A stretch of 64,000 bases of DNA from Buchnera aphidicola (Ceratovacuna keduensis) (GTDB lineage Bacteria > Pseudomonadota > Gammaproteobacteria > Enterobacterales > Enterobacteriaceae): NCBI RefSeq assembly GCF_039372665.1, contig NZ_CP134994.1, positions 349,542 through 413,541 on the forward strand, read 5' to 3'. The translations under genes were made by a program, and so were the position numbers. Shown here piece by piece: positions 1-64,000 of this stretch. Below the pieces are notes generated by a model. That model was not told the origin of the DNA and searched no databases. It saw nothing but the letters and a program-made list of their open reading frames with translations. The first letter of the stretch is position 1. Each line of letters starts with the position of its first letter.

Positions 1-933
1 ATCGGTTTGGTAGGCCTAGACGACCCCTAGCCGAAACAGTGCTCTACCCCCGCAAATGAATTACATGAGGCGCTACCTAAATAGCTTTCGGGGAGAACCA
101 GCTATCTCCCGGTTTGATTGGCCTTTCACCCCTAACCACAGATCATCCGCTAATTTTTCAACATTAGTCGGTTCGGTCCTCCAGTTAGTTTTACCTAACC
201 TTCAACCTGTCCATGGCTAGATCACCGGGTTTCGGGTCTGTATCCTGAAACTAAATCGCCATATTTAAGACTCGGTTTCCCTGCGGCTCCCTTATTTAAG
301 TTAACCTTGCTACAGAATACAAGTCGCTGACCCATTATACAAAAGGTACGCAGTCACTTTAATTAAAAAATAAAAAAATATATTTATAAAAAGCTCCTAC
401 TGCTTGTACGTATATGGTTTCAGGATCTATTTCACTCCCCTTACCGGGGTTCTTTTCGCCTTTCCCTTACGGTACTTTGTTCACTATCGGTCAGTCAGTA
501 GTATTTAGCCTTAGAGGATGGTCCCCCTATCTTCAAACAAGATTTCACGTGTCTCGTTCTACTTTTTGAGTAGATAATAATTATAGTTTTCGTATACTGG
601 GTTATCACCAATTATTACCAATTTTTCCAAATTGTTTTACTAACTTTAACTAATATCTTTTACTCTGGCTTTTCCCATTTCGCTCGCCACTACTTAGGGA
701 ATCTCAATTGATTTCTTTTCCTCAAGGTAATAAGATGTTTCAGTTCCCTTGGTTCGCTTTTTTAATCTATATATTCAATTAAAAATGATGAATTATATTC
801 ATCGGGTTTCCCCATTCGGATATTATCGGTTAAAACGTTTCTTATCAACTTACCGATACTTTTCGCAGATTAGCACGTCCTTCATAGCCTCTGACTGCCA
901 AGGCATTCACCATATACGCTTAAACGCTTAACC
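1..933 (-). rRNA. rrl: 23S ribosomal RNA, 5' part (runs off the left edge)
   Basis: The minus strand carries the 5' third of 23S rRNA. The 5' end is set by the conserved GGTTAAGCG start, read downward from 933. Conserved blocks follow: the GGATGCC-like region near 900, the region around the TAGTGAACC sequence near 480-490, and the CGAAACAGTGCTCTACC block near 33-50 on the plus strand. The 3' two thirds, and presumably 5S rRNA, lie beyond position 1. It is preceded by tRNA-Glu in the same direction with no 16S in between, matching the split rRNA arrangement of Buchnera. Helix 25 (plus 358-392) is replaced by about 35 AT-only bases, longer than in E. coli. Open frames inside this region are spurious. 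Confidence 0.97.
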
Positions 934-1102
934 TTACAACCCACAAATGTTTTATTTATATTATTTTAAAAAAATATAATTAAAATTTTGTTTAATTCTG
1001 ATTTTTTAAAGAGCATTATTATTAATTTAACTATATAAAATTAAATTAACAATAAAATTAAAAAATAAAATAGTAATAATTTATAGTAAAATAAATATTT
1101 TA

Positions 1103-1175
1103 TGTCCCCTAGGGGATTTGAACCCCTGTTGCCGCCGTGAAAGGGCAGTGTCCTAGACCTCTAGACGAAGGGGAC
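1103..1175 (-). tRNA. tRNA-Glu (anticodon UUC)
   Basis: The minus strand folds as a complete cloverleaf: acceptor GTCCCCT pairs with AGGGGAC, the anticodon loop is CTTTCAC (anticodon TTC), and the T arm contains GGTTCAAAT. It is very close to E. coli tRNA-Glu. The 3' CCA is not encoded; the bases after the acceptor are A, T, A. It sits about 170 bases upstream of 23S rRNA on the same strand, so the two are probably co-transcribed. Confidence 0.97.
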
Positions 1176-1229
1176 TAAAATATTAAAATAAATTTTTTAA
1201 TAACATAATTTTATATACTATAAGTACTA

Positions 1230-1257
1230 ATACTACATAATGAAAAAAAAGAGTCAA
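1230..1257 (-). promoter_or_regulatory. Sigma-70 type promoter for the trnE-rrl unit
   Basis: On the minus strand a -35 box TTGACT (1257-1252) is followed after 16 bases by TAGTAT (1235-1230) as a -10 box. This is about 55 bases upstream of tRNA-Glu. The G and C of the -35 box stand out in a region that is otherwise nearly pure AT. Assignment is by consensus match and position only. Confidence 0.5.
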
Positions 1258-1289
1258 GAAGTTTATTAAATTATTTTTTTTAAAAAAAA

Positions 1290-2126
1290 TTAAATTTCTA
1301 TTTTTTTTTTTAATTCTATTATAGTTTTTTCTACATTTGGAAATTTTTTATGCCATAAAAAACAAGAATGAGCAGCTTGACTTACTAACATTCCTATACC
1401 ATCTTTAAAATAAATTGATCCATATTTTTTACACCATTTTAAAAAAGGAGTACTTTTTCCATTTTTTTGAAAATATAAATCATAACAATAAGAACTTTTA
1501 GAAATTATAGATTTAGGAATATCCGGAATTTTATTAAATACTCCACTAGAAGTAGCATTTATTATTAAATTAAAATTATAATTTTTTATTTCATTTTTTT
1601 TTAAACAAAATAAATTTCCAAAATTATTAAATTTTTCTGACAAAATTTTTGCTCTATAAAAAGTTCTATTATATATATATACTTTATTATTTTTAGAAAT
1701 TAAATTTGGAACTATTCCATAAGAAGCACCTCCTGCTCCAATTATTAATATATTATTTTTTTTTTTTAAAAAATTTAATCTTTTTAAATCATCTAAAATA
1801 CCTATTCCATCAGTATTATCACCTAATAAAAAATTATTTTCAATTTTTTTTAAAGTATTTACAGATCCAGAAATTTTTGCTCTTTTAGTTAAAACATCTA
1901 TATATTTTATTATTTTTTTTTTATATGGCAATGTTACATTAGCACCCAAATTATATTTTTCTTTAAAAAAATCTTTTAAAAAAATTTTTAAACAATTTTT
2001 AGGAGTTAAAATAGTATTATAAAAATATTTAATATTAATTTGTTTAGAAAAAATTTTATGAATAATTGGAGATAAAGAATGACTAACTGGATTTCCAAAA
2101 AGAGAAAAATTATTTAAATTAACCAT
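1290..2126 (-). CDS. aroE: Shikimate 5-dehydrogenase AroE
   Basis: AroE reduces 3-dehydroshikimate to shikimate with NADPH in the chorismate pathway, in the cytosol. Counting from the start at 2126, the shikimate-binding segment FGNPVSHSLSP is at residues 10-20, the catalytic Lys of NVTLPYK is about residue 69, the DNTDG aspartate about 106, and the nucleotide loop GAGGAS about 130-135; NATSSG follows. The product is 278 aa, close to E. coli (272). An in-frame ATG at 2144 would add six residues; 2126 aligns better with relatives and follows a GGAG at some distance. It overlaps the end of tsaC by 8 bases, so the two form a pair. AroB and AroK are encoded elsewhere in this window. Confidence 0.95.
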   Translation of the reverse strand: MVNLNNFSLFGNPVSHSLSPIIHKIFSKQINIKYFYNTILTPKNCLKIFLKDFFKEKYNLGANVTLPYKKKIIKYIDVLTKRAKISGSVNTLKKIENNFLLGDNTDGIGILDDLKRLNFLKKKNNILIIGAGGASYGIVPNLISKNNKVYIYNRTFYRAKILSEKFNNFGNLFCLKKNEIKNYNFNLIINATSSGVFNKIPDIPKSIISKSSYCYDLYFQKNGKSTPFLKWCKKYGSIYFKDGIGMLVSQAAHSCFLWHKKFPNVEKTIIELKKKIEI

Positions 2127-2688
2127 TTCTAATATATTCTCCATTTATAATATTTATTATAGTAGAAGGACTTTTTTTTAAATTAACATAACCATTCATA
2201 ATACAAATTTTTTTACCAAATTGATATAAAACTTCTTTCATATTTCTACAAGGATTAAGCCCACTTAAATTAGCGCTAGTAGATATTATTGCTTTTCCGA
2301 AATTTTTACATAAACTTTTTACAAATTTATTTTTAGTTATTCTTACAGCAACTAATTCAGAATTTCCTTTTATATAAAAAGATACATTATTATTAGCTGG
2401 ATGCAAAAGAGTAAAATTTCCTGGCCAAAATTTATAAAACTTTTTTATATTATTTTTTGGAACATTTTTTGTAGAAATATATTTTTTTATATGTTTATAA
2501 TTATATGATATTATTATAAGACCTTTTTTAGCATTTCTATTTTTTATTTTTAACAAATTAATAATAGCTTTTTCATTATCAGGATCACATCCTATTCCAA
2601 ATACTGATTCAGTAGGATATATCACTGATTTGCCATTTTTTAAATTCATAATACATTTATTAATATTTCTTTGACATTCAATATACAT
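2119..2688 (-). CDS. tsaC: Threonylcarbamoyl-AMP synthase TsaC (YrdC/RimN family)
   Basis: TsaC makes threonylcarbamoyl-AMP from threonine, bicarbonate and ATP. It is the first step of the t6A37 modification on tRNAs reading ANN codons. The product is 189 aa, the family length (E. coli 190). Visible family signatures are YPTESVFGIGCDP near residue 24, the basic KIKNRNAKKG block that binds nucleotide, the FWPGNFTL segment and STSANLSG near residue 138. It lies immediately upstream of aroE with an 8-base overlap, the same association seen in enterobacteria. The 147 bases upstream separate it from the divergent def gene and should hold both promoters, though I see no clear boxes. Confidence 0.94.
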   Translation of the reverse strand: MYIECQRNINKCIMNLKNGKSVIYPTESVFGIGCDPDNEKAIINLLKIKNRNAKKGLIIISYNYKHIKKYISTKNVPKNNIKKFYKFWPGNFTLLHPANNNVSFYIKGNSELVAVRITKNKFVKSLCKNFGKAIISTSANLSGLNPCRNMKEVLYQFGKKICIMNGYVNLKKSPSTIINIINGEYIRNG

Positions 2689-2835
2689 AAAACAAACTTA
2701 TAAAAATAAAAATATATAATAATTTTTATATTGATTTCTTTAATATAATTAAAGATAATAAAAATTATATAAATAAAAAATATTATCATATAACAAAATT
2801 ATTTTAAATAAAAAAAATAGAAAAATAAAAATATT

Positions 2836-3342
2836 ATGAAAATATTAAGATATCCTAATAAAAAATTAAGATATATATCAAAACCTGTAATAAAAATAGA
2901 TAAAAAAATTCATAAAATAATAGATAAAATGTTTAAAATAATGATATTAGAAAATGGAATAGGATTATCTGCAATTCAAGTTGGAATTCCTTTACAAATA
3001 ATAACAATATTAGATACAGAAAATATTAATAAAAAAATTACAATAATAAATCCTAAAATAATAAAAAAAAAAAAAAAAATATTAAATAGTGAAGGTTGTC
3101 TTTCATTTCCAAATCAACAAGCTATTGTTCCAAGATATAAATATTTAGATATAAAAGCTTTAAACTATTATGGAAAAAACATAAAAATAAAAGCTAAATC
3201 TTTACTATCGATATGTATACAACATGAAATTGATCATTTATTAGGAAAACTTTTTATAGATTATCTTTCAGAGTTAAAAAAAAATATCATAAAAAAAAAA
3301 ATGAAAAAAATGTATAAAAAAGAAAATGAAAATAAAAATTAA
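2836..3342 (+). CDS. def: Peptide deformylase
   Basis: Def removes the N-formyl group from nascent proteins using a bound metal ion. All three family motifs are present: GIGLSAIQVG (residues 41-50, with Ser where E. coli has Ala), EGCLSF (86-91, metal ligand Cys88) and HEIDH (130-134, metal ligands His130 and His134, catalytic Glu131). The length of 168 aa matches E. coli (169). The C-terminus is lysine-rich. A run of 17 A residues at 3063-3079 encodes five lysines in frame, just before the Cys88 motif. The end overlaps the start of fmt by 17 bases, and def-fmt is the standard formylation/deformylation pair. Confidence 0.97.
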   Translation: MKILRYPNKKLRYISKPVIKIDKKIHKIIDKMFKIMILENGIGLSAIQVGIPLQIITILDTENINKKITIINPKIIKKKKKILNSEGCLSFPNQQAIVPRYKYLDIKALNYYGKNIKIKAKSLLSICIQHEIDHLLGKLFIDYLSELKKNIIKKKMKKMYKKENENKN

Positions 3343-4273
3343 AAAAAAATTAAAAATAGTTTTTGTTGGAACAACAAATTTTTCTAAAAAATATTTAGAA
3401 GCTTTAATAAAATCAAAATATAAAATAACAAAAGTTATAACAAAAAGAAAATTTTTTAAAAAAAAATATATTTCTGAAGTTGAAAAAGTTGCAAAAAAAA
3501 ATTTTATTAAAGTAATTTCAAAAATAAATTTAGAAAATTCAAAAATAATAAAAGAAATTAAAAAAGAAAATCCAGACATTATGATAATAGTTGCATATGG
3601 AATAAAAATACCTAAAAATATAATAAAAATATTTCCATTAAAAGCAATAAATATACATCCTTCAATTTTACCTAAATGGAAAGGACCTTCTCCTATACAA
3701 AGAGCTATATTAAATGGAGATAAAAAAACTGGTATCAGTATTATACTAATAAATCAAAAAATTGATTCTGGCAATATATTATATAAAAAAACATGCAAAA
3801 TAGAAAAAAAGGATACATTCTTAAGTCTATCTAAAAAATTATGTAATATTGGAATAAAATGCATGTTTTTAACTTTAAAAAATATTCATAAAAAAAAAGA
3901 ACATAAACAAAAAAATATAAAAAATAATAATTTATATGCATATAAAATTAAAAAGTTAGAAACAAAATTAATTTGGTCAAAATCTGCAAAATCTTTAGAA
4001 AGATCAATAAGAGCTTTTTTCCCAAAACCTGCAAGTTATTTTATATATAAAAAAAAAAGAATAAAAGTAATGAAATCTAAAATATTTTTTTCAAAAAAAA
4101 AATATTTGTGTGGAAAAATAATAAATGTTTTAAAAAATGGAATATATATAGGAACAAAAAAAAATTGTTTAATAATAAATAAAATTCAATTAGAAGGTAA
4201 AAAAATAATTAATTCTGTAGATATATATAATGGATACAAAAATTTTTTTAAAATTGGAGATATAATTAAATGA
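3326..4273 (+). CDS. fmt: Methionyl-tRNA formyltransferase
   Basis: Fmt transfers a formyl group from 10-formyl-THF to initiator Met-tRNA. The catalytic triad is visible: Asn109 and His111 in INIHPS and Asp147 in QKIDSGN. The folate-loop segment SILPKWKG (113-120) and the C-terminal RNA-binding domain (about 210-315) are also present. The length is 315 aa, the same as E. coli. The loop after the second beta strand, GRGKKL-bearing in E. coli and reaching into the tRNA acceptor stem, is about four residues shorter and has no recognisable match here. The ATG lies inside the end of def (17-base overlap), implying translational coupling. Confidence 0.95.
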   Translation: MKIKIKKKLKIVFVGTTNFSKKYLEALIKSKYKITKVITKRKFFKKKYISEVEKVAKKNFIKVISKINLENSKIIKEIKKENPDIMIIVAYGIKIPKNIIKIFPLKAINIHPSILPKWKGPSPIQRAILNGDKKTGISIILINQKIDSGNILYKKTCKIEKKDTFLSLSKKLCNIGIKCMFLTLKNIHKKKEHKQKNIKNNNLYAYKIKKLETKLIWSKSAKSLERSIRAFFPKPASYFIYKKKRIKVMKSKIFFSKKKYLCGKIINVLKNGIYIGTKKNCLIINKIQLEGKKIINSVDIYNGYKNFFKIGDIIK

Positions 4274-4301
4274 AATATAAATTTTATAATAAATTTTATA
4301 T

Positions 4302-4332
4302 AAATAATAGTTATAAAAAATAACTATTATTT
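4302..4332. terminator. Hairpin between convergent fmt and rplQ
   Basis: A perfect 12-bp inverted repeat (4302-4313 with 4321-4332) encloses a 7-base loop and lies between the converging ends of fmt and rplQ. T-rich sequence follows on the plus side. It is well placed to serve as a two-way terminator. The stem is almost all AT, so stability is modest. Confidence 0.5.
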
Positions 4333-4368
4333 ATTTTGTTTTATATGAAAAATATTTATACATTTTTT

Positions 4369-4767
4369 TTATAATTTTTTTTTAATAACATTATTTTTTT
4401 TTCTTCCTACTAATTCTATATAAGACATTAAAGAATTATCTCCTTTTCTAAATCCACATTTTAAAATTCTAATATATCCTCCTGGTCTTTTTAAAAAAAA
4501 TGGAGCTATATCAACAAATAGTTTTTTTACTATATTTACATTTCTTATTCTAGAAAACACAATTCTTCTATTATGTAAAGAATCTTTTTTAGAAATAGTA
4601 ATTATTTTTTCTGAAAATTTTCTTAATTCTTTAGCTTTAGCTAAAGTAGTTTTAATCCTTTCATATTCAAATAAAGAACACATCATATTTCTAATCATAG
4701 ATTTAAAATGACTTCTTGTTCGATTAAATTTTTTTCCAGATTTTTTATGTCTCACAAAACTCTCCAA
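4369..4767 (-). CDS. rplQ: 50S ribosomal protein L17
   Basis: L17 is a component of the large subunit. The N-terminus RHKKSGKKFNRTRSH and the segment RIKTTLAKAKELRKF match the conserved L17 core. The length is 132 aa against 127 in E. coli; four residues precede the usual start (MESF) and no internal Met offers a better start. It is the last gene of the alpha cluster (rpsM-rpsK-rpsD-rpoA-rplQ), 47 bases after rpoA, and ends before a convergent hairpin. Confidence 0.97.
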   Translation of the reverse strand: MESFVRHKKSGKKFNRTRSHFKSMIRNMMCSLFEYERIKTTLAKAKELRKFSEKIITISKKDSLHNRRIVFSRIRNVNIVKKLFVDIAPFFLKRPGGYIRILKCGFRKGDNSLMSYIELVGRKKNNVIKKKL

Positions 4768-4814
4768 AAAAATATAAAAAAATTTTTAATATGTTAAAAT
4801 ATAATATAAAAATT

Positions 4815-5798
4815 TTATTCTAATAAATCTTTAGGAGGCCAATTTTTTAATTGAGTTCCCAAAAATAAATTTCTAGAAGAAAGAACATCTTTTATTTCGG
4901 TAAGAGATTTTTTACCTAAATTAGGCGTTTTTAATAATTCTACTTCTGTTTTTTGTATTAAATCACCTATATAATGTATAGATTCAGATTTTAAACAATT
5001 AGCTGATCTAACAGTTAATTCTAAATCATCTACAGGTCTTAACAAAGTAGGATCAAATTTTGGTTTTTCCTCCTTTATTTTATCCTTTTTAATATCTTTT
5101 AAATATATAAAAGATTCTAGTTGTTCATATAAAATTGTAGAAGCATATCTTATTGCACTTTCAGGATCAATTGTTCCATTTGTTTCTATTAATATTATTA
5201 ATTTATCTAAATCAGTTCTTTGCTTTACTCTAGCTGATTCTACATTATAAGATATATGATTAATAGGACTATACCAAGCATCTAATAAAAGTCTTCCTAA
5301 AGAAGAATCTTTATTATCGATTCTAGAAGAAGCTGGAGAATATCCAATTCCTTTTTCTACTTTCATTCTCATTTTTATTGATGAATTATTAGAAGTCAAA
5401 CTACAAATAAAATGATTTAATTTTATTATTTCTATATCTCCATCATGAGAAATATCAGAAGAAATAACATTACATTCTCCATATTTTTCTATAGTCATAA
5501 ATGAAGAATTTTTACTATGCATTTTTACTGGAAGTTCTTTTAAATTTAATAATATATTTATTATATCTTCTTTAACACCATCTTTTGTACTATATTCATG
5601 TAATATTCCTTCTATAAAAACTTCTGTAATAGCACATCCAGGAATAGAAGATAACAATATTCTTCTTAAAGAATTTCCTAAAGTGTGACCAAATCCTCTT
5701 TCCAATGGTTCCAAAGTAACTTCAGACTTATTTAAAGAAATTTTTTTTATATTAACTAATTTTGGTTTTAATAGTGTAGAGATAAAACTATGATACAT
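4815..5798 (-). CDS. rpoA: RNA polymerase alpha subunit
   Basis: RpoA dimerises to nucleate RNA polymerase assembly. The N-terminal domain carries [20 protein letters not shown] (residues about 29-48). The C-terminal DNA-binding domain is complete, with [11 protein letters not shown] containing the arginine that contacts UP elements and [11 protein letters not shown] afterwards. At 327 aa it is close to E. coli (329). Intact alpha-CTD in a genome with few regulators suggests that UP-element contact, rather than activator contact, is what is maintained. It is co-transcribed with rpsD upstream (30 bases) and rplQ downstream. Confidence 0.98.
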
Positions 5799-5828
5799 AA
5801 TACCTCCATTATTAAATTAAAACAAATA

Positions 5829-6449
5829 TTATTTAGAATAAAATTCAACTATTAGATGTTCATTTATATCAGAAGATAAATCATTTCTTTCTGGTATTTG
5901 TTTAAAAATTCCAATCATATCAGAAATATTAACATCTAACCATAAAAATTTTTCATATTGTTTAGAAATTTCTAATGATGCTTTTATTCTAGATTGATTT
6001 TTAGCACTTTTTTTTATTTCTATTATATCATTAATGTTTACTTGATATGATGGAATATTAACTATTCTTTTATTAACTAAAATTGTTTTATGACTTACTA
6101 ATTGTCTAGATTCAGATCTAGTACTACCAAATCCCATTCTATATACTATATTATCTAATCTTCTTTCTAATAATTTCAATAAATTTTCTCCAGTATTTCC
6201 TTTTATTTTAGATGCTTTTTTATAATAATTTCTAAATTGCTTTTCTAAAATTCCATATAATCTTTTAACTTTTTGTTTTTCCCTAAATTGTAAACCATAA
6301 TCTGAAATTCTATTTTTCTTTATGCCATGTTGACCTGGAAAACTAGAAATTTTACATTTAGTATCTATAGATCTTAAACCTGATTTTAAAAATAAGTCAG
6401 TTCCTTCTCTTCTACTTAATTTTAACTTAGGTCCTAAATATTTTGCCAT
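5829..6449 (-). CDS. rpsD: 30S ribosomal protein S4
   Basis: S4 is a primary 16S rRNA binder that nucleates the small subunit. Its 206 aa equal the E. coli length. [20 protein letters not shown] at the start and the S4 RNA-binding domain [20 protein letters not shown] around residue 95 are visible. In E. coli this protein represses the alpha operon translationally; whether the mRNA pseudoknot target survives upstream of rpsM was not established. It sits 21 bases after rpsK. Confidence 0.98.
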
Positions 6450-6470
6450 TTTTTTTTCCTAATAATAAAT

Positions 6471-6860
6471 TTATACTCTTCTTTTTTTTGGAGGTCTACA
6501 TCCATTATGAGGTATTGGAGTTACATCAATAATATTAATTATTTTAAATCCTGCAGCATTAAAAGCTCTAATTGCTGATTCTCTGCCAGGACCTGGACCT
6601 TTTACCATTATTTCTAAATTTTTCATATTATAAGATTTTACTGATTCAGCACATTTTTCAGCTGCAACCTGAGCTGCAAATGGAGTAGATTTTCTAGATC
6701 CTCTAAAACCAGAACCACCAGACGTAGCCCAACCTAATGTATTTCCTTTTTTATCTGTTATAGTTACAATAGTATTGTTAAAAGAAGCATGAATATGAGC
6801 TACTCCATCAGTAATATATTTTTTAATTTTTTTTTTAGATTTTGTTAAAACTTTTTTCAT
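6471..6860 (-). CDS. rpsK: 30S ribosomal protein S11
   Basis: S11 helps form the mRNA exit platform of the small subunit. The 129 aa equal the E. coli length. Conserved segments include [31 protein letters not shown] and the C-terminal [18 protein letters not shown]. Second gene of the alpha cluster, 27 bases after rpsM. Confidence 0.98.
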
Positions 6861-6887
6861 TTTATTACTCTTTTTTTAATTAAAAAA

Positions 6888-7244
6888 TTATTTTTTTAAT
6901 ATTTTTCTAGGACCTTTTCTAGTTCTAGCATTTGTTTTAGTTCTTTGACCTCTTACAGGAAGACCTTTTCTATGTCTTAACCCCCTGTAACAACCTAAAT
7001 CCATTAATCTTTTTATACATAATTTATTTTTTCTTCTTAAATCACCTTCTACAATAAATTTAGATACTTTTTCTCTTAATAAATCTAATATTTTCTCGTC
7101 TAGAGAACCTATTTTTGAAAAAAAAGATATATTTAAATCTTTACAAATATAATTAGCTCTAGATTTTCCAATACCATATATCATACTTAAAGCTATATTC
7201 ACATGTTTATTATTTTCTATATTAATACCTTGAATACGAATCAT
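6888..7244 (-). CDS. rpsM: 30S ribosomal protein S13
   Basis: S13 lies at the subunit interface and contacts tRNA and L5. The length of 118 aa equals E. coli. Visible are the N-terminal [13 protein letters not shown], the helix-two-turn-helix region [12 protein letters not shown], and the C-terminal [20 protein letters not shown] with the basic tail that reaches the P site. First gene of the alpha cluster, following rpmJ. Confidence 0.98.
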
Positions 7245-7286
7245 ATTTTATAAAATTCCTAATTTTAAAAATTTTTTAAAAAAAAA

Positions 7287-7403
7287 TTAACCTTGTCTTT
7301 GCTTATGTTTTTTATCATTTTTACAAGTTACAACAATTACATTATTTCTTTTTACTATTTTACACAATTTACACATTTTTTTTACTGAAGTTCTAACTTT
7401 CAT
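7287..7403 (-). CDS. rpmJ: 50S ribosomal protein L36
   Basis: A 38-residue frame between rpsM and secY encodes L36, the same length as E. coli. It begins [15 protein letters not shown] and ends KHKQRQG. The zinc ligands Cys11, Cys14, Cys27 and His33 are all present, so this is the zinc-binding form. The start ATG is at 7403 and the stop at 7289-7287. It is the last gene of the spc cluster, 15 bases after secY. Confidence 0.97.
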
Positions 7404-7418
7404 ATCAAAACCTTTATT

Positions 7419-8771
7419 TTAAAAAAAATTATTTTCAATTTTATTATTAGAATTTTTGAAATTTTTATAATACATGTTAGAAACAATAATATTTTGTATT
7501 TGACTTATACAATCTATAATTACTACTATTACTATTAATAAAGAAGTTCCACCAAAATATAAATTAGAATTTAAAAAATATTTTACAAATTCCGGAACCA
7601 TACAAACAAAAGAAATATACAAAGATCCTATAAAAGTTAATTTTGTAACAATTTTCTTTATATATTCAGAAGTTTTATTACCAGGTCTAATTCCTCTTAT
7701 AAAAGCTCCAGATTTTTTTAAATTTTCTGATGTATCCTTAGAATTAAAAGTTAAATTAGTATAAAAAAAACAAAAAAATATTATTAAAACAATATAACTA
7801 AATGTATAAAAAAAACTATTTGGTTGTAAAAATTTTAAAAAATTTATCAATAAATTATTTTTATAAAAACTTATTATCCAAGAAAAAATTGTATAAGGTA
7901 ATAAAACTATACTAGATGCAAATATAGCTGGTATTACTCCTACTATATTTACTTTCAGAGGTAAATGACTATTGTTAGTAATATATGACATTTTTCTCTG
8001 ATTAATATTAGCATATTGAACATTTATTTTATAATAACTTCTTTCTATAAAAGTAATAAAAAAAATTACAGAAAATATAAAAATAATTAAAAATAAAAAT
8101 AAAAAATAATTAATATTTTCTAATCTAAATTTTTCTATAACATTTATAATAGAATGTGGAATACCAGATATTATTCCTAAAAATATTATTATAGACATTC
8201 CATTTCCTATACCATATTTAGTAATAAGTTCTCCAATCCATATTAAAAACATAGTACCTGTTACTAGACTAAAAGAACATAAAATATAAAAACATATTCC
8301 TGAATTAATAACCAAATCTTTAAAAATATATATATTAGATAAACTTATAGATATACAAATAGACTGAACAATAGCTAAAATAAAAGAAAGATATTTTGTA
8401 TATCTATTAATTTGTATTTTTCCAATTTCTCCATTTTTTTTCATATTTTTAAATTTTGAATTTATTAAAGTAAGAAGTTGAATAATTATAGATGAAGATA
8501 TATATGGCATTATACCTAAAGAAAATATAGATGCTTTACTAATAGATCCACCAGAAAATACATTTAACATATCTAATAAATTTCCACTATTTTGATATAA
8601 TATTTTAGATAAAACTGTAATATTAATTCCTGGAATTGGTATTAAAGATCCTATTCTAAAAATAATAACTGATATTATTAAAAATAAAATTCTATTTTTC
8701 AGTTCATTTTTATTTATATAAAAATTTTTATTAGAAAATTTATTAATTGTACTATTTAATTTATTTGCCAT
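7419..8771 (-). CDS. secY: Protein translocase subunit SecY
   Basis: SecY forms the membrane channel of the Sec translocon. The product is 450 aa (E. coli 443) with ten hydrophobic segments. Recognisable stretches include the pore-ring/plug region GGSISKASIFSLGIMPYISS (about residues 74-93), the GIGNGMSIIIFLGI segment and the C-terminal GTSLLIVIVVIIDCISQIQ. It keeps its usual place in the spc cluster between rplO and rpmJ, 17 bases after rplO. The cytosolic loop IRGIRPGNKTSEYI, near residue 358, that binds ribosome and SecA is conserved. Confidence 0.97.
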   Translation of the reverse strand: MANKLNSTINKFSNKNFYINKNELKNRILFLIISVIIFRIGSLIPIPGINITVLSKILYQNSGNLLDMLNVFSGGSISKASIFSLGIMPYISSSIIIQLLTLINSKFKNMKKNGEIGKIQINRYTKYLSFILAIVQSICISISLSNIYIFKDLVINSGICFYILCSFSLVTGTMFLIWIGELITKYGIGNGMSIIIFLGIISGIPHSIINVIEKFRLENINYFLFLFLIIFIFSVIFFITFIERSYYKINVQYANINQRKMSYITNNSHLPLKVNIVGVIPAIFASSIVLLPYTIFSWIISFYKNNLLINFLKFLQPNSFFYTFSYIVLIIFFCFFYTNLTFNSKDTSENLKKSGAFIRGIRPGNKTSEYIKKIVTKLTFIGSLYISFVCMVPEFVKYFLNSNLYFGGTSLLIVIVVIIDCISQIQNIIVSNMYYKNFKNSNNKIENNFF

Positions 8772-8788
8772 AATATATATTATATTAC

Positions 8789-9226
8789 CTATTTTATTTT
8801 ACCACCAAACTTTTTTATTATAACAGACAATTTTTTTGTAGTTTTTAATCCTTTTAATATAATTTTTTTATTTATATTTCCAGTTCCTATAAATTTTACA
8901 TATTTTACATTTTTTTTAATAATGCTATTAGTTTTCAATAAATTTAAATTTATTAAATCATATTTTTTTAATAAATCATTTATTTTGCTAAATTTTAATT
9001 CTTTAGTAAAAATATTTTTTTTAGAAGTAAAACCAAATTTAGGAGATCTTTTATACAAAGGCGTTTGACCGCCTTCAAAACCTATTCTTATTGAAGATCC
9101 TTTTCTAGATTTTTGACCTTTATGACCTCTTCCAGATGTTTTACCTAAACCAGAACCTATTCCTCTTCCACATCTTTTTTTTCTTTTTGATCTTTCTTCA
9201 TATAATGCTATATTTTTAAGTAACAT
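8789..9226 (-). CDS. rplO: 50S ribosomal protein L15
   Basis: L15 is a late-assembling large-subunit protein. The glycine/arginine-rich N-terminus, with [20 protein letters not shown] and [11 protein letters not shown], is the family signature. Length 145 aa against 144 in E. coli. It follows rpmD after four bases and precedes secY. Confidence 0.97.
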
Positions 9227-9230
9227 AAAA

Positions 9231-9416
9231 TTATAATTCCTCTATTTTTAACATATAACTTATTTTATTTATCATACCAGAAATAGAAAGATTATTGTCT
9301 AAATTTTTAAAACTTCCTATTTTTTTTAAACCTAATGCTAACAAAGTTAATTTATGTTTAGGCAATATACCTATTGAACTTTTTATTTGAGTTATTTTAA
9401 ATCTTTTAAAATTCAT
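9231..9416 (-). CDS. rpmD: 50S ribosomal protein L30
   Basis: The 61-residue product contains [20 protein letters not shown], the characteristic L30 core (E. coli 59 aa). The start is taken as the ATG at 9416; an upstream in-frame TTG at 9434 lies inside rpsE and would add six residues with no homologous counterpart. A weak GGAA precedes the chosen start. The gene begins four bases after the rpsE stop. Confidence 0.95.
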
Positions 9417-9420
9417 ATTT

Positions 9421-9930
9421 TTAATTATTTCCAAAAAAAAATTTTATTGTTTTATTTCTCTTTTTTGAAACAATATTAGGAGATTGCATGTTTTTTAAAC
9501 CATTTATAGTAGCTCTAACTACATTTATTGGATTAGTAGATCCATAAGTTTTAGCTAATACATTAAATACTCCAGATACTTCAAAAACAGCACGCATTGC
9601 TCCTCCAGCAATTATACCTGTACCATCAGAAGCAGGTTTCATAAAAATAGTAGATCCTGTAAAAGTTTCTTTAATAGAATATTGTAAAGTATTTTTATTT
9701 AAAAAAAAAGTTATCATATTTTTTCTAGCTTTTTCCATAGCTTTTTGTATGGCAGAAGGAACTTCTTTAGATTTTCCATATCCAAAACCAACTTTACCAT
9801 TTTTATTTCCTACTACAGTTAAAGCAGTAAAAGAAAAAACTCTTCCACCTTTAACAGTTTTTGAAACTCTATTAACTGAAATCAATTTTTCTTGAAATTC
9901 ATTATTTTTTTTATTATCTATATTTTTCAT
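9421..9930 (-). CDS. rpsE: 30S ribosomal protein S5
   Basis: S5 contributes to decoding accuracy. The double-stranded RNA-binding part is seen in [20 protein letters not shown] (about residues 22-41), and [18 protein letters not shown] and [16 protein letters not shown] follow. Length 169 aa (E. coli 167). It lies 11 bases after rplR in the spc cluster. Confidence 0.97.
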
Positions 9931-9941
9931 AAAAAATATTC

Positions 9942-10301
9942 CTAAAATTTTAGACCATATTTTCTAGCAGATTCAGCTAATTCTTTAATTCTTCCATGAT
10001 ATTTAAATCCAGAACGATCAAATGATACTCTATCTATTCCATTTTTTAAAGATCTTAAAGCTATTTTTTTACCAATTAATTTAGCTGATTTTTTATTACC
10101 AGGATAACAAATATTTTTTTTAATATTTTTTTCTAATGTAGAAGCAGAAACTACTACAAAATTGTTTGAAGAAATTATCTGAGCATAAATATTACGAGAA
10201 CTTCTATGAACTACTAACCTTATACTTTTTAATTTTTTAAATTTCTCTCTATATTTTAAAAATCTTCTAATTCTAGCATCTTTTTTTTTTAACACACTCA
10301 T
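9942..10301 (-). CDS. rplR: 50S ribosomal protein L18
   Basis: L18 binds 5S rRNA. Features are the basic N-terminus, [16 protein letters not shown] in the first third, and [20 protein letters not shown] at the C-terminus. Length 119 aa (E. coli 117). One base separates it from the rplF stop, indicating tight translational coupling. Confidence 0.97.
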
Positions 10302-10302
10302 T

Positions 10303-10836
10303 TTACTTCTTTTTAGCCTCTTTTCTTCTTATTATTTCATTTTCATAATGAATACCTTTTCCTTTATAAGGTTCAGGAGTTCTATATGATCTTAAATTAG
10401 CTGCAGTTTGAAAAACCAACTGTTTATTTATTCCACTAAGAATAATTTTATTTGTAGAATTACAACTAGCAAAAACACCATTAGGTAATTTATATTCTAT
10501 TACATGAGAATATCCTAAATTTAAATTTATTACATTTTCATTTATATAAGCTTTATATCCAACTCCAGATAATATTAATATTTTAAAAAATTTATTTTTA
10601 ACTCCATATATCATAGAAAAAACTAAAGATCTATAAGTTCCAGCATACATCCATGATTTATTAAAATTATCATCACAATTAAAAGTTAACAAATTTTTTT
10701 TATATTTTATATATACACAATCATTAATTTTCAATTTTAATTTACCATATATACCATGTACATATATTCTATTTTTTTTTATAACTATATTAACATCATT
10801 AGGAACTAAAATAGGACTTTTTGCTATTCTAGACAT
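10303..10836 (-). CDS. rplF: 50S ribosomal protein L6
   Basis: L6 sits near the factor-binding site of the large subunit. [16 protein letters not shown] at the N-terminus and [20 protein letters not shown] at the C-terminus are strongly conserved. Length 177 aa, equal to E. coli. The central part is more diverged than in most ribosomal proteins of the cluster. Confidence 0.97.
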
Positions 10837-10884
10837 ATAAAAACTCCATATATTTTTATATAAAAATTAATTAATTTAATAAAA

Positions 10885-11265
10885 TTAATAAACATTACAT
10901 AATATTTCACCACCAATTCCTAATTTTCTAGCTTCAAAATCAGTTAAAACTCCTCTAGAAGTAGATATTATAGAAATTCCCAATCCATAAATAACCTTAT
11001 ATACATCTCTTTTATTTTTATATACTCTAAGACTAGGCTTACTTACTTTTTCTATATGTTCTATTACAGGTTTTCCATTATAATATTTTAAAAATATTTT
11101 TATTTTATAATTAATCAAAAAATTTTTTATATATCCTTCTCTTTTTAAAACTTCTAAAATAGAAACTTTAAATTTGGAAAATTTTACAATTACATATATC
11201 TTTTTAGAAAATTGACCATTTCTTATTCTAGTTAACATATCACTGATAGAATCTTGCATACTCAT
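10885..11265 (-). CDS. rpsH: 30S ribosomal protein S8
   Basis: S8 binds the central domain of 16S rRNA. It begins MSMQDSISDMLTRIRNGQ and ends with GLGISIISTSRGVLTDFEAR followed by LGIGGEILCNVY. Length 126 aa (E. coli 130); the missing residues fall in the middle loop. In E. coli it is also the translational repressor of the spc operon by binding rplE mRNA; conservation of that site was not tested. It follows rpsN after 41 bases. Confidence 0.97.
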   Translation of the reverse strand: MSMQDSISDMLTRIRNGQFSKKIYVIVKFSKFKVSILEVLKREGYIKNFLINYKIKIFLKYYNGKPVIEHIEKVSKPSLRVYKNKRDVYKVIYGLGISIISTSRGVLTDFEARKLGIGGEILCNVY

Positions 11266-11306
11266 TTTTAAAAATTATCCTATAATGTTTATAAAAAAAA
11301 TTAATT

Positions 11307-11612
11307 TTACCAACTTGATTTTTTTAAACCTGGAATTTCTCCATTCATTGCAGCTTCTCTAAATTTTATTCTACTTAATCCAAATTTTCTTAAAAATGCA
11401 TGAGGTCTTCCTGTTATATAACATCTATTTCTAATTCTACAAAGACTAGAATCTCTAGGTAATTTTTGTAATTTAAATATAGCTTTCATTTTTTCACTAT
11501 CAGAAGTTTTTAAATCGAATATAATTTTTTTTAAATTCTGTCTTACATTATAAAATTTTTTACTTAACTTTTTTCTTTTTATTTCTCTAGCTTTTATAGA
11601 TTCTTTTGCCAT
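11307..11612 (-). CDS. rpsN: 30S ribosomal protein S14
   Basis: S14 is in the head of the small subunit. At 101 aa it is the long, zinc-free form, equal to E. coli. Conserved parts are the N-terminal [36 protein letters not shown] and the C-terminal [11 protein letters not shown]. It starts 16 bases after rplE. Confidence 0.97.
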
Positions 11613-11628
11613 ATTTTTTCTCTATATG

Positions 11629-12168
11629 TTATTTCTTAAATGGAAAATTTAAAGATTTTAATAATTTTAATGAACAATAATCATTGTTAGTATTAGTAGT
11701 TATCGTAATGTTTAAACCTCTAGTTTTATCTATCTTTTCATAATTTATTTCAGGAAAAATAATTTGCTCTTTTATACCTATACTATAATTTCCTCTACCA
11801 TCAAAAGATTTTTTATTAAAACCTCTAAAATCCCTAATTCTTGGAACAACTATATATATAAACCTATTTATAAAATCCCACATTCTATTTCTTCTCAATG
11901 TAACTTTACATCCTACAGGATGACCTTGTCTTATTTTAAATCCAGATATAGATTTTTTTGCATTAGTTACTATTGGTTTTTGTCCTGAAATCATAGTAAT
12001 ATCAGAAATTATATTAATTAAATTTTTTTTTTTATAATTACAACTACCATCTCCAATATTTAAAGTAATTTTTTCAATTTTAGGAACTTGCATAACAGAC
12101 GTAAGATTTAACTTTTTCATTAAATAATTGATTATCTTTTTTTTATAAAGAACTCTTAATTCTAACAC
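11629..12168 (-). CDS. rplE: 50S ribosomal protein L5 (GTG start)
   Basis: L5 binds 5S rRNA and contacts P-site tRNA and S13. The product is 179 aa, equal to E. coli, and contains [36 protein letters not shown] and [20 protein letters not shown]. The start is GTG at 12168, with GGAG seven bases upstream; the residue count to SVMQVP is identical to E. coli, which supports it. It lies 43 bases after rplX. Confidence 0.97.
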
Positions 12169-12211
12169 TATTAATCTCCATAATTTTTATATATATTTTA
12201 TTAAAATTATT

Positions 12212-12526
12212 TTAATCTATAATTTTATTGTTAGATTTAAAAAAACGAAATTTTTTCCCATCTTTAAATTTAAATCCTACTCTATCAGATTTTCCTGTAA
12301 ATTTGTTAAAAATCTTTAAATTAGAAACTTGTATATAAGATTCTTTTTCTATTATTCCTCCAGGTTCATTTTTTTCTGGAATAGATTTTTTATGTTTTTT
12401 TACAATATTTATTCCGGAAACAATTACTTTATTTTTAGAAATAAATTTTTTTACTATACCTCTTTTACCTTTGCATTTTCCTGATATTACTACTACTTCA
12501 TCATTTCTCCTAATCTTTTTAGACAT
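12212..12526 (-). CDS. rplX: 50S ribosomal protein L24
   Basis: L24 initiates large-subunit assembly. From the ATG at 12526 the product is 104 aa, exactly the E. coli length, beginning [20 protein letters not shown], the KOW-like RNA-binding motif. An in-frame GTG at 12538 is better read as part of the ribosome binding site AGGTG, which sits directly after the rplN stop. The C-terminus [14 protein letters not shown] region is typical. Confidence 0.96.
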
Positions 12527-12540
12527 ATATTTTTTCACCT

Positions 12541-12912
12541 TTAAATTACTTCTGAAGCTAAAGAAACAATTTTCATGAATTTTTCTGTTCTTAATTCTCT
12601 AGTAACTGGACCAAAAATTCTACTTCCTACAATTGTTTCATTGGCATTGTTTAATAATACACAAGAATTTCTATCAAATCTAATATAAGAACCATCTAAT
12701 CTAGAAATTCCTTTTTTTGTTCTTATAACAACTGCTTTTAAAACTTCACCCTTTTTAACTTTACCATTAGAAGAAGATTCTTGAACAGCAACTTTTATTA
12801 TATCTCCAATATTTGCATATCTTCTTTTTGAACCACCTAATACTTTTATACAAAGAACTAACTTTGCTCCAGAATTATCTGCAACATTCAAAATTGTTTG
12901 TTCTTGAATCAT
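12541..12912 (-). CDS. rplN: 50S ribosomal protein L14
   Basis: L14 lies at the subunit interface. It is highly conserved: [20 protein letters not shown] at the start, [16 protein letters not shown] in the middle and [13 protein letters not shown] near the end. Length 123 aa, equal to E. coli. First gene of the spc cluster, but only 24 bases follow rpsQ, so S10 and spc clusters run on without an obvious promoter between them. Confidence 0.98.
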
Positions 12913-12936
12913 TTTATTATAACCTTTATTTTTTAA

Positions 12937-13188
12937 TTATTTACTGTTTCTTATAATTTTTATTAATTTCCAAAACTTATGTTTAGATATTGGTTTACAT
13001 TGAGAAATTTCTATTAAATCTCCAATTGAACATTCATTTTTTTCATCATGAATTTTAATTTTAGTATGTCTTTTAATAAATTTTCCATAAATTTTATGTT
13101 TTACAAAACGTTCTATTAAAACTACACAAGTTTTATTCATTTTATTACTTATAACTAATCCTTTTAAAGTTTTTATATTATTAATCAC
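12937..13188 (-). CDS. rpsQ: 30S ribosomal protein S17 (GTG start)
   Basis: S17 is a primary 16S rRNA binder. The 83-residue product aligns end to end with E. coli (84 aa), including [17 protein letters not shown] and the [12 protein letters not shown] segment. The start is a GTG whose last bases form the rpmC stop (GTGA overlap of four bases), a typical coupled junction. Last gene of the S10 cluster. Confidence 0.96.
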
Positions 13189-13382
13189 TTTTTTTTAACC
13201 TTATTTAATCCAATTAAAAATTTTAATTTTGAAATTTTTTTTTTACAAAATTTTAATAAATGAGTTTTTTTTAATTTTCCTGAAAACAATTGTATTTTTA
13301 AATTAAACTCTTCTTTTAAACACAACAACAATTTATTATTAAGATCTTTATCAATTTCATTATTATATTTTTTTATTACCAT
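13185..13382 (-). CDS. rpmC: 50S ribosomal protein L29
   Basis: L29 sits at the peptide exit tunnel and helps bind trigger factor and SRP. The 65-residue product (E. coli 63) has the characteristic [20 protein letters not shown] followed by a basic C-terminal helix. It overlaps rplP by seven bases at its start and rpsQ by four at its end. Confidence 0.95.
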
Positions 13383-13789
13383 ATTATACCTTTTTTTATA
13401 AAAATTGTTTTTACTGATAATTTAGCAGAAGCTAATAAAAAAGCTTTTCTAGAAATTTTTTCTGTAACTCCATCTACTTCATATAAAACTTTTCCAGGTT
13501 TAACTAAAAAAACCCAATATTCCACATTTCCTTTTCCTTTTCCCATTCTAACTTCCAATGGTTTTTTAGTAATAGGTTTATCAGGAAATATTCTTATCCA
13601 CATTTTACCATCTTTTTTAATTAATCTACTTATTACTTTTCTAGCCGATTCTATTTGTCTTGAAGTAATTCTTCCTCTAGTAATAGATTTAATACCAAAT
13701 TTACCAAAACAAATATTGCTTCCTATAGAAGTACCTCTATTTTTACCTTTATGCATTTTTCTAAATTTAGTGCGTTTAGGTTGTAACAT
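13376..13789 (-). CDS. rplP: 50S ribosomal protein L16
   Basis: L16 shapes the A site of the large subunit. It begins [19 protein letters not shown] and contains [17 protein letters not shown] and the [20 protein letters not shown] segment. Length 137 aa (E. coli 136). It overlaps rpmC by seven bases and follows rpsC after 19. Confidence 0.97.
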
Positions 13790-13808
13790 AATCTTTATAT
13801 TACTCCTT

Positions 13809-14513
13809 TTATCTAATTCTTCTTCTTCTAAAATTTTTTTTAAATTTAATAGTTGGTTTTTCTAATTTTAACATAACATCCATTTTTCCTAAAATTTCTC
13901 CTTTAAATATCCAAACTTTAATTCCAATTATTCCATATGTAGTATTTGCTTCAGAAAAACTATATTCAATATTTGCTCTTAAAGTATGCAGTGGAACTCT
14001 ACCTTCTCTATACCACTCTCTTCTTGCTATTTCAGCACCTCCTAATCTTCCACTAATTTCTATTTTTATTCCTTTTGCACCTTGTCTCATAGCATTTTGA
14101 ACAGATCTTTTCATAACTCTTCTAAACATAATTCTTTTTTCAAGTTGTAAACTTATATTGTTAGCAATTAATTTAGCATCTAATTCAGGTTTTTTAATTT
14201 CAGATATATTTATCTGAACTGGTATTTTAATTAAATTAAATATTTTTAATTTAATTTTTTCTATATCTTCTCCTTTTTTTCCAATTACTATTCCAGGTCT
14301 TGAAGTAAATATAGTTATTTTAATACTTTTAGAAAGTCTTTCAATAACAACTTTAGATATAGAAGCTTTAGTTAATTTTTTAAATATAAATTTTCTAACT
14401 TCAAAATCATTTTGTAAATTTTTAGAAAAATTTTTTTTATTTGCAAACCAAATAGAATTCCAATGTTTTATTATTCCCAATCTCATACCATTTGGATTAA
14501 CTTTTTGACCCAT
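13809..14513 (-). CDS. rpsC: 30S ribosomal protein S3
   Basis: S3 lines the mRNA entry channel. The KH domain is evident in [18 protein letters not shown] (about residues 71-88), and the C-terminal domain carries [20 protein letters not shown] and [20 protein letters not shown]. Length 234 aa (E. coli 233). The C-terminus is very arginine-rich. Confidence 0.98.
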
Positions 14514-14539
14514 ATTTTAACCTTTTTATTTTTTTAAAC

Positions 14540-14869
14540 TTAATAAGAAACTACTATTTTTATATGACTAGTTCTTTTTAATATTCTATCAGCTCTTCCT
14601 TTAGCTCTTGGCATCATTCTTTTCATAACAGGTCCGTTATCTACATTTATTCTAACTATTTTAAGTTTATCTACATCCAGACCATAATTATGTTCAGCAT
14701 TTGCAATTGCTGAATATAAAACTTTAATTATTAAATTAGAAGCTTTCTTCCTATTAAATTTTAATATTTCTATAGCTAAAGAAACATTTTTTCCTAATAT
14801 AAGATTAGAAACTAATCTAATTTTTTGAGAAGAAGAATTAGCTTTTTTATGTATAGCATATACTTCCAT
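14540..14869 (-). CDS. rplV: 50S ribosomal protein L22
   Basis: L22 has a long loop lining the exit tunnel. The loop residues are visible in [20 protein letters not shown] followed by RTSHIKIVV. Length 109 aa (E. coli 110). It lies 20 bases after rpsS. Confidence 0.97.
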
Positions 14870-14889
14870 TTTTTTTACTCCAAAAAAAA

Positions 14890-15186
14890 TTATTTAGATT
14901 TTTCAGAAACATTTTTTTTTATTTTTTTATCTATATTATGACCTCTATAAGTTCTAGTTATAGAAAATTCTCCTAATTTATGACCAACCATTTCTTCAGT
15001 AATAAAAATTGGTATATGATTTCTACCATTATGAACTGAAATGGTTAAACCTATCATATTAGGAAATATAGTAGATCTTCTTGACCATGTTTTTATTGGT
15101 TTTCTATCTTTTAATTTCAAAGCCTTTTCAACTTTTTTAAATAAACTTCTATCTATAAAAGGACCTTTTCTGACTGATCTAGGCAT
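14890..15186 (-). CDS. rpsS: 30S ribosomal protein S19
   Basis: S19 forms an S13-S19 pair in the head of the small subunit. It begins [20 protein letters not shown] and contains [20 protein letters not shown] and [16 protein letters not shown]. The length of 98 aa is six longer than E. coli because of a lysine-rich tail. It starts 14 bases after rplB. Confidence 0.97.
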
Positions 15187-15200
15187 ATTATCATCCTTTA

Positions 15201-16019
15201 TTATTTTCTTCTATGTACAATAAATTTTTGAGTTCTTTTATTATTTCTAGTTTTTTTTCCTTTAGTTTGTTTACCCCATGGACTAACAGGATGTTTACCA
15301 AAATTTTTTCCTTCACCACCTCCATGAGGATGATCTACTGGATTCATAGCTGTACCTCTTACAGTAGGTCTTATTCCTAGCCATCTTTTACATCCAGCTT
15401 TACCAAATTTTCTTAACATATGTTTTATATTACCAACTTCTCCTATAGTAGCTCTACAATTTAAATGTATTTTTCTAATTTCACCTGAACATAATCTTAT
15501 TAATGCATAATTTTTTTCTTTTGATATAAGTTGAGAATGACTTCCAGCAGATCTAGATATTTGAGCTCCTTTTCCTGGTTTAATTTCTATATTATGTATA
15601 TATTCTCCAGAAGGAATATTTTTTATACATAAACAATTTCCAGACTTAATTTCTACTTTTTTTCCTGAAATTACAATATCACCTATTTTAATATTTTTTG
15701 GTTCTAAAATATAACTTTTAGTACCATCTTTATATACAATTAAAGCTATATTTGAAGATCTATTAGGATCATATTCAATTCTTTTTACAACAGCTGGTAT
15801 ATTATCTTTATTTCTTTTAAAATCTATATATCTATATTTTTTTTTATGTCCTCTTCCAATATGTCTTGTAGTTATTCTTCCTAAATTATTTCTACCACCG
15901 GTTTTTACAATTTTTTTTAATAAAGATTTTAAAGGTTTTTTTTTATATAAATTATAATTTTTTATTTTTATTAAATGTCTTCTACCAGGAGATGTAGGTT
16001 TTACTTTCTTTATTATCAT
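15201..16019 (-). CDS. rplB: 50S ribosomal protein L2
   Basis: L2 is needed for subunit association and peptidyl transfer. The conserved histidine near the active site is in [20 protein letters not shown], near residue 225. [20 protein letters not shown] and the central [11 protein letters not shown] region are also typical. Length 272 aa (E. coli 273). It lies 29 bases after rplW. Confidence 0.98.
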
Positions 16020-16048
16020 ATAAAATTTTCCATTTTTTTTAAAAATAT

Positions 16049-16348
16049 TTAAAAATTAAAACTATCACCTTTTTTTAAAGTTATATATACTTTTTTCCAA
16101 TCTTTTTTAAATCCATATTTATTAGAATTTCCTTTTCTATTATTTTTTTTTTTACCTTTTACAATTAAAGTATTAATTTTTAATACGTTTACTTTAAAAA
16201 TTTTTTCTAACATATTTTTTATTTCTTTTTTGTTAGCATTTTTTAAAACTTTTATTATAAAACTATTTTTTTTTTCAGAAATTATAGAAGATTTTTCAGA
16301 AATATGAATTCCTCTAAAAATTTTTAAATTTCGTTCTTTAAATTTCAT
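16049..16348 (-). CDS. rplW: 50S ribosomal protein L23
   Basis: L23 is the exit-tunnel protein that docks trigger factor and [23 protein letters not shown] near the N-terminus and [18 protein letters not shown] at the C-terminus identify it; the glutamate in SEKS is the trigger-factor contact region. Length 99 aa (E. coli 100). It overlaps the end of rplD by 11 bases. Confidence 0.96.
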
Positions 16349-16952
16349 GTAAACTTTTCTCTATTTCTTTTAATGTTTTAAAATTAGTAACTATTACATC
16401 ATAAGATAATAATATTAATGGATTAATAAATCTATGTTCTATTAGAAAAACTCCTTTTATATTTCTAGATGATAAAAATATATTTCTATCAAAATTACTT
16501 AATATGATTAATATCTTATTAAAATTTATAAATTTTAATTTTTCAACTAATAACTTAGTTTTTGGATAATTTATACTTAATTCTTTAAAAACTATTAATT
16601 TATTTTTTCTTATTAATTCAGAAAAAATACTTTTTATAGCTCCTTTATACATTTTTTTATTAACTTTTTTAAAATTATTTCTATATTTATATGCAAAAGT
16701 TACACCTCCTGATCTCCATATAGGGCTCCTTATTGACCCTACTCTAGCTCTACCAGTTCCTTTTTGTTTCCATGGTTTTTTTCCAGAACCTGATACTTCA
16801 GCTTTAGATTTTTGAGATTTTGTACCTTTTTTACTAATAGAAATATATGATGATAATACTTGATGTATTAATTTTATATTAAAAGATCTATTAAATATAG
16901 AATTTGACAAATTAATAAAATCATTATTGCTGTCTTTTAAAAATAATTTCAT
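16338..16952 (-). CDS. rplD: 50S ribosomal protein L4
   Basis: L4 has a tunnel loop, visible as GSGKKPWKQKGTGRARVGSI followed by RSPIWRSGGVTF. Length 204 aa (E. coli 201). In E. coli L4 also represses the S10 operon through the rpsJ leader. Here the 150-odd bases upstream of rpsJ are almost pure AT and I see no such leader structure, so this control may be lost. The C-terminal half is the more diverged part. Confidence 0.97.
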   Translation of the reverse strand: MKLFLKDSNNDFINLSNSIFNRSFNIKLIHQVLSSYISISKKGTKSQKSKAEVSGSGKKPWKQKGTGRARVGSIRSPIWRSGGVTFAYKYRNNFKKVNKKMYKGAIKSIFSELIRKNKLIVFKELSINYPKTKLLVEKLKFINFNKILIILSNFDRNIFLSSRNIKGVFLIEHRFINPLILLSYDVIVTNFKTLKEIEKSLHEI

Positions 16953-16964
16953 ATAAAAAATTAT

Positions 16965-17600
16965 TTACCTCTTAATTTTTATAGATGGTCTTATAATAAC
17001 ATTACTATTAGAAAATCCAGGTATAGTTCCTTTTACAAATAAAAAATTTTTTTTATTATTTATACGAACTATACTTAAATTTTGTATAGTAATTCTTTTA
17101 TTTCCTAAATGACCAGACATTTTTTTTCCTTTAAAAACTCTTCCAGGAGTTTGATTTTGACCTATAGATCCAGGAGCTCTATGTGATAAAGAATTACCAT
17201 GACTATTATCTTGAGATTTGAAGTTCCATCTTTTTATAGTACCAGAAAACCCTTTACCTTTAGAAAATCCTGTTATATCTACTTTTTTAACATTTTTTAA
17301 AATATTTATATTTAATATTTGACCTGAAAAAAAATTATTTTTTTCTTTTACTCTAAATTCCCATAATCCTCTTCCCGGAGAAACATTATATTTAATAAAA
17401 TGACCAGATTTAGGTTTATTTATACTATTTTTATTTTTTGTTCCTGTAGTAACTTGTATAGCAGAATATTTATCATTCTTTAAATTTTTTACTTGAACTA
17501 CTACATTTTTAGTAACTTCTATTATAGTAACTGGAATTAAATTTCCTTCTTTAGAAAAAATCATAGAAGACCCTATTTTTTTACCTACTAATCCAACCAT
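16965..17600 (-). CDS. rplC: 50S ribosomal protein L3
   Basis: L3 reaches to the peptidyl transferase centre. [20 protein letters not shown] near residue 142 contains the glutamine methylated by PrmB in E. coli, and [16 protein letters not shown] precedes it. Length 211 aa (E. coli 209). It follows rpsJ after 39 bases. Confidence 0.97.
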
Positions 17601-17639
17601 ATAAAATCACCTATAATAAAATTATTTTTATTTTTAATA

Positions 17640-17957
<318 letters not shown>

Positions 17958-18108
17958 CTATATATTCTCCACAAATAAATTTTTTATATAATTAAATAAT
18001 AATTTATAATAAAAAATTATTATTAAAAATAATAAAAAATAAAAAATTTTATATAAAGACAAATTGTATCAAATATAAATTCTAAAAACTAGCATAAAAA
18101 TATTTATA

Positions 18109-18144
18109 TAGAAAAAGAGGTATAGTAAAATTCCTCTTTTTCTA
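18109..18144 (-). terminator. Hairpin terminator after tuf
   Basis: A perfect 12-bp stem (18109-18120 with 18133-18144, including GAAAAAGAGG) with a 12-base loop lies seven bases past the tuf stop codon. It is the only structured element in the gap to rpsJ. The downstream minus strand is A/T-rich with several T runs. It separates the tus-str unit from the S10 cluster. Confidence 0.6.
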
Positions 18145-18151
18145 AAAATTT

Positions 18152-19336
18152 TTATTCAATAATTTTTGAAACTATACCAGCTCCAACAGTTTTACCACCT
18201 TCTCTTATAGCAAATCTCAATCCTTCTGTCATAGCTATTGGATGTATTAAAGTAACATTTAATTCTACGTTGTCTCCAGGCATAACCATTTCCATAGAAT
18301 CAGGCAATTCTATTAATCCTGTTACATCAGTAGTTCTAAAATAAAATTGAGGTCTATATCCTTTAAAAAAAGCAGTATGTCTACCACCTTCTTCTTTAGA
18401 AAGTACATAAACTTTAGAACTAAATTTTTTATGAGGAGTTATAGAACCAGGTTTTGATAAAACTTGACCTCTTTCTATATCATCTCTTTTTGTACCTCTT
18501 AGTAAAACACCTACATTTTCACCCGCTCTTCCTTCATCTAATAATTTTCTAAACATTTCAACACCAGTACATATAGTTTTATGAGTAGGCTTTATGCCAA
18601 CTATTTCTACTTCTTCTCCAACTTTTATAATTCCTTTTTCTACTCTACCAGTAACTACTGTACCTCTTCCAGATATGGAAAACACATCTTCTATAGGCAA
18701 TAAAAATGGTTCATTTATTTCTCTTTTAGGATCAGGAATATATGTATCTAATAAATTAGATAATTCTATAATTTTATCTTCCCACTTTTTGTCCCCTTCT
18801 ATAGCTTTTAAAGCTGATCCTCTTATTATAGGAGTTTTTTCTCCAGGAAAATCATATTCTGTAAGAAGATCTCTAACTTCCATTTCCACTAATTCTAGTA
18901 ATTCTTCATCTTCTACCATATCACATTTATTAAGAAACACTACAATATAAGGAACACCGACTTGTCTACCTAAAAGTATATGTTCTCTTGTTTGAGGCAT
19001 AGGTCCATCAGTTGCTGCAACTACTAATATAGCACCATCCATTTGAGCAGCACCTGTTATCATATTTTTTATATAATCAGCATGACCAGGACAATCAACA
19101 TGAGCATAATGTCTTTTTAAAGTATCATATTCAACATGAGAAGTATTTATAGTAATTCCTCTAGATTTTTCTTCTGGAGCATTATCTATTTGTTCAAATG
19201 TTCTAGCTGAACCTCCATATTTTTTAGATAAAACTGTTGTTATAGCTGAAGTTAAAGTTGTCTTACCATGATCCACATGACCTATTGTTCCAACATTTAT
19301 ATGTGGCTTTATACGATCAAATTTTTCTTTAGACAT
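18152..19336 (-). CDS. tuf: Elongation factor Tu
   Basis: EF-Tu delivers aminoacyl-tRNA to the ribosome as a GTP complex. GTPase motifs: GHVDHGKT (residues 19-26), DCPGHADY (about 81-88) and NKCD (about 136-139). The effector region around [12 protein letters not shown] is present. Length 394 aa, equal to E. coli, ending [11 protein letters not shown]. It is the most conserved protein of the window and has the least lysine/asparagine drift. It follows fusA after 63 bases. Confidence 0.99.
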
Positions 19337-19399
19337 TTTTTATACTCTAGTTTCATTGATATGTTAAAATTTCATTCTATATAAATATAAAAAATATTA

Positions 19400-21514
19400 T
19401 TATTTTTTATTTTCTAGAATATTATAAGTTATATTATCAGGTATTTCTGAATATTTTAAAAATTCCATAGAATACATAGCCCTACCTTGAGTTTTTGATC
19501 TTAAATCAGTAGCATATCCAAACATTTCTGATAATGGAACTTTGGAAACAATTATTTTATTATTAAAATTATTATCTAAACTTTCTACATTTCCTCTTCT
19601 TCTATTTAGATCTCCAATAACATCACCCATATATTCTTCAGGAGTATCTATTTCTACTTTCATTATAGGTTCCAATAAAATTGGTTTTGCCATTTTGAAA
19701 GCATTTTTAAAAGCTATTGAAGCAGCAAATTTAAATGCAAGTTCTGAAGAATCAACATCATGATAAGAACCAAAATGTAATCTAACACCTATATTAACTA
19801 CTGGATATCCAGCTAAAGGTCCTGAACTTAATTGTTCTTGTATTCCCTTGTCTATAGCAGAAATATATTCAGAAGGTATTACTCCTCCTTTTATATTGTT
19901 TATAAACTTGTAGTTTTCTTTATTAACTTCAATAGGAAATATATCTATTACAACATGACCATATTGACCTCTACCTCCAGATTGTTTTATATATTTTCCT
20001 TCTACATTATTAATTTTATTCTTTATAGTTTCCCTATATGAAACTCTAGGTTTTCCTACATTAGCACATACACCAAATTCTCTTTTCATTCTATCTACGA
20101 TTATTTCTAAGTGCAATTCTCCCATGCCAGAAATTATAGTCTGATTAGATTCATGATCTATATGAACTTTAAAAGAAGGATCTTCTTTAGCTAATCTTGC
20201 TAAAGCAATTCCCATTTTTTCTTGATCTGATTTAGTTATTGGTTCTATAGCTATAGAAATTACTGGTTCCGGGAATTCTATTTTTTCTAAAATTATTTTT
20301 TTTTTAGGATCGCATAGAGTATCTCCTGTAGTAACATTCTTTAATCCTATAGCTGCAGCTATATCTCCTGATCTAACTTCTTTTATTTCTTCTCTTTTAT
20401 TAGCATGCATTTGAACTATTCTTCCAAATCTTTCTTTTTGAGATTTTGTAGAATTTAATACAGTATCTCCAGATCTTATTATTCCTGAATATACTCTAAA
20501 AAATGTTAAACTTCCTACAAAAGGATCAGTAGAAATTTTGAAAGCTAATGCAGAAAAATATTCATTGTTATCATATTTTTTTACTTTATAATTATCTTTT
20601 TTAGAATAATTTTTTGAAATATTATATTTATTAAAATATACATCTTTAGGAGAAGGTAAAAAATCTACTATTGAATCTAATAATGATTGAACACCTTTAT
20701 TTTTAAAAGAAGAACCACAAGTAACTACTAATATTTCATTTTTTAATGATCTTTTTCTTAAACCTTTTTTTAATTCTTCTTCAGAAAATTCTTTTCCGGA
20801 TAAATATATTTCCATAAATTTATCATTAGATTCAGCTACAGTTTCAACTAAATGTTTCCTCCATATATTAGAAATATTTATTAAATCTTTTGGAATAGAA
20901 GAATGCTTAAAAGTAATTCCTTTATCAATATCATTCCATATTATAGATTTCATTTTTATTAAATCAATTACTCCAATAAAATTGTCTTCTGATCCTATTG
21001 GTAATTGTATAGGCACAGTAATTATATTAAACCTATTTTTAATTTGATTAATTACATTAAAAAAATTAGCTCCAATTCTATCCATCTTATTTATAAAAGC
21101 AATTCTAGGAACTTTATATTTATTAGATTGTTTCCATACAGTTTCTGACTGAGGTTGAACCCCTCCTACAGCACAATATATCATTACTACACCATCCAAT
21201 ACTCTCATAGATCTTTCTACTTCTATTGTAAAATCAACATGACCTGGAGTATCAATAATATTTATTCTATGAGAATCATATTGTTTATACATTCCTGACC
21301 AAAAAGTAGTTGTAGCTGCTGATGTAATAGTAATTCCCCTTTCTTGTTCTTGCTCCATCCAATCCATTGTTGCGTCTCCATCATGTACTTCACCTATTTT
21401 ATGATTAATTCCAGTATAAAATAGAATTCTTTCTGTAGTAGTAGTTTTACCAGCATCTATATGAGCACTTATTCCTATGTTTCTATAATTTAATATATTA
21501 ATTTTTCTAGACAT
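19400..21514 (-). CDS. fusA: Elongation factor G
   Basis: EF-G drives translocation of tRNA and mRNA. GTPase motifs: AHIDAGKT (17-24), DTPGHVDF (about 88-95) and NKMD (about 142-145). Domain IV carries SYRETI and [10 protein letters not shown]. At 704 aa it equals E. coli. It lies between rpsG (90 bases upstream) and tuf, the classic str arrangement. Confidence 0.99.
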
Positions 21515-21604
21515 ATTTTTTATAATCTTATTATATTTTCAAAATATAAAAATATATTTTAACAAAATTGTTTATGAAATAAAAAATTGATAAAAATAAA
21601 ATTT

Positions 21605-22075
21605 TTACCATCTATAATGAGCAAATGCTTTATTTGATTCAGCCATTCTATGAACTTCTTCTTTTTTTTTTATAGCATCACCTTTTTTATTAATAGCATC
21701 ATAAAGTTCATTAAAAAGTCTTAAACACATAGATTTGTCTTTTCTCTTTCTAGCTGCAGATATTATCCATTTCATTGCTAATGTATTTCTTCTTAAAGGT
21801 CTAACTTCTACTGGAACTTGATAAGTAGATCCTCCTACTCTTCTAGATTTTACTTCTACCACAGGTTTTACATTTTTTAATGCTAATTTAAAAGATTCTA
21901 ATTCATCTAATTTAGTTTTTTTAGATAAAAATTCTAATGCTTTATAAACAATGTTTTGAGCTATAGATTTTTTTCCATTCATCATAACTATATTTATAAA
22001 TTTAGATATAGTTTCTGAAATAAATTTAGTATCAGGTAAAATATTTCTATTTTCAACAATTCTTCTTCTAGGCAT
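21605..22075 (-). CDS. rpsG: 30S ribosomal protein S7
   Basis: S7 nucleates the head of the small subunit and lines the E site. From the ATG at 22075 the product is 156 aa, beginning [18 protein letters not shown]. An in-frame GTG at 22087 would add four residues; it lies in the GTGGA stretch that is better read as the ribosome binding site. [20 protein letters not shown] and [12 protein letters not shown] are the conserved core. It follows rpsL after 44 bases. Confidence 0.97.
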
Positions 22076-22119
22076 ATTAATATCCACAATTTCTAATTTG
22101 TAAAAAAATATTTATTATA

Positions 22120-22494
22120 TTAAGATTTTATTTTTTTTGTACCATATTTTGATCTACTTTTTTTTCTATCTTTTACTCCAGAACAATCTAAAGATCCTCT
22201 AACAACATGATATCTAACACCTGGTAAATCTTTTACTCTACCACCTCTAATTAAAATGACTGAATGCTCTTGTAAATTATGACCTTCACCTCCTATATAA
22301 GCTGTAACTTCAAAACCATTTGTAAGTTTTACTCTGCATACTTTTCTTAAAGCAGAATTAGGCTTTTTTGGAGTTGTTGTATATACTTTTGTACATACTC
22401 CTCTTTTTTGAGGACATTTTTCTAAAGCAGGAACATTACTTTTACAAAACTTTCTTTTTCTCGGATTTCTAACTAATTGATTTATAGTAGTCAT
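22120..22494 (-). CDS. rpsL: 30S ribosomal protein S12
   Basis: S12 controls decoding accuracy. [20 protein letters not shown] (about 41-60) and [14 protein letters not shown] (about 83-96) contain the lysine and arginine positions where streptomycin resistance changes arise in E. coli; the wild-type residues are present. Length 124 aa, equal to E. coli. Confidence 0.98.
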
Positions 22495-22578
22495 AAAACA
22501 CTTTTTCTCTCTATTTTAAAATATATATAAAAAAACATTTTTATTAAATTTTTAATAAATTATTAAAAAAATAAAATA

Positions 22579-22866
22579 TTACCATTTTATTTGAGATTTA
22601 TTTTTCACAGTTAAATCAACAAAATCAAAATAATTTACTATAGAAAAATTTTTAGAAACATATTTTAAAATACCTCTAGCTTCTAAATCTTCTTCTAAAA
22701 CATATAAATTTTTAGATAAATTAATAATTTTTTTTAAAAATATATTGTTTTTTACAGAAATTATTACTCCATCTTGAATAGCAATAATATCATCTCTTTT
22801 TCTTATTAATCCAAAAAATATATTAGAATCAATATAAAAAGGAGAATTTATTAATACATGTAACAT
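22579..22866 (-). CDS. tusB: Sulfurtransferase complex subunit TusB
   Basis: TusBCD relays persulfide sulfur from TusA to TusE and MnmA for 2-thiolation of wobble uridine in tRNA-Lys, -Glu and -Gln. The 95-residue product ends DFVDLTVKNKSQIKW, matching the TusB end, and has LEEDLEARGI in the middle. It equals the E. coli length. It is the third gene of tusDCB and directly precedes rpsL, as in enterobacteria. The sulfur donor IscS is encoded at 59306; TusA, TusE and MnmA are not in this window. Confidence 0.93.
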   Translation of the reverse strand: MLHVLINSPFYIDSNIFFGLIRKRDDIIAIQDGVIISVKNNIFLKKIINLSKNLYVLEEDLEARGILKYVSKNFSIVNYFDFVDLTVKNKSQIKW

Positions 22867-22882
22867 AATAATTTAGCCTATT

Positions 22883-23242
22883 TTAACAGTTAATAACTGC
22901 TTCAAATAAATTTAATTTATTTTTAAATAGTTTTCTACTTAAAATAAATGAATTTATAAAAAATTTTTTTTCGAATAATATTCCTCTTTCTTTTAAAGAA
23001 TTTTTACATAAATAAAAATTAGAAATGTCACATAATTCAAATATAGAAAAAGACTTAGAAAAATTATTAGCAAAAATTTTTTTTGGATTCTGATTTTTTA
23101 ATATTTGGAAAATACCATCTCCAACAAAAAAAAATGCTATTTCTTCAAAATAAAAAGACGTTGATAAAGATAAATCTAATAAATCTTGGCATTTACTACT
23201 TCCATAAGGGGATTTAGAAAATAAAAAGGCTATTTTTTTCAT
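22883..23242 (-). CDS. tusC: Sulfurtransferase complex subunit TusC
   Basis: This is the middle subunit of TusBCD. From the ATG at 23242 the product is 119 aa, equal to E. coli, beginning MKKIAFLFSKSPYGSSKCQD and containing FFVGDGIFQIL. An open frame continues nine codons further upstream but homology starts at MKKIAF. It lies between tusD and tusB with short gaps. Confidence 0.92.
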   Translation of the reverse strand: MKKIAFLFSKSPYGSSKCQDLLDLSLSTSFYFEEIAFFFVGDGIFQILKNQNPKKIFANNFSKSFSIFELCDISNFYLCKNSLKERGILFEKKFFINSFILSRKLFKNKLNLFEAVINC

Positions 23243-23271
23243 ATATATTAACAAAAAATTATAAAACAATT

Positions 23272-23658
23272 TTAAAATTGCACTATTCTTTCAGAAGAAA
23301 GAATATCCTTAGCTAATTCGGAAAAACTAGAAATTTTAAAAGATAAATCCATATTTTCAAAATTTATTCCTTTTTGAATAGCAAAATCTTTATTAAATAT
23401 TCCTCTTCTTAAAGAAGATCCTATACATATTTTAAGATTTATATTAAATTTATTAGATAATTTTTTCCAACATTTAAGTAAATTAATTTTATTATGATTA
23501 GAAAAGTTCATAATATTAGAATTATATACTCCATCTGAATAAAAAAATATACTTTTTATTTTATGTTTTTTTATAATTAAGTTTTTAGAAAATAAAAAAG
23601 AACTAATAGAATTCTGTGTTCCATAACAAGGACCTGTAACTAATATAGTATATTTCAT
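23272..23658 (-). CDS. tusD: Sulfurtransferase complex subunit TusD
   Basis: TusD is the catalytic subunit of the TusBCD relay. The persulfide-carrying cysteine is present in INLKICIGSSLRRGI near residue 78. The N-terminus YTILVTGPCYGTQNSISSFL and the C-terminal SSERIVQF are typical. The 128 aa equal E. coli. It is probably the first gene of the tusDCB-rpsLG-fusA-tuf transcript. Confidence 0.94.
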   Translation of the reverse strand: MKYTILVTGPCYGTQNSISSFLFSKNLIIKKHKIKSIFFYSDGVYNSNIMNFSNHNKINLLKCWKKLSNKFNINLKICIGSSLRRGIFNKDFAIQKGINFENMDLSFKISSFSELAKDILSSERIVQF

Positions 23659-23952
23659 AATATTAAAAATACAAAAATTTATTATATAATTTTATAATAT
23701 ATAAAATTGTTAATAATAAAAATTTTAAGATATATTTTATAAAAAAACATATTTATATTAATATAAAAATATTATAATTATATTAATTTGTTAATATAGC
23801 ATTATAAAAATAAAAAAAATATTTAAAAATATAAAATACAAAAATAAAAAATTTTATATATTTTATATTTAATAAATATATATATTTTTTTTAATAAAAT
23901 ATTTAATTTTTAAAATTATTAATAAAATAAAAATATAAAATTATATAAAAAA
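23659..23952. other. AT-only spacer between trpS and tusD
   Basis: About 294 bases with hardly any G or C and no conserved frame. It must carry the promoter of the tus-str unit, but several TATAAT-like stretches occur and none has a clear partner -35 box, so I mark no promoter. I see no RNA gene and no gene remnant. Confidence 0.6.
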
Positions 23953-24963
23953 TTAATTATATAAAAACAATTTTTCTTCTACATTTTTTAATGTTTTTTC
24001 TGATTCTATATAAGCTTTTTTAGCTCCAATTTTAGATATTTTTAATAAATAATTTTCATTTTTTCTAAAATAAAAATATTTTTTTTGTAAACTATACAAT
24101 TTTTTATAAATTATATTAGATAATATTTTTTTAAAATCATAATAATTATAATTATTAAAAATTCTTTCTGATTCTGCAATAGTATTATTACTTAATATAG
24201 AAAAAATATTTAATAAATTAGATATTCCAGGTTTTTTCTTTAAATTATATAATATTTTAGCAGGATTATCAGAATCTGTAGAAGCAAATTGTATTTTTTT
24301 ATAAATTTCTATTTTATTATCTAACAAAAAAATACTATTTTTATTGTTTTTATCAGATTTAGACATTTTTTTTCTAGGATCTTGTAATGACATTATTTTA
24401 GAACCTTGTTCAAAAAATATATTTTTAGGAATAGTAAAAACATTTCCATACAAATTATTAAATCTATTAGCTACTACTTTAGTAAGTTCCAAATGTTGTT
24501 TTTGATCATTTCCTATAAACACAAAATCACTATTATATAATAATATATCTGACATCATCAAAACTGGATAATTAAATAAACCTATATTTATATTTGTATG
24601 ATTTTTAGATTTATTTTTAAATTGTGTCATTCTTGATAATTCTCCAAAATAAGAAAAACAATTTAATATCCAGTTCATTTTACAATGTGTATTTATATGA
24701 GATTGAACAAAAATTATACTTTTGTCAGGATTAATACCGCAAGCTAAATAAAAAGCTAATGTATCTAATGTATTTTCTTTAATATTATTTTTTTTATTTA
24801 AATTAGTTAAAGAATGTAAATCAGCAACACAAAAAATACATTTATACTTTTTTTGCATATGTTTCCAATGTTTTAAAACTCCTAAATAATTTGCTAATGT
24901 TAAAAATCCTGTAGGTTGAATTGCACTAAACATTTTTTTTTTTAATTTATTTTTTTTTTTCAT
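23953..24963 (-). CDS. trpS: Tryptophanyl-tRNA synthetase
   Basis: TrpRS charges tRNA-Trp (encoded at 59041). KMSKS is intact (residues 199-203). The HIGH-type motif reads TLAN (22-25) in PTGFLTLANYLG, whereas TIGN is usual, so the motif glycine is replaced by alanine (codon GCA). Length 336 aa (E. coli 334). The start at 24963 gives a lysine-rich leader of ten residues; a second ATG at 24933 would leave almost nothing before the first strand. It is last in aroK-aroB-rpe-trpS, where gph is missing. Confidence 0.95.
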   Translation of the reverse strand: MKKKNKLKKKMFSAIQPTGFLTLANYLGVLKHWKHMQKKYKCIFCVADLHSLTNLNKKNNIKENTLDTLAFYLACGINPDKSIIFVQSHINTHCKMNWILNCFSYFGELSRMTQFKNKSKNHTNINIGLFNYPVLMMSDILLYNSDFVFIGNDQKQHLELTKVVANRFNNLYGNVFTIPKNIFFEQGSKIMSLQDPRKKMSKSDKNNKNSIFLLDNKIEIYKKIQFASTDSDNPAKILYNLKKKPGISNLLNIFSILSNNTIAESERIFNNYNYYDFKKILSNIIYKKLYSLQKKYFYFRKNENYLLKISKIGAKKAYIESEKTLKNVEEKLFLYN

Positions 24964-25041
24964 AAAATGTTTTATAAATAAAAGTTAATTTTAAAAAATA
25001 AAATTTTTTTTAATATTATTAATAAATATAATATAAAAATT

Positions 25042-25716
25042 TTAAATAAAATATTTATCTATAATTTCTCTAATTTCAGAAATAATATTTTTATAACTTC
25101 TAGAACAAAAAATTTCAGAACCTATAACAAATGAATTAGCTCCAGCTTTTAATAAATCTGATATGTTATCTTTTTTAATTCCACCATCTACTTCTAATAT
25201 TATATTAAGATTATTTTTATCTATTAAATTTCTAACTTTTTCAATTTTTTTCAATACATAAGTTAAAAATTTTTGTTTTCCAAATCCAGGATTTACAGAC
25301 ATTATTAAAATTAAATCTAATCTATTTATAGTATATTCTAAACAATTTAATGAAGTAGAAGGATTTATAGCTAATCCAGCTTTACAACCAAAACTTTTTA
25401 TTAAAGATATAGTTTTATCTATATGAATAGAAGATTCAGGATGAAAAGTTATAAATTTAACTTTTTCTTTTGCAAAAACAGGTATTAAAGTATCTACTGT
25501 ATTTGTCATTAAATGAACATCTGTATCAAATTTTATTCCACTTTTTTTTAAAGATTTTAAAACTACAGGACCAAACGTTAAATTAGGTACATAATTATTA
25601 TCCATAACATCAAAATGAATTAGATCAGCACCATATTTAATAACATTTTTAATTTCATCACCTAAATTAGAAAAATTAGCTGATAAAATAGAAGGAACAA
25701 TAAAAAATTTTTTCAT
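25042..25716 (-). CDS. rpe: Ribulose-phosphate 3-epimerase
   Basis: Rpe interconverts ribulose 5-phosphate and xylulose 5-phosphate in the pentose phosphate pathway. The TIM-barrel active-site stretches are seen: IVPSILSANF, DLIHFDVMDNNYVPNLTFGP (metal-binding His and Asp), MSVNPGFGKQKF and EVDGGIKKDN. Length 224 aa (E. coli 225). It lies between aroB and trpS; damX and dam, which precede it in E. coli, are absent. Confidence 0.96.
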   Translation of the reverse strand: MKKFFIVPSILSANFSNLGDEIKNVIKYGADLIHFDVMDNNYVPNLTFGPVVLKSLKKSGIKFDTDVHLMTNTVDTLIPVFAKEKVKFITFHPESSIHIDKTISLIKSFGCKAGLAINPSTSLNCLEYTINRLDLILIMSVNPGFGKQKFLTYVLKKIEKVRNLIDKNNLNIILEVDGGIKKDNISDLLKAGANSFVIGSEIFCSRSYKNIISEIREIIDKYFI

Positions 25717-25750
25717 AAAATTTATATTAAAATGTTTATATAAAAAAAAA

Positions 25751-26839
25751 TTAATTTATAAAGTTTTTATTAATTACTTTTATTAAAATATTAGTATCTA
25801 CATTATCTAATAAAACACATCTTCCTATTTTCTCTGGAATTATTAGTCTAACTTTTTTATTACAAATATTTTTTTTATCTCTTAACATATATTTTAAATA
25901 ATCTTTAGAATACATATTTTTTGGACCTATAGTAGGAAGACCTATTAATTTAAATAAATTAATTATTTCATTTACTTCTGAAGAAGAAATTTTTCCTAAA
26001 ACATTAGAAAATATAGAAGACATAACAATACCTGAAGAAACAGATTCACCATGTGACCATTTATATTTTGTAAAAGACTCTATAGCATGACCAAAAGTAT
26101 GTCCTAAATTTAACAACATTCTAGAATTTTTTTCTTTTTCATCTTCAGAAATTATTTTTATTTTAAACTCACAAGATTTTTTAATACATTTTAACAAAAA
26201 ATTTTTTTTCATAAACAATATATTATTTAAATTATTTTTAATCCAATAAAAAAAATTTTTGTCAAATAAAATTGAATATTTTATTATTTCTGAAAAACCA
26301 GAAATAATTTCTTTTTTAGGTAAAGTTCTTAAAAACATTAAATCAATTATTACAATTTCTGGATGATAAAAAGTACCAATAACATTCTTAGAAAGATGAT
26401 TATTAACTCCAGTTTTTCCACCTATAGAAGCATCTACTTGAGATAGTAAAGTAGTAGGTATATTTATATATTTAATTCCTCTTTTATAAATAGAAGAAAC
26501 AAATCCTGTAATATCTCCAATAACACCACCACCAAATGAAATTAATGTAATATTTCTTCCACAATTTAATTTAATAAGTTTTTCTATAATTAATTGTACA
26601 GAATCAAATGTTTTATATATTTCTCCATCTTGTAATATTATTTTTTTATTAATAATTCCTAATCTTTTAAAATTATTTATAACATTATTTTTATAAATTT
26701 TATATATAGTTGTATTAGTTATTAAAACAGAATTTTTAAAAATTTTTAATTTAGAAACTAAATCTTTATTATTAATAATATTATAACCTATATTTACATA
26801 ATATTTTTTTTTATTTAATGATATTTTTAAAGTTTCCAA
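25751..26839 (-). CDS. aroB: 3-Dehydroquinate synthase (TTG start)
   Basis: AroB converts DAHP to 3-dehydroquinate, using NAD and a metal ion. The family stretches are present: DGEIYKTF, SFGGGVIGDITGFVSS, PTTLLSQVDASIGGKTGVN and LNLGHTFGHAIE with metal ligands. The product is 362 aa, equal to E. coli, if translation starts at TTG 26839, where METLKISLNKKKYYV aligns without gap to the E. coli N-terminus. AGGA lies nine bases upstream and there is no nearby ATG in frame. It is 35 bases after aroK. Confidence 0.95.
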   Translation of the reverse strand: METLKISLNKKKYYVNIGYNIINNKDLVSKLKIFKNSVLITNTTIYKIYKNNVINNFKRLGIINKKIILQDGEIYKTFDSVQLIIEKLIKLNCGRNITLISFGGGVIGDITGFVSSIYKRGIKYINIPTTLLSQVDASIGGKTGVNNHLSKNVIGTFYHPEIVIIDLMFLRTLPKKEIISGFSEIIKYSILFDKNFFYWIKNNLNNILFMKKNFLLKCIKKSCEFKIKIISEDEKEKNSRMLLNLGHTFGHAIESFTKYKWSHGESVSSGIVMSSIFSNVLGKISSSEVNEIINLFKLIGLPTIGPKNMYSKDYLKYMLRDKKNICNKKVRLIIPEKIGRCVLLDNVDTNILIKVINKNFIN

Positions 26840-26874
26840 AGTATTATATCCTAATTTTTAAATATAAAAATATA

Positions 26875-27408
26875 TTATAAAAAATTATTTGATTTAAATT
26901 TTTTAAAAATATATAACGCTATTGATTTAGCACTTTTGTTATCTGTATCTACTATTAAATCAGATATATTTTTATATAAATGATTTCTTTTCTTAGCTAA
27001 ATTTTCTAAAATAAAACGATTAGATATATTCTTTTTATTCAATAATGGTCTATTTTTATCTCTTTTAGTCCTAATAAGTTGTTTATCTATAGTAGTTTTT
27101 AAATAAACTACAGTTCCTCTAGAAGATAATATATTTCTAATATTATCAGAAACTATAGAACCACCTCCAGTAGCTAAAACTATACCTATTTTTTTAGTTA
27201 ATTCATCTATAATTTTATTTTCTCTTATTCTAAATCCTTTTTCTCCTTCTACATCAAAAACCCAAGCTATATCTGCTCCAGTTCTTTTTTCAATTTCCTT
27301 ATCTGAATCATAAAAGTCCATATTTAATTTTTGCGCTAATTGCTTACCTATAGTACTTTTACCAGCCCCCATAGGGCCAACTAAAAAAATATTTCTCTTT
27401 TCTAACAT
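26875..27408 (-). CDS. aroK: Shikimate kinase I
   Basis: AroK phosphorylates shikimate with ATP. The Walker A loop GPMGAGKS is at residues 11-18, the shikimate-binding [11 protein letters not shown] follows, and GGGSIV and RDKNRPLL (lid) are present. The product is 177 aa and very close to E. coli AroK (173). It is first in the aroK-aroB-rpe-trpS unit. With aroE and aroB it covers three shikimate steps in this window. Confidence 0.97.
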
Positions 27409-27693
27409 AATTTTATTTTATAAAAATACAAATTAATTTAATAATAATAATATAAAAAAATCAAAAATACTAATTAATATAGTTAGCAAAATAAATATTA
27501 TTAAAAAACAATAGAATAATTTTAATTATATTATAATTATTAAAATTAAACTATTTTTTTTTAAAAAAAAAATAAAAATATTATAAATAATATATTATTA
27601 AATTATAAAATATTTTATTAAATTAAAAAATAATAAAATAAATAAAGTAAAACTTTTATTTATATAAATATTATATTATAATATGAATATTTT

Positions 27694-27781
27694 GGTGAGA
27701 TGCCTGAGAGGCTTAAAGGGCACGCCTGGAAAGCGTGTATGCAAAATTTTTGCATCAAGGGTTCGAATCCCTTTCTCACCT
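27694..27781 (+). tRNA. tRNA-Ser (anticodon GGA)
   Basis: A class II tRNA with a long variable arm (GCAAAATTTTTGC). The acceptor GGTGAGA pairs with TCTCACC, the anticodon loop is CTGGAAA (anticodon GGA), and the T arm contains GGTTCGAATCC. CCA is not encoded. The base after the acceptor stem is T, where serine tRNAs normally have G73. A TATAAT at 27677-27682 could be its -10 box, but the -35 side is weak. Confidence 0.97.
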
Positions 27782-27840
27782 AAATTTTATATAAATATTT
27801 TTATATAAATAAAATTTAAATTTTTATTATGCAAAAAAAA

Positions 27841-28412
27841 TTAATAATATGAATGCTTTCCACGAATATGTTCTGTAATATCTTTTACACCTTTTATATC
27901 TGTAAATTTTTTTAACAATTGTTTAGAAATAAAATTTTTTAATGTTAGATTTGACATAGAACATCCATTACAACTTCCTAAAAATTTTAAAAAAACATAT
28001 TTTTTTTTATCAATTTTTATAAATGTTATACTTCCTCCATGAATGGATAAATTAGGATTTATTTCATTATTTATCCAAAATTTTATTTTTTCTTCTAAAT
28101 TAAAATTTTTATAATCTTTTTTTGAACACATATTAGGTACATTTAAAACTAAATTAAAAGAAGTATTTTTTTCTTTTAATTCAATATTAGAATTTTTTAA
28201 ATAAATATAATCATTTTTATTTACATATACAGAAAATCCATCAAAATTAAAAACTAAATCATTTTTTGTAATATTTTTAATATTACAATATACTATTCCA
28301 AATTTAACTTTATATGTTCCTAAATTTTTAGCAAATATTCTAATTTGTGTATTTTTTTTTTTGACAATAATTTTTTTAAATATATTTCAGCACTTTTAAA
28401 AATAGTAATCAT
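27841..28412 (-). pseudogene. nfuA: Fe-S biogenesis protein NfuA, one base off-frame in a poly(A) run
   Basis: The region encodes full-length NfuA (about 190 aa; E. coli 191) in two frames. From ATG 28412 the frame gives MITIFKSAEIYLKKLLSKKK, matching the E. coli start. It then meets a run of 11 A (28362-28352), after which the other frame continues NTQIRIFAKNLGTYKVKFG and on without a stop to the C-terminus. The Fe-S ligands lie in LGSCNGCSMSNLT, and the end is EHIRGKHSYY. One extra A, or two fewer, restores a single frame. NfuA carries and delivers 4Fe-4S clusters. Conservation on both sides of the run argues against a dead gene. It could be rescued by transcriptional slippage, express only the 96-residue C-terminal domain from ATG 28131, or reflect a homopolymer sequencing error. 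It is divergent from bioH. Confidence 0.85.
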
Positions 28413-28493
28413 ACAAATTTCCAATACATTTTTTTTTAATATCATTATAATATAACATATAAAAATTTCTTAATAACTGATTTTAAAAAAAAA

Positions 28494-29219
28494 ATGAAAA
28501 AAAATAAAAAAAAAAATATTATATTAGTATATGGATGGGGAATAACAAAAAAAATATGGCAAAATCTTATAAAACATTTAAAAAAAAAATATAATATATT
28601 TATTTTAGAAATATGTAAATTTTTAGAAAAAAATAATCTTAACAAAAAAAAATTTAATTATATAGTTGATTTTATGTATAACAATTTTGATAAAAATTCT
28701 ATATGGATAGGATGGTCAATAGGTGGTTTATTTACAATGAAAATAGGATTAAACAATTATAATAAAAATTCTAAAATTATAACAATATGTTCTTCTCCGT
28801 GCTTTTTAAAAAAAAAATCTTGGGAAGGAATAAAAAAAAATAAAATTTCAAACATTTTTAAAAATTTATTAAAAAACTATAATAAAACAATAAAAAATTT
28901 TTTTATAAAAAGTTCATATAATAAAGAATATATAAAAAAAATATTTATAAATCAAAAAATACCAAAAAAAAATAGTATAAAAAAATGTTTTAACATAATG
29001 ATAAAAACAGATATTAAAAATTTAATAAAAAATTCTAAATCTAAAATATTTAGAATATATGGAGAATTTGATAATATAGTTCCTAAAAAAATATGTAAAA
29101 ATATTTATATAAAAAAAAATAATGAATATTTTATAATAAAAAAATCAGGTCATATACCATTTTTAACTCATACAAAACAATTATCAAAAATAATACATTA
29201 TATTTTAAAAAAAAAATAA
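28494..29219 (+). CDS. bioH: Pimeloyl-ACP methyl ester carboxylesterase BioH
   Basis: BioH releases pimeloyl-ACP from its methyl ester, closing the pimelate stage of biotin synthesis. It is an alpha/beta hydrolase of 241 aa (E. coli 256). The catalytic triad is visible: Ser75 in GWSIGG, Asp193 in YGEFDN and His220 in KSGHIPF. The oxyanion region VYGWG (12-16) and CSSPCF (99-104) also match BioH. It is divergent from nfuA with 81 bases between, the same neighbour as in enterobacteria. It is strongly lysine/asparagine-biased. Confidence 0.93.
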   Translation: MKKNKKKNIILVYGWGITKKIWQNLIKHLKKKYNIFILEICKFLEKNNLNKKKFNYIVDFMYNNFDKNSIWIGWSIGGLFTMKIGLNNYNKNSKIITICSSPCFLKKKSWEGIKKNKISNIFKNLLKNYNKTIKNFFIKSSYNKEYIKKIFINQKIPKKNSIKKCFNIMIKTDIKNLIKNSKSKIFRIYGEFDNIVPKKICKNIYIKKNNEYFIIKKSGHIPFLTHTKQLSKIIHYILKKK

Positions 29220-29224
29220 ATTAT

Positions 29225-29275
29225 TTTGTTTAAAAACTAGAATGTTTTAATTATAAATTCTAATTTCTAAACAAA
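29225..29275. terminator. Imperfect hairpin between convergent bioH and ssb
   Basis: Outer arms TTTGTTTA/TAAACAAA (29225-29232 with 29268-29275) and inner arms TAGAAT/ATTCTA (29238-29243 with 29257-29262) are separated by a symmetric five-base internal loop. It lies between two converging gene ends, so a two-way terminator is plausible, but the stem is weak. Confidence 0.3.
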
Positions 29276-29290
29276 TTATACATAAAAATA

Positions 29291-29815
29291 TTAAAAAGGA
29301 ATTTCATCATCAAATTCTGAATCACTACTTTCATTTAACAAAATATCTTTTTTAGAATAACCTTCATCTTCTTTTATATTATCTTTTTTTAAAATTTTTT
29401 GTTTATTAGAATCTATATTTTTAGAATTGGATTTTTCTTTTTTTGAAATATTAGTAGAATTATTGTTTCTAGTACCTAACATTTGCATAGTTCCTCCTAT
29501 ATTTACAACAACTTCAGTAGTATATCTATCTATATTATTTTGATCTTGCCATTTTCTAGTTTGTAAAGAACCTTCTATATAAACTTGAGATCCTTTTCTT
29601 AGATATTCTCTTGCTATTTCAGCTAACTTATTAAACAGAACAATTCTATGCCATTCTGTTTTTTCTCTTATCTCTCCAGTATTTTTATCTTTCCATGTTT
29701 CAGAAGTTGCAATGTTCATATTAGCTACTGCTATTCCATTAGTCATATATCTTACTTCAGGATCTTGACCTAAATGACCTATTAATATTACCTTATTTAT
29801 TCCCCTACTAGCCAT
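29291..29815 (-). CDS. ssb: Single-stranded DNA-binding protein
   Basis: SSB coats single-stranded DNA and recruits repair and replication enzymes through its C-terminal tip. The OB fold begins [20 protein letters not shown] and includes [15 protein letters not shown] and [13 protein letters not shown]. The acidic tip ends DDEIPF, as needed for binding exonuclease I (SbcB, encoded at 36783) and others. The start is ATG 29815 behind GAGGATTTT; an open frame upstream adds 28 non-homologous residues. Length 174 aa (E. coli 178). The linker is asparagine/lysine-rich. Confidence 0.97.
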
Positions 29816-29972
29816 AAAATCCTCTAAATAAATTAAAAAGTTAAAAATTTTATATATTTTTAATTTTAGTTTTAAAATTTTATTTAAAAAAAATAACATA
29901 AATGATAATATAAAAAAATATTTTTATTTTAAAAATATATAAGATTTTTAAATTAATATTATACTATAAAAA

Positions 29973-30977
29973 ATGATTAAAAAAAAAAATAATATTTATA
30001 GATTTTGTGTAGCACCAATGTTTGGATATACTGATAAATACTGTAGAAAAATATATAGAATAATTAGTAAAAAAACTATATTATTTACAGAAATGATATC
30101 TACAAATGATATATTAAAAAAAAATTCTAAAAAATTCATATATAATAAAAAAAAAGAAAATCCTGTAGTAATACAAATATCCGGATCAAATGAAAATGAA
30201 ATATCTAAATGTGCTGAAATTTCTTATAAAAAAAATTATAAATATATAAATTTAAATATAGGATGTCCTTCAATAAAAGCTCAAAAAGGAAATTTTGGAG
30301 CAATATTAATGAAACAACCAGAAATTATAATAAACTCAATAAATAATATATCAAATAATACTCCAATAGAAACTAGTATAAAATCTAGAATAGGAATAAA
30401 TAAAAAAGATGATTATAAATTTTTAAAAGAATTTATATATAATATATCTACTAAAAGCACATGTAAAACATTTATTTTACATGCTAGAAAAGCAATATTA
30501 AAAAACATAAGTACAAAAAAAAACTTAAAAATACCAAAAATAAACTATAATTTTGTTTATAAAATAAAAAAAGATTTTCCAAATCTTAAAATAATAATAA
30601 ATGGAGAAATAAAAAATATAAAAGAATCTTTAATTCATTTAAAATATACTGATGGTGTTATGTTAGGAAGAAGTATATATAAAGAACCTATGATTTTAAA
30701 ATCAGTTGATAAAAAAATATATAATAAAAAAAAAAAAAAATCAAAAAAAATTTTATATAAAATATTTAAATATATTAATAAAAAAGTTTCAGAAAAAGTT
30801 CCTATGTATAAAATTACTAGACATATTACAAATATTTTTAAAAATAAACCATATTCTCATATATGGAAAAGAATGATATTATCAAAAAAAAATCAAAAAA
30901 AAAATATTAAAACAATTTTTAAAAACTATAAAAATTTTGTAAAAATACTAATTAATAAAAATTTAAAAAAAAAATAA
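29973..30977 (+). CDS. dusA: tRNA-dihydrouridine synthase A
   Basis: DusA reduces U20/U20a in the tRNA D loop with FMN. The N-terminus RFCVAPMFGYTDKYCRK, LNIGCPSIKAQKGNFGAILM with the catalytic cysteine, FILHARKA and INGEIKN are family landmarks; the TFILHARKA form favours DusA over DusB or DusC. Length 334 aa. The second half contains a 15-base A run (30726-30740) read in frame as five lysines. It is divergent from ssb. Confidence 0.94.
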   Translation: MIKKKNNIYRFCVAPMFGYTDKYCRKIYRIISKKTILFTEMISTNDILKKNSKKFIYNKKKENPVVIQISGSNENEISKCAEISYKKNYKYINLNIGCPSIKAQKGNFGAILMKQPEIIINSINNISNNTPIETSIKSRIGINKKDDYKFLKEFIYNISTKSTCKTFILHARKAILKNISTKKNLKIPKINYNFVYKIKKDFPNLKIIINGEIKNIKESLIHLKYTDGVMLGRSIYKEPMILKSVDKKIYNKKKKKSKKILYKIFKYINKKVSEKVPMYKITRHITNIFKNKPYSHIWKRMILSKKNQKKNIKTIFKNYKNFVKILINKNLKKK

Positions 30978-31051
30978 AAAATTTATATAATATGTACATA
31001 ACATAATTATAATAAACAAAAACAATAAATAAAAATAGTTAGATATTTTAA

Positions 31052-32446
31052 ATGGAAAAAAATAAAAAAATATTTGAAACTTTATACAAAAATAAAAAAT
31101 ATAAAAAAAAAACACCACCACATTCTATAGAAGCTGAACAATCTATATTAGGTGGATTAATGCTAGATAATAATAAATGGGATACAGTTTCAGAAATAAT
31201 AGTAGAAAAAGATTTTTTTATAGTTCAACATAGAATAATATTTAATGAAATGAAAAATTTATTAGATTTAGAATGTCCAATTGATTTAATAACATTATCA
31301 GAATCTTTAGAACAAAAAAAAAAATTAGAAATAGTAGGAAGATTTTCTTATCTTGCTGAATTATCTAAAAATACTCCAAGTACAGCAAATATTAAAGCAT
31401 ATGCTAATATAGTAAAAGAAAGAGCAATAATAAGAGAAATAATATTAGCAGCTAATAAAATGATAATAGCAGGATATAACACAGAAGGCAAAAATAGTGA
31501 AAATTTATTAGACTATGCTGAATCTATAATTTTTAAAATTTCTGAAAATAGAATAAAAAAAAAATCAGGACCAAAAAATATAGTTCAAATATTAGATTCT
31601 ACTATATCTAATATAGAAAATTTAATGAAATCTCCTATTGAAGATATAACAGGTATAAATACTGGATATCAAGATTTAAATAAAAAAACTTCAGGACTAC
31701 AAAAATCAGAATTAATAATAATAGCAGCTAGACCTTCTATGGGAAAAACTACATTTGCTATGAATATTTGCGAAAACATAGCTATGATATATGAAAAACC
31801 AGTATTAATATTTAGTTTAGAAATGCCTGTAGAACAAATAATGATAAGAATATTATCATCATTATCAAGAGTTAATCAATCTAAAATAAGAACAGGAAAA
31901 TTAAATGATGAAGATTGGTCAAGAATATCTAGCACTATAAATATTTTATTAAAAAAAAAAAATATATATATAGATGATTCTTCTTCATTAACTACAACAG
32001 AAATAAGATCTAGATCTAGAAAAATATATAGAGAAAACAAAGGAATTAGTTTAATTATGATAGATTATTTACAGTTAATGAAAATACCATCTATAAAAGA
32101 AAATAGAACTTTAGAAATAGCAGAAATTTCTAGAACATTAAAATCATTAGCTAAAGAATTAGAAGTTCCAATAATAGCTTTATCTCAATTAAACAGATCA
32201 TTAGAACAAAGAGCAGATAAAAGACCTTTAAACTCAGATTTAAGAGAATCAGGATCTTTAGAACAAGATGCAGATTTAATAATGTTTATATATAGAGATG
32301 AAGTATACTATGAAAATAGTGATTTTAAAGGAATAGCAGAAATAATAATAGGAAAACAAAGAAATGGTCCTATAGGAACTATAAGATTAACATTTAATGG
32401 TCATTGGTCAAGATTTGACAATTATTCTGGAATAAAATATAAATAA
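31052..32446 (+). CDS. dnaB: Replicative DNA helicase DnaB
   Basis: DnaB is the ring helicase of the replication fork. It has an N-terminal domain (PPHSIEAEQSILGGLMLDN near the start), a linker, and a RecA-like C-terminal domain with Walker A in ARPSMGKTTFAMN (about residues 226-238), Walker B in LIMIDYLQLM, and the SQLNRSLEQRADKRP loop. Length 464 aa (E. coli 471). It follows dusA after 74 bases on the same strand. Confidence 0.98.
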   Translation: MEKNKKIFETLYKNKKYKKKTPPHSIEAEQSILGGLMLDNNKWDTVSEIIVEKDFFIVQHRIIFNEMKNLLDLECPIDLITLSESLEQKKKLEIVGRFSYLAELSKNTPSTANIKAYANIVKERAIIREIILAANKMIIAGYNTEGKNSENLLDYAESIIFKISENRIKKKSGPKNIVQILDSTISNIENLMKSPIEDITGINTGYQDLNKKTSGLQKSELIIIAARPSMGKTTFAMNICENIAMIYEKPVLIFSLEMPVEQIMIRILSSLSRVNQSKIRTGKLNDEDWSRISSTINILLKKKNIYIDDSSSLTTTEIRSRSRKIYRENKGISLIMIDYLQLMKIPSIKENRTLEIAEISRTLKSLAKELEVPIIALSQLNRSLEQRADKRPLNSDLRESGSLEQDADLIMFIYRDEVYYENSDFKGIAEIIIGKQRNGPIGTIRLTFNGHWSRFDNYSGIKYK

Positions 32447-32562
32447 AAAATATTAATAATATATAAAAAATCAAATTTTAATAATTATAATTTTTTAAAA
32501 ATATATTACTATATATAATAACATTAATTTAAAAAACATAAAAAAATAATATAAGATAAATT

Positions 32563-33525
32563 ATGAAAATAAGAATAGGAGTAGTAATGGATCCTATAAA
32601 TAGTATAAATATAAAAAAAGATTCTACTTTTTCTATATTACTTGAATCACAAAAAAGAAATTATACTATATATTATATGGAAATAAAAGATTTATATATA
32701 TATTTAAATAAAGCATATTCTAATACAAAAATTATAAATATTCAAAAAGATAAAAAAAAATGGTTTAAAATAATTAAAAAAAAAACTATATTATTATCTA
32801 AATTAGATATAATTTTCATGAGAAAAGATCCTCCAGTAAATATGGAATTCATTTATTCAACATATATTTTAGAAAAAGCAGAAAAAAATGGAACAATAGT
32901 AGTTAATAAACCTAGTAGTTTAAGAAATTTTAATGAAAAAATTTTTAGTATAAAATTTAAAAAATTTATTCCGGAAACATTAATAACATCAAAAAAAAAA
33001 ATAATAAAAAATTTTATAAAAAAAAATAAAGATATTATAATAAAACCGTTAAATGGAATGGGTGGACATTCAATATTTAGAATAAAAAAAAAAGATAAAA
33101 ATTTTTCTGTAATAGTTGAAACTATGACAAAAAAAGAAACTAAATATTGCATAGTACAAAAATATGTAAAAGAAATATTAAATGGAGATAAAAGAATAAT
33201 AATAATAAATGGAATTCCAATAAAATGGTGTGTTTATAGAATTCCAAAAAAAGGAGAAAATAGAGGCAATATAGCTTCAGGAGGAAAAGTTAAATTAAAA
33301 AAAATAAATAAAAAAGATCTTAAAATTTCCAAAAGAATTGGTAAATTTTTAATAAAAAAAGGTATAATAATAGCAGGAATAGATATAATAGGAAATAAAT
33401 TAATAGAAATAAATATTACCAGCCCTACATGTATAAGAGAAATAGAAAACTTTTATAAAGTTTCTATTTCAGAAATGTTATTAAATTGTTTAGAAAAAAA
33501 AATATTAAAAAAAAATATAAAATAA
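32563..33525 (+). CDS. gshB: Glutathione synthetase
   Basis: GshB joins gamma-glutamylcysteine and glycine with ATP. It begins MKIRIGVVMDPINSINIKKD and shows the ATP-grasp elements IIKPLNGMGGHSIFRI, VQKYVKEILNGDKRI and IDIIGNKLIEINITSPTCIR. Length 320 aa (E. coli 316). First in gshB-yqgE-ruvX, the same order as in E. coli. Confidence 0.96.
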   Translation: MKIRIGVVMDPINSINIKKDSTFSILLESQKRNYTIYYMEIKDLYIYLNKAYSNTKIINIQKDKKKWFKIIKKKTILLSKLDIIFMRKDPPVNMEFIYSTYILEKAEKNGTIVVNKPSSLRNFNEKIFSIKFKKFIPETLITSKKKIIKNFIKKNKDIIIKPLNGMGGHSIFRIKKKDKNFSVIVETMTKKETKYCIVQKYVKEILNGDKRIIIINGIPIKWCVYRIPKKGENRGNIASGGKVKLKKINKKDLKISKRIGKFLIKKGIIIAGIDIIGNKLIEINITSPTCIREIENFYKVSISEMLLNCLEKKILKKNIK

Positions 33526-33549
33526 AAAATATAAAAATAGGTATAAAAA

Positions 33550-34116
33550 ATGAAAATAGCATTACAAAACCATTTTTTAATAGCTATGCCTGGTATAGAA
33601 GATCCATTTTTTAAAAAATCAGTTATATATATATGTAAACATGATTCTAGTGGTACTATGGGAATAATAATAAATAAACCAATAGAAAATTTAAAAATAA
33701 AAGATATATTAATAAAATTAAAAATAAAAAACATAAAAGAAGAAAATAAAGAAATAAATAAACCTGTAATTTTAGGAGGACCTCAATCTGGAGATAGAGG
33801 ATTTATATTACATTCTTCTAAAAAAAATTTTTCATCAAGTATTAAAGTTTCTAAAAAAACTTTAATAACTACATCTAAAGACATACTTGAATCCATAGAA
33901 AAATTAGAAAAACCAAAAAATATATTAGTAGCATTAGGATATTGTTCATGGAAAAAAAATCAATTAGAAAATGAATTATTAGAAAACTCATGGTTAACTG
34001 CTCCTGCAAATAGTTATGTTTTATTTAAAGTTCCTATGAAAAAAAAATGGAATGAAGCAGCAAAAATATTAGGAGCAGATATAAAAAAAATTACAATAAA
34101 CTTTGGACATGCATAA
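33550..34116 (+). CDS. yqgE: YqgE/AlgH family protein
   Basis: A 188-residue member of the YqgE/AlgH family (E. coli 187), whose biochemical role is unsettled. NHFLIAMPGIEDPFFKKSVI at the N-terminus, GIIINKPIENL, GGPQSGDRGFILH and ALGYCSWKKNQLENELLENS are the conserved blocks. It is not membrane-associated by sequence. It lies 24 bases after gshB and one base before the ruvX start, so the three are probably one transcript. Confidence 0.93.
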   Translation: MKIALQNHFLIAMPGIEDPFFKKSVIYICKHDSSGTMGIIINKPIENLKIKDILIKLKIKNIKEENKEINKPVILGGPQSGDRGFILHSSKKNFSSSIKVSKKTLITTSKDILESIEKLEKPKNILVALGYCSWKKNQLENELLENSWLTAPANSYVLFKVPMKKKWNEAAKILGADIKKITINFGHA

Positions 34117-34117
34117 A

Positions 34118-34543
34118 ATGAATTATATATCTTTCGATTATGGGACAAAAAATATAGGTGTAGCTATAGGACAAAAAATTACTAATACAGGCAATATATT
34201 AGATTCTATAAAATCAAAAAATAAAAATATAAATTGGAAAAAAATAGAAAAAATAATAAAATTATGGAATCCTAAATCTATAATAATTGGATTACCATTA
34301 AATATGGATGGAACAGAACAAAAATTTACTAAACAAACAAAAAATTTTGCTAATAAAGTTAGTAAAAAATTTAATATAAAAGTACATATGCATGATGAAA
34401 GATTAAGTACAGTAGAAGCAAAAAGTATTTTATTTAAAAAAGGATTTAAAAATTTAACGAAAAACAAAATAAATTCTACATCAGCTTTAATAATATTAGA
34501 AAGTTGGTTTTTAAAAAAATCTTTTATAAAAAAAAGTATATAA
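34118..34543 (+). CDS. ruvX: Putative pre-16S rRNA nuclease YqgF/RuvX
   Basis: The RNase H-like YqgF family processes the 5' end of 16S rRNA. Conserved here are ISFDYGTKNIGVAIGQKI (first catalytic Asp), IIGLPLNMDGTEQ and HDERLSTVEAKS. From ATG 34118 the product is 141 aa (E. coli 138); an in-frame TTG at 34103 lies inside yqgE and is unlikely. It follows the yqgE stop by one base. Confidence 0.94.
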   Translation: MNYISFDYGTKNIGVAIGQKITNTGNILDSIKSKNKNINWKKIEKIIKLWNPKSIIIGLPLNMDGTEQKFTKQTKNFANKVSKKFNIKVHMHDERLSTVEAKSILFKKGFKNLTKNKINSTSALIILESWFLKKSFIKKSI

Positions 34544-34545
34544 GT

Positions 34546-35685
34546 ATGAAAAAAGATATATATTTAAGTCTGTACATACATATACCATGGTGTATAAGAA
34601 GATGCCCTTATTGTAATTTCAACATTTCAACTTTTAATATAAAAAAAAAAAAAAAATATATTAAAAAATATATAAAAAGTATGTGTATAGACCTTAAAAA
34701 AGATATTAAATTAACTAAAAAAAGGAAAATACATACTATATTTATAGGAGGAGGAACTCCTACAATATTTACATATAAAGAAATATATACAATGTTAAAA
34801 AAAATAAAAAAAATAGTAAAATTTTCTAAAAACATTGAAATAACTATTGAAATGGATCCTAAAACCATAAAAAATAAAAATATAAAATTTTATGAAAAAA
34901 TAGGAATAAATAGAATATCTATAGGAATACAAACTTTTAATAATAAAAAATTACGTTTTTTAAAAAGAATGTATAAATGTAATGAAGCTATAAAAATTAT
35001 AAAAAAATGTAAAAAAAACAAAAATACTAAAATAAATTTAGATATTATGCATAGTTTACCAAATCAATCATTATATGAAGCACTTGTTGACATAAAAATT
35101 GCTTGTAAATTAAATTCAAATCATATTTCTTGGTATAAATTAGAAATAGAAAAAAATACTATTTTTTATAAAAAAAAAATTAAAAATACTATTGAAAAAA
35201 TTTATTTAAAAATACTAAAATATGGAAGAATTATTTTAAAAAAAAATAAATATAAACAATATGAAATATCTTCTTATTCGAAAAATAATGATGAATCTAA
35301 ACATAATTTAAACTATTGGAATTTTGGAGATTACATAGGAATAGGATGTGGTGCTCATGGAAAAATAACTATAAAAAATGGAGAAATAATAAGAACAATA
35401 AAAGAAAAAAATATAAAAAAATATAATTCAAAAAAACATTTATATAAAATAAAAATTATTAAAAAAAAAGAAAAAATTTTAGAATTTTTTATGAATAAAT
35501 TTAGATTATATAAACCATTTTTAATAAAAGATTTTTTTAAATATACTAAAATAAAAATAAAAAAAATTTATAAAAAAATTTATAAAGCTAAAAAAAATGG
35601 TTATATAAAAATTAAAAATAAAAAAATCGAAACTACAAAAAAAGGAAAAAATTTTTTAGAAGATTTATTAGAAATATTTGCATAA
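34546..35685 (+). CDS. hemW: Radical SAM heme chaperone HemW
   Basis: A HemN-like radical SAM protein, in other bacteria a heme chaperone. The 4Fe-4S cysteines are Cys16, Cys20 and Cys23 in HIPWCIRRCPYCNF. GGGTPT, NRISIGIQTFN, HSLPNQS and NYWNFGDYIGIGCGAHGK match HemW rather than HemN. From ATG 34546 the product is 379 aa (E. coli 378). A run of 16 A (34641-34656) is read in frame. The gene ends one base before the end of convergent trmB. Why a heme chaperone persists in this reduced genome is unclear. Confidence 0.93.
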   Translation: MKKDIYLSLYIHIPWCIRRCPYCNFNISTFNIKKKKKYIKKYIKSMCIDLKKDIKLTKKRKIHTIFIGGGTPTIFTYKEIYTMLKKIKKIVKFSKNIEITIEMDPKTIKNKNIKFYEKIGINRISIGIQTFNNKKLRFLKRMYKCNEAIKIIKKCKKNKNTKINLDIMHSLPNQSLYEALVDIKIACKLNSNHISWYKLEIEKNTIFYKKKIKNTIEKIYLKILKYGRIILKKNKYKQYEISSYSKNNDESKHNLNYWNFGDYIGIGCGAHGKITIKNGEIIRTIKEKNIKKYNSKKHLYKIKIIKKKEKILEFFMNKFRLYKPFLIKDFFKYTKIKIKKIYKKIYKAKKNGYIKIKNKKIETTKKGKNFLEDLLEIFA

Positions 35686-35686
35686 T

Positions 35687-36412
35687 TTAAATTTTTTTAT
35701 ATATTATGTTATATATAACTTTTTTCTTATTTTTAGCTATATTTTCATATTTAGTATTTATATTATTTTTTTTATTAAAATTTTTATATTTATCTTCAAT
35801 AAAAAAAAAGTTTTTAAAACAATTAATAATTTCTATATTTTTAATAATATATATATAATATGATTTACAATCAGTCATAATATGCAATATACCATTTTTT
35901 ATTAGTTTTAATCTTACTAAAGATAAAAACATTAAGTTTATTAATCTTCTTTTATTATGTCTTTTTTTTTTCCAAGGATCAGGAAAAAATATTTGAATTT
36001 TAAATATTGAATTATCTAATAACATATATTTTAAAACTTTTAAAGCATCAAAATAAATTATTTTCAAATTTTTTATATTATATTTTTTACATTCTTTAAT
36101 ACAATGTAAAATTCCATTAATATATACTTCTATTCCTAAAAAATTTATTTTAGAATTTTTTATAACATCAAAACATAATTTTTTTCCATTTCCAAATCCT
36201 ATATCTAAAATTATAGGATTTAAATTATTTTTAAAAATATATTTTTTTCTAATATAAGAAAATTCTATACAAAATTGTTTCCAAAATTTTTTTATAATTT
36301 TAATATTAATATTACTTATTTTTTTTCTTCTTAATACAAAACTTTTAACTTCTCTAAATAATATATTTTTATTTAAAATATTTATTTTTTTTAAATTTTT
36401 ATTTATTTTCAT
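35687..36412 (-). CDS. trmB: tRNA (guanine-N7-)-methyltransferase TrmB
   Basis: TrmB makes m7G46 in tRNA variable loops using SAM. SAM-binding motif LDIGFGNGKK, FLGIEVYINGI and the substrate motif FFPDPWKKKRHNKRRL are present, and the C-terminal TKYE matches the family TKFE element. From ATG 36412 the product is 241 aa (E. coli 239), starting before FREVKSFVLRR. A TTG further up at 36448 opens the frame but has no support. Convergent with hemW. Confidence 0.93.
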   Translation of the reverse strand: MKINKNLKKINILNKNILFREVKSFVLRRKKISNINIKIIKKFWKQFCIEFSYIRKKYIFKNNLNPIILDIGFGNGKKLCFDVIKNSKINFLGIEVYINGILHCIKECKKYNIKNLKIIYFDALKVLKYMLLDNSIFKIQIFFPDPWKKKRHNKRRLINLMFLSLVRLKLIKNGILHIMTDCKSYYIYIIKNIEIINCFKNFFFIEDKYKNFNKKNNINTKYENIAKNKKKVIYNIIYKKI

Positions 36413-36549
36413 ATTGTTTAAAATAATAAAAAATCTTACTAAATTCAAAATATAACTTTTATTATAAAAAAATTATTTAAAATATTTATATTATACATTA
36501 TAATAAAAATAATTAAATTATATAAAATATAAAAACATTAAAAAGATAT

Positions 36550-36786
36550 ATGAATAAAATTATAAAATGTTCTTTTTTTAAAAAAAAATTAAAAAGATTA
36601 AAAAAACAAGAATATCCTGGAAAAATAGGAAAAAAAATATATAATAAAATATCAGAAAAAGCTTGGAAAAAATGGAAACTTGAAGAAATAAAATTAATTA
36701 ATGAAAAAAAATTAAACATGGTACACAGTAGTGATATAAAAAAATTAGAAAATTACATGATAAAATTTTTATTTAAAAAAAATTAA
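36550..36786 (+). CDS. yggX: YggX family Fe(2+)-trafficking protein
   Basis: YggX proteins are linked to iron trafficking and oxidant protection of Fe-S enzymes. The 78-residue product has YPGKIGKKIYNKISEKAWKK and LINEKKLNM, both diagnostic, and an N-terminal IKCSFF with the conserved cysteine. It is 13 residues shorter than E. coli YggX (91) at the C-terminus. In E. coli it neighbours mutY and trmB; mutY is missing here. Its stop overlaps the end of convergent sbcB by four bases. Confidence 0.92.
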   Translation: MNKIIKCSFFKKKLKRLKKQEYPGKIGKKIYNKISEKAWKKWKLEEIKLINEKKLNMVHSSDIKKLENYMIKFLFKKN

Positions 36787-38216
36787 TAATTTTTTAAAAT
36801 ATTAACTATATATTTAATATATATAAATACTTTTTTTATTAAAGAAACATTTATTTTATTAAAACAATTTTCTTTCAACTTTTTTTTTAAATTTTCTATA
36901 TATTTATTTAAAAACTTATAATTAATAATTTTTAAACAATGTTTTTTCCATTTTTTTTTTTCTAAATAATTTAATGTATTAATAAAATTTCTTGCTTTAA
37001 ATCTAAAAAATAATTTATTCATTCTATAATCATGAAACAAAAATTTTTTTTTTAAGACTTTTTCTATATTTACATTATGAATTTTTTTCATAATATTTTT
37101 ATCACTTTCACAAAAAAAACTTTCATAAATTTTCATATCTACATCTATTTTTTTTTTTTTATTTTCTTTTTTTTCTTTTAAAAAAAAATTTTTTAATAAT
37201 AAAAAAAAATTCCACTTAGATCTTATATAAGATATTTTATCATTTTTTTTTTCTAAATTAATTTTAAATCTTGTAAAATCTTCTTTTCTAAATACAGATA
37301 ATGGAGCAATTACTGGAGATCTATTAATATAAATAAATAAAATACCAAATAAAAATAATTTATTAATTTTTAAATTTAAACATTTTTTTTTATAAATATA
37401 ATATATTAAATATTTTACATTTTTTGATAAATCAAACATAACAGCTATATTAGAATTTTTAGGATGAATAAATAAAAATAAAACAGTAGATAAATTAAAA
37501 TTTTCAGTTTTAAAAATACTAGAAGAAAAAAAAATTGGTTTCCAAACATTTCTATTTATTATTGATAAAACATTCTTTTTAAATCTCATTTTTAATATAT
37601 AATAAAATAATCTTTTATTTTTTCTTTTTAAAAATTTTGTAACAGAAATAGTAGCATGTACATCATAAATAGCATTATGAGCTTTTTTATAAAAAATATT
37701 ATTTTTTTTTGTAAAATCAATTAATTTAAAACTAATATTTTTTTTTTTATTTTTTTTTGGCCATATTATATTTTCAGGTCTAAATGAATAATAAGCTCTT
37801 AACATTATTAAAATATCTAATCTAGAACTATTATTTTTCCAATGCCAACTATATGGATCAAAAAAATTTCTATAGAATATATTTCTAGTAAATTCATCAT
37901 CAAAACTAAAATTATTATATCCTACAATACATGTATTTTTTTTTATAAAAATTTTATTTATTTTTCTTGCAAAAAAATATTCATTTAAACATTTTTTTTT
38001 TAATAAATCTAAAGGTGATATTTTAGTTATAAAAATAGAATCTATATTAGGTAAATAATCTATAGGAGGAATACAAAAAAAACAAATATCAGAACTTATA
38101 ATATTTAAATCAAAATCTGTTATAACACAAGAAAATTGAAATGGTTTGTCTATAGATGATCTTGTACCAAATGTTTCATAATCATAAAAAATAAAATAAA
38201 AATTTTTTAATAACAT
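36783..38216 (-). CDS. sbcB: Exodeoxyribonuclease I (SbcB)
   Basis: Exonuclease I degrades single-stranded DNA 3' to 5' and binds the SSB tail. The DEDD fold is seen in FIFYDYETFGT (first Asp and Glu near the start), VGYNNFSFDDEFTRNIFYRN, and KKAHNAIYDVHATISV (His and Asp). From ATG 38216 the product is 477 aa (E. coli 475). The open frame continues upstream into tRNA-Asn, which excludes the longer start. The C-terminal half is heavily lysine-biased and diverged. Confidence 0.94.
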   Translation of the reverse strand: MLLKNFYFIFYDYETFGTRSSIDKPFQFSCVITDFDLNIISSDICFFCIPPIDYLPNIDSIFITKISPLDLLKKKCLNEYFFARKINKIFIKKNTCIVGYNNFSFDDEFTRNIFYRNFFDPYSWHWKNNSSRLDILIMLRAYYSFRPENIIWPKKNKKKNISFKLIDFTKKNNIFYKKAHNAIYDVHATISVTKFLKRKNKRLFYYILKMRFKKNVLSIINRNVWKPIFFSSSIFKTENFNLSTVLFLFIHPKNSNIAVMFDLSKNVKYLIYYIYKKKCLNLKINKLFLFGILFIYINRSPVIAPLSVFRKEDFTRFKINLEKKNDKISYIRSKWNFFLLLKNFFLKEKKENKKKKIDVDMKIYESFFCESDKNIMKKIHNVNIEKVLKKKFLFHDYRMNKLFFRFKARNFINTLNYLEKKKWKKHCLKIINYKFLNKYIENLKKKLKENCFNKINVSLIKKVFIYIKYIVNILKNY

Positions 38217-38255
38217 TTTTAAAATTAAAAAAAAACATAAAAACAATTTTTTTTG

Positions 38256-38328
38256 CTCCTCCGACTGGGATCGAACCAGTGACATACGGATTAACAGTCC
38301 GCCGTTCTACCAACTGAACTACAGAGGA
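38256..38328 (-). tRNA. tRNA-Asn (anticodon GUU)
   Basis: Nearly identical to E. coli tRNA-Asn: the acceptor TCCTCTG pairs with CGGAGGA (one T-G pair), the anticodon loop is CTGTTAA (GTT), and the T arm has GGTTCGATCC. CCA is not encoded. It is divergent from tRNA-Ile2 with a 119-base gap holding its promoter. Confidence 0.98.
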
Positions 38329-38341
38329 AAATATAATTATT

Positions 38342-38370
38342 ATTATTAATTAATAAACTATTAATGTCAA
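38342..38370 (-). promoter_or_regulatory. Sigma-70 promoter of tRNA-Asn
   Basis: A consensus -35 TTGACA (38370-38365), a spacer of 17 and a -10 AATAAT (38347-38342), read on the minus strand. The predicted start is about seven bases before the tRNA 5' end. TTGACA is rare in this AT-rich sequence, which adds weight. Confidence 0.65.
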
Positions 38371-38447
38371 ATTATTTTAAAAAAAAAAAAATATATATAG
38401 AAAAAAAATATTATATATAATATAATACTATAAATAATATATAAGTT

Positions 38448-38520
38448 GGCCCTTTAGCTCAGTGGTTAGAGCACACGACTCATAATCGTTAGGTCGCTGG
38501 TTCAAATCCAGCAAGGGCCA
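38448..38520 (+). tRNA. tRNA-Ile2 (anticodon CAU, for AUA codons)
   Basis: The cloverleaf has anticodon CAT, but the body matches E. coli ileX (tRNA-Ile2), not elongator or initiator Met tRNA: the acceptor starts GGCCCTTTAGCTCAGTGG, the anticodon stem is ACGA/TCGT, and the T arm has GCTGGTTCAAATCCAGC. Its C34 must be converted to lysidine by TilS to read AUA, a heavily used codon in this sequence. A73 is present; CCA is not encoded. Automated tools often label this gene tRNA-Met. Confidence 0.92.
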
Positions 38521-38572
38521 TAAAAATTTGAAATAATTTTTACTTTTAAAAATAAAAATATTTTTATATATA

Positions 38573-39304
38573 ATGACAAATAAAAAAAGATTGTTTAATA
38601 GATCGTTTTTAGAAATGAGACCTGTAATTTTTAAAAAAAATTATACTTCTCATTCTGATGGATCAATATTAATAAAAGTAGGTAATACATCAGTTTTATG
38701 TAATGCTTCTATACAAGAAAAAGTACCTTTTTTTATAAAAGGACAAAAAACAGGGTGGATAAATGCAGAATATGGAATGATTCCAACTTCAACTCATAAA
38801 AGAAATATAAGAGAATCTATACATGGAAAACAAAAAGGAAGAACAATAGAAATACAAAGATTTATTTCAAGATCTTTAAGATCTTCTATAAATTTAAAAG
38901 AATTGGGAGAAAGAACTATTTTATTAGATTGTGATGTATTAGAAGCTGATGGAGGAACTAGATCTGCATCTATAACTGGATCTTATATAGCAATGGTGCT
39001 AGCATGTAGAAAATTAATGGAAAAAAAAATATTAAAAAAAAATCCAATAAAAACTGTATTGGCATCAATATCTGTTGGAATAGTTGACAATGAATATATG
39101 TGTGATTTAGACTATAATGAAGACTCTAGAGCATGTTCAGATATTAATATAGTAATGGATTCAGAAGAAAAAATAGTAGAAATACAAGGTACAGCAGAAA
39201 CAAAAACTTTTAAAGAAAAAGATTTATATAATCTTATATCAATAGCAAAAAAAAACATAAATTTTTTAATAAAAAAACAAAAAGATATAATAAAAAAAAT
39301 ATAA
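38573..39304 (+). CDS. rph: Ribonuclease PH
   Basis: RNase PH trims tRNA 3' ends phosphorolytically. It contains FLEMRPVIFKKNYTSHSDGS, GWINAEYGMIPTSTHKRNIR, GRTIEIQRFISRSLRSS and the phosphate site region DCDVLEADGGTRSASITGSY. Length 243 aa (E. coli 238). No tRNA in this window encodes CCA, so precise 3' trimming followed by CCA addition matters here. It directly follows tRNA-Ile2. Confidence 0.97.
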   Translation: MTNKKRLFNRSFLEMRPVIFKKNYTSHSDGSILIKVGNTSVLCNASIQEKVPFFIKGQKTGWINAEYGMIPTSTHKRNIRESIHGKQKGRTIEIQRFISRSLRSSINLKELGERTILLDCDVLEADGGTRSASITGSYIAMVLACRKLMEKKILKKNPIKTVLASISVGIVDNEYMCDLDYNEDSRACSDINIVMDSEEKIVEIQGTAETKTFKEKDLYNLISIAKKNINFLIKKQKDIIKKI

Positions 39305-39332
39305 TAAATTTAAAAAAAATTATTAATATTTT

Positions 39333-39394
39333 TTCTTATATCTATAATAATTTTTTATTTTTAAAATTTTTATATATTAAAATAGATATAAGAA
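39333..39394. terminator. Long-loop hairpin between convergent rph and rplI
   Basis: A perfect 13-bp inverted repeat (39333-39345 with 39382-39394, core TTCTTATATCTAT) encloses 36 AT-only bases. It lies between converging ends of rph and rplI, where a two-way terminator is expected. The long loop lowers confidence. Confidence 0.4.
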
Positions 39395-39436
39395 TTATAA
39401 TAATTTATTATATGTTTTATAGTAACATATATATGT

Positions 39437-39886
39437 TTATTTAGATAAAACTTCTATATAAATATTAGATTTTATATTTTTATGCAATTTAAATAAAACA
39501 TTATAAGTTCCTAACTTTTTTATAAAATTATTTTCTATATAAACATTTTTTTTATTAACTATTATTCCAATCTTTTTTAAATTATGTACGATAATTTTAG
39601 AATTTACAGATCCAAATAACTTTCCATCTTTACTAGATTTAGCAAAAATTCTTATTTTTTTTAAATTATCTAATTTGGATTTTATATCATGAAAAAAAGA
39701 AATTTTATTTTCTATTATTTTTTGATTAAAAATTCTTTTTTCATTAAATTTTTTAATATTTTCTTTATTAGCTAATATAGCTTTTCCATTAGGAAACAAA
39801 AAATTTCTAGCATATCCTGGTTTAACATTAACTATATTGCCTTTTTCTCCTAAATTTAATATTTTTTTTGATAATATTATTTTCAT
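39437..39886 (-). CDS. rplI: 50S ribosomal protein L9
   Basis: L9 binds 23S rRNA near L1 and affects frame maintenance. The N-terminal domain MKIILSKKILNLGEKGNIVN with VKPGYARNFLFPNGKA is well conserved; the C-terminal domain is diverged but full (149 aa, as E. coli). Last in rpsF-rpsR-rplI. Confidence 0.96.
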   Translation of the reverse strand: MKIILSKKILNLGEKGNIVNVKPGYARNFLFPNGKAILANKENIKKFNEKRIFNQKIIENKISFFHDIKSKLDNLKKIRIFAKSSKDGKLFGSVNSKIIVHNLKKIGIIVNKKNVYIENNFIKKLGTYNVLFKLHKNIKSNIYIEVLSK

Positions 39887-39923
39887 ATAATTTTTAAAAA
39901 ATCTATTATTTCATATTATATTT

Positions 39924-40151
39924 CTATTTATGTTTATCAGTATAAGGTAATAAAGATAAATATCTAGCTTTTTTTATAGCTTTAGAAAGCTTTCTTTGAT
40001 ATTTTGACTTTGTACCAGTAATTCTACTTGGAACTATTTTACCATTTTCAGTAATATAATTCTTTAACAAATTTATATCTTTATAATCTATATCTTTTAT
40101 TCCCTCTGAAGTAAATCTACAAAATTTTCTTCTTCTAAAATATCTAACCAT
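39924..40151 (-). CDS. rpsR: 30S ribosomal protein S18
   Basis: S18 pairs with S6 on the platform. It has [20 protein letters not shown] and [20 protein letters not shown]. At 75 aa it equals E. coli. The priB gene, which lies between rpsF and rpsR in E. coli, is absent; only 33 bases separate them. Confidence 0.97.
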
Positions 40152-40184
40152 TTTTTATGTCCTTATTAAAATATTAAGAAAAAA

Positions 40185-40535
40185 TTATTTATTATTTTTA
40201 ATTTTTTTTTCAGAATCTTTTGTTAAAAACATAGGAGACTTATTTAATATTGGTTTTTTTACAGAAATTACAAGATTTCTCAAAATATTTTCATCAAATC
40301 TTATTTTACTTTCAAATATTTTCATAATATCTTTAAAAACTTCTATGTTAATTAATACATAATGACCTTTATGAATTTTCTTTATTGGATATGACAAATG
40401 TCTTCTTCCCCAATTTTCTAATCTATGTATAATTCCTTTATTTTCTTTTATAAAATTTATATATTTTTCTAAAATGTTAGTAACTAAATTACTATTTCCA
40501 GGATGGAATATTAAAACTATTTCATAATTTTTCAT
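40185..40535 (-). CDS. rpsF: 30S ribosomal protein S6
   Basis: S6 binds S18. The N-terminus MKNYEIVLIFHPGNSN and NWGRRHLSYPIKKIHKGHYV are typical. Length 116 aa; the E. coli protein is longer because of a glutamate tail that is missing here. Confidence 0.96.
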   Translation of the reverse strand: MKNYEIVLIFHPGNSNLVTNILEKYINFIKENKGIIHRLENWGRRHLSYPIKKIHKGHYVLINIEVFKDIMKIFESKIRFDENILRNLVISVKKPILNKSPMFLTKDSEKKIKNNK

Positions 40536-40615
40536 ATAAAAATAAATACCATGTAAAAAAAATTAATTTAAATTAATAAAATATAAAAAAATATATAAAA
40601 ATTTTAAAAATATAA

Positions 40616-41553
40616 TTATATTATATAAATATTTTTTTTAAAAATTTCTAAAATTTTATTCTCAGAATTTTCTATATCCTCAGAACATAAAAAATGTAAA
40701 TTTTTCCAAGATCTTATCCAAGTCATTTGTTTTTTTACTAATTTTTTAGTAGCAAAAAATATTTTATTAAACATTTCATTATATGTAATTTTTTTATTTA
40801 TAAAATCCCACATTTGTGAATATCCTATGCAATTCATAGACTGAAATTTTACATTTAAAATATTATTTTTAAATAATTCATAAACTTCTTTTTCAAAACC
40901 AGAATCTATCATTTTTTGTAATCTTAAAATTATATTTTTATAAAGAAAAAATATATTTTTTGGTATCAAAGCAAATTGTAAAACTTCATATGGAAACTTG
41001 TTTTTTTTTATAAAACTACTTTTTTTTTTCCAGTAGTATAATATACTTCTAAAGCTCTAGATAATCTATATATATCATTTTTGTTTATGTTCATAGCACT
41101 TTTCGAATCTATATCAAAAAGTTTTTTATATAAACTAATAGAACCATTACTATTAGCGTAATTTAAAATTCTATTAGTTAAATATTTATTTTTTTTAGGC
41201 AAATTTATTAGTCCATTTAAAAGTATTTTGTAATACAACATCGTACCTCCAACTAATAAAGGGACTTTTTTTTCTAAAAAACATAATTTTATTTCTTTTA
41301 ATGCATCATAATAAAAATTTGCAACAGAATATCTTTGATTAGGATATATTATATCAACTAACTTATGAGGAAACTTTTTCAATTCATATTTGTTTGGTTT
41401 TGCAGTACCTATGTTCATATATTTATAAACTAATGAAGAATCTACACTAATTATTCTTGCATTAATTTTATTATAAATCTTCATAGCTAAAGAAGTTTTT
41501 CCACAACAAGTTGGTCCCATTAAAAAAATTACTATATTATTATTTTTATTCAT
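40616..41553 (-). pseudogene. miaA: tRNA dimethylallyltransferase MiaA, one base off-frame in a poly(A) run
   Basis: MiaA adds the isopentenyl group to A37 of tRNAs reading UNN codons. The first frame starts at ATG 41553 with the P-loop GPTCCGKTSLA and runs through VDSSLVYKYMNIGTAKPN and RLSRALEVYYTTGKKK. It then reaches a run of 10 A (41029-41020) and a stop soon after. In the next frame the protein continues KSSFIKKNKFPYEVLQFALI and on through CIGYSQMWDF and KKQMTWIRSW to the end at 40616. One more A, or two fewer, would give one frame of 312 aa (E. coli 316). Both parts are well conserved, so slippage rescue, recent decay or a sequence error are all possible. The second half alone lacks the P-loop and could not work. 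Confidence 0.87.
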
Positions 41554-41688
41554 AAAATTATTTTGAATTTAATATATATAATATGCTTAATAAATTTTTT
41601 ATATTATTTATAAATGGAAACATATTTTTTTACCTATAAAATTTTAATATTAATATTATAATATATCATTAACAATGATAAAACAATT

Positions 41689-43326
41689 CTATTTTTTCCA
41701 TTTTTTATAATATTTTATTAATCCATCTGTAGAACTATCATATTTATGATTAATTTTTTTATTTTTCTTTAAATGTTTATATATAATGTCAGATAAATTT
41801 TTTCCTAATTCTACACCCCATTGATCAAAACTAAAAATGTTTAAAATTATACCTTGAGAAAATATTTTATGTTCATACATAGATAATAAAACTCCAATAC
41901 TTTCAGGATTAATATTTTTAAATAAAATAGAATTAGAAGGAACATTACCAAAAAAATTTTTATATAAATTTAAATTATTTTTAAAATATTTTTTTTTTTT
42001 AATATTTTTTTTTATAGAACTATTACCAAAAGCTAATGCTTTTGTTTGAGCAAAAAAATTAGATAATAAATTTATATTATGTTCATGAAAAAAATCATTA
42101 TTATTATTTATAAAAGAAATAAAATCACAAGGTATAAATCTAGTTCCTTGATGTAAAAGTTGAAAAAAAGAATGTTGGCAATTTGTTCCAACACCACCCC
42201 ATATTATTTGACTAGTATTATAAAAAATTTTTTTACCATTTTTATCAACATTTTTTCCATTTGATTCCATATTTAATTGTTGTATATATTTAGTAAATTT
42301 ATTTAATCTATTACTATAAGTTAAAATAGCTTCTGTTTCTGCATTAAAAAAAATATTATACCAAAAACTTATTAGAGAAAGTATTATTGGAATATTTTTA
42401 TTATAAGGTGTTTTATAAAAATGATTATCCATTTTATTAGCTCCATATAAAAATTTTTTAAAATTTTTATATCCTATAGATAACATTATAGATAGTCCAA
42501 CTGATGACCAAACAGAATATCTACCTCCAGTCCAATTAAAAATTTTAAAAATATTTTTTTTATTTATTCCAAATTCTATAGCTTTATTTTTATTATTAGA
42601 AATAGCATAAAAATGTTTAGAAAAAAATTTTTTTTTATTAAATTTTTTATTAAAATATTTTTTTATACTTTTAGCATTTTTTATAGTTTCATAAGTTGTA
42701 AAAGTTTTAGAAACTATAAAAAATATAGATGTTTCTAAATTTATTTTATTTAATATATCTATCAAATTATTATTATCTATATTAGATAAATAATGCACTT
42801 TTAAATGATTTCTATAATCTTTTAATGCACTGTTAACCATTTTAGGACCTAACTCAGAACCTCCTATTCCAATATTAACTACATCAGTTATTTTTTTATT
42901 AGTAAAACCTCTAAATGTTCCATTTATTACATTTTTAGAAAAATTTTTCATTTTTTTTAAACATTTTTTAATTTCTATCATTATATTTTTTTTATTTAAA
43001 AAAAAATTAGAATTAAAATCTTTTCTTAAAGCTATATGCAATACAGAATTATTTTCAGTTTTATTTATTTTTTTCCCTGAAAACATTTTTTCTATTTCTT
43101 TTTTTATTTTAATTTCTTCAGCAAATTTTAACAAAAATTTTATGGTATTATCATTCATTATATTTTTAGAATAATCAAATATCATAATATCCATAAAATT
43201 TATAGAAAATTTATTAAATCTTTTCTTATCATTTAAAAAAAAATCTTTAATATGAAAATTTTTAATTTTTTTAAAATTTTTATATAATATATTAAAATAT
43301 TTTTTTTTATTAAAATAATTTTTCAT
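41689..43326 (-). CDS. pgi: Glucose-6-phosphate isomerase
   Basis: Pgi interconverts glucose 6-phosphate and fructose 6-phosphate. Blocks include NIGIGGSELGPKMVNSAL, SKTFTTYETI, GGRYSVWSSVGLSIML, MESNGKNVDKNGK and GTNCQHSFFQLLHQGTRFIP (catalytic His region), with QWGVELGK near the end. Length 545 aa (E. coli 549). It is divergent from orn. Confidence 0.97.
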   Translation of the reverse strand: MKNYFNKKKYFNILYKNFKKIKNFHIKDFFLNDKKRFNKFSINFMDIMIFDYSKNIMNDNTIKFLLKFAEEIKIKKEIEKMFSGKKINKTENNSVLHIALRKDFNSNFFLNKKNIMIEIKKCLKKMKNFSKNVINGTFRGFTNKKITDVVNIGIGGSELGPKMVNSALKDYRNHLKVHYLSNIDNNNLIDILNKINLETSIFFIVSKTFTTYETIKNAKSIKKYFNKKFNKKKFFSKHFYAISNNKNKAIEFGINKKNIFKIFNWTGGRYSVWSSVGLSIMLSIGYKNFKKFLYGANKMDNHFYKTPYNKNIPIILSLISFWYNIFFNAETEAILTYSNRLNKFTKYIQQLNMESNGKNVDKNGKKIFYNTSQIIWGGVGTNCQHSFFQLLHQGTRFIPCDFISFINNNNDFFHEHNINLLSNFFAQTKALAFGNSSIKKNIKKKKYFKNNLNLYKNFFGNVPSNSILFKNINPESIGVLLSMYEHKIFSQGIILNIFSFDQWGVELGKNLSDIIYKHLKKNKKINHKYDSSTDGLIKYYKKWKK

Positions 43327-43454
43327 AATATTTATAATATTTTTTTTTACATTTTTAATAAATAATACTACATTTTTTTATATAAATATAAAGTAAATTT
43401 ATAATAATATTATAAACAAAATATAATAATTTTTTAAAAAAAAAGTTATAAAAT

Positions 43455-43997
43455 ATGAAAGATAAAACATTAATATGGCTAGATTTAGAAATGACTGGAT
43501 TAGATCCAGAAAAAAATTTTATTTTAGAAATAGGAGTAATAATTACAGATAAATATCTGAATATAAAAACAAAAGGAATATCAATAAATATACATCAAAA
43601 TAAAAAAATATTGAAAAAAATGGATGATTGGAATAAAAAAACACATAAAAATAGTGGACTGTTAAAAAAAGTAAAAAAAAGTAAATATAATGAAAAATCT
43701 GCAGAAAAAAAAATTATAAAATTTATAAAAAAATTTGTGAAAAAAAATAAATCTCCAATGTGTGGAAATTCTAATTTTATAGACAAAATGTTTCTAAAAA
43801 AATTTATGCCTAATTTATTAAATTATTTTCATTATAGAACAATAGATGTAAGTACAATTAAAGAAATATTTAAAATTTGGAAAAAAGAAAAATATAAAAA
43901 ATTTAAAAAAAAAAAAAATCATACAACTATAAAGGATATAAAAGAATCAATAAAAGAATTATTATACTATAAAAAAAAATTTTTAATATGCAAATAA
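43455..43997 (+). CDS. orn: Oligoribonuclease
   Basis: Orn degrades RNA dinucleotides and is essential in E. coli. The DEDDh residues are seen: Asp10 and Glu12 in WLDLEMTGLDP, the aspartate in GNSNFIDKMFLKKFMP, and His plus Asp in the HTTIKDIKESI segment. Length 180 aa (E. coli 181). The first Asp of the usual DDI triplet is Lys, but the catalytic second Asp is kept. An in-frame 14-A run (43905-43918) precedes that motif. Confidence 0.95.
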   Translation: MKDKTLIWLDLEMTGLDPEKNFILEIGVIITDKYLNIKTKGISINIHQNKKILKKMDDWNKKTHKNSGLLKKVKKSKYNEKSAEKKIIKFIKKFVKKNKSPMCGNSNFIDKMFLKKFMPNLLNYFHYRTIDVSTIKEIFKIWKKEKYKKFKKKKNHTTIKDIKESIKELLYYKKKFLICK

Positions 43998-44024
43998 AAA
44001 TATATTTTATAATAAAATAAAAAC

Positions 44025-44053
44025 TTGTTTAAAAAAAAATATTAATATATAAT
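44025..44053 (+). promoter_or_regulatory. Sigma-70 promoter of tRNA-Gly
   Basis: A -35 TTGTTT (44025-44030), a spacer of exactly 17 and a perfect -10 TATAAT (44048-44053). The predicted start is a few bases before the tRNA 5' end at 44065. Confidence 0.6.
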
Positions 44054-44064
44054 TTACAAAATAA

Positions 44065-44138
44065 GCGGGAATAGCTCAGCAGGTTAGAGTGCAACCTTGC
44101 CAAGGTTGAGGTCACGAGTTCGAATCTCGTTTCCCGCT
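44065..44138 (+). tRNA. tRNA-Gly (anticodon GCC)
   Basis: Acceptor GCGGGAA pairs with TTCCCGC. The anticodon loop is TTGCCAA (GCC) and the T arm has GAGTTCGAATCTC. T73 is as in E. coli tRNA-Gly. CCA is not encoded. Confidence 0.98.
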
Positions 44139-44279
44139 AAAAAATATTTAAATAAATTTATATAAAATATAAATATATAATTAATATTAATAATGTTCTT
44201 AAATAATTAAGGCATATAAAAAAATATTATATAATATTTTAATAAAAATATTAAAAAAATAATATTTTTAATATTATAA

Positions 44280-44492
44280 TTAGTTTTGAAAATTTTTAAA
44301 TCTTTTATTAAATCTTTCAATTCTACCACTAGTATCAACAACACGTTGTTTCCCAGTAAAAAATGGATGACATACACCACATATATCTAAATTAATAGAT
44401 TTTTTTTTTATAGTAGAAAAAAATTTTATATTTTTTCCACATGAACAAAAAGCATTTATCTCTTTATATTCAGGATGTATTTTTTTTTTCAT
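44280..44492 (-). CDS. rpmE: 50S ribosomal protein L31 (zinc-binding form)
   Basis: The 70-residue product has the zinc ligands in FCSCGK (residues 16 and 18) and [14 protein letters not shown], so it is the C+ form, like E. coli RpmE (70 aa). It ends [14 protein letters not shown]. It stands alone, and is divergent from hslV. Confidence 0.96.
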
Positions 44493-44658
44493 ATTGTTAA
44501 AACCTTTTTTTTAAATAAATAAAAAATATTAAAAAATATATAATAAAAATATAATATATACAAAAATTTAAAACAATATATTAAAAATATAATATATTTT
44601 AATAATAAAAAATCAATATAAATTTTTTAATATATTTAAAATATATAAAAGGAATTTT

Positions 44659-45189
44659 ATGACAACTATATTAAGTGTACGTTTAAAAAAAAAAGTAGTA
44701 ATAGGTGGTGATGGACAAGCAACATTAGGAAACACAATAATAAAAAGTAATGTAAAAAAAGTAAGAAATTTATATAATAAAAAAGTTATAGCTGGATTTG
44801 CTGGAGGAACAGCAGATGCATTTACATTATTTGATTTATTTGAAAAAAAATTATTAGTTCATCAAGGTCAATTACAAAGATCTGCTATAGAATTAGCAAA
44901 AGATTGGAGAACAGACAAAATATTAAGAAAATTAGAAGCTTTATTAGCTGTCGCAGATAAAAATACATCTTTAATAATTACAGGTAATGGAGATGTTATC
45001 AAACCTGAAAATGATTTAATTGCAATAGGATCAGGAGGATCATATGCTCAAGCATCAGCTCAAGCTTTATTAAAACATTCTAATTTAACAGCAAAAGAAA
45101 TTGTAAAAGAATCTTTAAAAATTGCATCTAATATTTGTATATATACAAATCAAATTTTTACAATAAAAGAATTATCTTCAAAAAAATAA
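44659..45189 (+). CDS. hslV: ATP-dependent protease subunit HslV
   Basis: HslV is the proteasome-like peptidase of HslUV. The nucleophile is Thr2 of MTTILSV after Met removal, and [31 protein letters not shown] and [17 protein letters not shown] are highly conserved. Length 176 aa, equal to E. coli. AAGGA precedes the ATG. It is first in hslVU; no clear sigma-32 promoter is seen. Confidence 0.98.
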
Positions 45190-45198
45190 GGATTAAAT

Positions 45199-46533
45199 AT
45201 GTCAGAAATGACTCCAAAAAGTATTGTTAAAGAATTAGACAAATTTATAATAGGACAAAAAAAAGCAAAAAAGGCGGTAGCAATAGCGCTTAGAAATAGA
45301 TGGAGAAGAATGAAAGTAAGAAAAGATCTTAGATATGAAATAACTCCTAAAAATATATTAATGATTGGACCTACTGGGGTTGGGAAAACAGAAATAGCAA
45401 GAAGATTAGCAAAATTAGCAAATTCTCCATTTATAAAAATAGAAGCAACAAAATTTACTGAAGTTGGATATGTAGGAAAAGAAGTAGATTCTATAATTAG
45501 AGATTTAACTGATTTAGCTATGAAAATAGTTAGAGTTCAAATAATAGAAAAAAATAAAGAAAAAGTGAAAAATATAGCAGAAGAAAAAATATTATCAGTT
45601 TTAGTACCAACAGTACAAAATAATTGGGGAATTCAAGATACAAATCAAAGACCATTAGCTACAATACAATCATTTAGAAAAAAATTAAGAGAAGGAAAAT
45701 TAGATGATAAAGAAATAGAAATAAATATTTCAGTTACTCCATTAGGTGTAGAAATAATGGCACCTCCAGGAATGGAAGATTTAACAAATCAATTACAATC
45801 CATATTTCAAAATTTAGGAAGTAACAAAAAAAGAACTAGAAAATTAAAAATAAAAGATGCAATGAAAATATTAATAGAAGAAGAAGCATCTAAATTAATA
45901 AATCCAGAAGAAATTAAGAAAAAAGCTATAAATGCAGTAGAACAAAAAGGAATAGTATTTATAGATGAAATAGATAAAATATGTAGAAGAAGTGGAATAA
46001 ATTCAGGACCTGACATTTCTAGAGAAGGAGTTCAAAGAGATTTATTACCATTAGTAGAAGGATGTACAGTTTCTACAAAATATGGAACTGTAAAAACAGA
46101 TCATATATTATTTATAGCTTCCGGAGCATTTCAAATATCTACTCCATCGGATTTAATTCCAGAATTACAAGGAAGATTACCTATTAGAGTAGAACTAAAA
46201 TCATTAAATATAGAAGATTTCGAAAGAATTTTAATAGAACCTAGTTCTTCAATTACTATTCAATATAAAGAACTAATGAAAACAGAAGGAATAAAAATCA
46301 ACTTTAAAAAAAGTGGTATAAGATGCATAGCGGAAGCAGCATGGAAAGTTAATCAATCAATGGAAAATATAGGTGCTAGAAGATTACATACAGTTATGGA
46401 AAAATTAATGGAAGATATTTCATTTAATTCAAATAATAAAAAAAATAAATTAGTAGAAATAAACAAAAAATATGTAGAAAAACACTTAGAAAAGTTTGTA
46501 TCTAATGAAGATCTAAGTAAATTTGTATTATAA
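45199..46533 (+). CDS. hslU: ATPase subunit HslU
   Basis: HslU unfolds substrates for HslV. Walker A GPTGVGKT is at residues 57-64, Walker B in [12 protein letters not shown], the pore loop region [17 protein letters not shown], and the sensor [16 protein letters not shown]. The C-terminus LSKFVL inserts into HslV in relatives. Length 444 aa (E. coli 443). Nine bases follow hslV. Confidence 0.98.
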
Positions 46534-46565
46534 AAAAAAATATTAAAAAATGTATATATAAAATT

Positions 46566-46600
46566 TTTTCTTATCTTGGAAATAATCTAAGATAAGAAAA
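46566..46600 (+). terminator. Terminator after hslVU
   Basis: A perfect 12-bp stem TTTTCTTATCTT/AAGATAAGAAAA (46566-46577 with 46589-46600) with an 11-base loop, 32 bases past the hslU stop, followed by TTTAT on the plus strand. It is flanked by the A/T tracts expected of an intrinsic terminator. Confidence 0.6.
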
Positions 46601-46753
46601 TTTATATAAAACATAACTTATATAATTAATATAATTTTATAATTTAAAAATAAAATAATAAATATTTTTTTTTTATTTTTTTTTAATTATAAAAATATTA
46701 TAGTATATAATATAAAATAAATAAGATATTTTAAAAATTTTATAGGTATAAAA

Positions 46754-47506
46754 ATGACAGATTGGATAGAAGCTAACGTTATAAAAATAAAAAAATGGAA
46801 ATTTCCATTATTTAGTATAATAATTAATGCAAAAATACTACCATTTATACCAGGACAATTTACAAAAATAGCAATATTTGAGAATGAAAAAAAAATACAA
46901 AGAGCATATTCTTATGTAAATTCTCCTAAAAATAAAAATTTAGAATTTTATATAGCATATGTAAAAAATGGAATTATAACAAAAAAATTATATAATTTAA
47001 ATCCTGGAAATAAAATAATGATAAGTAAAAAATCTTTCGGATTTTTTACATTAAAAGAAATACCAAAAACAAAAAATATATGGATGATATCTACAGGAAC
47101 AGCTATAGGTCCATTTTTATCTATTTTACAAAATGGAGGAAAGGAAATAAAAAAATTTAATAGAATAATATTAATACATGCTGTTAGGTATAAAAATCAA
47201 TTTAACTATAAAAAAATAATAAAAAAAATAAAATTAAAATATAATAATAATTTTTTATTTCAAAAAATAGTTAGTAGAGAAAAATTAGGAAAAAATTATT
47301 TGTTTGGAAGAATACCAGAATTATTTAATAATAATACTATAGAAAAAAAAATAAATATAAATATAAACAATAAAAATTCACATTTCATGATTTGTGGTAA
47401 TCCTAACATGGTAAAAGATACTAGAAAAATATTAATTAAAAAATATAAACTTAAAAAAAATTTAAGAAAAAAACCTGGAAATATAACAACCGAAAATTAT
47501 TGGTAA
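46754..47506 (+). CDS. fpr: Ferredoxin/flavodoxin-NADP(+) reductase
   Basis: Fpr passes electrons between NADPH and ferredoxin or flavodoxin through FAD. Visible are the FAD-binding RAYSYVNSP, the NADP-binding STGTAIGPFLSIL, and the C-terminal ENYW typical of the bacterial subgroup. Length 250 aa (E. coli 248). Its partner ferredoxin (fdx, 61557) is encoded in this window, so it may supply electrons for Fe-S assembly. Confidence 0.95.
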   Translation: MTDWIEANVIKIKKWKFPLFSIIINAKILPFIPGQFTKIAIFENEKKIQRAYSYVNSPKNKNLEFYIAYVKNGIITKKLYNLNPGNKIMISKKSFGFFTLKEIPKTKNIWMISTGTAIGPFLSILQNGGKEIKKFNRIILIHAVRYKNQFNYKKIIKKIKLKYNNNFLFQKIVSREKLGKNYLFGRIPELFNNNTIEKKINININNKNSHFMICGNPNMVKDTRKILIKKYKLKKNLRKKPGNITTENYW

Positions 47507-47534
47507 AATACATTTTTATAAAAAATAAAATTGA

Positions 47535-48518
47535 TTAACAATTATATATTGTAAAAGGAATTACTTCAGAAATATTATTTTTTTTTAAATTTATCATTAT
47601 AATTCTATCTATTCCAATAGCTATTCCTGAACATTTTGGTATACCTTTTGATAATGCATCTAAAAAAAAATCATCTAATTTTATTTTTTTTAATCCAATT
47701 TTTTCTCTAATACGATTTTCATTATTAAATCTATTTTCTTGTTCTATTCTATTTCTAAGTTCATTAAAACCATTCGCTATTTCTATACCTTTAAAAAAAA
47801 CTTCAAATCTATTAGACAAATTATTATTTTTTTTATTTATAGATGATAAAAGCGCCTGATCAGCAGGAAAATGATAAATAAAAATTGGTTTTTCTTTTCC
47901 TAAATGTTTTTCTATTCCTATTAAAAACAATATTTCTAATAAATCTTTTTTACACAAAAATTTTAAATTTTTTATTAAATGAAAATGTTTTAAATATATT
48001 ATTTTTTTTATTAAATCTTCTTTATTTGATTTAAATGGATCAATTTTTAAAAATTTAATAAAAATTTCTTTATAAGAAGACATTTCAGATTTTTTAAAAT
48101 TAAATATTTTTTGAAAAAAAAAATCTATTTTTTTAATAAATTTAAACATATTACAATTTATAATATATAATTCAAGAATAGTAAATTCAGGATTATGATA
48201 TTTTCCAAATTCTTCATCTCTAAAACTATGACATATTTGATATATAGATCCTATTTTTAAAGAAAGTAATCTTTTCATATGATATTCAGGACTAGATATC
48301 ATCCATAAATCTATATTTTTATTAATATTATTATCATAATATTTAGTTTTAAAACATTTTATATTATGATCTGGAACTGAATGTCTAGATAAAATAGGAG
48401 TATCAACCTCAATAATATTTAGATCATTAAAGAATTTTCTAATTCTAAAAATAATTTTTGATCTATATATTAAATCTTTTTTATTTATAAAACTATTATA
48501 TTTTTTTTTTATATTCAT
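47535..48518 (-). CDS. epmA: Elongation factor P--beta-lysine ligase EpmA
   Basis: A truncated class II lysyl-tRNA synthetase paralogue (PoxA/GenX) that attaches lysine to EF-P. It contains the catalytic core but no anticodon-binding domain: VDTPILSRHSVPDHNI, MISSPEYHMKRLL, FRDEEFGKYHNPEFTILE and the C-terminal SGIAIGIDRIIMINL. The 327 aa (E. coli 325) confirm it is not LysS. The ATG at 48518 is preferred over an upstream TTG at 48533. A strong hairpin lies 20 bases upstream. Confidence 0.94.
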   Translation of the reverse strand: MNIKKKYNSFINKKDLIYRSKIIFRIRKFFNDLNIIEVDTPILSRHSVPDHNIKCFKTKYYDNNINKNIDLWMISSPEYHMKRLLSLKIGSIYQICHSFRDEEFGKYHNPEFTILELYIINCNMFKFIKKIDFFFQKIFNFKKSEMSSYKEIFIKFLKIDPFKSNKEDLIKKIIYLKHFHLIKNLKFLCKKDLLEILFLIGIEKHLGKEKPIFIYHFPADQALLSSINKKNNNLSNRFEVFFKGIEIANGFNELRNRIEQENRFNNENRIREKIGLKKIKLDDFFLDALSKGIPKCSGIAIGIDRIIMINLKKNNISEVIPFTIYNC

Positions 48519-48538
48519 AAAAATATTAAACAATTTAT

Positions 48539-48572
48539 AAGTTTACAAAACAAAATATTGTTTTGTAAACTT
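48539..48572. terminator. Strong hairpin between the orphan gene and epmA
   Basis: A perfect 15-bp stem (48539-48553 with 48558-48572, core AAGTTTACAAAACAA) with a 4-base loop, and a run of T on the plus side. On the minus strand it follows the end of the orphan gene by about 54 bases and precedes the epmA ATG by 20. It could terminate the orphan transcript or be a processing site in the epmA leader. Confidence 0.5.
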
Positions 48573-48625
48573 TTTTTTTAAAAATTAACAAATTATCTAT
48601 ATAAAAATTATAAAAAAATATTTAT

Positions 48626-50095
48626 TTATTTAACAAAAAATAAATTTTTAATTATTGGATTACTAATTTTAGAAAAAACTACATTAGTTTTAATACCATA
48701 TGAATGTATTTTATTTACATAAGGCATACCAACATTATTAAAATCATCAAAATTTCTTGATCTAGTAATACTACATATGTCTACTTCAAAACTATTTTCA
48801 TTAATTCTATTTATTTTATAAGAAATTTTTGGATGATAAAAAGTACATTTTAATATATCTGGATTTTTAGCTATTAATCCAAAAAAAGCTTTTGATAAAA
48901 CTCCTTCTTGAGAAAAACAAGACACTAATTTTCTATCTGATATATTAGGTAATAACTCTTTAAACTTTTTTAAAATTTCTTTAGGATCTTTATTTTCTGT
49001 TATAGATTTTCCATCAATAGACATTTCTACATTGCCTAATTCAGACATAAAAACTTTATGCAAATCTTCTTCATCACTTCTATTTAAATAATCAAAATGA
49101 TCTCTTATATCTTTTCCAAATTTTACTAAAGGGAAAGATTCATTAGCATCATTTAACAATTTCCATTCATTTCCTTTATCGTCTACTTCTTCTATTCCTT
49201 TATTATTTTTAATTTCATCATTAACTTCTGAAACAAATTCACAACATCTATGATGCAAAGGAAACCCATTCATATGTACAACTTTTGAATCATGTTTATA
49301 AACTACTTTTTTTAAATTAGATCCTTTAATATTACTTGGTTTATCAATAGAAACAGGATCTATATCAGTATTTTCTAGAATATTTTCATATTCAATCAAT
49401 TTACTACACTTATATGGTTTTTTTTTATTTAATTCATTAAAAACTTTTAAATTTTTGTTTCCTTTACTAATATCAAAATTTATATCTTTATTACTATATA
49501 TATTAGTTGATTTTTTGGAATCTTCACAAAAAGAAGAATATGAAATTTTAGCAGAAATGTTAATCTTATTATTATAATTTTCTTTAAAAACACTTAAATT
49601 TGGTAAAATATTAGATATTAAATTATTATCTTTAATATCATTTTCTATATTGTTTATTTTAGAATCTTTGTATTTTAATAATTCAGACATGAATGAAACT
49701 ACATTTTTTTTTTTATCATAAAGAATTCTAAATCTTGAAAATTCTTCACCTTTATTAATATATTTAACTGTTTGATATTTATTAATAAATAATAATGAAT
49801 TTTTTTTATTATCTTTAACATTTTCTTCATTTTTTTTTAATATTTTTGAAGAATCTTCTTTGTTAATATTCAAATTATTTTTAGATATTTTTACAACTGT
49901 TTTTTTTTTATGATAAGAAAAGGGTTTTCTTTCAGGTACTAATGTAATTACTACACTATTTTCAGGATTTTCAAATGAATCAACTTTATAATCTTGAACC
50001 ATGTTTTCTTCATTTTTTTTATTACTTATTTTAGAATTAACATTTATAACATGTTTTAAAGAAGTTGTTTCATTTATATTATAATTATATGACAT
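48626..50095 (-). CDS. Unrecognised 489-residue orphan protein
   Basis: I do not recognise this protein. The ATG at 50095 is chosen because AAGG lies nine bases upstream; another ATG at 50116 has no such site. There is no signal peptide and no membrane segment. The first ~270 residues are polar and low in complexity, rich in Asn, Lys, Ser and Asp, and probably disordered. From about 280 on the protein looks folded: VVHMNGFPLHHRCCEFVSEV, EEDLHKVFMSELGNVEMSID and SCFSQEGVLSKAFFGLIAKN, with many charged residues, several Cys and a hydrophobic C-terminus. It is long and uninterrupted in a decaying genome, which implies selection. Buchnera genomes carry lineage-specific orphans (labelled yba in some annotations); this may be one, but I cannot confirm it. 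It lies between dapF and epmA. Confidence 0.8.
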   Translation of the reverse strand: MSYNYNINETTSLKHVINVNSKISNKKNEENMVQDYKVDSFENPENSVVITLVPERKPFSYHKKKTVVKISKNNLNINKEDSSKILKKNEENVKDNKKNSLLFINKYQTVKYINKGEEFSRFRILYDKKKNVVSFMSELLKYKDSKINNIENDIKDNNLISNILPNLSVFKENYNNKINISAKISYSSFCEDSKKSTNIYSNKDINFDISKGNKNLKVFNELNKKKPYKCSKLIEYENILENTDIDPVSIDKPSNIKGSNLKKVVYKHDSKVVHMNGFPLHHRCCEFVSEVNDEIKNNKGIEEVDDKGNEWKLLNDANESFPLVKFGKDIRDHFDYLNRSDEEDLHKVFMSELGNVEMSIDGKSITENKDPKEILKKFKELLPNISDRKLVSCFSQEGVLSKAFFGLIAKNPDILKCTFYHPKISYKINRINENSFEVDICSITRSRNFDDFNNVGMPYVNKIHSYGIKTNVVFSKISNPIIKNLFFVK

Positions 50096-50292
50096 AATAT
50101 TATGCCTTAAATGCATATTCTATAATTTTTATTTAATTAAATTTTTTATATTTAGTCAAGTAATTTATTTAATCAAAAAAAAATATAATTTTTAAAATAT
50201 TTTATAAATATATATAATAAACATTATAATATTATAAAAAAATTAAAAATAATATAAAAATTATATAATTTTTTATTATTAATTTTATAAAA

Positions 50293-51129
50293 TTATAAAA
50301 AGTTATTTATATTTATTTTTCCATCATATACATGAGTAGTATTTCCTGATAATAAAATATTTTTAAATTTTTTTTCACAAAAAATGTTTAATTTACCTCC
50401 ATTTAAATTAACTAAAACATTTTTATTTAAAAAATTATTTTTTATACCTATTATAACTGAAGCACATGCACCACTACCACATGATTTAGTTTCTCCAACA
50501 CCTCTTTCATATGTTCTAACATTAATTTCTTTTTTAGAAACTATTTCTACAAAATTTACATTAACACCTAAAGGAAACAAAAAATGTTTTTCTAAAAATG
50601 AACCAATAACATCTACTTTTGCTAATAAAATATTATCTACAAAAATTACACAATGAGGATTTCCTAAAGATACTGTAAAATATTTTATTTTTTTTGAATT
50701 TATCAATATATAATGTCCATTTTCAGAATATTTTTTTAAAAAAGGAATTTTATAAGAATCAAAAATAGGTTCAGATAATTTTACTGAAACAATATCTTTA
50801 TTTATATTTTTTAAAAAAAATATTTGATTTTTAGTCATTACATAAATATTTTTTTTTTTAGAAATGTTTTTTAAATTTATAAATCTACCAAAACATCTAA
50901 CTCCATTAACACACTGAAAAACTTCTGTTCCATCAGAATTAAAAATTTTATAAAAAAAATCTATTTTTTTATTAAAACTTTTTTCTACCAAAATCAATTG
51001 ATCAAAACCTATACCAAAATTTCTATCTGATAATTTTTTTACAATAGAACTAGTAAAAATAAATTTATTATTTATATTATTAAACAATACAAAGTCATTT
51101 CCTAATCCATGCATTTTTGAAAAATTCAT
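50293..51129 (-). CDS. dapF: Diaminopimelate epimerase
   Basis: DapF converts LL- to meso-diaminopimelate for lysine and peptidoglycan. From ATG 51129 the product is 278 aa (E. coli 274), starting MNFSKMHGLGNDF. The two catalytic cysteines are at the E. coli positions: Cys73 in FQCVNGVRCF and Cys217 in KSCGSGAC. The residue after Cys73 is Val (GTT) instead of the near-invariant Gly of CGNG. A second ATG two codons upstream (51135) is also possible. The rest of the fold, GIGFDQLILVE, SLGNPHCVIFVD and YERGVGETK, is conserved. Confidence 0.95.
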   Translation of the reverse strand: MNFSKMHGLGNDFVLFNNINNKFIFTSSIVKKLSDRNFGIGFDQLILVEKSFNKKIDFFYKIFNSDGTEVFQCVNGVRCFGRFINLKNISKKKNIYVMTKNQIFFLKNINKDIVSVKLSEPIFDSYKIPFLKKYSENGHYILINSKKIKYFTVSLGNPHCVIFVDNILLAKVDVIGSFLEKHFLFPLGVNVNFVEIVSKKEINVRTYERGVGETKSCGSGACASVIIGIKNNFLNKNVLVNLNGGKLNIFCEKKFKNILLSGNTTHVYDGKININNFL

Positions 51130-51219
51130 TAACATAATAAAATTTTTTCTTATATAAAATATAATTAAAACAATTTTAAAAAAATGAAAATATTTAAATA
51201 AAAATTAAAAAATTTTTGA

Positions 51220-51293
51220 TCGGCGAAAGAGGATTTGAACCTCTGACCTACTGGTCCCAAACCAGTTGCGCTACCAAGCTGCGCTATTCGCCG
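51220..51293 (-). tRNA. tRNA-Pro (anticodon UGG)
   Basis: The acceptor CGGCGAA pairs with TTCGCCG. The anticodon loop is TTTGGGA (TGG) and the T arm has GAGGTTCAAATCC. A73 is followed by T, C, A, so CCA is not encoded. It lies 31 bases after tRNA-His on the same strand, the remnant of the E. coli argX-hisR-leuT-proM cluster. Confidence 0.98.
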
Positions 51294-51324
51294 AATAATA
51301 TATTATATAAAACAAAAAAATATG

Positions 51325-51398
51325 GGTGATTAATGGGATTCGAACCCATGACCACTGAAACCACAATCCAGGGCTCTACCAACTGAGCTATAATCACC
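51325..51398 (-). tRNA. tRNA-His (anticodon GUG)
   Basis: It shows the extra G at the 5' end (G-1) pairing with C73, the histidine identity pair. The anticodon loop is TTGTGGT (GTG), and the T arm GGGTTCGAATCCC. CCA is not encoded. It is upstream of tRNA-Pro on the same strand. Confidence 0.98.
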
Positions 51399-51430
51399 AA
51401 TTATATTAATTAAATATAAATACAATAAAT

Positions 51431-51458
51431 AAAATTTTATTTTACAAAATAAAATTTT
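51431..51458. repeat. AT-only palindrome between rho and tRNA-His
   Basis: A 13-bp perfect inverted repeat (51431-51443 with 51446-51458, AAAATTTTATTTT arms) separated by two bases, in the 250-base spacer after rho. It could be a weak terminator for rho. The rest of the spacer is nearly pure AT and holds nothing else I can recognise. Confidence 0.3.
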
Positions 51459-51650
51459 TCTAAAAAATTATATAGTTTAATATTTAAATTATTAAAAATA
51501 TTTATATATTATATAAAATATATAATAATTATATTATATAAAAAAAATATTTCAATAAAATATTTTAAATATTTTTTAAATAAAACTAAAAATATTTTTA
51601 AAAAAATTTTTAAATTTTTATTTAAAAATATTAAAAAAAATATAAATTTT

Positions 51651-52910
51651 CTAAGATCTTTTCATCATTTCAAAAAAATCATTATTAGTTTTAGTCATAG
51701 ATAATTTTGCAATTAAAAATTCCATTGCATCAATTTCACTCATAGGATGTATTATTTTTCTTAAAATCCACATTTTTTTTAATTCTTCTTTAGAAGTTAA
51801 TAATTCTTCTTTTCTAGTTCCAGATCTATTATAATCTATTGCTGGAAATACTCTTTTTTCAGCAATTTTTCTAGACAAAGGTAATTCCATATTACCTGTA
51901 CCTTTAAACTCTTCATATATAACCTCATCCATTTTAGATCCAGTATCTATTAATGCTGTAGCTATTATAGTTAAACTTCCTCCTTCTTCTACATTTCTAG
52001 CTGCTCCAAAAAATCTTTTAGGTCTATGTAAAGCATTAGCATCTACACCACCTGTTAATACTTTACCTGAAGCTGGTACAACAGTATTATAAGCTCTAGC
52101 TAATCTAGTTATAGAATCTAATAAAATTACAACATCCTTTTTATGTTCTACTAAACGTTTTGCTTTTTCGATAACCATTTCAGAAACTTGAACATGTCTA
52201 GAAGCAGGTTCATCAAAAGTAGAAGCCACAACTTCTCCATTAACTAATCTTTGCATTTCTGTAACTTCTTCAGGTCTTTCATCTATTAATAATACCATTA
52301 AAACACAATCTGTATAATTATGAGCTATACTTTGAGCAATATTTTGTAGTAACATTGTTTTTCCAGCCTTAGGAGGAGCTACAATCAATCCTCTTTGACC
52401 TCTTCCTATAGGAGATGATAAATCTAAAACTCTGGCAGTTATATCTTCTGTAGAACCGTTTCCTCTTTCCATTCTTAATCTAGAATTAGCATGTAAAGGA
52501 GTTAAATTTTCAAATAAAATTTTACTTCTAGAACTTTCAGGTTTATCATAATTAACTTCATTAACTTTCAATAAAGCAAAATATCTTTCTCCCTCTTTAG
52601 GAGGCCTTATTTTTCCAGATATAGTATCTCCAGTTCTTAAGTTAAATCTTCTTATTTGACTAGGAGATACATATATATCATCTGGACCTGCTAAATAAGA
52701 ACTATCAGAAGATCTTAAAAATCCAAAACCATCTTGTAATATTTCCAATACTCCATTTCCGAATATATCTTCTCCTCCCTTTGAATGTTGTTTAAGTATT
52801 GAAAAAATAATATCTTGTTTTCTCATTCTTGCTAAATTTTCTAGCCCCATTTTTTCACCGAGAATAATTAGTTCAGAAACCGGGTTATTTTTTAGTTCGG
52901 TAAGATTCAT
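51651..52910 (-). CDS. rho: Transcription termination factor Rho
   Basis: Rho is a hexameric RNA helicase that ends transcripts. The N-terminal RNA-binding domain contains [20 protein letters not shown]; the ATPase part has the P-loop [16 protein letters not shown] (about 176-191), [13 protein letters not shown], Walker [17 protein letters not shown], and the Q/R loops [20 protein letters not shown]. Length 419 aa, equal to E. coli. It lies downstream of trxA on the same strand with a 200-base gap containing a hairpin. Confidence 0.99.
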
Positions 52911-53070
52911 TATTTTTATATTCTTAGTAAACTGGGATTCAAATCTTGTAACTATTATTAAAAAGATAATAATTTTTATTTAAATACAAAATAAAATTAA
53001 TAAAATTATTTTTAATTATTTTTAAGATCTTATATAATATAAATTATATTATATTTTATATACATAAACC

Positions 53071-53095
53071 AGCGGTTTTAATAAATAAAACCGCT
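53071..53095. terminator. GC-containing hairpin in the trxA-rho gap
   Basis: A 10-bp stem AGCGGTTTTA/TAAAACCGCT (53071-53080 with 53086-53095) with a 5-base loop and T6 on the plus side. On the minus strand it follows the trxA stop by 17 bases. The GC clamp is unusual for this sequence. It resembles a classic intrinsic terminator, but its T tract points to plus-strand transcription, where no gene lies; it may stop transcripts from either side or act in the rho leader. Confidence 0.5.
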
Positions 53096-53111
53096 TTTTT
53101 AAATTTTAATG

Positions 53112-53441
53112 TTATATATATTTATTAAATAAACTTTTTAATTGACTTTTAGAAATAGAACCTATTTTAGTTTCTTTAATAATTCCATTATTAAATAAAA
53201 TTAAAGTCGGTATACTTTTAATAAAATATTTCTTTGATATATAACTATTTTCTTCCACATTCACTTTTCCAATCTTTACTTTATTTACATATTCTTTTGA
53301 TAGATCTTCCAAAATTGGCATTAAAATCCTGCAAGGACTGCACCATGCAGCCCAAAAATCTACTAATATTAAGCATTTTTTTTCTATAACATTTTTTTTA
53401 AAATTATTATCATTTAATTCAATTATTTTATTTGTTTTCAT
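53112..53441 (-). CDS. trxA: Thioredoxin 1 with CSPC active site
   Basis: Thioredoxin reduces disulfides in ribonucleotide reductase and other enzymes. The fold is complete (109 aa, E. coli 109): LVDFWAAWCSPCRILMPILE and the cis-proline segment KSIPTLILFNNG. The active site is Cys34-Ser-Pro-Cys37, whereas CGPC is nearly universal; the codon is AGT. It neighbours rho as in enterobacteria; rhlB is absent. Confidence 0.95.
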   Translation of the reverse strand: MKTNKIIELNDNNFKKNVIEKKCLILVDFWAAWCSPCRILMPILEDLSKEYVNKVKIGKVNVEENSYISKKYFIKSIPTLILFNNGIIKETKIGSISKSQLKSLFNKYI

Positions 53442-53503
53442 AAATGTTATCTATAAAAAAACATAAAAAATATTTTATCAAAATAGTTAAATTTATAAAA
53501 CTA

Positions 53504-55423
53504 CTAAATCCATTTTAAATCTTTTTTTGGTAATTCATTTATAAATCTACTAGGAATAGTAGAAATATTTTCACCAAATCTTTTTCTAACTTTAGAAAAT
53601 GTTAAAGTCAACTGTTTTTTAGCTCTTGTTATACCAACATATATTAATCTTCTTTCTTCATCAATATCATTATTAATTATGCTAGTATAATGTGGTAATA
53701 TACCCTCTTCCATTCCTATTATAAAAACAAATGGAAATTCTAGTCCTTTAGAAGCATGTAAAGTCATAAATTTTACAAATTGTTTTTCTTTAAAATTTTT
53801 TTTCTCATTTTCATCTTCTACTAAAAGTTTTTCTATTATTTCCTGAAAAATTAATTTATAATTTTCGTCTTTATTTTTACAAAAATTTTTTACCCATAAT
53901 AAAAAAATATTTAAATTTTTTATACAAATATTTAATTTTTCTAAATTAGAATTTTTTTTTTTTATCCAACTAACGTAATTAGTATCTTTTACTATTTTAT
54001 ATAAAACTTTACTTGGATTAGATTTTGAAAAAATTAAAATTTTATTAAACCAAGAAACAAAATTTTTTAAATTATTAATACTATTTTTATTTAAAATCTT
54101 ATATAATTTTTTACTTAAACAAGATTCAAATAAACTAATATTGTTATTTTTAGATAATAATTTTAATTTAGATAATGTGATTTTTCCTATTTTTCTATTA
54201 GGAGTATTAATAACTTGTAAAAAAGAAAAATCATTATTTGGATTTATTATTAATTTTAAATAATTTAACAAATTTTTTATTTCTAACATATTAAATAAAG
54301 AAGTATTAGAAAATATTTTATATGGTATAGATCTTGTTAAAAAAATTTTTTCTAGTATTTTTACTTGTTGATTATTTCTATATAAAATAGCAAAATCATT
54401 ATATTTATAATTTTTTGAAATACAAAATTTAGTTATTTCATTAATTACTCTATTGCATTCATCAAATTCATTATTAGCAGATATTATATTTATAGAAGAA
54501 CCATATTTAAGATTAGAAAATAATTTCTTAGAAAATAAATGAGAATTGTTAGAAATTAACATATTAGCAGCATTTAAAATTCTTCCTGAAGATCTATAAT
54601 TATGTTCTAACTTTATTATTTTTAAGTTAGGATAATCATTATTTAATAAAAAAAAATTATTAGGATTAGCACCTCTCCAAGAATATATTGATTGATCATC
54701 ATCTCCAACTAAAGTAAAATTTTTAGAATTATTTAATAATTTTATAAGTTTATATTGAACAATATTAGTATCTTGATATTCATCTACTAACAAATATTTT
54801 ACTTTTTTTTTAAAAAAATTTCTTAAAAATATATTATTTTTTAATAATAATACAGGTAGAAAAACTAAATCATCAAAATCTAAAATATTAAAATTTCTTA
54901 AATATTTTTCATAAACTTCATAACAATTTGCAAAAACATAATCTAAAGAATTCTTAGCTATTTTTTTTGCTATTTTATAATCTATAAATTCATTTTTACA
55001 CTTAGAAATAAAAAAAACTAATTTTTTTAATAATTTTGAATCTTTATTTAAAAAATTTTTAGTAATATCTTTTAAAATAATCTTTTGCTCATATCTATCA
55101 AATATAGAAAAATTTGATTTTATATATAAATTATTATCATCTAATTTTAAAATTTTTATACCTAAAGAATGAAATGTAGAAACATTTATAGAATTAGTTT
55201 TATTTTTTCCTAAAACATTTTTAATTCTTTCTTTCATTTCATTTGCTGCTTTATTAGTAAAAGTTAAAGCAAAAATATTTTTTGCTTGCACACCACAATT
55301 TTTTATTAAATAAATAATTTTATTAATTATTACTCTAGTTTTTCCAGATCCAGCTCCAGCTATTACTAAACAAGGATCTGAAATAAATTCTACAGCATAT
55401 TTTTGAACATAATTTAATAACAT
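53504..55423 (-). CDS. rep: ATP-dependent DNA helicase Rep
   Basis: Rep is a UvrD/Rep-family 3'-5' helicase that clears proteins from forks. Walker A AGAGSGKT is at residues 22-29, motif II in LLVDEYQDTN, motif III in LVGDDDQSIYSWRGA, and later motifs in FMTLHASKGLEFPFVFIIG and YVGITRAKKQLTL. The N-terminus matches Rep rather than UvrD. Length 639 aa against 673 in E. coli; the missing part includes the C-terminal tail that binds DnaB. Confidence 0.95.
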   Translation of the reverse strand: MLLNYVQKYAVEFISDPCLVIAGAGSGKTRVIINKIIYLIKNCGVQAKNIFALTFTNKAANEMKERIKNVLGKNKTNSINVSTFHSLGIKILKLDDNNLYIKSNFSIFDRYEQKIILKDITKNFLNKDSKLLKKLVFFISKCKNEFIDYKIAKKIAKNSLDYVFANCYEVYEKYLRNFNILDFDDLVFLPVLLLKNNIFLRNFFKKKVKYLLVDEYQDTNIVQYKLIKLLNNSKNFTLVGDDDQSIYSWRGANPNNFFLLNNDYPNLKIIKLEHNYRSSGRILNAANMLISNNSHLFSKKLFSNLKYGSSINIISANNEFDECNRVINEITKFCISKNYKYNDFAILYRNNQQVKILEKIFLTRSIPYKIFSNTSLFNMLEIKNLLNYLKLIINPNNDFSFLQVINTPNRKIGKITLSKLKLLSKNNNISLFESCLSKKLYKILNKNSINNLKNFVSWFNKILIFSKSNPSKVLYKIVKDTNYVSWIKKKNSNLEKLNICIKNLNIFLLWVKNFCKNKDENYKLIFQEIIEKLLVEDENEKKNFKEKQFVKFMTLHASKGLEFPFVFIIGMEEGILPHYTSIINNDIDEERRLIYVGITRAKKQLTLTFSKVRKRFGENISTIPSRFINELPKKDLKWI

Positions 55424-55494
55424 AAAATTTTGACTTTATAAAATAATATATTTTTTAAAAAATATAAAAAAATATTATTTTTTGTTAAAAAAAA

Positions 55495-56970
55495 TTATTT
55501 AAAAGATATACTTTTCATTTTTTTCATATATTTTCTTAATTTATTTCCTATTTTTTCTATATCATGATTTCTTATTAAATAATTTATTTTAGATAATTCT
55601 TTATTATCTATTGTAACATTTAAATCTTTTGAATTAAATAATTCATCATATTTTAAAGAATTAATAAATTTGTTTAAAATAGGTATAGCTTTTTCAGAAA
55701 AAATATAATTTCCATACTCAGCAGTATCAGAAATAACTAAATTCATTTCATAAAGTTTTTTTCTAGCTAATGTATTAGCTATAAGAGGTATTTCATGTAA
55801 AGACTCATAATATGCAGATTCTCTACAAATTCCTGAATCTAACATTATTTCATATGATAATTCTATTCCAGCTCTTAAAGCTGATATCATAAAAATACAA
55901 TTTTCAAAATATTCTTCTTCAAAAATTTTTTTATTAGATTTTTTAGAATTTTCAAAATTATAATTTTTATTTATATTTCTGAAATATAACAATTTTTTAT
56001 CATTATTTTTCCAATCATTTATCATATTTTTTGAAAAATTTCCAGAAATTATATTATCCATATGATATTCAAATAAAGGTCTTAATAAAATTTTTAAATT
56101 ATTAGAAATTTTATAAGATTTTATTTTAGAAATATTTGACATCCTATCAAACATTAAAGTTATACCACCATGTTTCAAAGACTCAGTTATAATTTCCCAT
56201 CCATTTTGGACTAAACTACATGCAAAATTTTTATCAAAACCTTCATTTATTAACTTATCATAATAAATTACAGAAACAGATTGTAACATACCACATAATA
56301 TTGTTTGTTCACCCATTAAATCAGATTTAACTTCTGCTGAAAAAGAAGATTCTAAAACACCAGCTTTATGACTTCCTAATGCATAAGCCCAAGCTTTAGC
56401 AAAATCTATACCTATCTTTCTTAAATCATTTTTTTTATGAACAGATATTAAAGTAGGAACACCAAATCCTCTTTTATATTCTTCTCTCACTTCAGTTCCT
56501 GGACATTTTGGAGCAACCATTATAACTGTAATATCATCTCTTATTTTTTGTCCATATTCTATAATATTAAAACCATGAGAATATCCTAATATAGAATTAT
56601 GTTTCATTAATTTTTCTATTTTGTTTATTACATTACAATGTTGTTTATCAGGAGTTAAATTTATTACTAAATCTGCTTTTGGAATTAAATCTTCATATGT
56701 TCCTATATAAAAATTATTTTTTTTAGCATTTAACCAAGAAAGATTTTTATTTTTTATTGAAGATTTTCTTAATGCATATGAAACATCTAAACCAGAATCT
56801 CTAAGATTTAATCCTTGATTTAATCCTTGAGAACCACAACCTATTATAACTATTTTTTTATTTATTAAAATATTTGATTTTTTATTAAATTCTTTTTTTT
56901 TAATTAATTTACAAGTACCTAATTCTTTTAATTTTTGTCTAAAATTTAAACCATTAAAATAATTTTTCAT
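55495..56970 (-). CDS. ilvC: Ketol-acid reductoisomerase (class II)
   Basis: IlvC isomerises and reduces acetolactate or acetohydroxybutyrate in valine and isoleucine synthesis. The NADPH loop is [39 protein letters not shown] and [10 protein letters not shown] are the metal-site region. At 491 aa it is the long class II form, as in E. coli. It is adjacent to ilvD on the same strand, so both steps may be co-transcribed. Aphids need these amino acids from the symbiont. Confidence 0.98.
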
Positions 56971-57045
56971 AAAATCTCCATAAAACTTTTTTCAAAAAAT
57001 AAAATAATATTTTTATTTAAAATTATATGTTTTATAATAAAATTT

Positions 57046-58893
57046 TTATAATATTTTTTTTATATCTCTATAAGCACCTTTATCAGCACTAGTAGCAAAA
57101 TAAGAATATATTTTTAAAGAAGAAGAAATTTTTCTATTTCTAAAAATTGGAGTATAAGACTTTTTTCCTCTAGAATTTTGAAATTTTTTTCTAATATTTA
57201 TTTCTTCTTTAGAAACTTTTAATGAAATTTTTCTGTTAGGAATATTAATATATATTATATCATTGTTTTTAATCAACGCTATAATTCCATTACTAGCTGC
57301 TTCTGGTGATATATGACCTATAGATAAACCAGAAGTTCCTCCTGAAAATCTTCCATCTGTAATAAGAGCACAATACTTATCTAAACCAACAGATTTTAAA
57401 TAAGAAGTTGGATACAACATTTCTTGCATACCGGGTCCACCTTTAGGACCTTCATATCTAATAACTATTACATCGCCTTTAATAATCTTATTATTTAATA
57501 TTGCATAAACTGCATCTTCTTGACTTTCATAAACTTTAGCAGGACCTGAAAAAATTAAATTTTTTAAATTTACACCTGCAGTTTTAACTACACAACCATC
57601 TTTAGCTAAATTTCCATATAAAATAGCTATACCCCCATCATTACTATAAGAATTATTTATAGATCTAATACAACCTTTTTTTCTATCTTTATCCAGACTT
57701 TTCCATTTAAAAGATTGTGAAAATGGAACTATAGTTTTTTTTCCTTTAGGTCCAGATTTAAAAATATTATCTACATATTTATCATTAGATATCATTATAT
57801 CATACTTTAATATCATTTCTTCTATAGTTAAACCAAGAAAATTTTCAGTAGATAAATCTAATAAATTTCCTCTATATAATTCTCCCAATAAACCTATAAC
57901 ACCTCCTGCTCTATGAAAATCTTCCACATAATAATCTTTAGAATTAGGAGATATTTTACAAATATAAGGAACTTTTTTAGATAAATAATCTATATCAGAA
58001 ATATTAAAATTTATATTTCCTTCTTTTGACAAAGCTAATAAATGCAATATAGTATTAGTAGATCCACCCATAGCTATATCTAAACACATTGCATTATATA
58101 ATGATCTTTTATTTATTAAATTTTTTGGTAATATTTTTGAATTTTTATTCTTATAAAATTCTTTAGTAATTCTTACTATATGTTTTCCAGCAGAATAAAA
58201 CAATTTTTTTCTTTCTAAATGAGTAGCCAAAAGTGTTCCATTACCTGGAAATGCAATTCCTAATACTTCAGTTAAACAATTCATAGAATTAGCTGTAAAC
58301 ATACCAGAACAAGAACCGCAAGTAGGACATGCATTTTTTTCTACAATTTTAGAAATATTTTTTTCTTTAATATTATTTTTAGACCCTTGAACAATAGCAT
58401 CTACCAAATCTATTTTTTTTTCTTTACCGTCTATTTTTATTCTTCCAGATTCCATTGGTCCTCCAGAAACAAATATTGTTGGTATGTTCAATCTCAAACA
58501 TGCTATTAACATACCTGGAGTAATTTTATCACAATTAGAAATACAAACCATAGAATCTACACAATGTGCATTTATTACATATTCAATAGAATCAGCAATT
58601 ATTTCTCTAGAAGGTAAAGAATATAACATTCCAGAATGACCCATAGCTATACCATCATCTATAGCAATAGTATTAAATTCTTTAGGAACACCTCCATAAA
58701 AACTTATTTTTTCAGAAACCAATTTACCTAAATCTCTTAAATGAATATGACCTGGAACAAATTCAGTGAAAGAATTTACTACAGCTATAATAGGTTTCTT
58801 AAAATCATTATCCTTCATACCTGTAGCTCTCCAAAGAGCTCTAGATCCAGAAGAATTTTTTCCTTGAGTTGTAGTATAAGATCTATATAACAT
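57046..58893 (-). CDS. ilvD: Dihydroxy-acid dehydratase
   Basis: IlvD dehydrates dihydroxy acids to the keto acids of valine and isoleucine using a Fe-S cluster. The cluster cysteines lie in SNCDKITPG and [46 protein letters not shown] and [20 protein letters not shown] follow. Length 615 aa (E. coli 616). It is one of the few Fe-S amino acid enzymes here, so it depends on the IscS-IscU system encoded just beyond. Confidence 0.98.
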
Positions 58894-59040
58894 ATTTTAA
58901 AAACTCCAAAATATTTTTAAAAATATTAAAAATATTTAAAAAAATACTCTTTTATACATTTTATAAAATTTGATGAAATACTATGATTGTCATAAAAAAA
59001 CTTATTAAAATCATAAATAATATAGTAAAAAAAACTTTTG

Positions 59041-59114
59041 CAGGGGAGGAGGGATTTGAACCCCCAACATCCGGTTTTGGAGACCGACACTCTACCTATT
59101 TGAGTTACACCCCT
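59041..59114 (-). tRNA. tRNA-Trp (anticodon CCA)
   Basis: The anticodon loop is CTCCAAA (CCA), with a T arm GGGGGTTCAAATCCC. The D and anticodon stems pair fully. The acceptor stem AGGGGTG/CTCCCCT has a T-T mismatch at 6-67, where E. coli has C-G, and the D loop is one base longer than E. coli. G73 is kept. The 3' CCA is not encoded. A frame of 80 codons across this region is spurious. Confidence 0.96.
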
Positions 59115-59305
59115 ATATAAAATATTAAAAATTTTAAAAAATAAAAAAAATATTTTTTTTAAAAACACAAATTTTTTAATTCTTATTAAGAACTACATGA
59201 TAATATAATACTATTAAAAGTAAATATAGTCTATATATTTTATAAAAATAGATTTTTTGAAAAAAAACAATATAAAAATTATTAACTAAAACAAAATTAA
59301 ATTAA

Positions 59306-60526
59306 ATGAAAAAAATTAAAACACCTATATATTTAGATTATGCAGCAACTACACCAGTAGACAAAAAAGTTGCAAAAATTATGTTAAAATATTTAACAAA
59401 AAATAATAATTTTGGAAATGCTGCATCTAGATCACATAAGTTTGGATGGATAGCAGAAGAAGCAGTAGATATAGCTAGAGAACAAATATCAAATTTAATA
59501 AATTCAGATCCGAAAGAAATAATATTTACATCTGGAGCTACTGAATCAATAAATTTAGCAATAAAAGGAATAATGCAATTTTATAAAAATAAAGGAAATC
59601 ATATAATAACTAGCAAAACAGAACATAAAGCAGTTTTAGATACGTGTAGATATTTAGAAAACAAAAAATGCAAAGTTACATATATAAAACCTAAAAAAAA
59701 CGGTATAATAAATATAAAAGACATATCAAAAAATATAAACAAAAATACACTTTTAGTATCAATAATGCATGTTAATAATGAAACAGGAATAATACAAGAT
59801 ATAGAAAAAATAAGTAAAATATGTAGAAAAAAAAAAATATTTTTTCATGTAGATGCTACTCAAAGTGTAGGAAAAATAAAAATAAATTTAAAAAAAACTA
59901 AAATAGATTTAATGTCTTTTTCATCTCATAAAATATATGGACCTAAAGGAATAGGAGCTTTATTTATTAGAAAAAAACCTAGAATAAGAATATCTCCTCA
60001 AATACATGGAGGAGGTCATGAAAGAGGTATGAGATCAGGAACTTTACCTGTTCATCAAATTGTTGGAATGGGGGAAGCATTTAGAATAGCTAAAAAAAAG
60101 ATTAAATCAGAAAATATAATGTTAAAAAAATTAAGAAACATATTATGGAAAAAAATAAAAAATATAGAAGAAATATATTTAAACAGTGATTTAAAAAAAA
60201 CTTCTCCTCATATATTAAATATAAGTTTTAATTATATAGAAGGAGAATCTATAATAATGGCATTAAAAGATTTAGCTATATCATCAGGATCTGCATGTAC
60301 ATCTGCAAGTTTAGAACCTTCATATGTATTAAAATCTATGGGAATAAAAACAGAACTAGCACATAGTTCTATAAGATTTTCTTTTGGAAGATTTACTAAA
60401 AAAAAAGAAATATATTATGCTGCAAATATAATACATAAATCAGTAAAAAAATTAAGAAAATTATCTCCTTTATGGGAAATGTTTAAAAAAGGAATAAATG
60501 TAGAAAAAATTAATTGGAAAACATAA
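59306..60526 (+). CDS. iscS: Cysteine desulfurase IscS
   Basis: IscS takes sulfur from cysteine for Fe-S clusters and for tRNA thiolation through Tus. It shows [15 protein letters not shown] at the start, the PLP lysine in [17 protein letters not shown] (near 208), and the active cysteine loop [14 protein letters not shown] (near 330). Length 406 aa (E. coli 404). It is first in iscS-iscU-hscB-fdx; iscR, which precedes it in E. coli, is absent. Confidence 0.98.
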
Positions 60527-60568
60527 AATTATAATAATTAATAAAATATTAGGAGAAATATAAACAAA

Positions 60569-60952
60569 ATGTCTTATAGTAAAAAAGTTCTTGATCATTA
60601 TGAAAATCCAAGAAATGTAGGTTCTTTCTCTACTAAAAAAAAAAATGTTGGAACTAGTTTGGTAGGAGCTCCAGCATGTGGAGATGTAATGAAACTTCAA
60701 ATAAAAGTAAATAAAAAAGGAATTATAGAAGATGCATGCTTTAAAACATATGGATGTGGATCTGCTATTGCATCAAGTTCTTTAATGACCGAATGGATAA
60801 AAGGAAAAACTTTAAGTCAAGCTAAAAAAATAAAAAATACAAAAATAGTAAAAGAACTAAGTTTACCTCCAGTAAAAATACATTGTTCTATATTAGCAGA
60901 AGAAGCAATAAAAAATGCAATATCAGATTATAATAAAAAACAAAAAAAATAA
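60569..60952 (+). CDS. iscU: Fe-S scaffold protein IscU
   Basis: IscU is the scaffold on which clusters are built. All three ligand cysteines are present at E. coli positions: Cys37 (GAPACGDV), Cys63 (TYGCGSA) and Cys106 (KIHCSILA). The HscA recognition motif LPPVK is intact at 99-103. Length 127 aa (E. coli 128). It lies 42 bases after iscS; iscA, next in E. coli, is missing. Confidence 0.98.
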   Translation: MSYSKKVLDHYENPRNVGSFSTKKKNVGTSLVGAPACGDVMKLQIKVNKKGIIEDACFKTYGCGSAIASSSLMTEWIKGKTLSQAKKIKNTKIVKELSLPPVKIHCSILAEEAIKNAISDYNKKQKK

Positions 60953-60968
60953 ATAAAACAAAATATAT

Positions 60969-60990
60969 GTGCTGAAAATTTTTTCAGCAC
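60969..60990 (+). terminator. Hairpin between iscU and hscB
   Basis: A 9-bp GTGCTGAAA/TTTCAGCAC stem (60969-60977 with 60982-60990) with an ATTT loop lies 16 bases past iscU and 23 bases before hscB. It is one of few GC-containing structures outside genes here. Without a strong T tract it may be a partial terminator or an mRNA stabiliser that sets iscSU above hscB-fdx. It also occupies the place where iscA was lost. Confidence 0.4.
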
Positions 60991-61013
60991 TATAAAATAA
61001 AATAAGAAAAAAT

Positions 61014-61499
61014 ATGAATTATTTTAAAATGTTTGATATAAAAGAAGAATTTAAAATTAATTATAATAAATTATCAAAAAATTTTCATAAACTTCAAAGA
61101 AAATTTCATCCAGACATGAACATAAAAATTTTTAATAATAAAAATATAAAAAATAAATCTGCAGAAATAAACATAGCATATAGAATATTAAAAAATCCTA
61201 TAAAAAGAGTAGAATATATTATAAAAATAAATTGTAATAAAAAATTATATGAAAAAAATGTATGCAATAAAAAATTTTTATTATATTATTTTGAAATAAA
61301 TAAAAAAATAGAAAAACTAGAAAAAAAAAATAAAAATAAAATAAAAATAAAAAAAATATTAGAAAAAATAAAAAAAAAACAAAAAAAATATTATAAAAAA
61401 ATAGAAATATATATAAAAAAAAAAAAATGGGAAAAATCCAAAAATATTTTAATTAAAATTAAATTCTTAAATAAAATTTTAAAAAAAAAAATGTTATAA
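61014..61499 (+). CDS. hscB: Fe-S co-chaperone HscB
   Basis: HscB is a J-domain protein that brings IscU to the HscA chaperone. The J-domain HPD motif is at residues 32-34 (RKFHPDMN), with SAEINIAYRILKNPIKRVEY following. The C-terminal IscU-binding helices are lysine-rich and diverged. Length 161 aa (E. coli 171). hscA does not follow: fdx starts 57 bases later. The identification rests on the J domain and the position. Confidence 0.92.
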   Translation: MNYFKMFDIKEEFKINYNKLSKNFHKLQRKFHPDMNIKIFNNKNIKNKSAEINIAYRILKNPIKRVEYIIKINCNKKLYEKNVCNKKFLLYYFEINKKIEKLEKKNKNKIKIKKILEKIKKKQKKYYKKIEIYIKKKKWEKSKNILIKIKFLNKILKKKML

Positions 61500-61556
61500 T
61501 AAAAAATATAATATTTTAAATAATAAATTTAATATATAAAAATATAAGGAGTTTTT

Positions 61557-61886
61557 ATGCCAAAAATTTTATTTTTACCAAATAAAATAATTTTACCTAA
61601 TGGAGCTGAAATAATTGCAAAAACAGGAGAAACAATACTTGATGCTGCATTAAAAAATAATATACAAATTGAACATGCATGTGAAAAATCTTGCGCATGT
61701 ACAACGTGTCATTGCATAATAAAAAAAGGTTTTTCTTCTCTTTCAAAATGCTCAGAAAAAGAAGAAGATACATTAGATAAAGCATGGAATGTAGAAGAAA
61801 AAAGTAGATTATCATGTCAAACAAAAATAGGTAAAAAAAATATTATAGTAGAAATACCATATTATTCTTCTAATTATATTAAATAA
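61557..61886 (+). CDS. fdx: 2Fe-2S ferredoxin of the Isc system
   Basis: Fdx gives electrons for cluster assembly. The cluster cysteines are in [15 protein letters not shown] (four Cys, near 42-53) and [18 protein letters not shown] [14 protein letters not shown] precedes them. The 109 aa compare with 111 in E. coli. AAGGAG lies directly upstream, one of the best ribosome binding sites in the window. It converges on der after 10 bases. Fpr (46754) may be its reductase. Confidence 0.97.
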
Positions 61887-61896
61887 AATAATTTAA

Positions 61897-63282
61897 TTAA
61901 ATATATGGATTATTACCCTTTTTAAAAAAAATTTTTAAAGGAATACCTTTTAAATTTAAATGTTTAGTAAAAGAATTTACCAAATATTTTTTATATGAAC
62001 ATAATAAACCATCTACTCTATTTCCATGTATTAATATTCTAAAAGGTTTTTTAGAAATTAAATTAGCATATTTTAAACTTATTTTTTTTTTATTAAATAA
62101 AGGAGGTTTATGATTATCAATAATTTTTTTTAATATTCTTGTTAAAATAGAAGAAGAATAATTTTTTTTTAATAATATATTAATATTATTAATAGCATTA
62201 AATATAGAAAATAAATTTTGTTTTTTTTTGGCAGATATAAAAAAATAATCTACAAAAATAAATTTTTTAATAAAAACGTTAAAATTATTTTTAAACTTTA
62301 TCTTATTTTTAAAAGATAATAAATCCCATTTATTTATAACTATAAAAAAACATTTTTCAAACAAAATAATATTATTTATTAAATAAAAATCTTGATTAGA
62401 TATTTTTCTAGTAGAATCTAAAAATAACATTATAATATCACTACTTTTAATACAACTAATAGACTTTTTTACAGAAATTTTTTCAATATTAGAAAAAATG
62501 TTTTTAGATCTTCTAACTCCAGCAGTATCAACAAAAATATATCTATTTTTTTTATAATAAAAATAATTTTCAGTACTATCAGTAGTAGTTCCAGGATTAC
62601 CATCTGTAATAACACGATCTTCATTAATTATTGAATTTATAAAAGTAGATTTTCCAACATTTGGTTTACCTAAAATAGATATTTTTATAGAATTATTATC
62701 ACAATATTTTATTACATTTCTATTTTTCAATAAATAAAAATTTCCTATAAATTTATTATAATTAACAAAAAAATTTTTATTTATAAAAAAAGGAACTATA
62801 TTATCATGCAATAAACTTTTAATTCCTGAATTTTTATGACAAGAAGTAAAAAAAATATCTTTAAATCCTAAAGAATAAAAATCTAAATCATAATTATATA
62901 AATTAAAATTCTCAGATTTATTAACTATTAAAAAAACTTTTTTATTAAATTTTCTTAAAATTTTAGAAATCTTTATATCTAAAAAAGTAATTCCATCATA
63001 AGCATTTATTACAAACAAAATAAGATTAGAACTATTTATATAAGAAAAAATATTTTTCTCTATTTTATTAGATAAATTAGAATTATTAACTTCCTTTATA
63101 CTAGCTGTATCAGAAATAAAAAAACATTTATTATTAGAAGTACAAAAACAAGCAACATTAGAATCTACAGTAAAATTACTATAATTTGTAGAAATAGAAA
63201 CATTTTCATTTATTAACATATTAAATAAAGAAGATTTTCCAACATTAGTTCTACCAATTAACGAAACATAATTTTTTAACAT
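61897..63282 (-). CDS. der: Ribosome-associated GTPase Der (EngA)
   Basis: Der is a tandem GTPase needed for large-subunit maturation. The first G domain has IGRTNVGKSSLF (10-21) and the second LGKPNVGKSTFINSI (about 205-219), with DTAGVRRS and NKWD of domain 2 and a C-terminal KH-like domain. The first domain is more eroded: its G3 motif reads DTASIKE rather than DTGG, and NKSE replaces NKXD. Length 461 aa (E. coli 490). A 56-bp tandem repeat starts about 100 bases upstream. Confidence 0.95.
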   Translation of the reverse strand: MLKNYVSLIGRTNVGKSSLFNMLINENVSISTNYSNFTVDSNVACFCTSNNKCFFISDTASIKEVNNSNLSNKIEKNIFSYINSSNLILFVINAYDGITFLDIKISKILRKFNKKVFLIVNKSENFNLYNYDLDFYSLGFKDIFFTSCHKNSGIKSLLHDNIVPFFINKNFFVNYNKFIGNFYLLKNRNVIKYCDNNSIKISILGKPNVGKSTFINSIINEDRVITDGNPGTTTDSTENYFYYKKNRYIFVDTAGVRRSKNIFSNIEKISVKKSISCIKSSDIIMLFLDSTRKISNQDFYLINNIILFEKCFFIVINKWDLLSFKNKIKFKNNFNVFIKKFIFVDYFFISAKKKQNLFSIFNAINNINILLKKNYSSSILTRILKKIIDNHKPPLFNKKKISLKYANLISKKPFRILIHGNRVDGLLCSYKKYLVNSFTKHLNLKGIPLKIFFKKGNNPYI

Positions 63283-63380
63283 ATAAAAATCTCAAAAAAA
63301 ATAAAATAAAATATATTAAATCACAAAAATTAATAAAATTAAATTTTTTTTTATTATATATAAAAAATATATTAAAAAAA

Positions 63381-63850
63381 ATATTAATCATTTAACTAAT
63401 ATATAATATATTAATTAAATATTGTCTTTTATTATTATATTAATCATTTAACTAATATATAATATATTAATTAAATATTGTCTTTTATTATTATATTAAT
63501 CATTTAACTAATATATAATATATTAATTAAATATTGTCTTTTATTATTATATTAATCATTTAACTAATATATAATATATTAATTAAATATTGTCTTTTAT
63601 TATTATATTAATCATTTAACTAATATATAATATATTAATTAAATATTGTCTTTTATTATTATATTAATCATTTAACTAATATATAATATATTAATTAAAT
63701 ATTGTCTTTTATTATTATATTAATCATTTAACTAATATATAATATATTAATTAAATATTGTCTTTTATTATTATATTAATCATTTAACTAATATATAATA
63801 TATTAATTAAATATTGTCTTTTATTATTATATTAATCATTTAACTAATAT
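63381..63850. repeat. 56-bp tandem repeat, 8 full copies plus 22 bases
   Basis: Copies start at 63381, 63437, 63493, 63549, 63605, 63661, 63717 and 63773; a ninth stops after 22 bases at 63850. All full copies appear identical. Each has an odd palindrome TAATATATAATATATTA inside a 27-base near-palindrome, and a TTGTCTTTTATTATT tail holding the only G. There is no coding potential. Identity between copies means recent expansion or homogenisation. Confidence 0.97.
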
Positions 63851-63902
63851 TTTAGTAAATAATTTTTTAATTTCTTATTTCTTCTGTAGGAATTTTTTAT
63901 AC

Positions 63903-63928
63903 TTTAATTAAATATTTATTTAATTAAA
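63903..63928. repeat. 11-bp inverted repeat downstream of the tandem array
   Basis: TTTAATTAAAT arms at 63903-63913 and 63918-63928 with a 4-base loop. Just after it, 63935-63957 resembles the reverse complement of the tandem unit's core with seven bases missing. It may be a diverged inverted relic of the repeat or chance in AT-only sequence. Confidence 0.5.
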
Positions 63929-64000
63929 ATATTTATATTTAATTAATATATTAGTTATTTTTTATATTTCATTTTTTTTTAGTTAGGAATTTTTTTTAAT

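Follow-up and report, generated by a model that had tools for sequence, protein, structure and literature searches.

Frameshifts in poly(A) tracts have been described from A+T-rich insect endosymbionts, and slippage at the tract has been proposed as their cure. In the Buchnera and Blochmannia cases of Tamas et al. (2008), as related in PMC3017870 and PMC4389277, the shift lies in a poly(A) tract and the remainder of the gene is conserved. These cases resemble the nfuA gene considered here, from which they differ in that other genes were affected and transcripts were examined, nfuA being known from DNA only. The sequence-only reading of this locus had pointed to such reports of rescue by slippage, and the two papers do relate them. 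They also relate the ancient homopolymer frameshifts of Blochmannia (Wernegreen et al. 2010), which like that of nfuA are shared by species without decay. Six Blochmannia genomes are reported to carry 4 to 8 shifted genes each (PMC4389277), some of them common to several species and annotated as intact (PMC4389277, PMC3017870). The dnaX gene of Blochmannia vafer and B. floridanus is described as shifted where its poly(A) tract is pure and as intact in a relative with an interrupted tract (PMC3017870). A further described frame change is the programmed +1 frameshift of prfB, in which full-length release factor 2 (RF2) requires an early change of frame (PMC12421855).

The nfuA gene belongs to the known class of homopolymer frameshifts of insect endosymbionts. 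Compared with the Blochmannia cases as these papers describe them, we deal here with Cerataphidini Buchnera, with six species and with one exact run length, found in nfuA and in prfB; the prfB case is the most novel part. Among the open-licence papers listed in our searches, none was seen to describe nfuA or prfB as shifted in this way; a table in one Buchnera paper names nfuA in its row for Anoeciinae.

The split nfuA gene and its relatives

The window, i.e. the whole stretch of 64,000 nucleotides that was analysed, is part of a Buchnera genome (G000) of 422,862 bases in 3 contigs with a chromosome of 413,541 bases. The features of the nfuA locus are the following:

28320..28412, minus strand: nfuA N-terminal frame with ATG at 28412 (pN/pS of the N-terminal part 0.196)
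28352..28362, minus strand: A11 run, site of the nfuA frame change, exactly 11 A in 6/6 genomes of the genus
27841..28350, minus strand: rest of nfuA, read in the second frame and containing the CNGC cluster motif (TIGR03341, PF01106; pN/pS 0.344)
28494..29219, plus strand: bioH, divergent upstream neighbour of nfuA (TIGR01738), used as a control for decay

The N-terminal frame, opened by the ATG at 28412 on the minus strand, starts with MITIFKSAEIYLKKLLSKKK and stops without a shift at a TAG after 30 codons. The plus strand has 11 T at positions 28352-28362, and the coding strand accordingly has 11 A. The second frame comprises 169 codons at 27844-28350 followed by a stop at 27841-27843, and upstream it is stop-free as far as 28386. 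These coordinates of run, ATG and second frame bear out the claim of the sequence-only reading that nfuA is split by a one-base shift at the A11 run; its statement that 170 codons after the shift lack stops was right about the stops, while the count is 169 codons plus the stop. Together with the preceding stop-free stretch, the C-terminal part matched positions 18-190 of the 190 of model TIGR03341 (NF008392) with an E value of 1.3e-46 and a score of 158.8 bits, which is under the curated whole-protein cut-off of 269. It also matched PF01106, the C-terminal NifU-like domain (E 6.8e-18), and the CNGC motif (CxxC) is invariant in NfuA of all six genomes. The N-terminal part of 20 residues had no match by itself against Pfam and was assigned to NfuA because of its position and its likeness to intact homologues. 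Beyond the nfuA stop, a tRNA-Ser gene (27694-27781) adjoins on the opposite strand.

Six Buchnera genomes formed the genus sample, namely G000 (host Ceratovacuna keduensis) and those with the inferred hosts Astegopteryx bambusae (G001), Ceratovacuna japonica (G002), Pseudoregma panicola (G003), Ceratoglyphina bambusae (G004) and Chaitoregma tattakana (G005). The host genera other than Ceratovacuna we take to be members of the Cerataphidini. Ceratovacuna itself is included in this tribe (PMC9672956), and for C. japonica the same paper mentions a rearing system. Contig C2 of G000 matched Buchnera leucine plasmids, with the best match (91.6%) to a plasmid from Pseudoregma panicola and Astegopteryx plasmids also near. 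The nfuA region gave no match when searched against plasmids.

Comparison of the run length in relatives, proposed along with the sequence-only reading, gave exactly 11 A and an identical frame change in all six genus assemblies, and nowhere among them does NfuA run in a single open frame from start to stop. The bases flanking the run differ among the six, and protein identity of the C-terminal part to that of the window ranges from 64 to 92%. The conservation of both halves that had been read from one genome thus extends to six species with the same A11, which is stronger than sequence alone could tell. It is hardly credible that the run reflects an error of assembly or sequencing. Long homopolymers are generally error-prone and five of the six genomes apparently come from one study (PMC11193766), but the six assemblies agree and the one from Ceratovacuna japonica is apparently another group's, made from Nanopore data polished with Illumina reads (PMC9672956), which makes a shared error unlikely; moreover, other long runs of the window are in frame, such as the A12 at 31951 in 6/6 genomes.

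Among 149 sampled genomes of the family, 143 had an nfuA match (2 of them in the genus) and six had none. The N-terminus and the remainder lay in one frame in all 42 homologues that were read outside the genus. These 42 (35 + 7) were taken from 141 non-genus matches, the other 99 being judged by open-frame length only: in 98 of them the open frame spans 189 residues or more, and the last is a fragment in a genome that is 49% complete. The homologues in one frame include nfuA of G035 (L018), the probable Buchnera of Nipponaphis monzeni from the same aphid subfamily, and that of G104 (probable host Greenidea ficicola), which was nearest in the EF-G tree with a support of 0.93. In other lineages the N-terminal stretch of nfuA contains in-frame A10 and A15 runs (L013, L021, L061). 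The simplest account is a single origin of the nfuA shift on the genus stem.

Selection on both parts of nfuA

Values of pN/pS are raw, over all pairs, and were obtained from Nei-Gojobori counts without saturation correction. For the C-terminal part of nfuA the value was 0.344 in its own frame, compared with 0.81 and 1.21 when the two remaining frames were read. Variable sites were distributed over the three codon positions as 65, 36 and 97 of 169 each, and the own frame had no stops while the others had 15 to 26 per genome. The N-terminal part, which is short with 16 codons before the run, showed 0.196 in its own frame against 0.52 and 0.83 in the others. Across 75 intact genes of the window the median was 0.297, and 43 of them lay below the 0.344 of the nfuA C-terminal part. 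When this part was evolved neutrally along the tree of the region, using its branch lengths either in full or halved and 300 runs for each setting, all six tips stayed open in 0/300 runs and a tip collected on average 3.9 to 8.7 stops. Within the genus the neighbouring bioH is disappearing: it is gone from G004 (359 bases versus 1,082 to 1,104 in three others), and G005 has weak fragments only, with a best E value of 3e-4.

A dead nfuA in early decay would agree with the frame being broken in 6/6 genomes, with the loss of other genes such as bioH from this clade and with the six family genomes that lack an nfuA match. We nevertheless consider it very unlikely, given 169 codons free of stops in six genomes, purifying selection in two different frames, a neutral simulation that did not once leave all tips open and a substitution rate typical of intact genes. 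The view that the gene is not dead, already taken from the single genome, is therefore supported by codon-position bias, by pN/pS in both frames, by the simulation and by the loss of bioH nearby in two of the six genomes.

As little credit can be given to translation of the C-terminal part from a start of its own, which would produce a short NfuA without the first ~21 residues. In 6/6 genomes the third codon past the run is ATT, a rare start, but this ATT encodes the isoleucine of a TQIR motif that is common in one-frame homologues, and its conservation is therefore expected anyway. ATG, GTG and TTG occur at no shared place, the first ATG following 73, 73, 73, 19, 62 and 131 codons after the run. 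An own start would also free the N-terminal part to decay, yet this part is constrained.

With a single poly(A) shift, purifying selection on its two sides and its sharing by species, nfuA has all the tested features of homopolymer-shifted genes. It is, as these comparisons indicate, a working gene that was frameshifted anciently, and full-length NfuA is very probably made by some route.

Run lengths and other shifted genes

An A or T run of at least 9 occurs in some genome at 345 sites of the 64-kb alignment. Only 18 of these stay at 8 or more in all six genomes, and four are identical in length in all six: the nfuA run and those at 4049, 31951 and 39247. The fixed runs at 4049 (A10) and 31951 (A12) are in frame. 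Of 18 runs of exactly 11 in the window, nfuA's alone has 11 in all six genomes, and four of the 60 window runs of at least 10 inside gene spans keep that minimum in all six. That 6/6 genomes share one shift at one A11, when only 4/345 runs are fixed in length, is therefore more than chance. We also considered the purity of the run as proof of selection and set this argument aside: it is weak evidence, because the window has seven conserved Lys-Lys-Lys sites that are read in frame, and two of these also consist of A alone in each of the six genomes. The longest conserved run found was a 17-A run inside def (3063-3079, plus strand), whose length varies from 13 to 20 A among the six; none of these genomes had def flagged as split.

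Shifted genes were surveyed in 164 kb of the 413.5-kb G000 chromosome, i.e. in the window and in an extra 100 kb. Among 79 gene spans of the window two genes are split, nfuA and miaA, the latter with this layout:

41008..41553, minus strand: miaA N-terminal frame, TIGR00174 model positions 1-171
41020..41029, minus strand: run at which the miaA frame changes, with A10 in G000, G003, G002 and G001
40616..41056, minus strand: miaA remainder in the second frame, TIGR00174 model positions 170-287

These four genomes, in which the A10 is pure, have the gene shifted; in G004 and G005, whose run is broken, it lies in a single frame. The pattern is like that reported for Blochmannia dnaX, with the difference that another gene and another bacterium are concerned. 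The two miaA halves had pN/pS values of 0.315 and 0.356 in the four shifted genomes. The 72 frame-change matches of the window were sorted by eye, with miaA as the one clear case and the remaining rows taken as shadow frames or upstream extensions. Six of the 79 spans were less than 0.93 open in some genome, namely miaA, bioH and four others. These four were rejected as split genes since their relatives match in one frame and start sites differ, with the exceptions that 58929-59168 was only partly matched in G004 and that 29294-29899 had a second short match in another frame at the N-terminus in G003. The window further contains a conserved frame of 497 codons (48629-50116, minus strand) with no NCBIfam match at 0.001 and with a low identity of 46-67% to its relatives.

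For the extra 100 kb, G000 was compared with G002, G001 and G005, and 22 conserved frames with a late start were found. Upstream frames were read for five of these, of which prfB and recC were kept, and the others were judged by first-start position only. The prfB gene, encoding RF2 (G000:C1:300919-301974; TIGR00020, E 3.5e-129), is shifted near its start at exactly A11 in 6/6 genus genomes (L123-L128). The flanks differ among the genomes, the run being followed by TAAAAA, CGAAAA, TGAAAA or CAAAAA, and the C-terminal part has a pN/pS of 0.316. The motif CTTTGA was absent from 195 nt around the prfB N-terminus in 6/6 genus genomes. The prfB of the genus shares with the programmed +1 frameshift the need for an early frame change, and differs from it in having no CTTTGA in the stretch read and in changing frame at A11 in the opposite direction.

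We read the start of prfB in 25 genomes and found CTTTGA in nine (9/19 outside the genus), a like site with TAA in five, one frame in five and A11 in the six of the genus. The five with the early stop TAA instead of TGA were L131, L132, L137, L139 and L143 (from G092, G038, G035, G026 and G131), and release factor 1 could therefore read the site too. The identity of the stop at the prfB frameshift site is described as almost completely conserved (PMC12421855). UGA stops are still used: of the 79 window spans, 76 end in a stop at the boundary as listed (three boundaries are off), and 2/76 use UGA, as do 3/75 frames of the extra 100 kb. The prfB case matters because RF2 reads UGA and UAA (PMC13245932) and UGA stops remain in use.

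The recC gene (L104:7292-10288, plus strand; G000:C1:316833-319829) has a shift near the N-terminus in four of the six genomes, three of which (G000, G003, G002) change frame at A14 and one (G005) at A11. In G001 and G004 it is in frame near the N-terminus and the matches change frame further on. This pattern is untidy and we place no weight on it. The shifts in nfuA, miaA, prfB and recC all have the same direction; either the insertion of a base into the mRNA or a -1 step of the ribosome would serve it.

Probable slippage at the run and its meaning

That the same split was kept in six related species argues that nfuA is probably alive and read by slippage, and not dead. In the explanation we prefer, the one-base shift at A11 would have been fixed before the six Cerataphidini Buchnera diverged and then held by selection. 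RNA polymerase would slip on the A run, some mRNA would carry an A count that joins both frames, and unslipped message would give a dead-end peptide of 30 residues. We consider it fairly likely that such transcriptional slippage is the main route to full NfuA. It is favoured because insertions in Buchnera transcription concentrate in homopolymers and because rescue was reported for other endosymbiont genes. Of 157 insertions in a study of Buchnera transcript errors, 151 were in homopolymers, and for runs of up to 11 nt the insertion rate is reported to climb exponentially as the run gets longer (PMC5574713). The same study detected no restored frame, which counts against slippage, and PMC3017870 cautions that expression may stay reduced despite rescue.

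The sequence pattern would be no different under a -1 ribosomal slip, which DNA cannot separate from slippage of the polymerase. Ribosomes can slide on poly(A) lysine codons. A -1 slip or such sliding on AAA codons would produce the same protein from unedited mRNA; the N-frame reading of the run contains the slippery heptamer A_AAA_AAA, and the shift direction suits a -1 slip in all four genes. Folding of the downstream 90 nt, however, showed no stimulator common to the six genomes: z values ranged from -0.03 to -2.31 in nfuA and from -0.07 to -2.02 in prfB, and for each gene just 2/6 genomes fell below -1.9. Ribosomal slip also does not by itself require a run as long as 11. We therefore regard a shift by the ribosome as possible, though unlikely to be the main route.

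A more speculative and rather doubtful reading is that the A11 in nfuA and prfB might serve as a fixed expression device, a homopolymer attenuator giving a constant low in-frame share, which in prfB would have replaced the RF2-sensing autoregulatory frameshift. Consistent with it, the run is fixed in all six Cerataphidini Buchnera while the prfB flanks changed, and the genome hardly uses UGA stops. From prfB one would learn whether a classical regulatory frameshift can be taken over by slippage. Since the six species share one run length, they offer a natural series for measuring how much correct message and protein a fixed A11 yields. Automatic annotation would call nfuA dead, yet the split outlasted the divergence of the genus with both frames constrained, and the same applies to prfB. 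Scoring such genes as lost would lead to misjudged abilities of minimal genomes.
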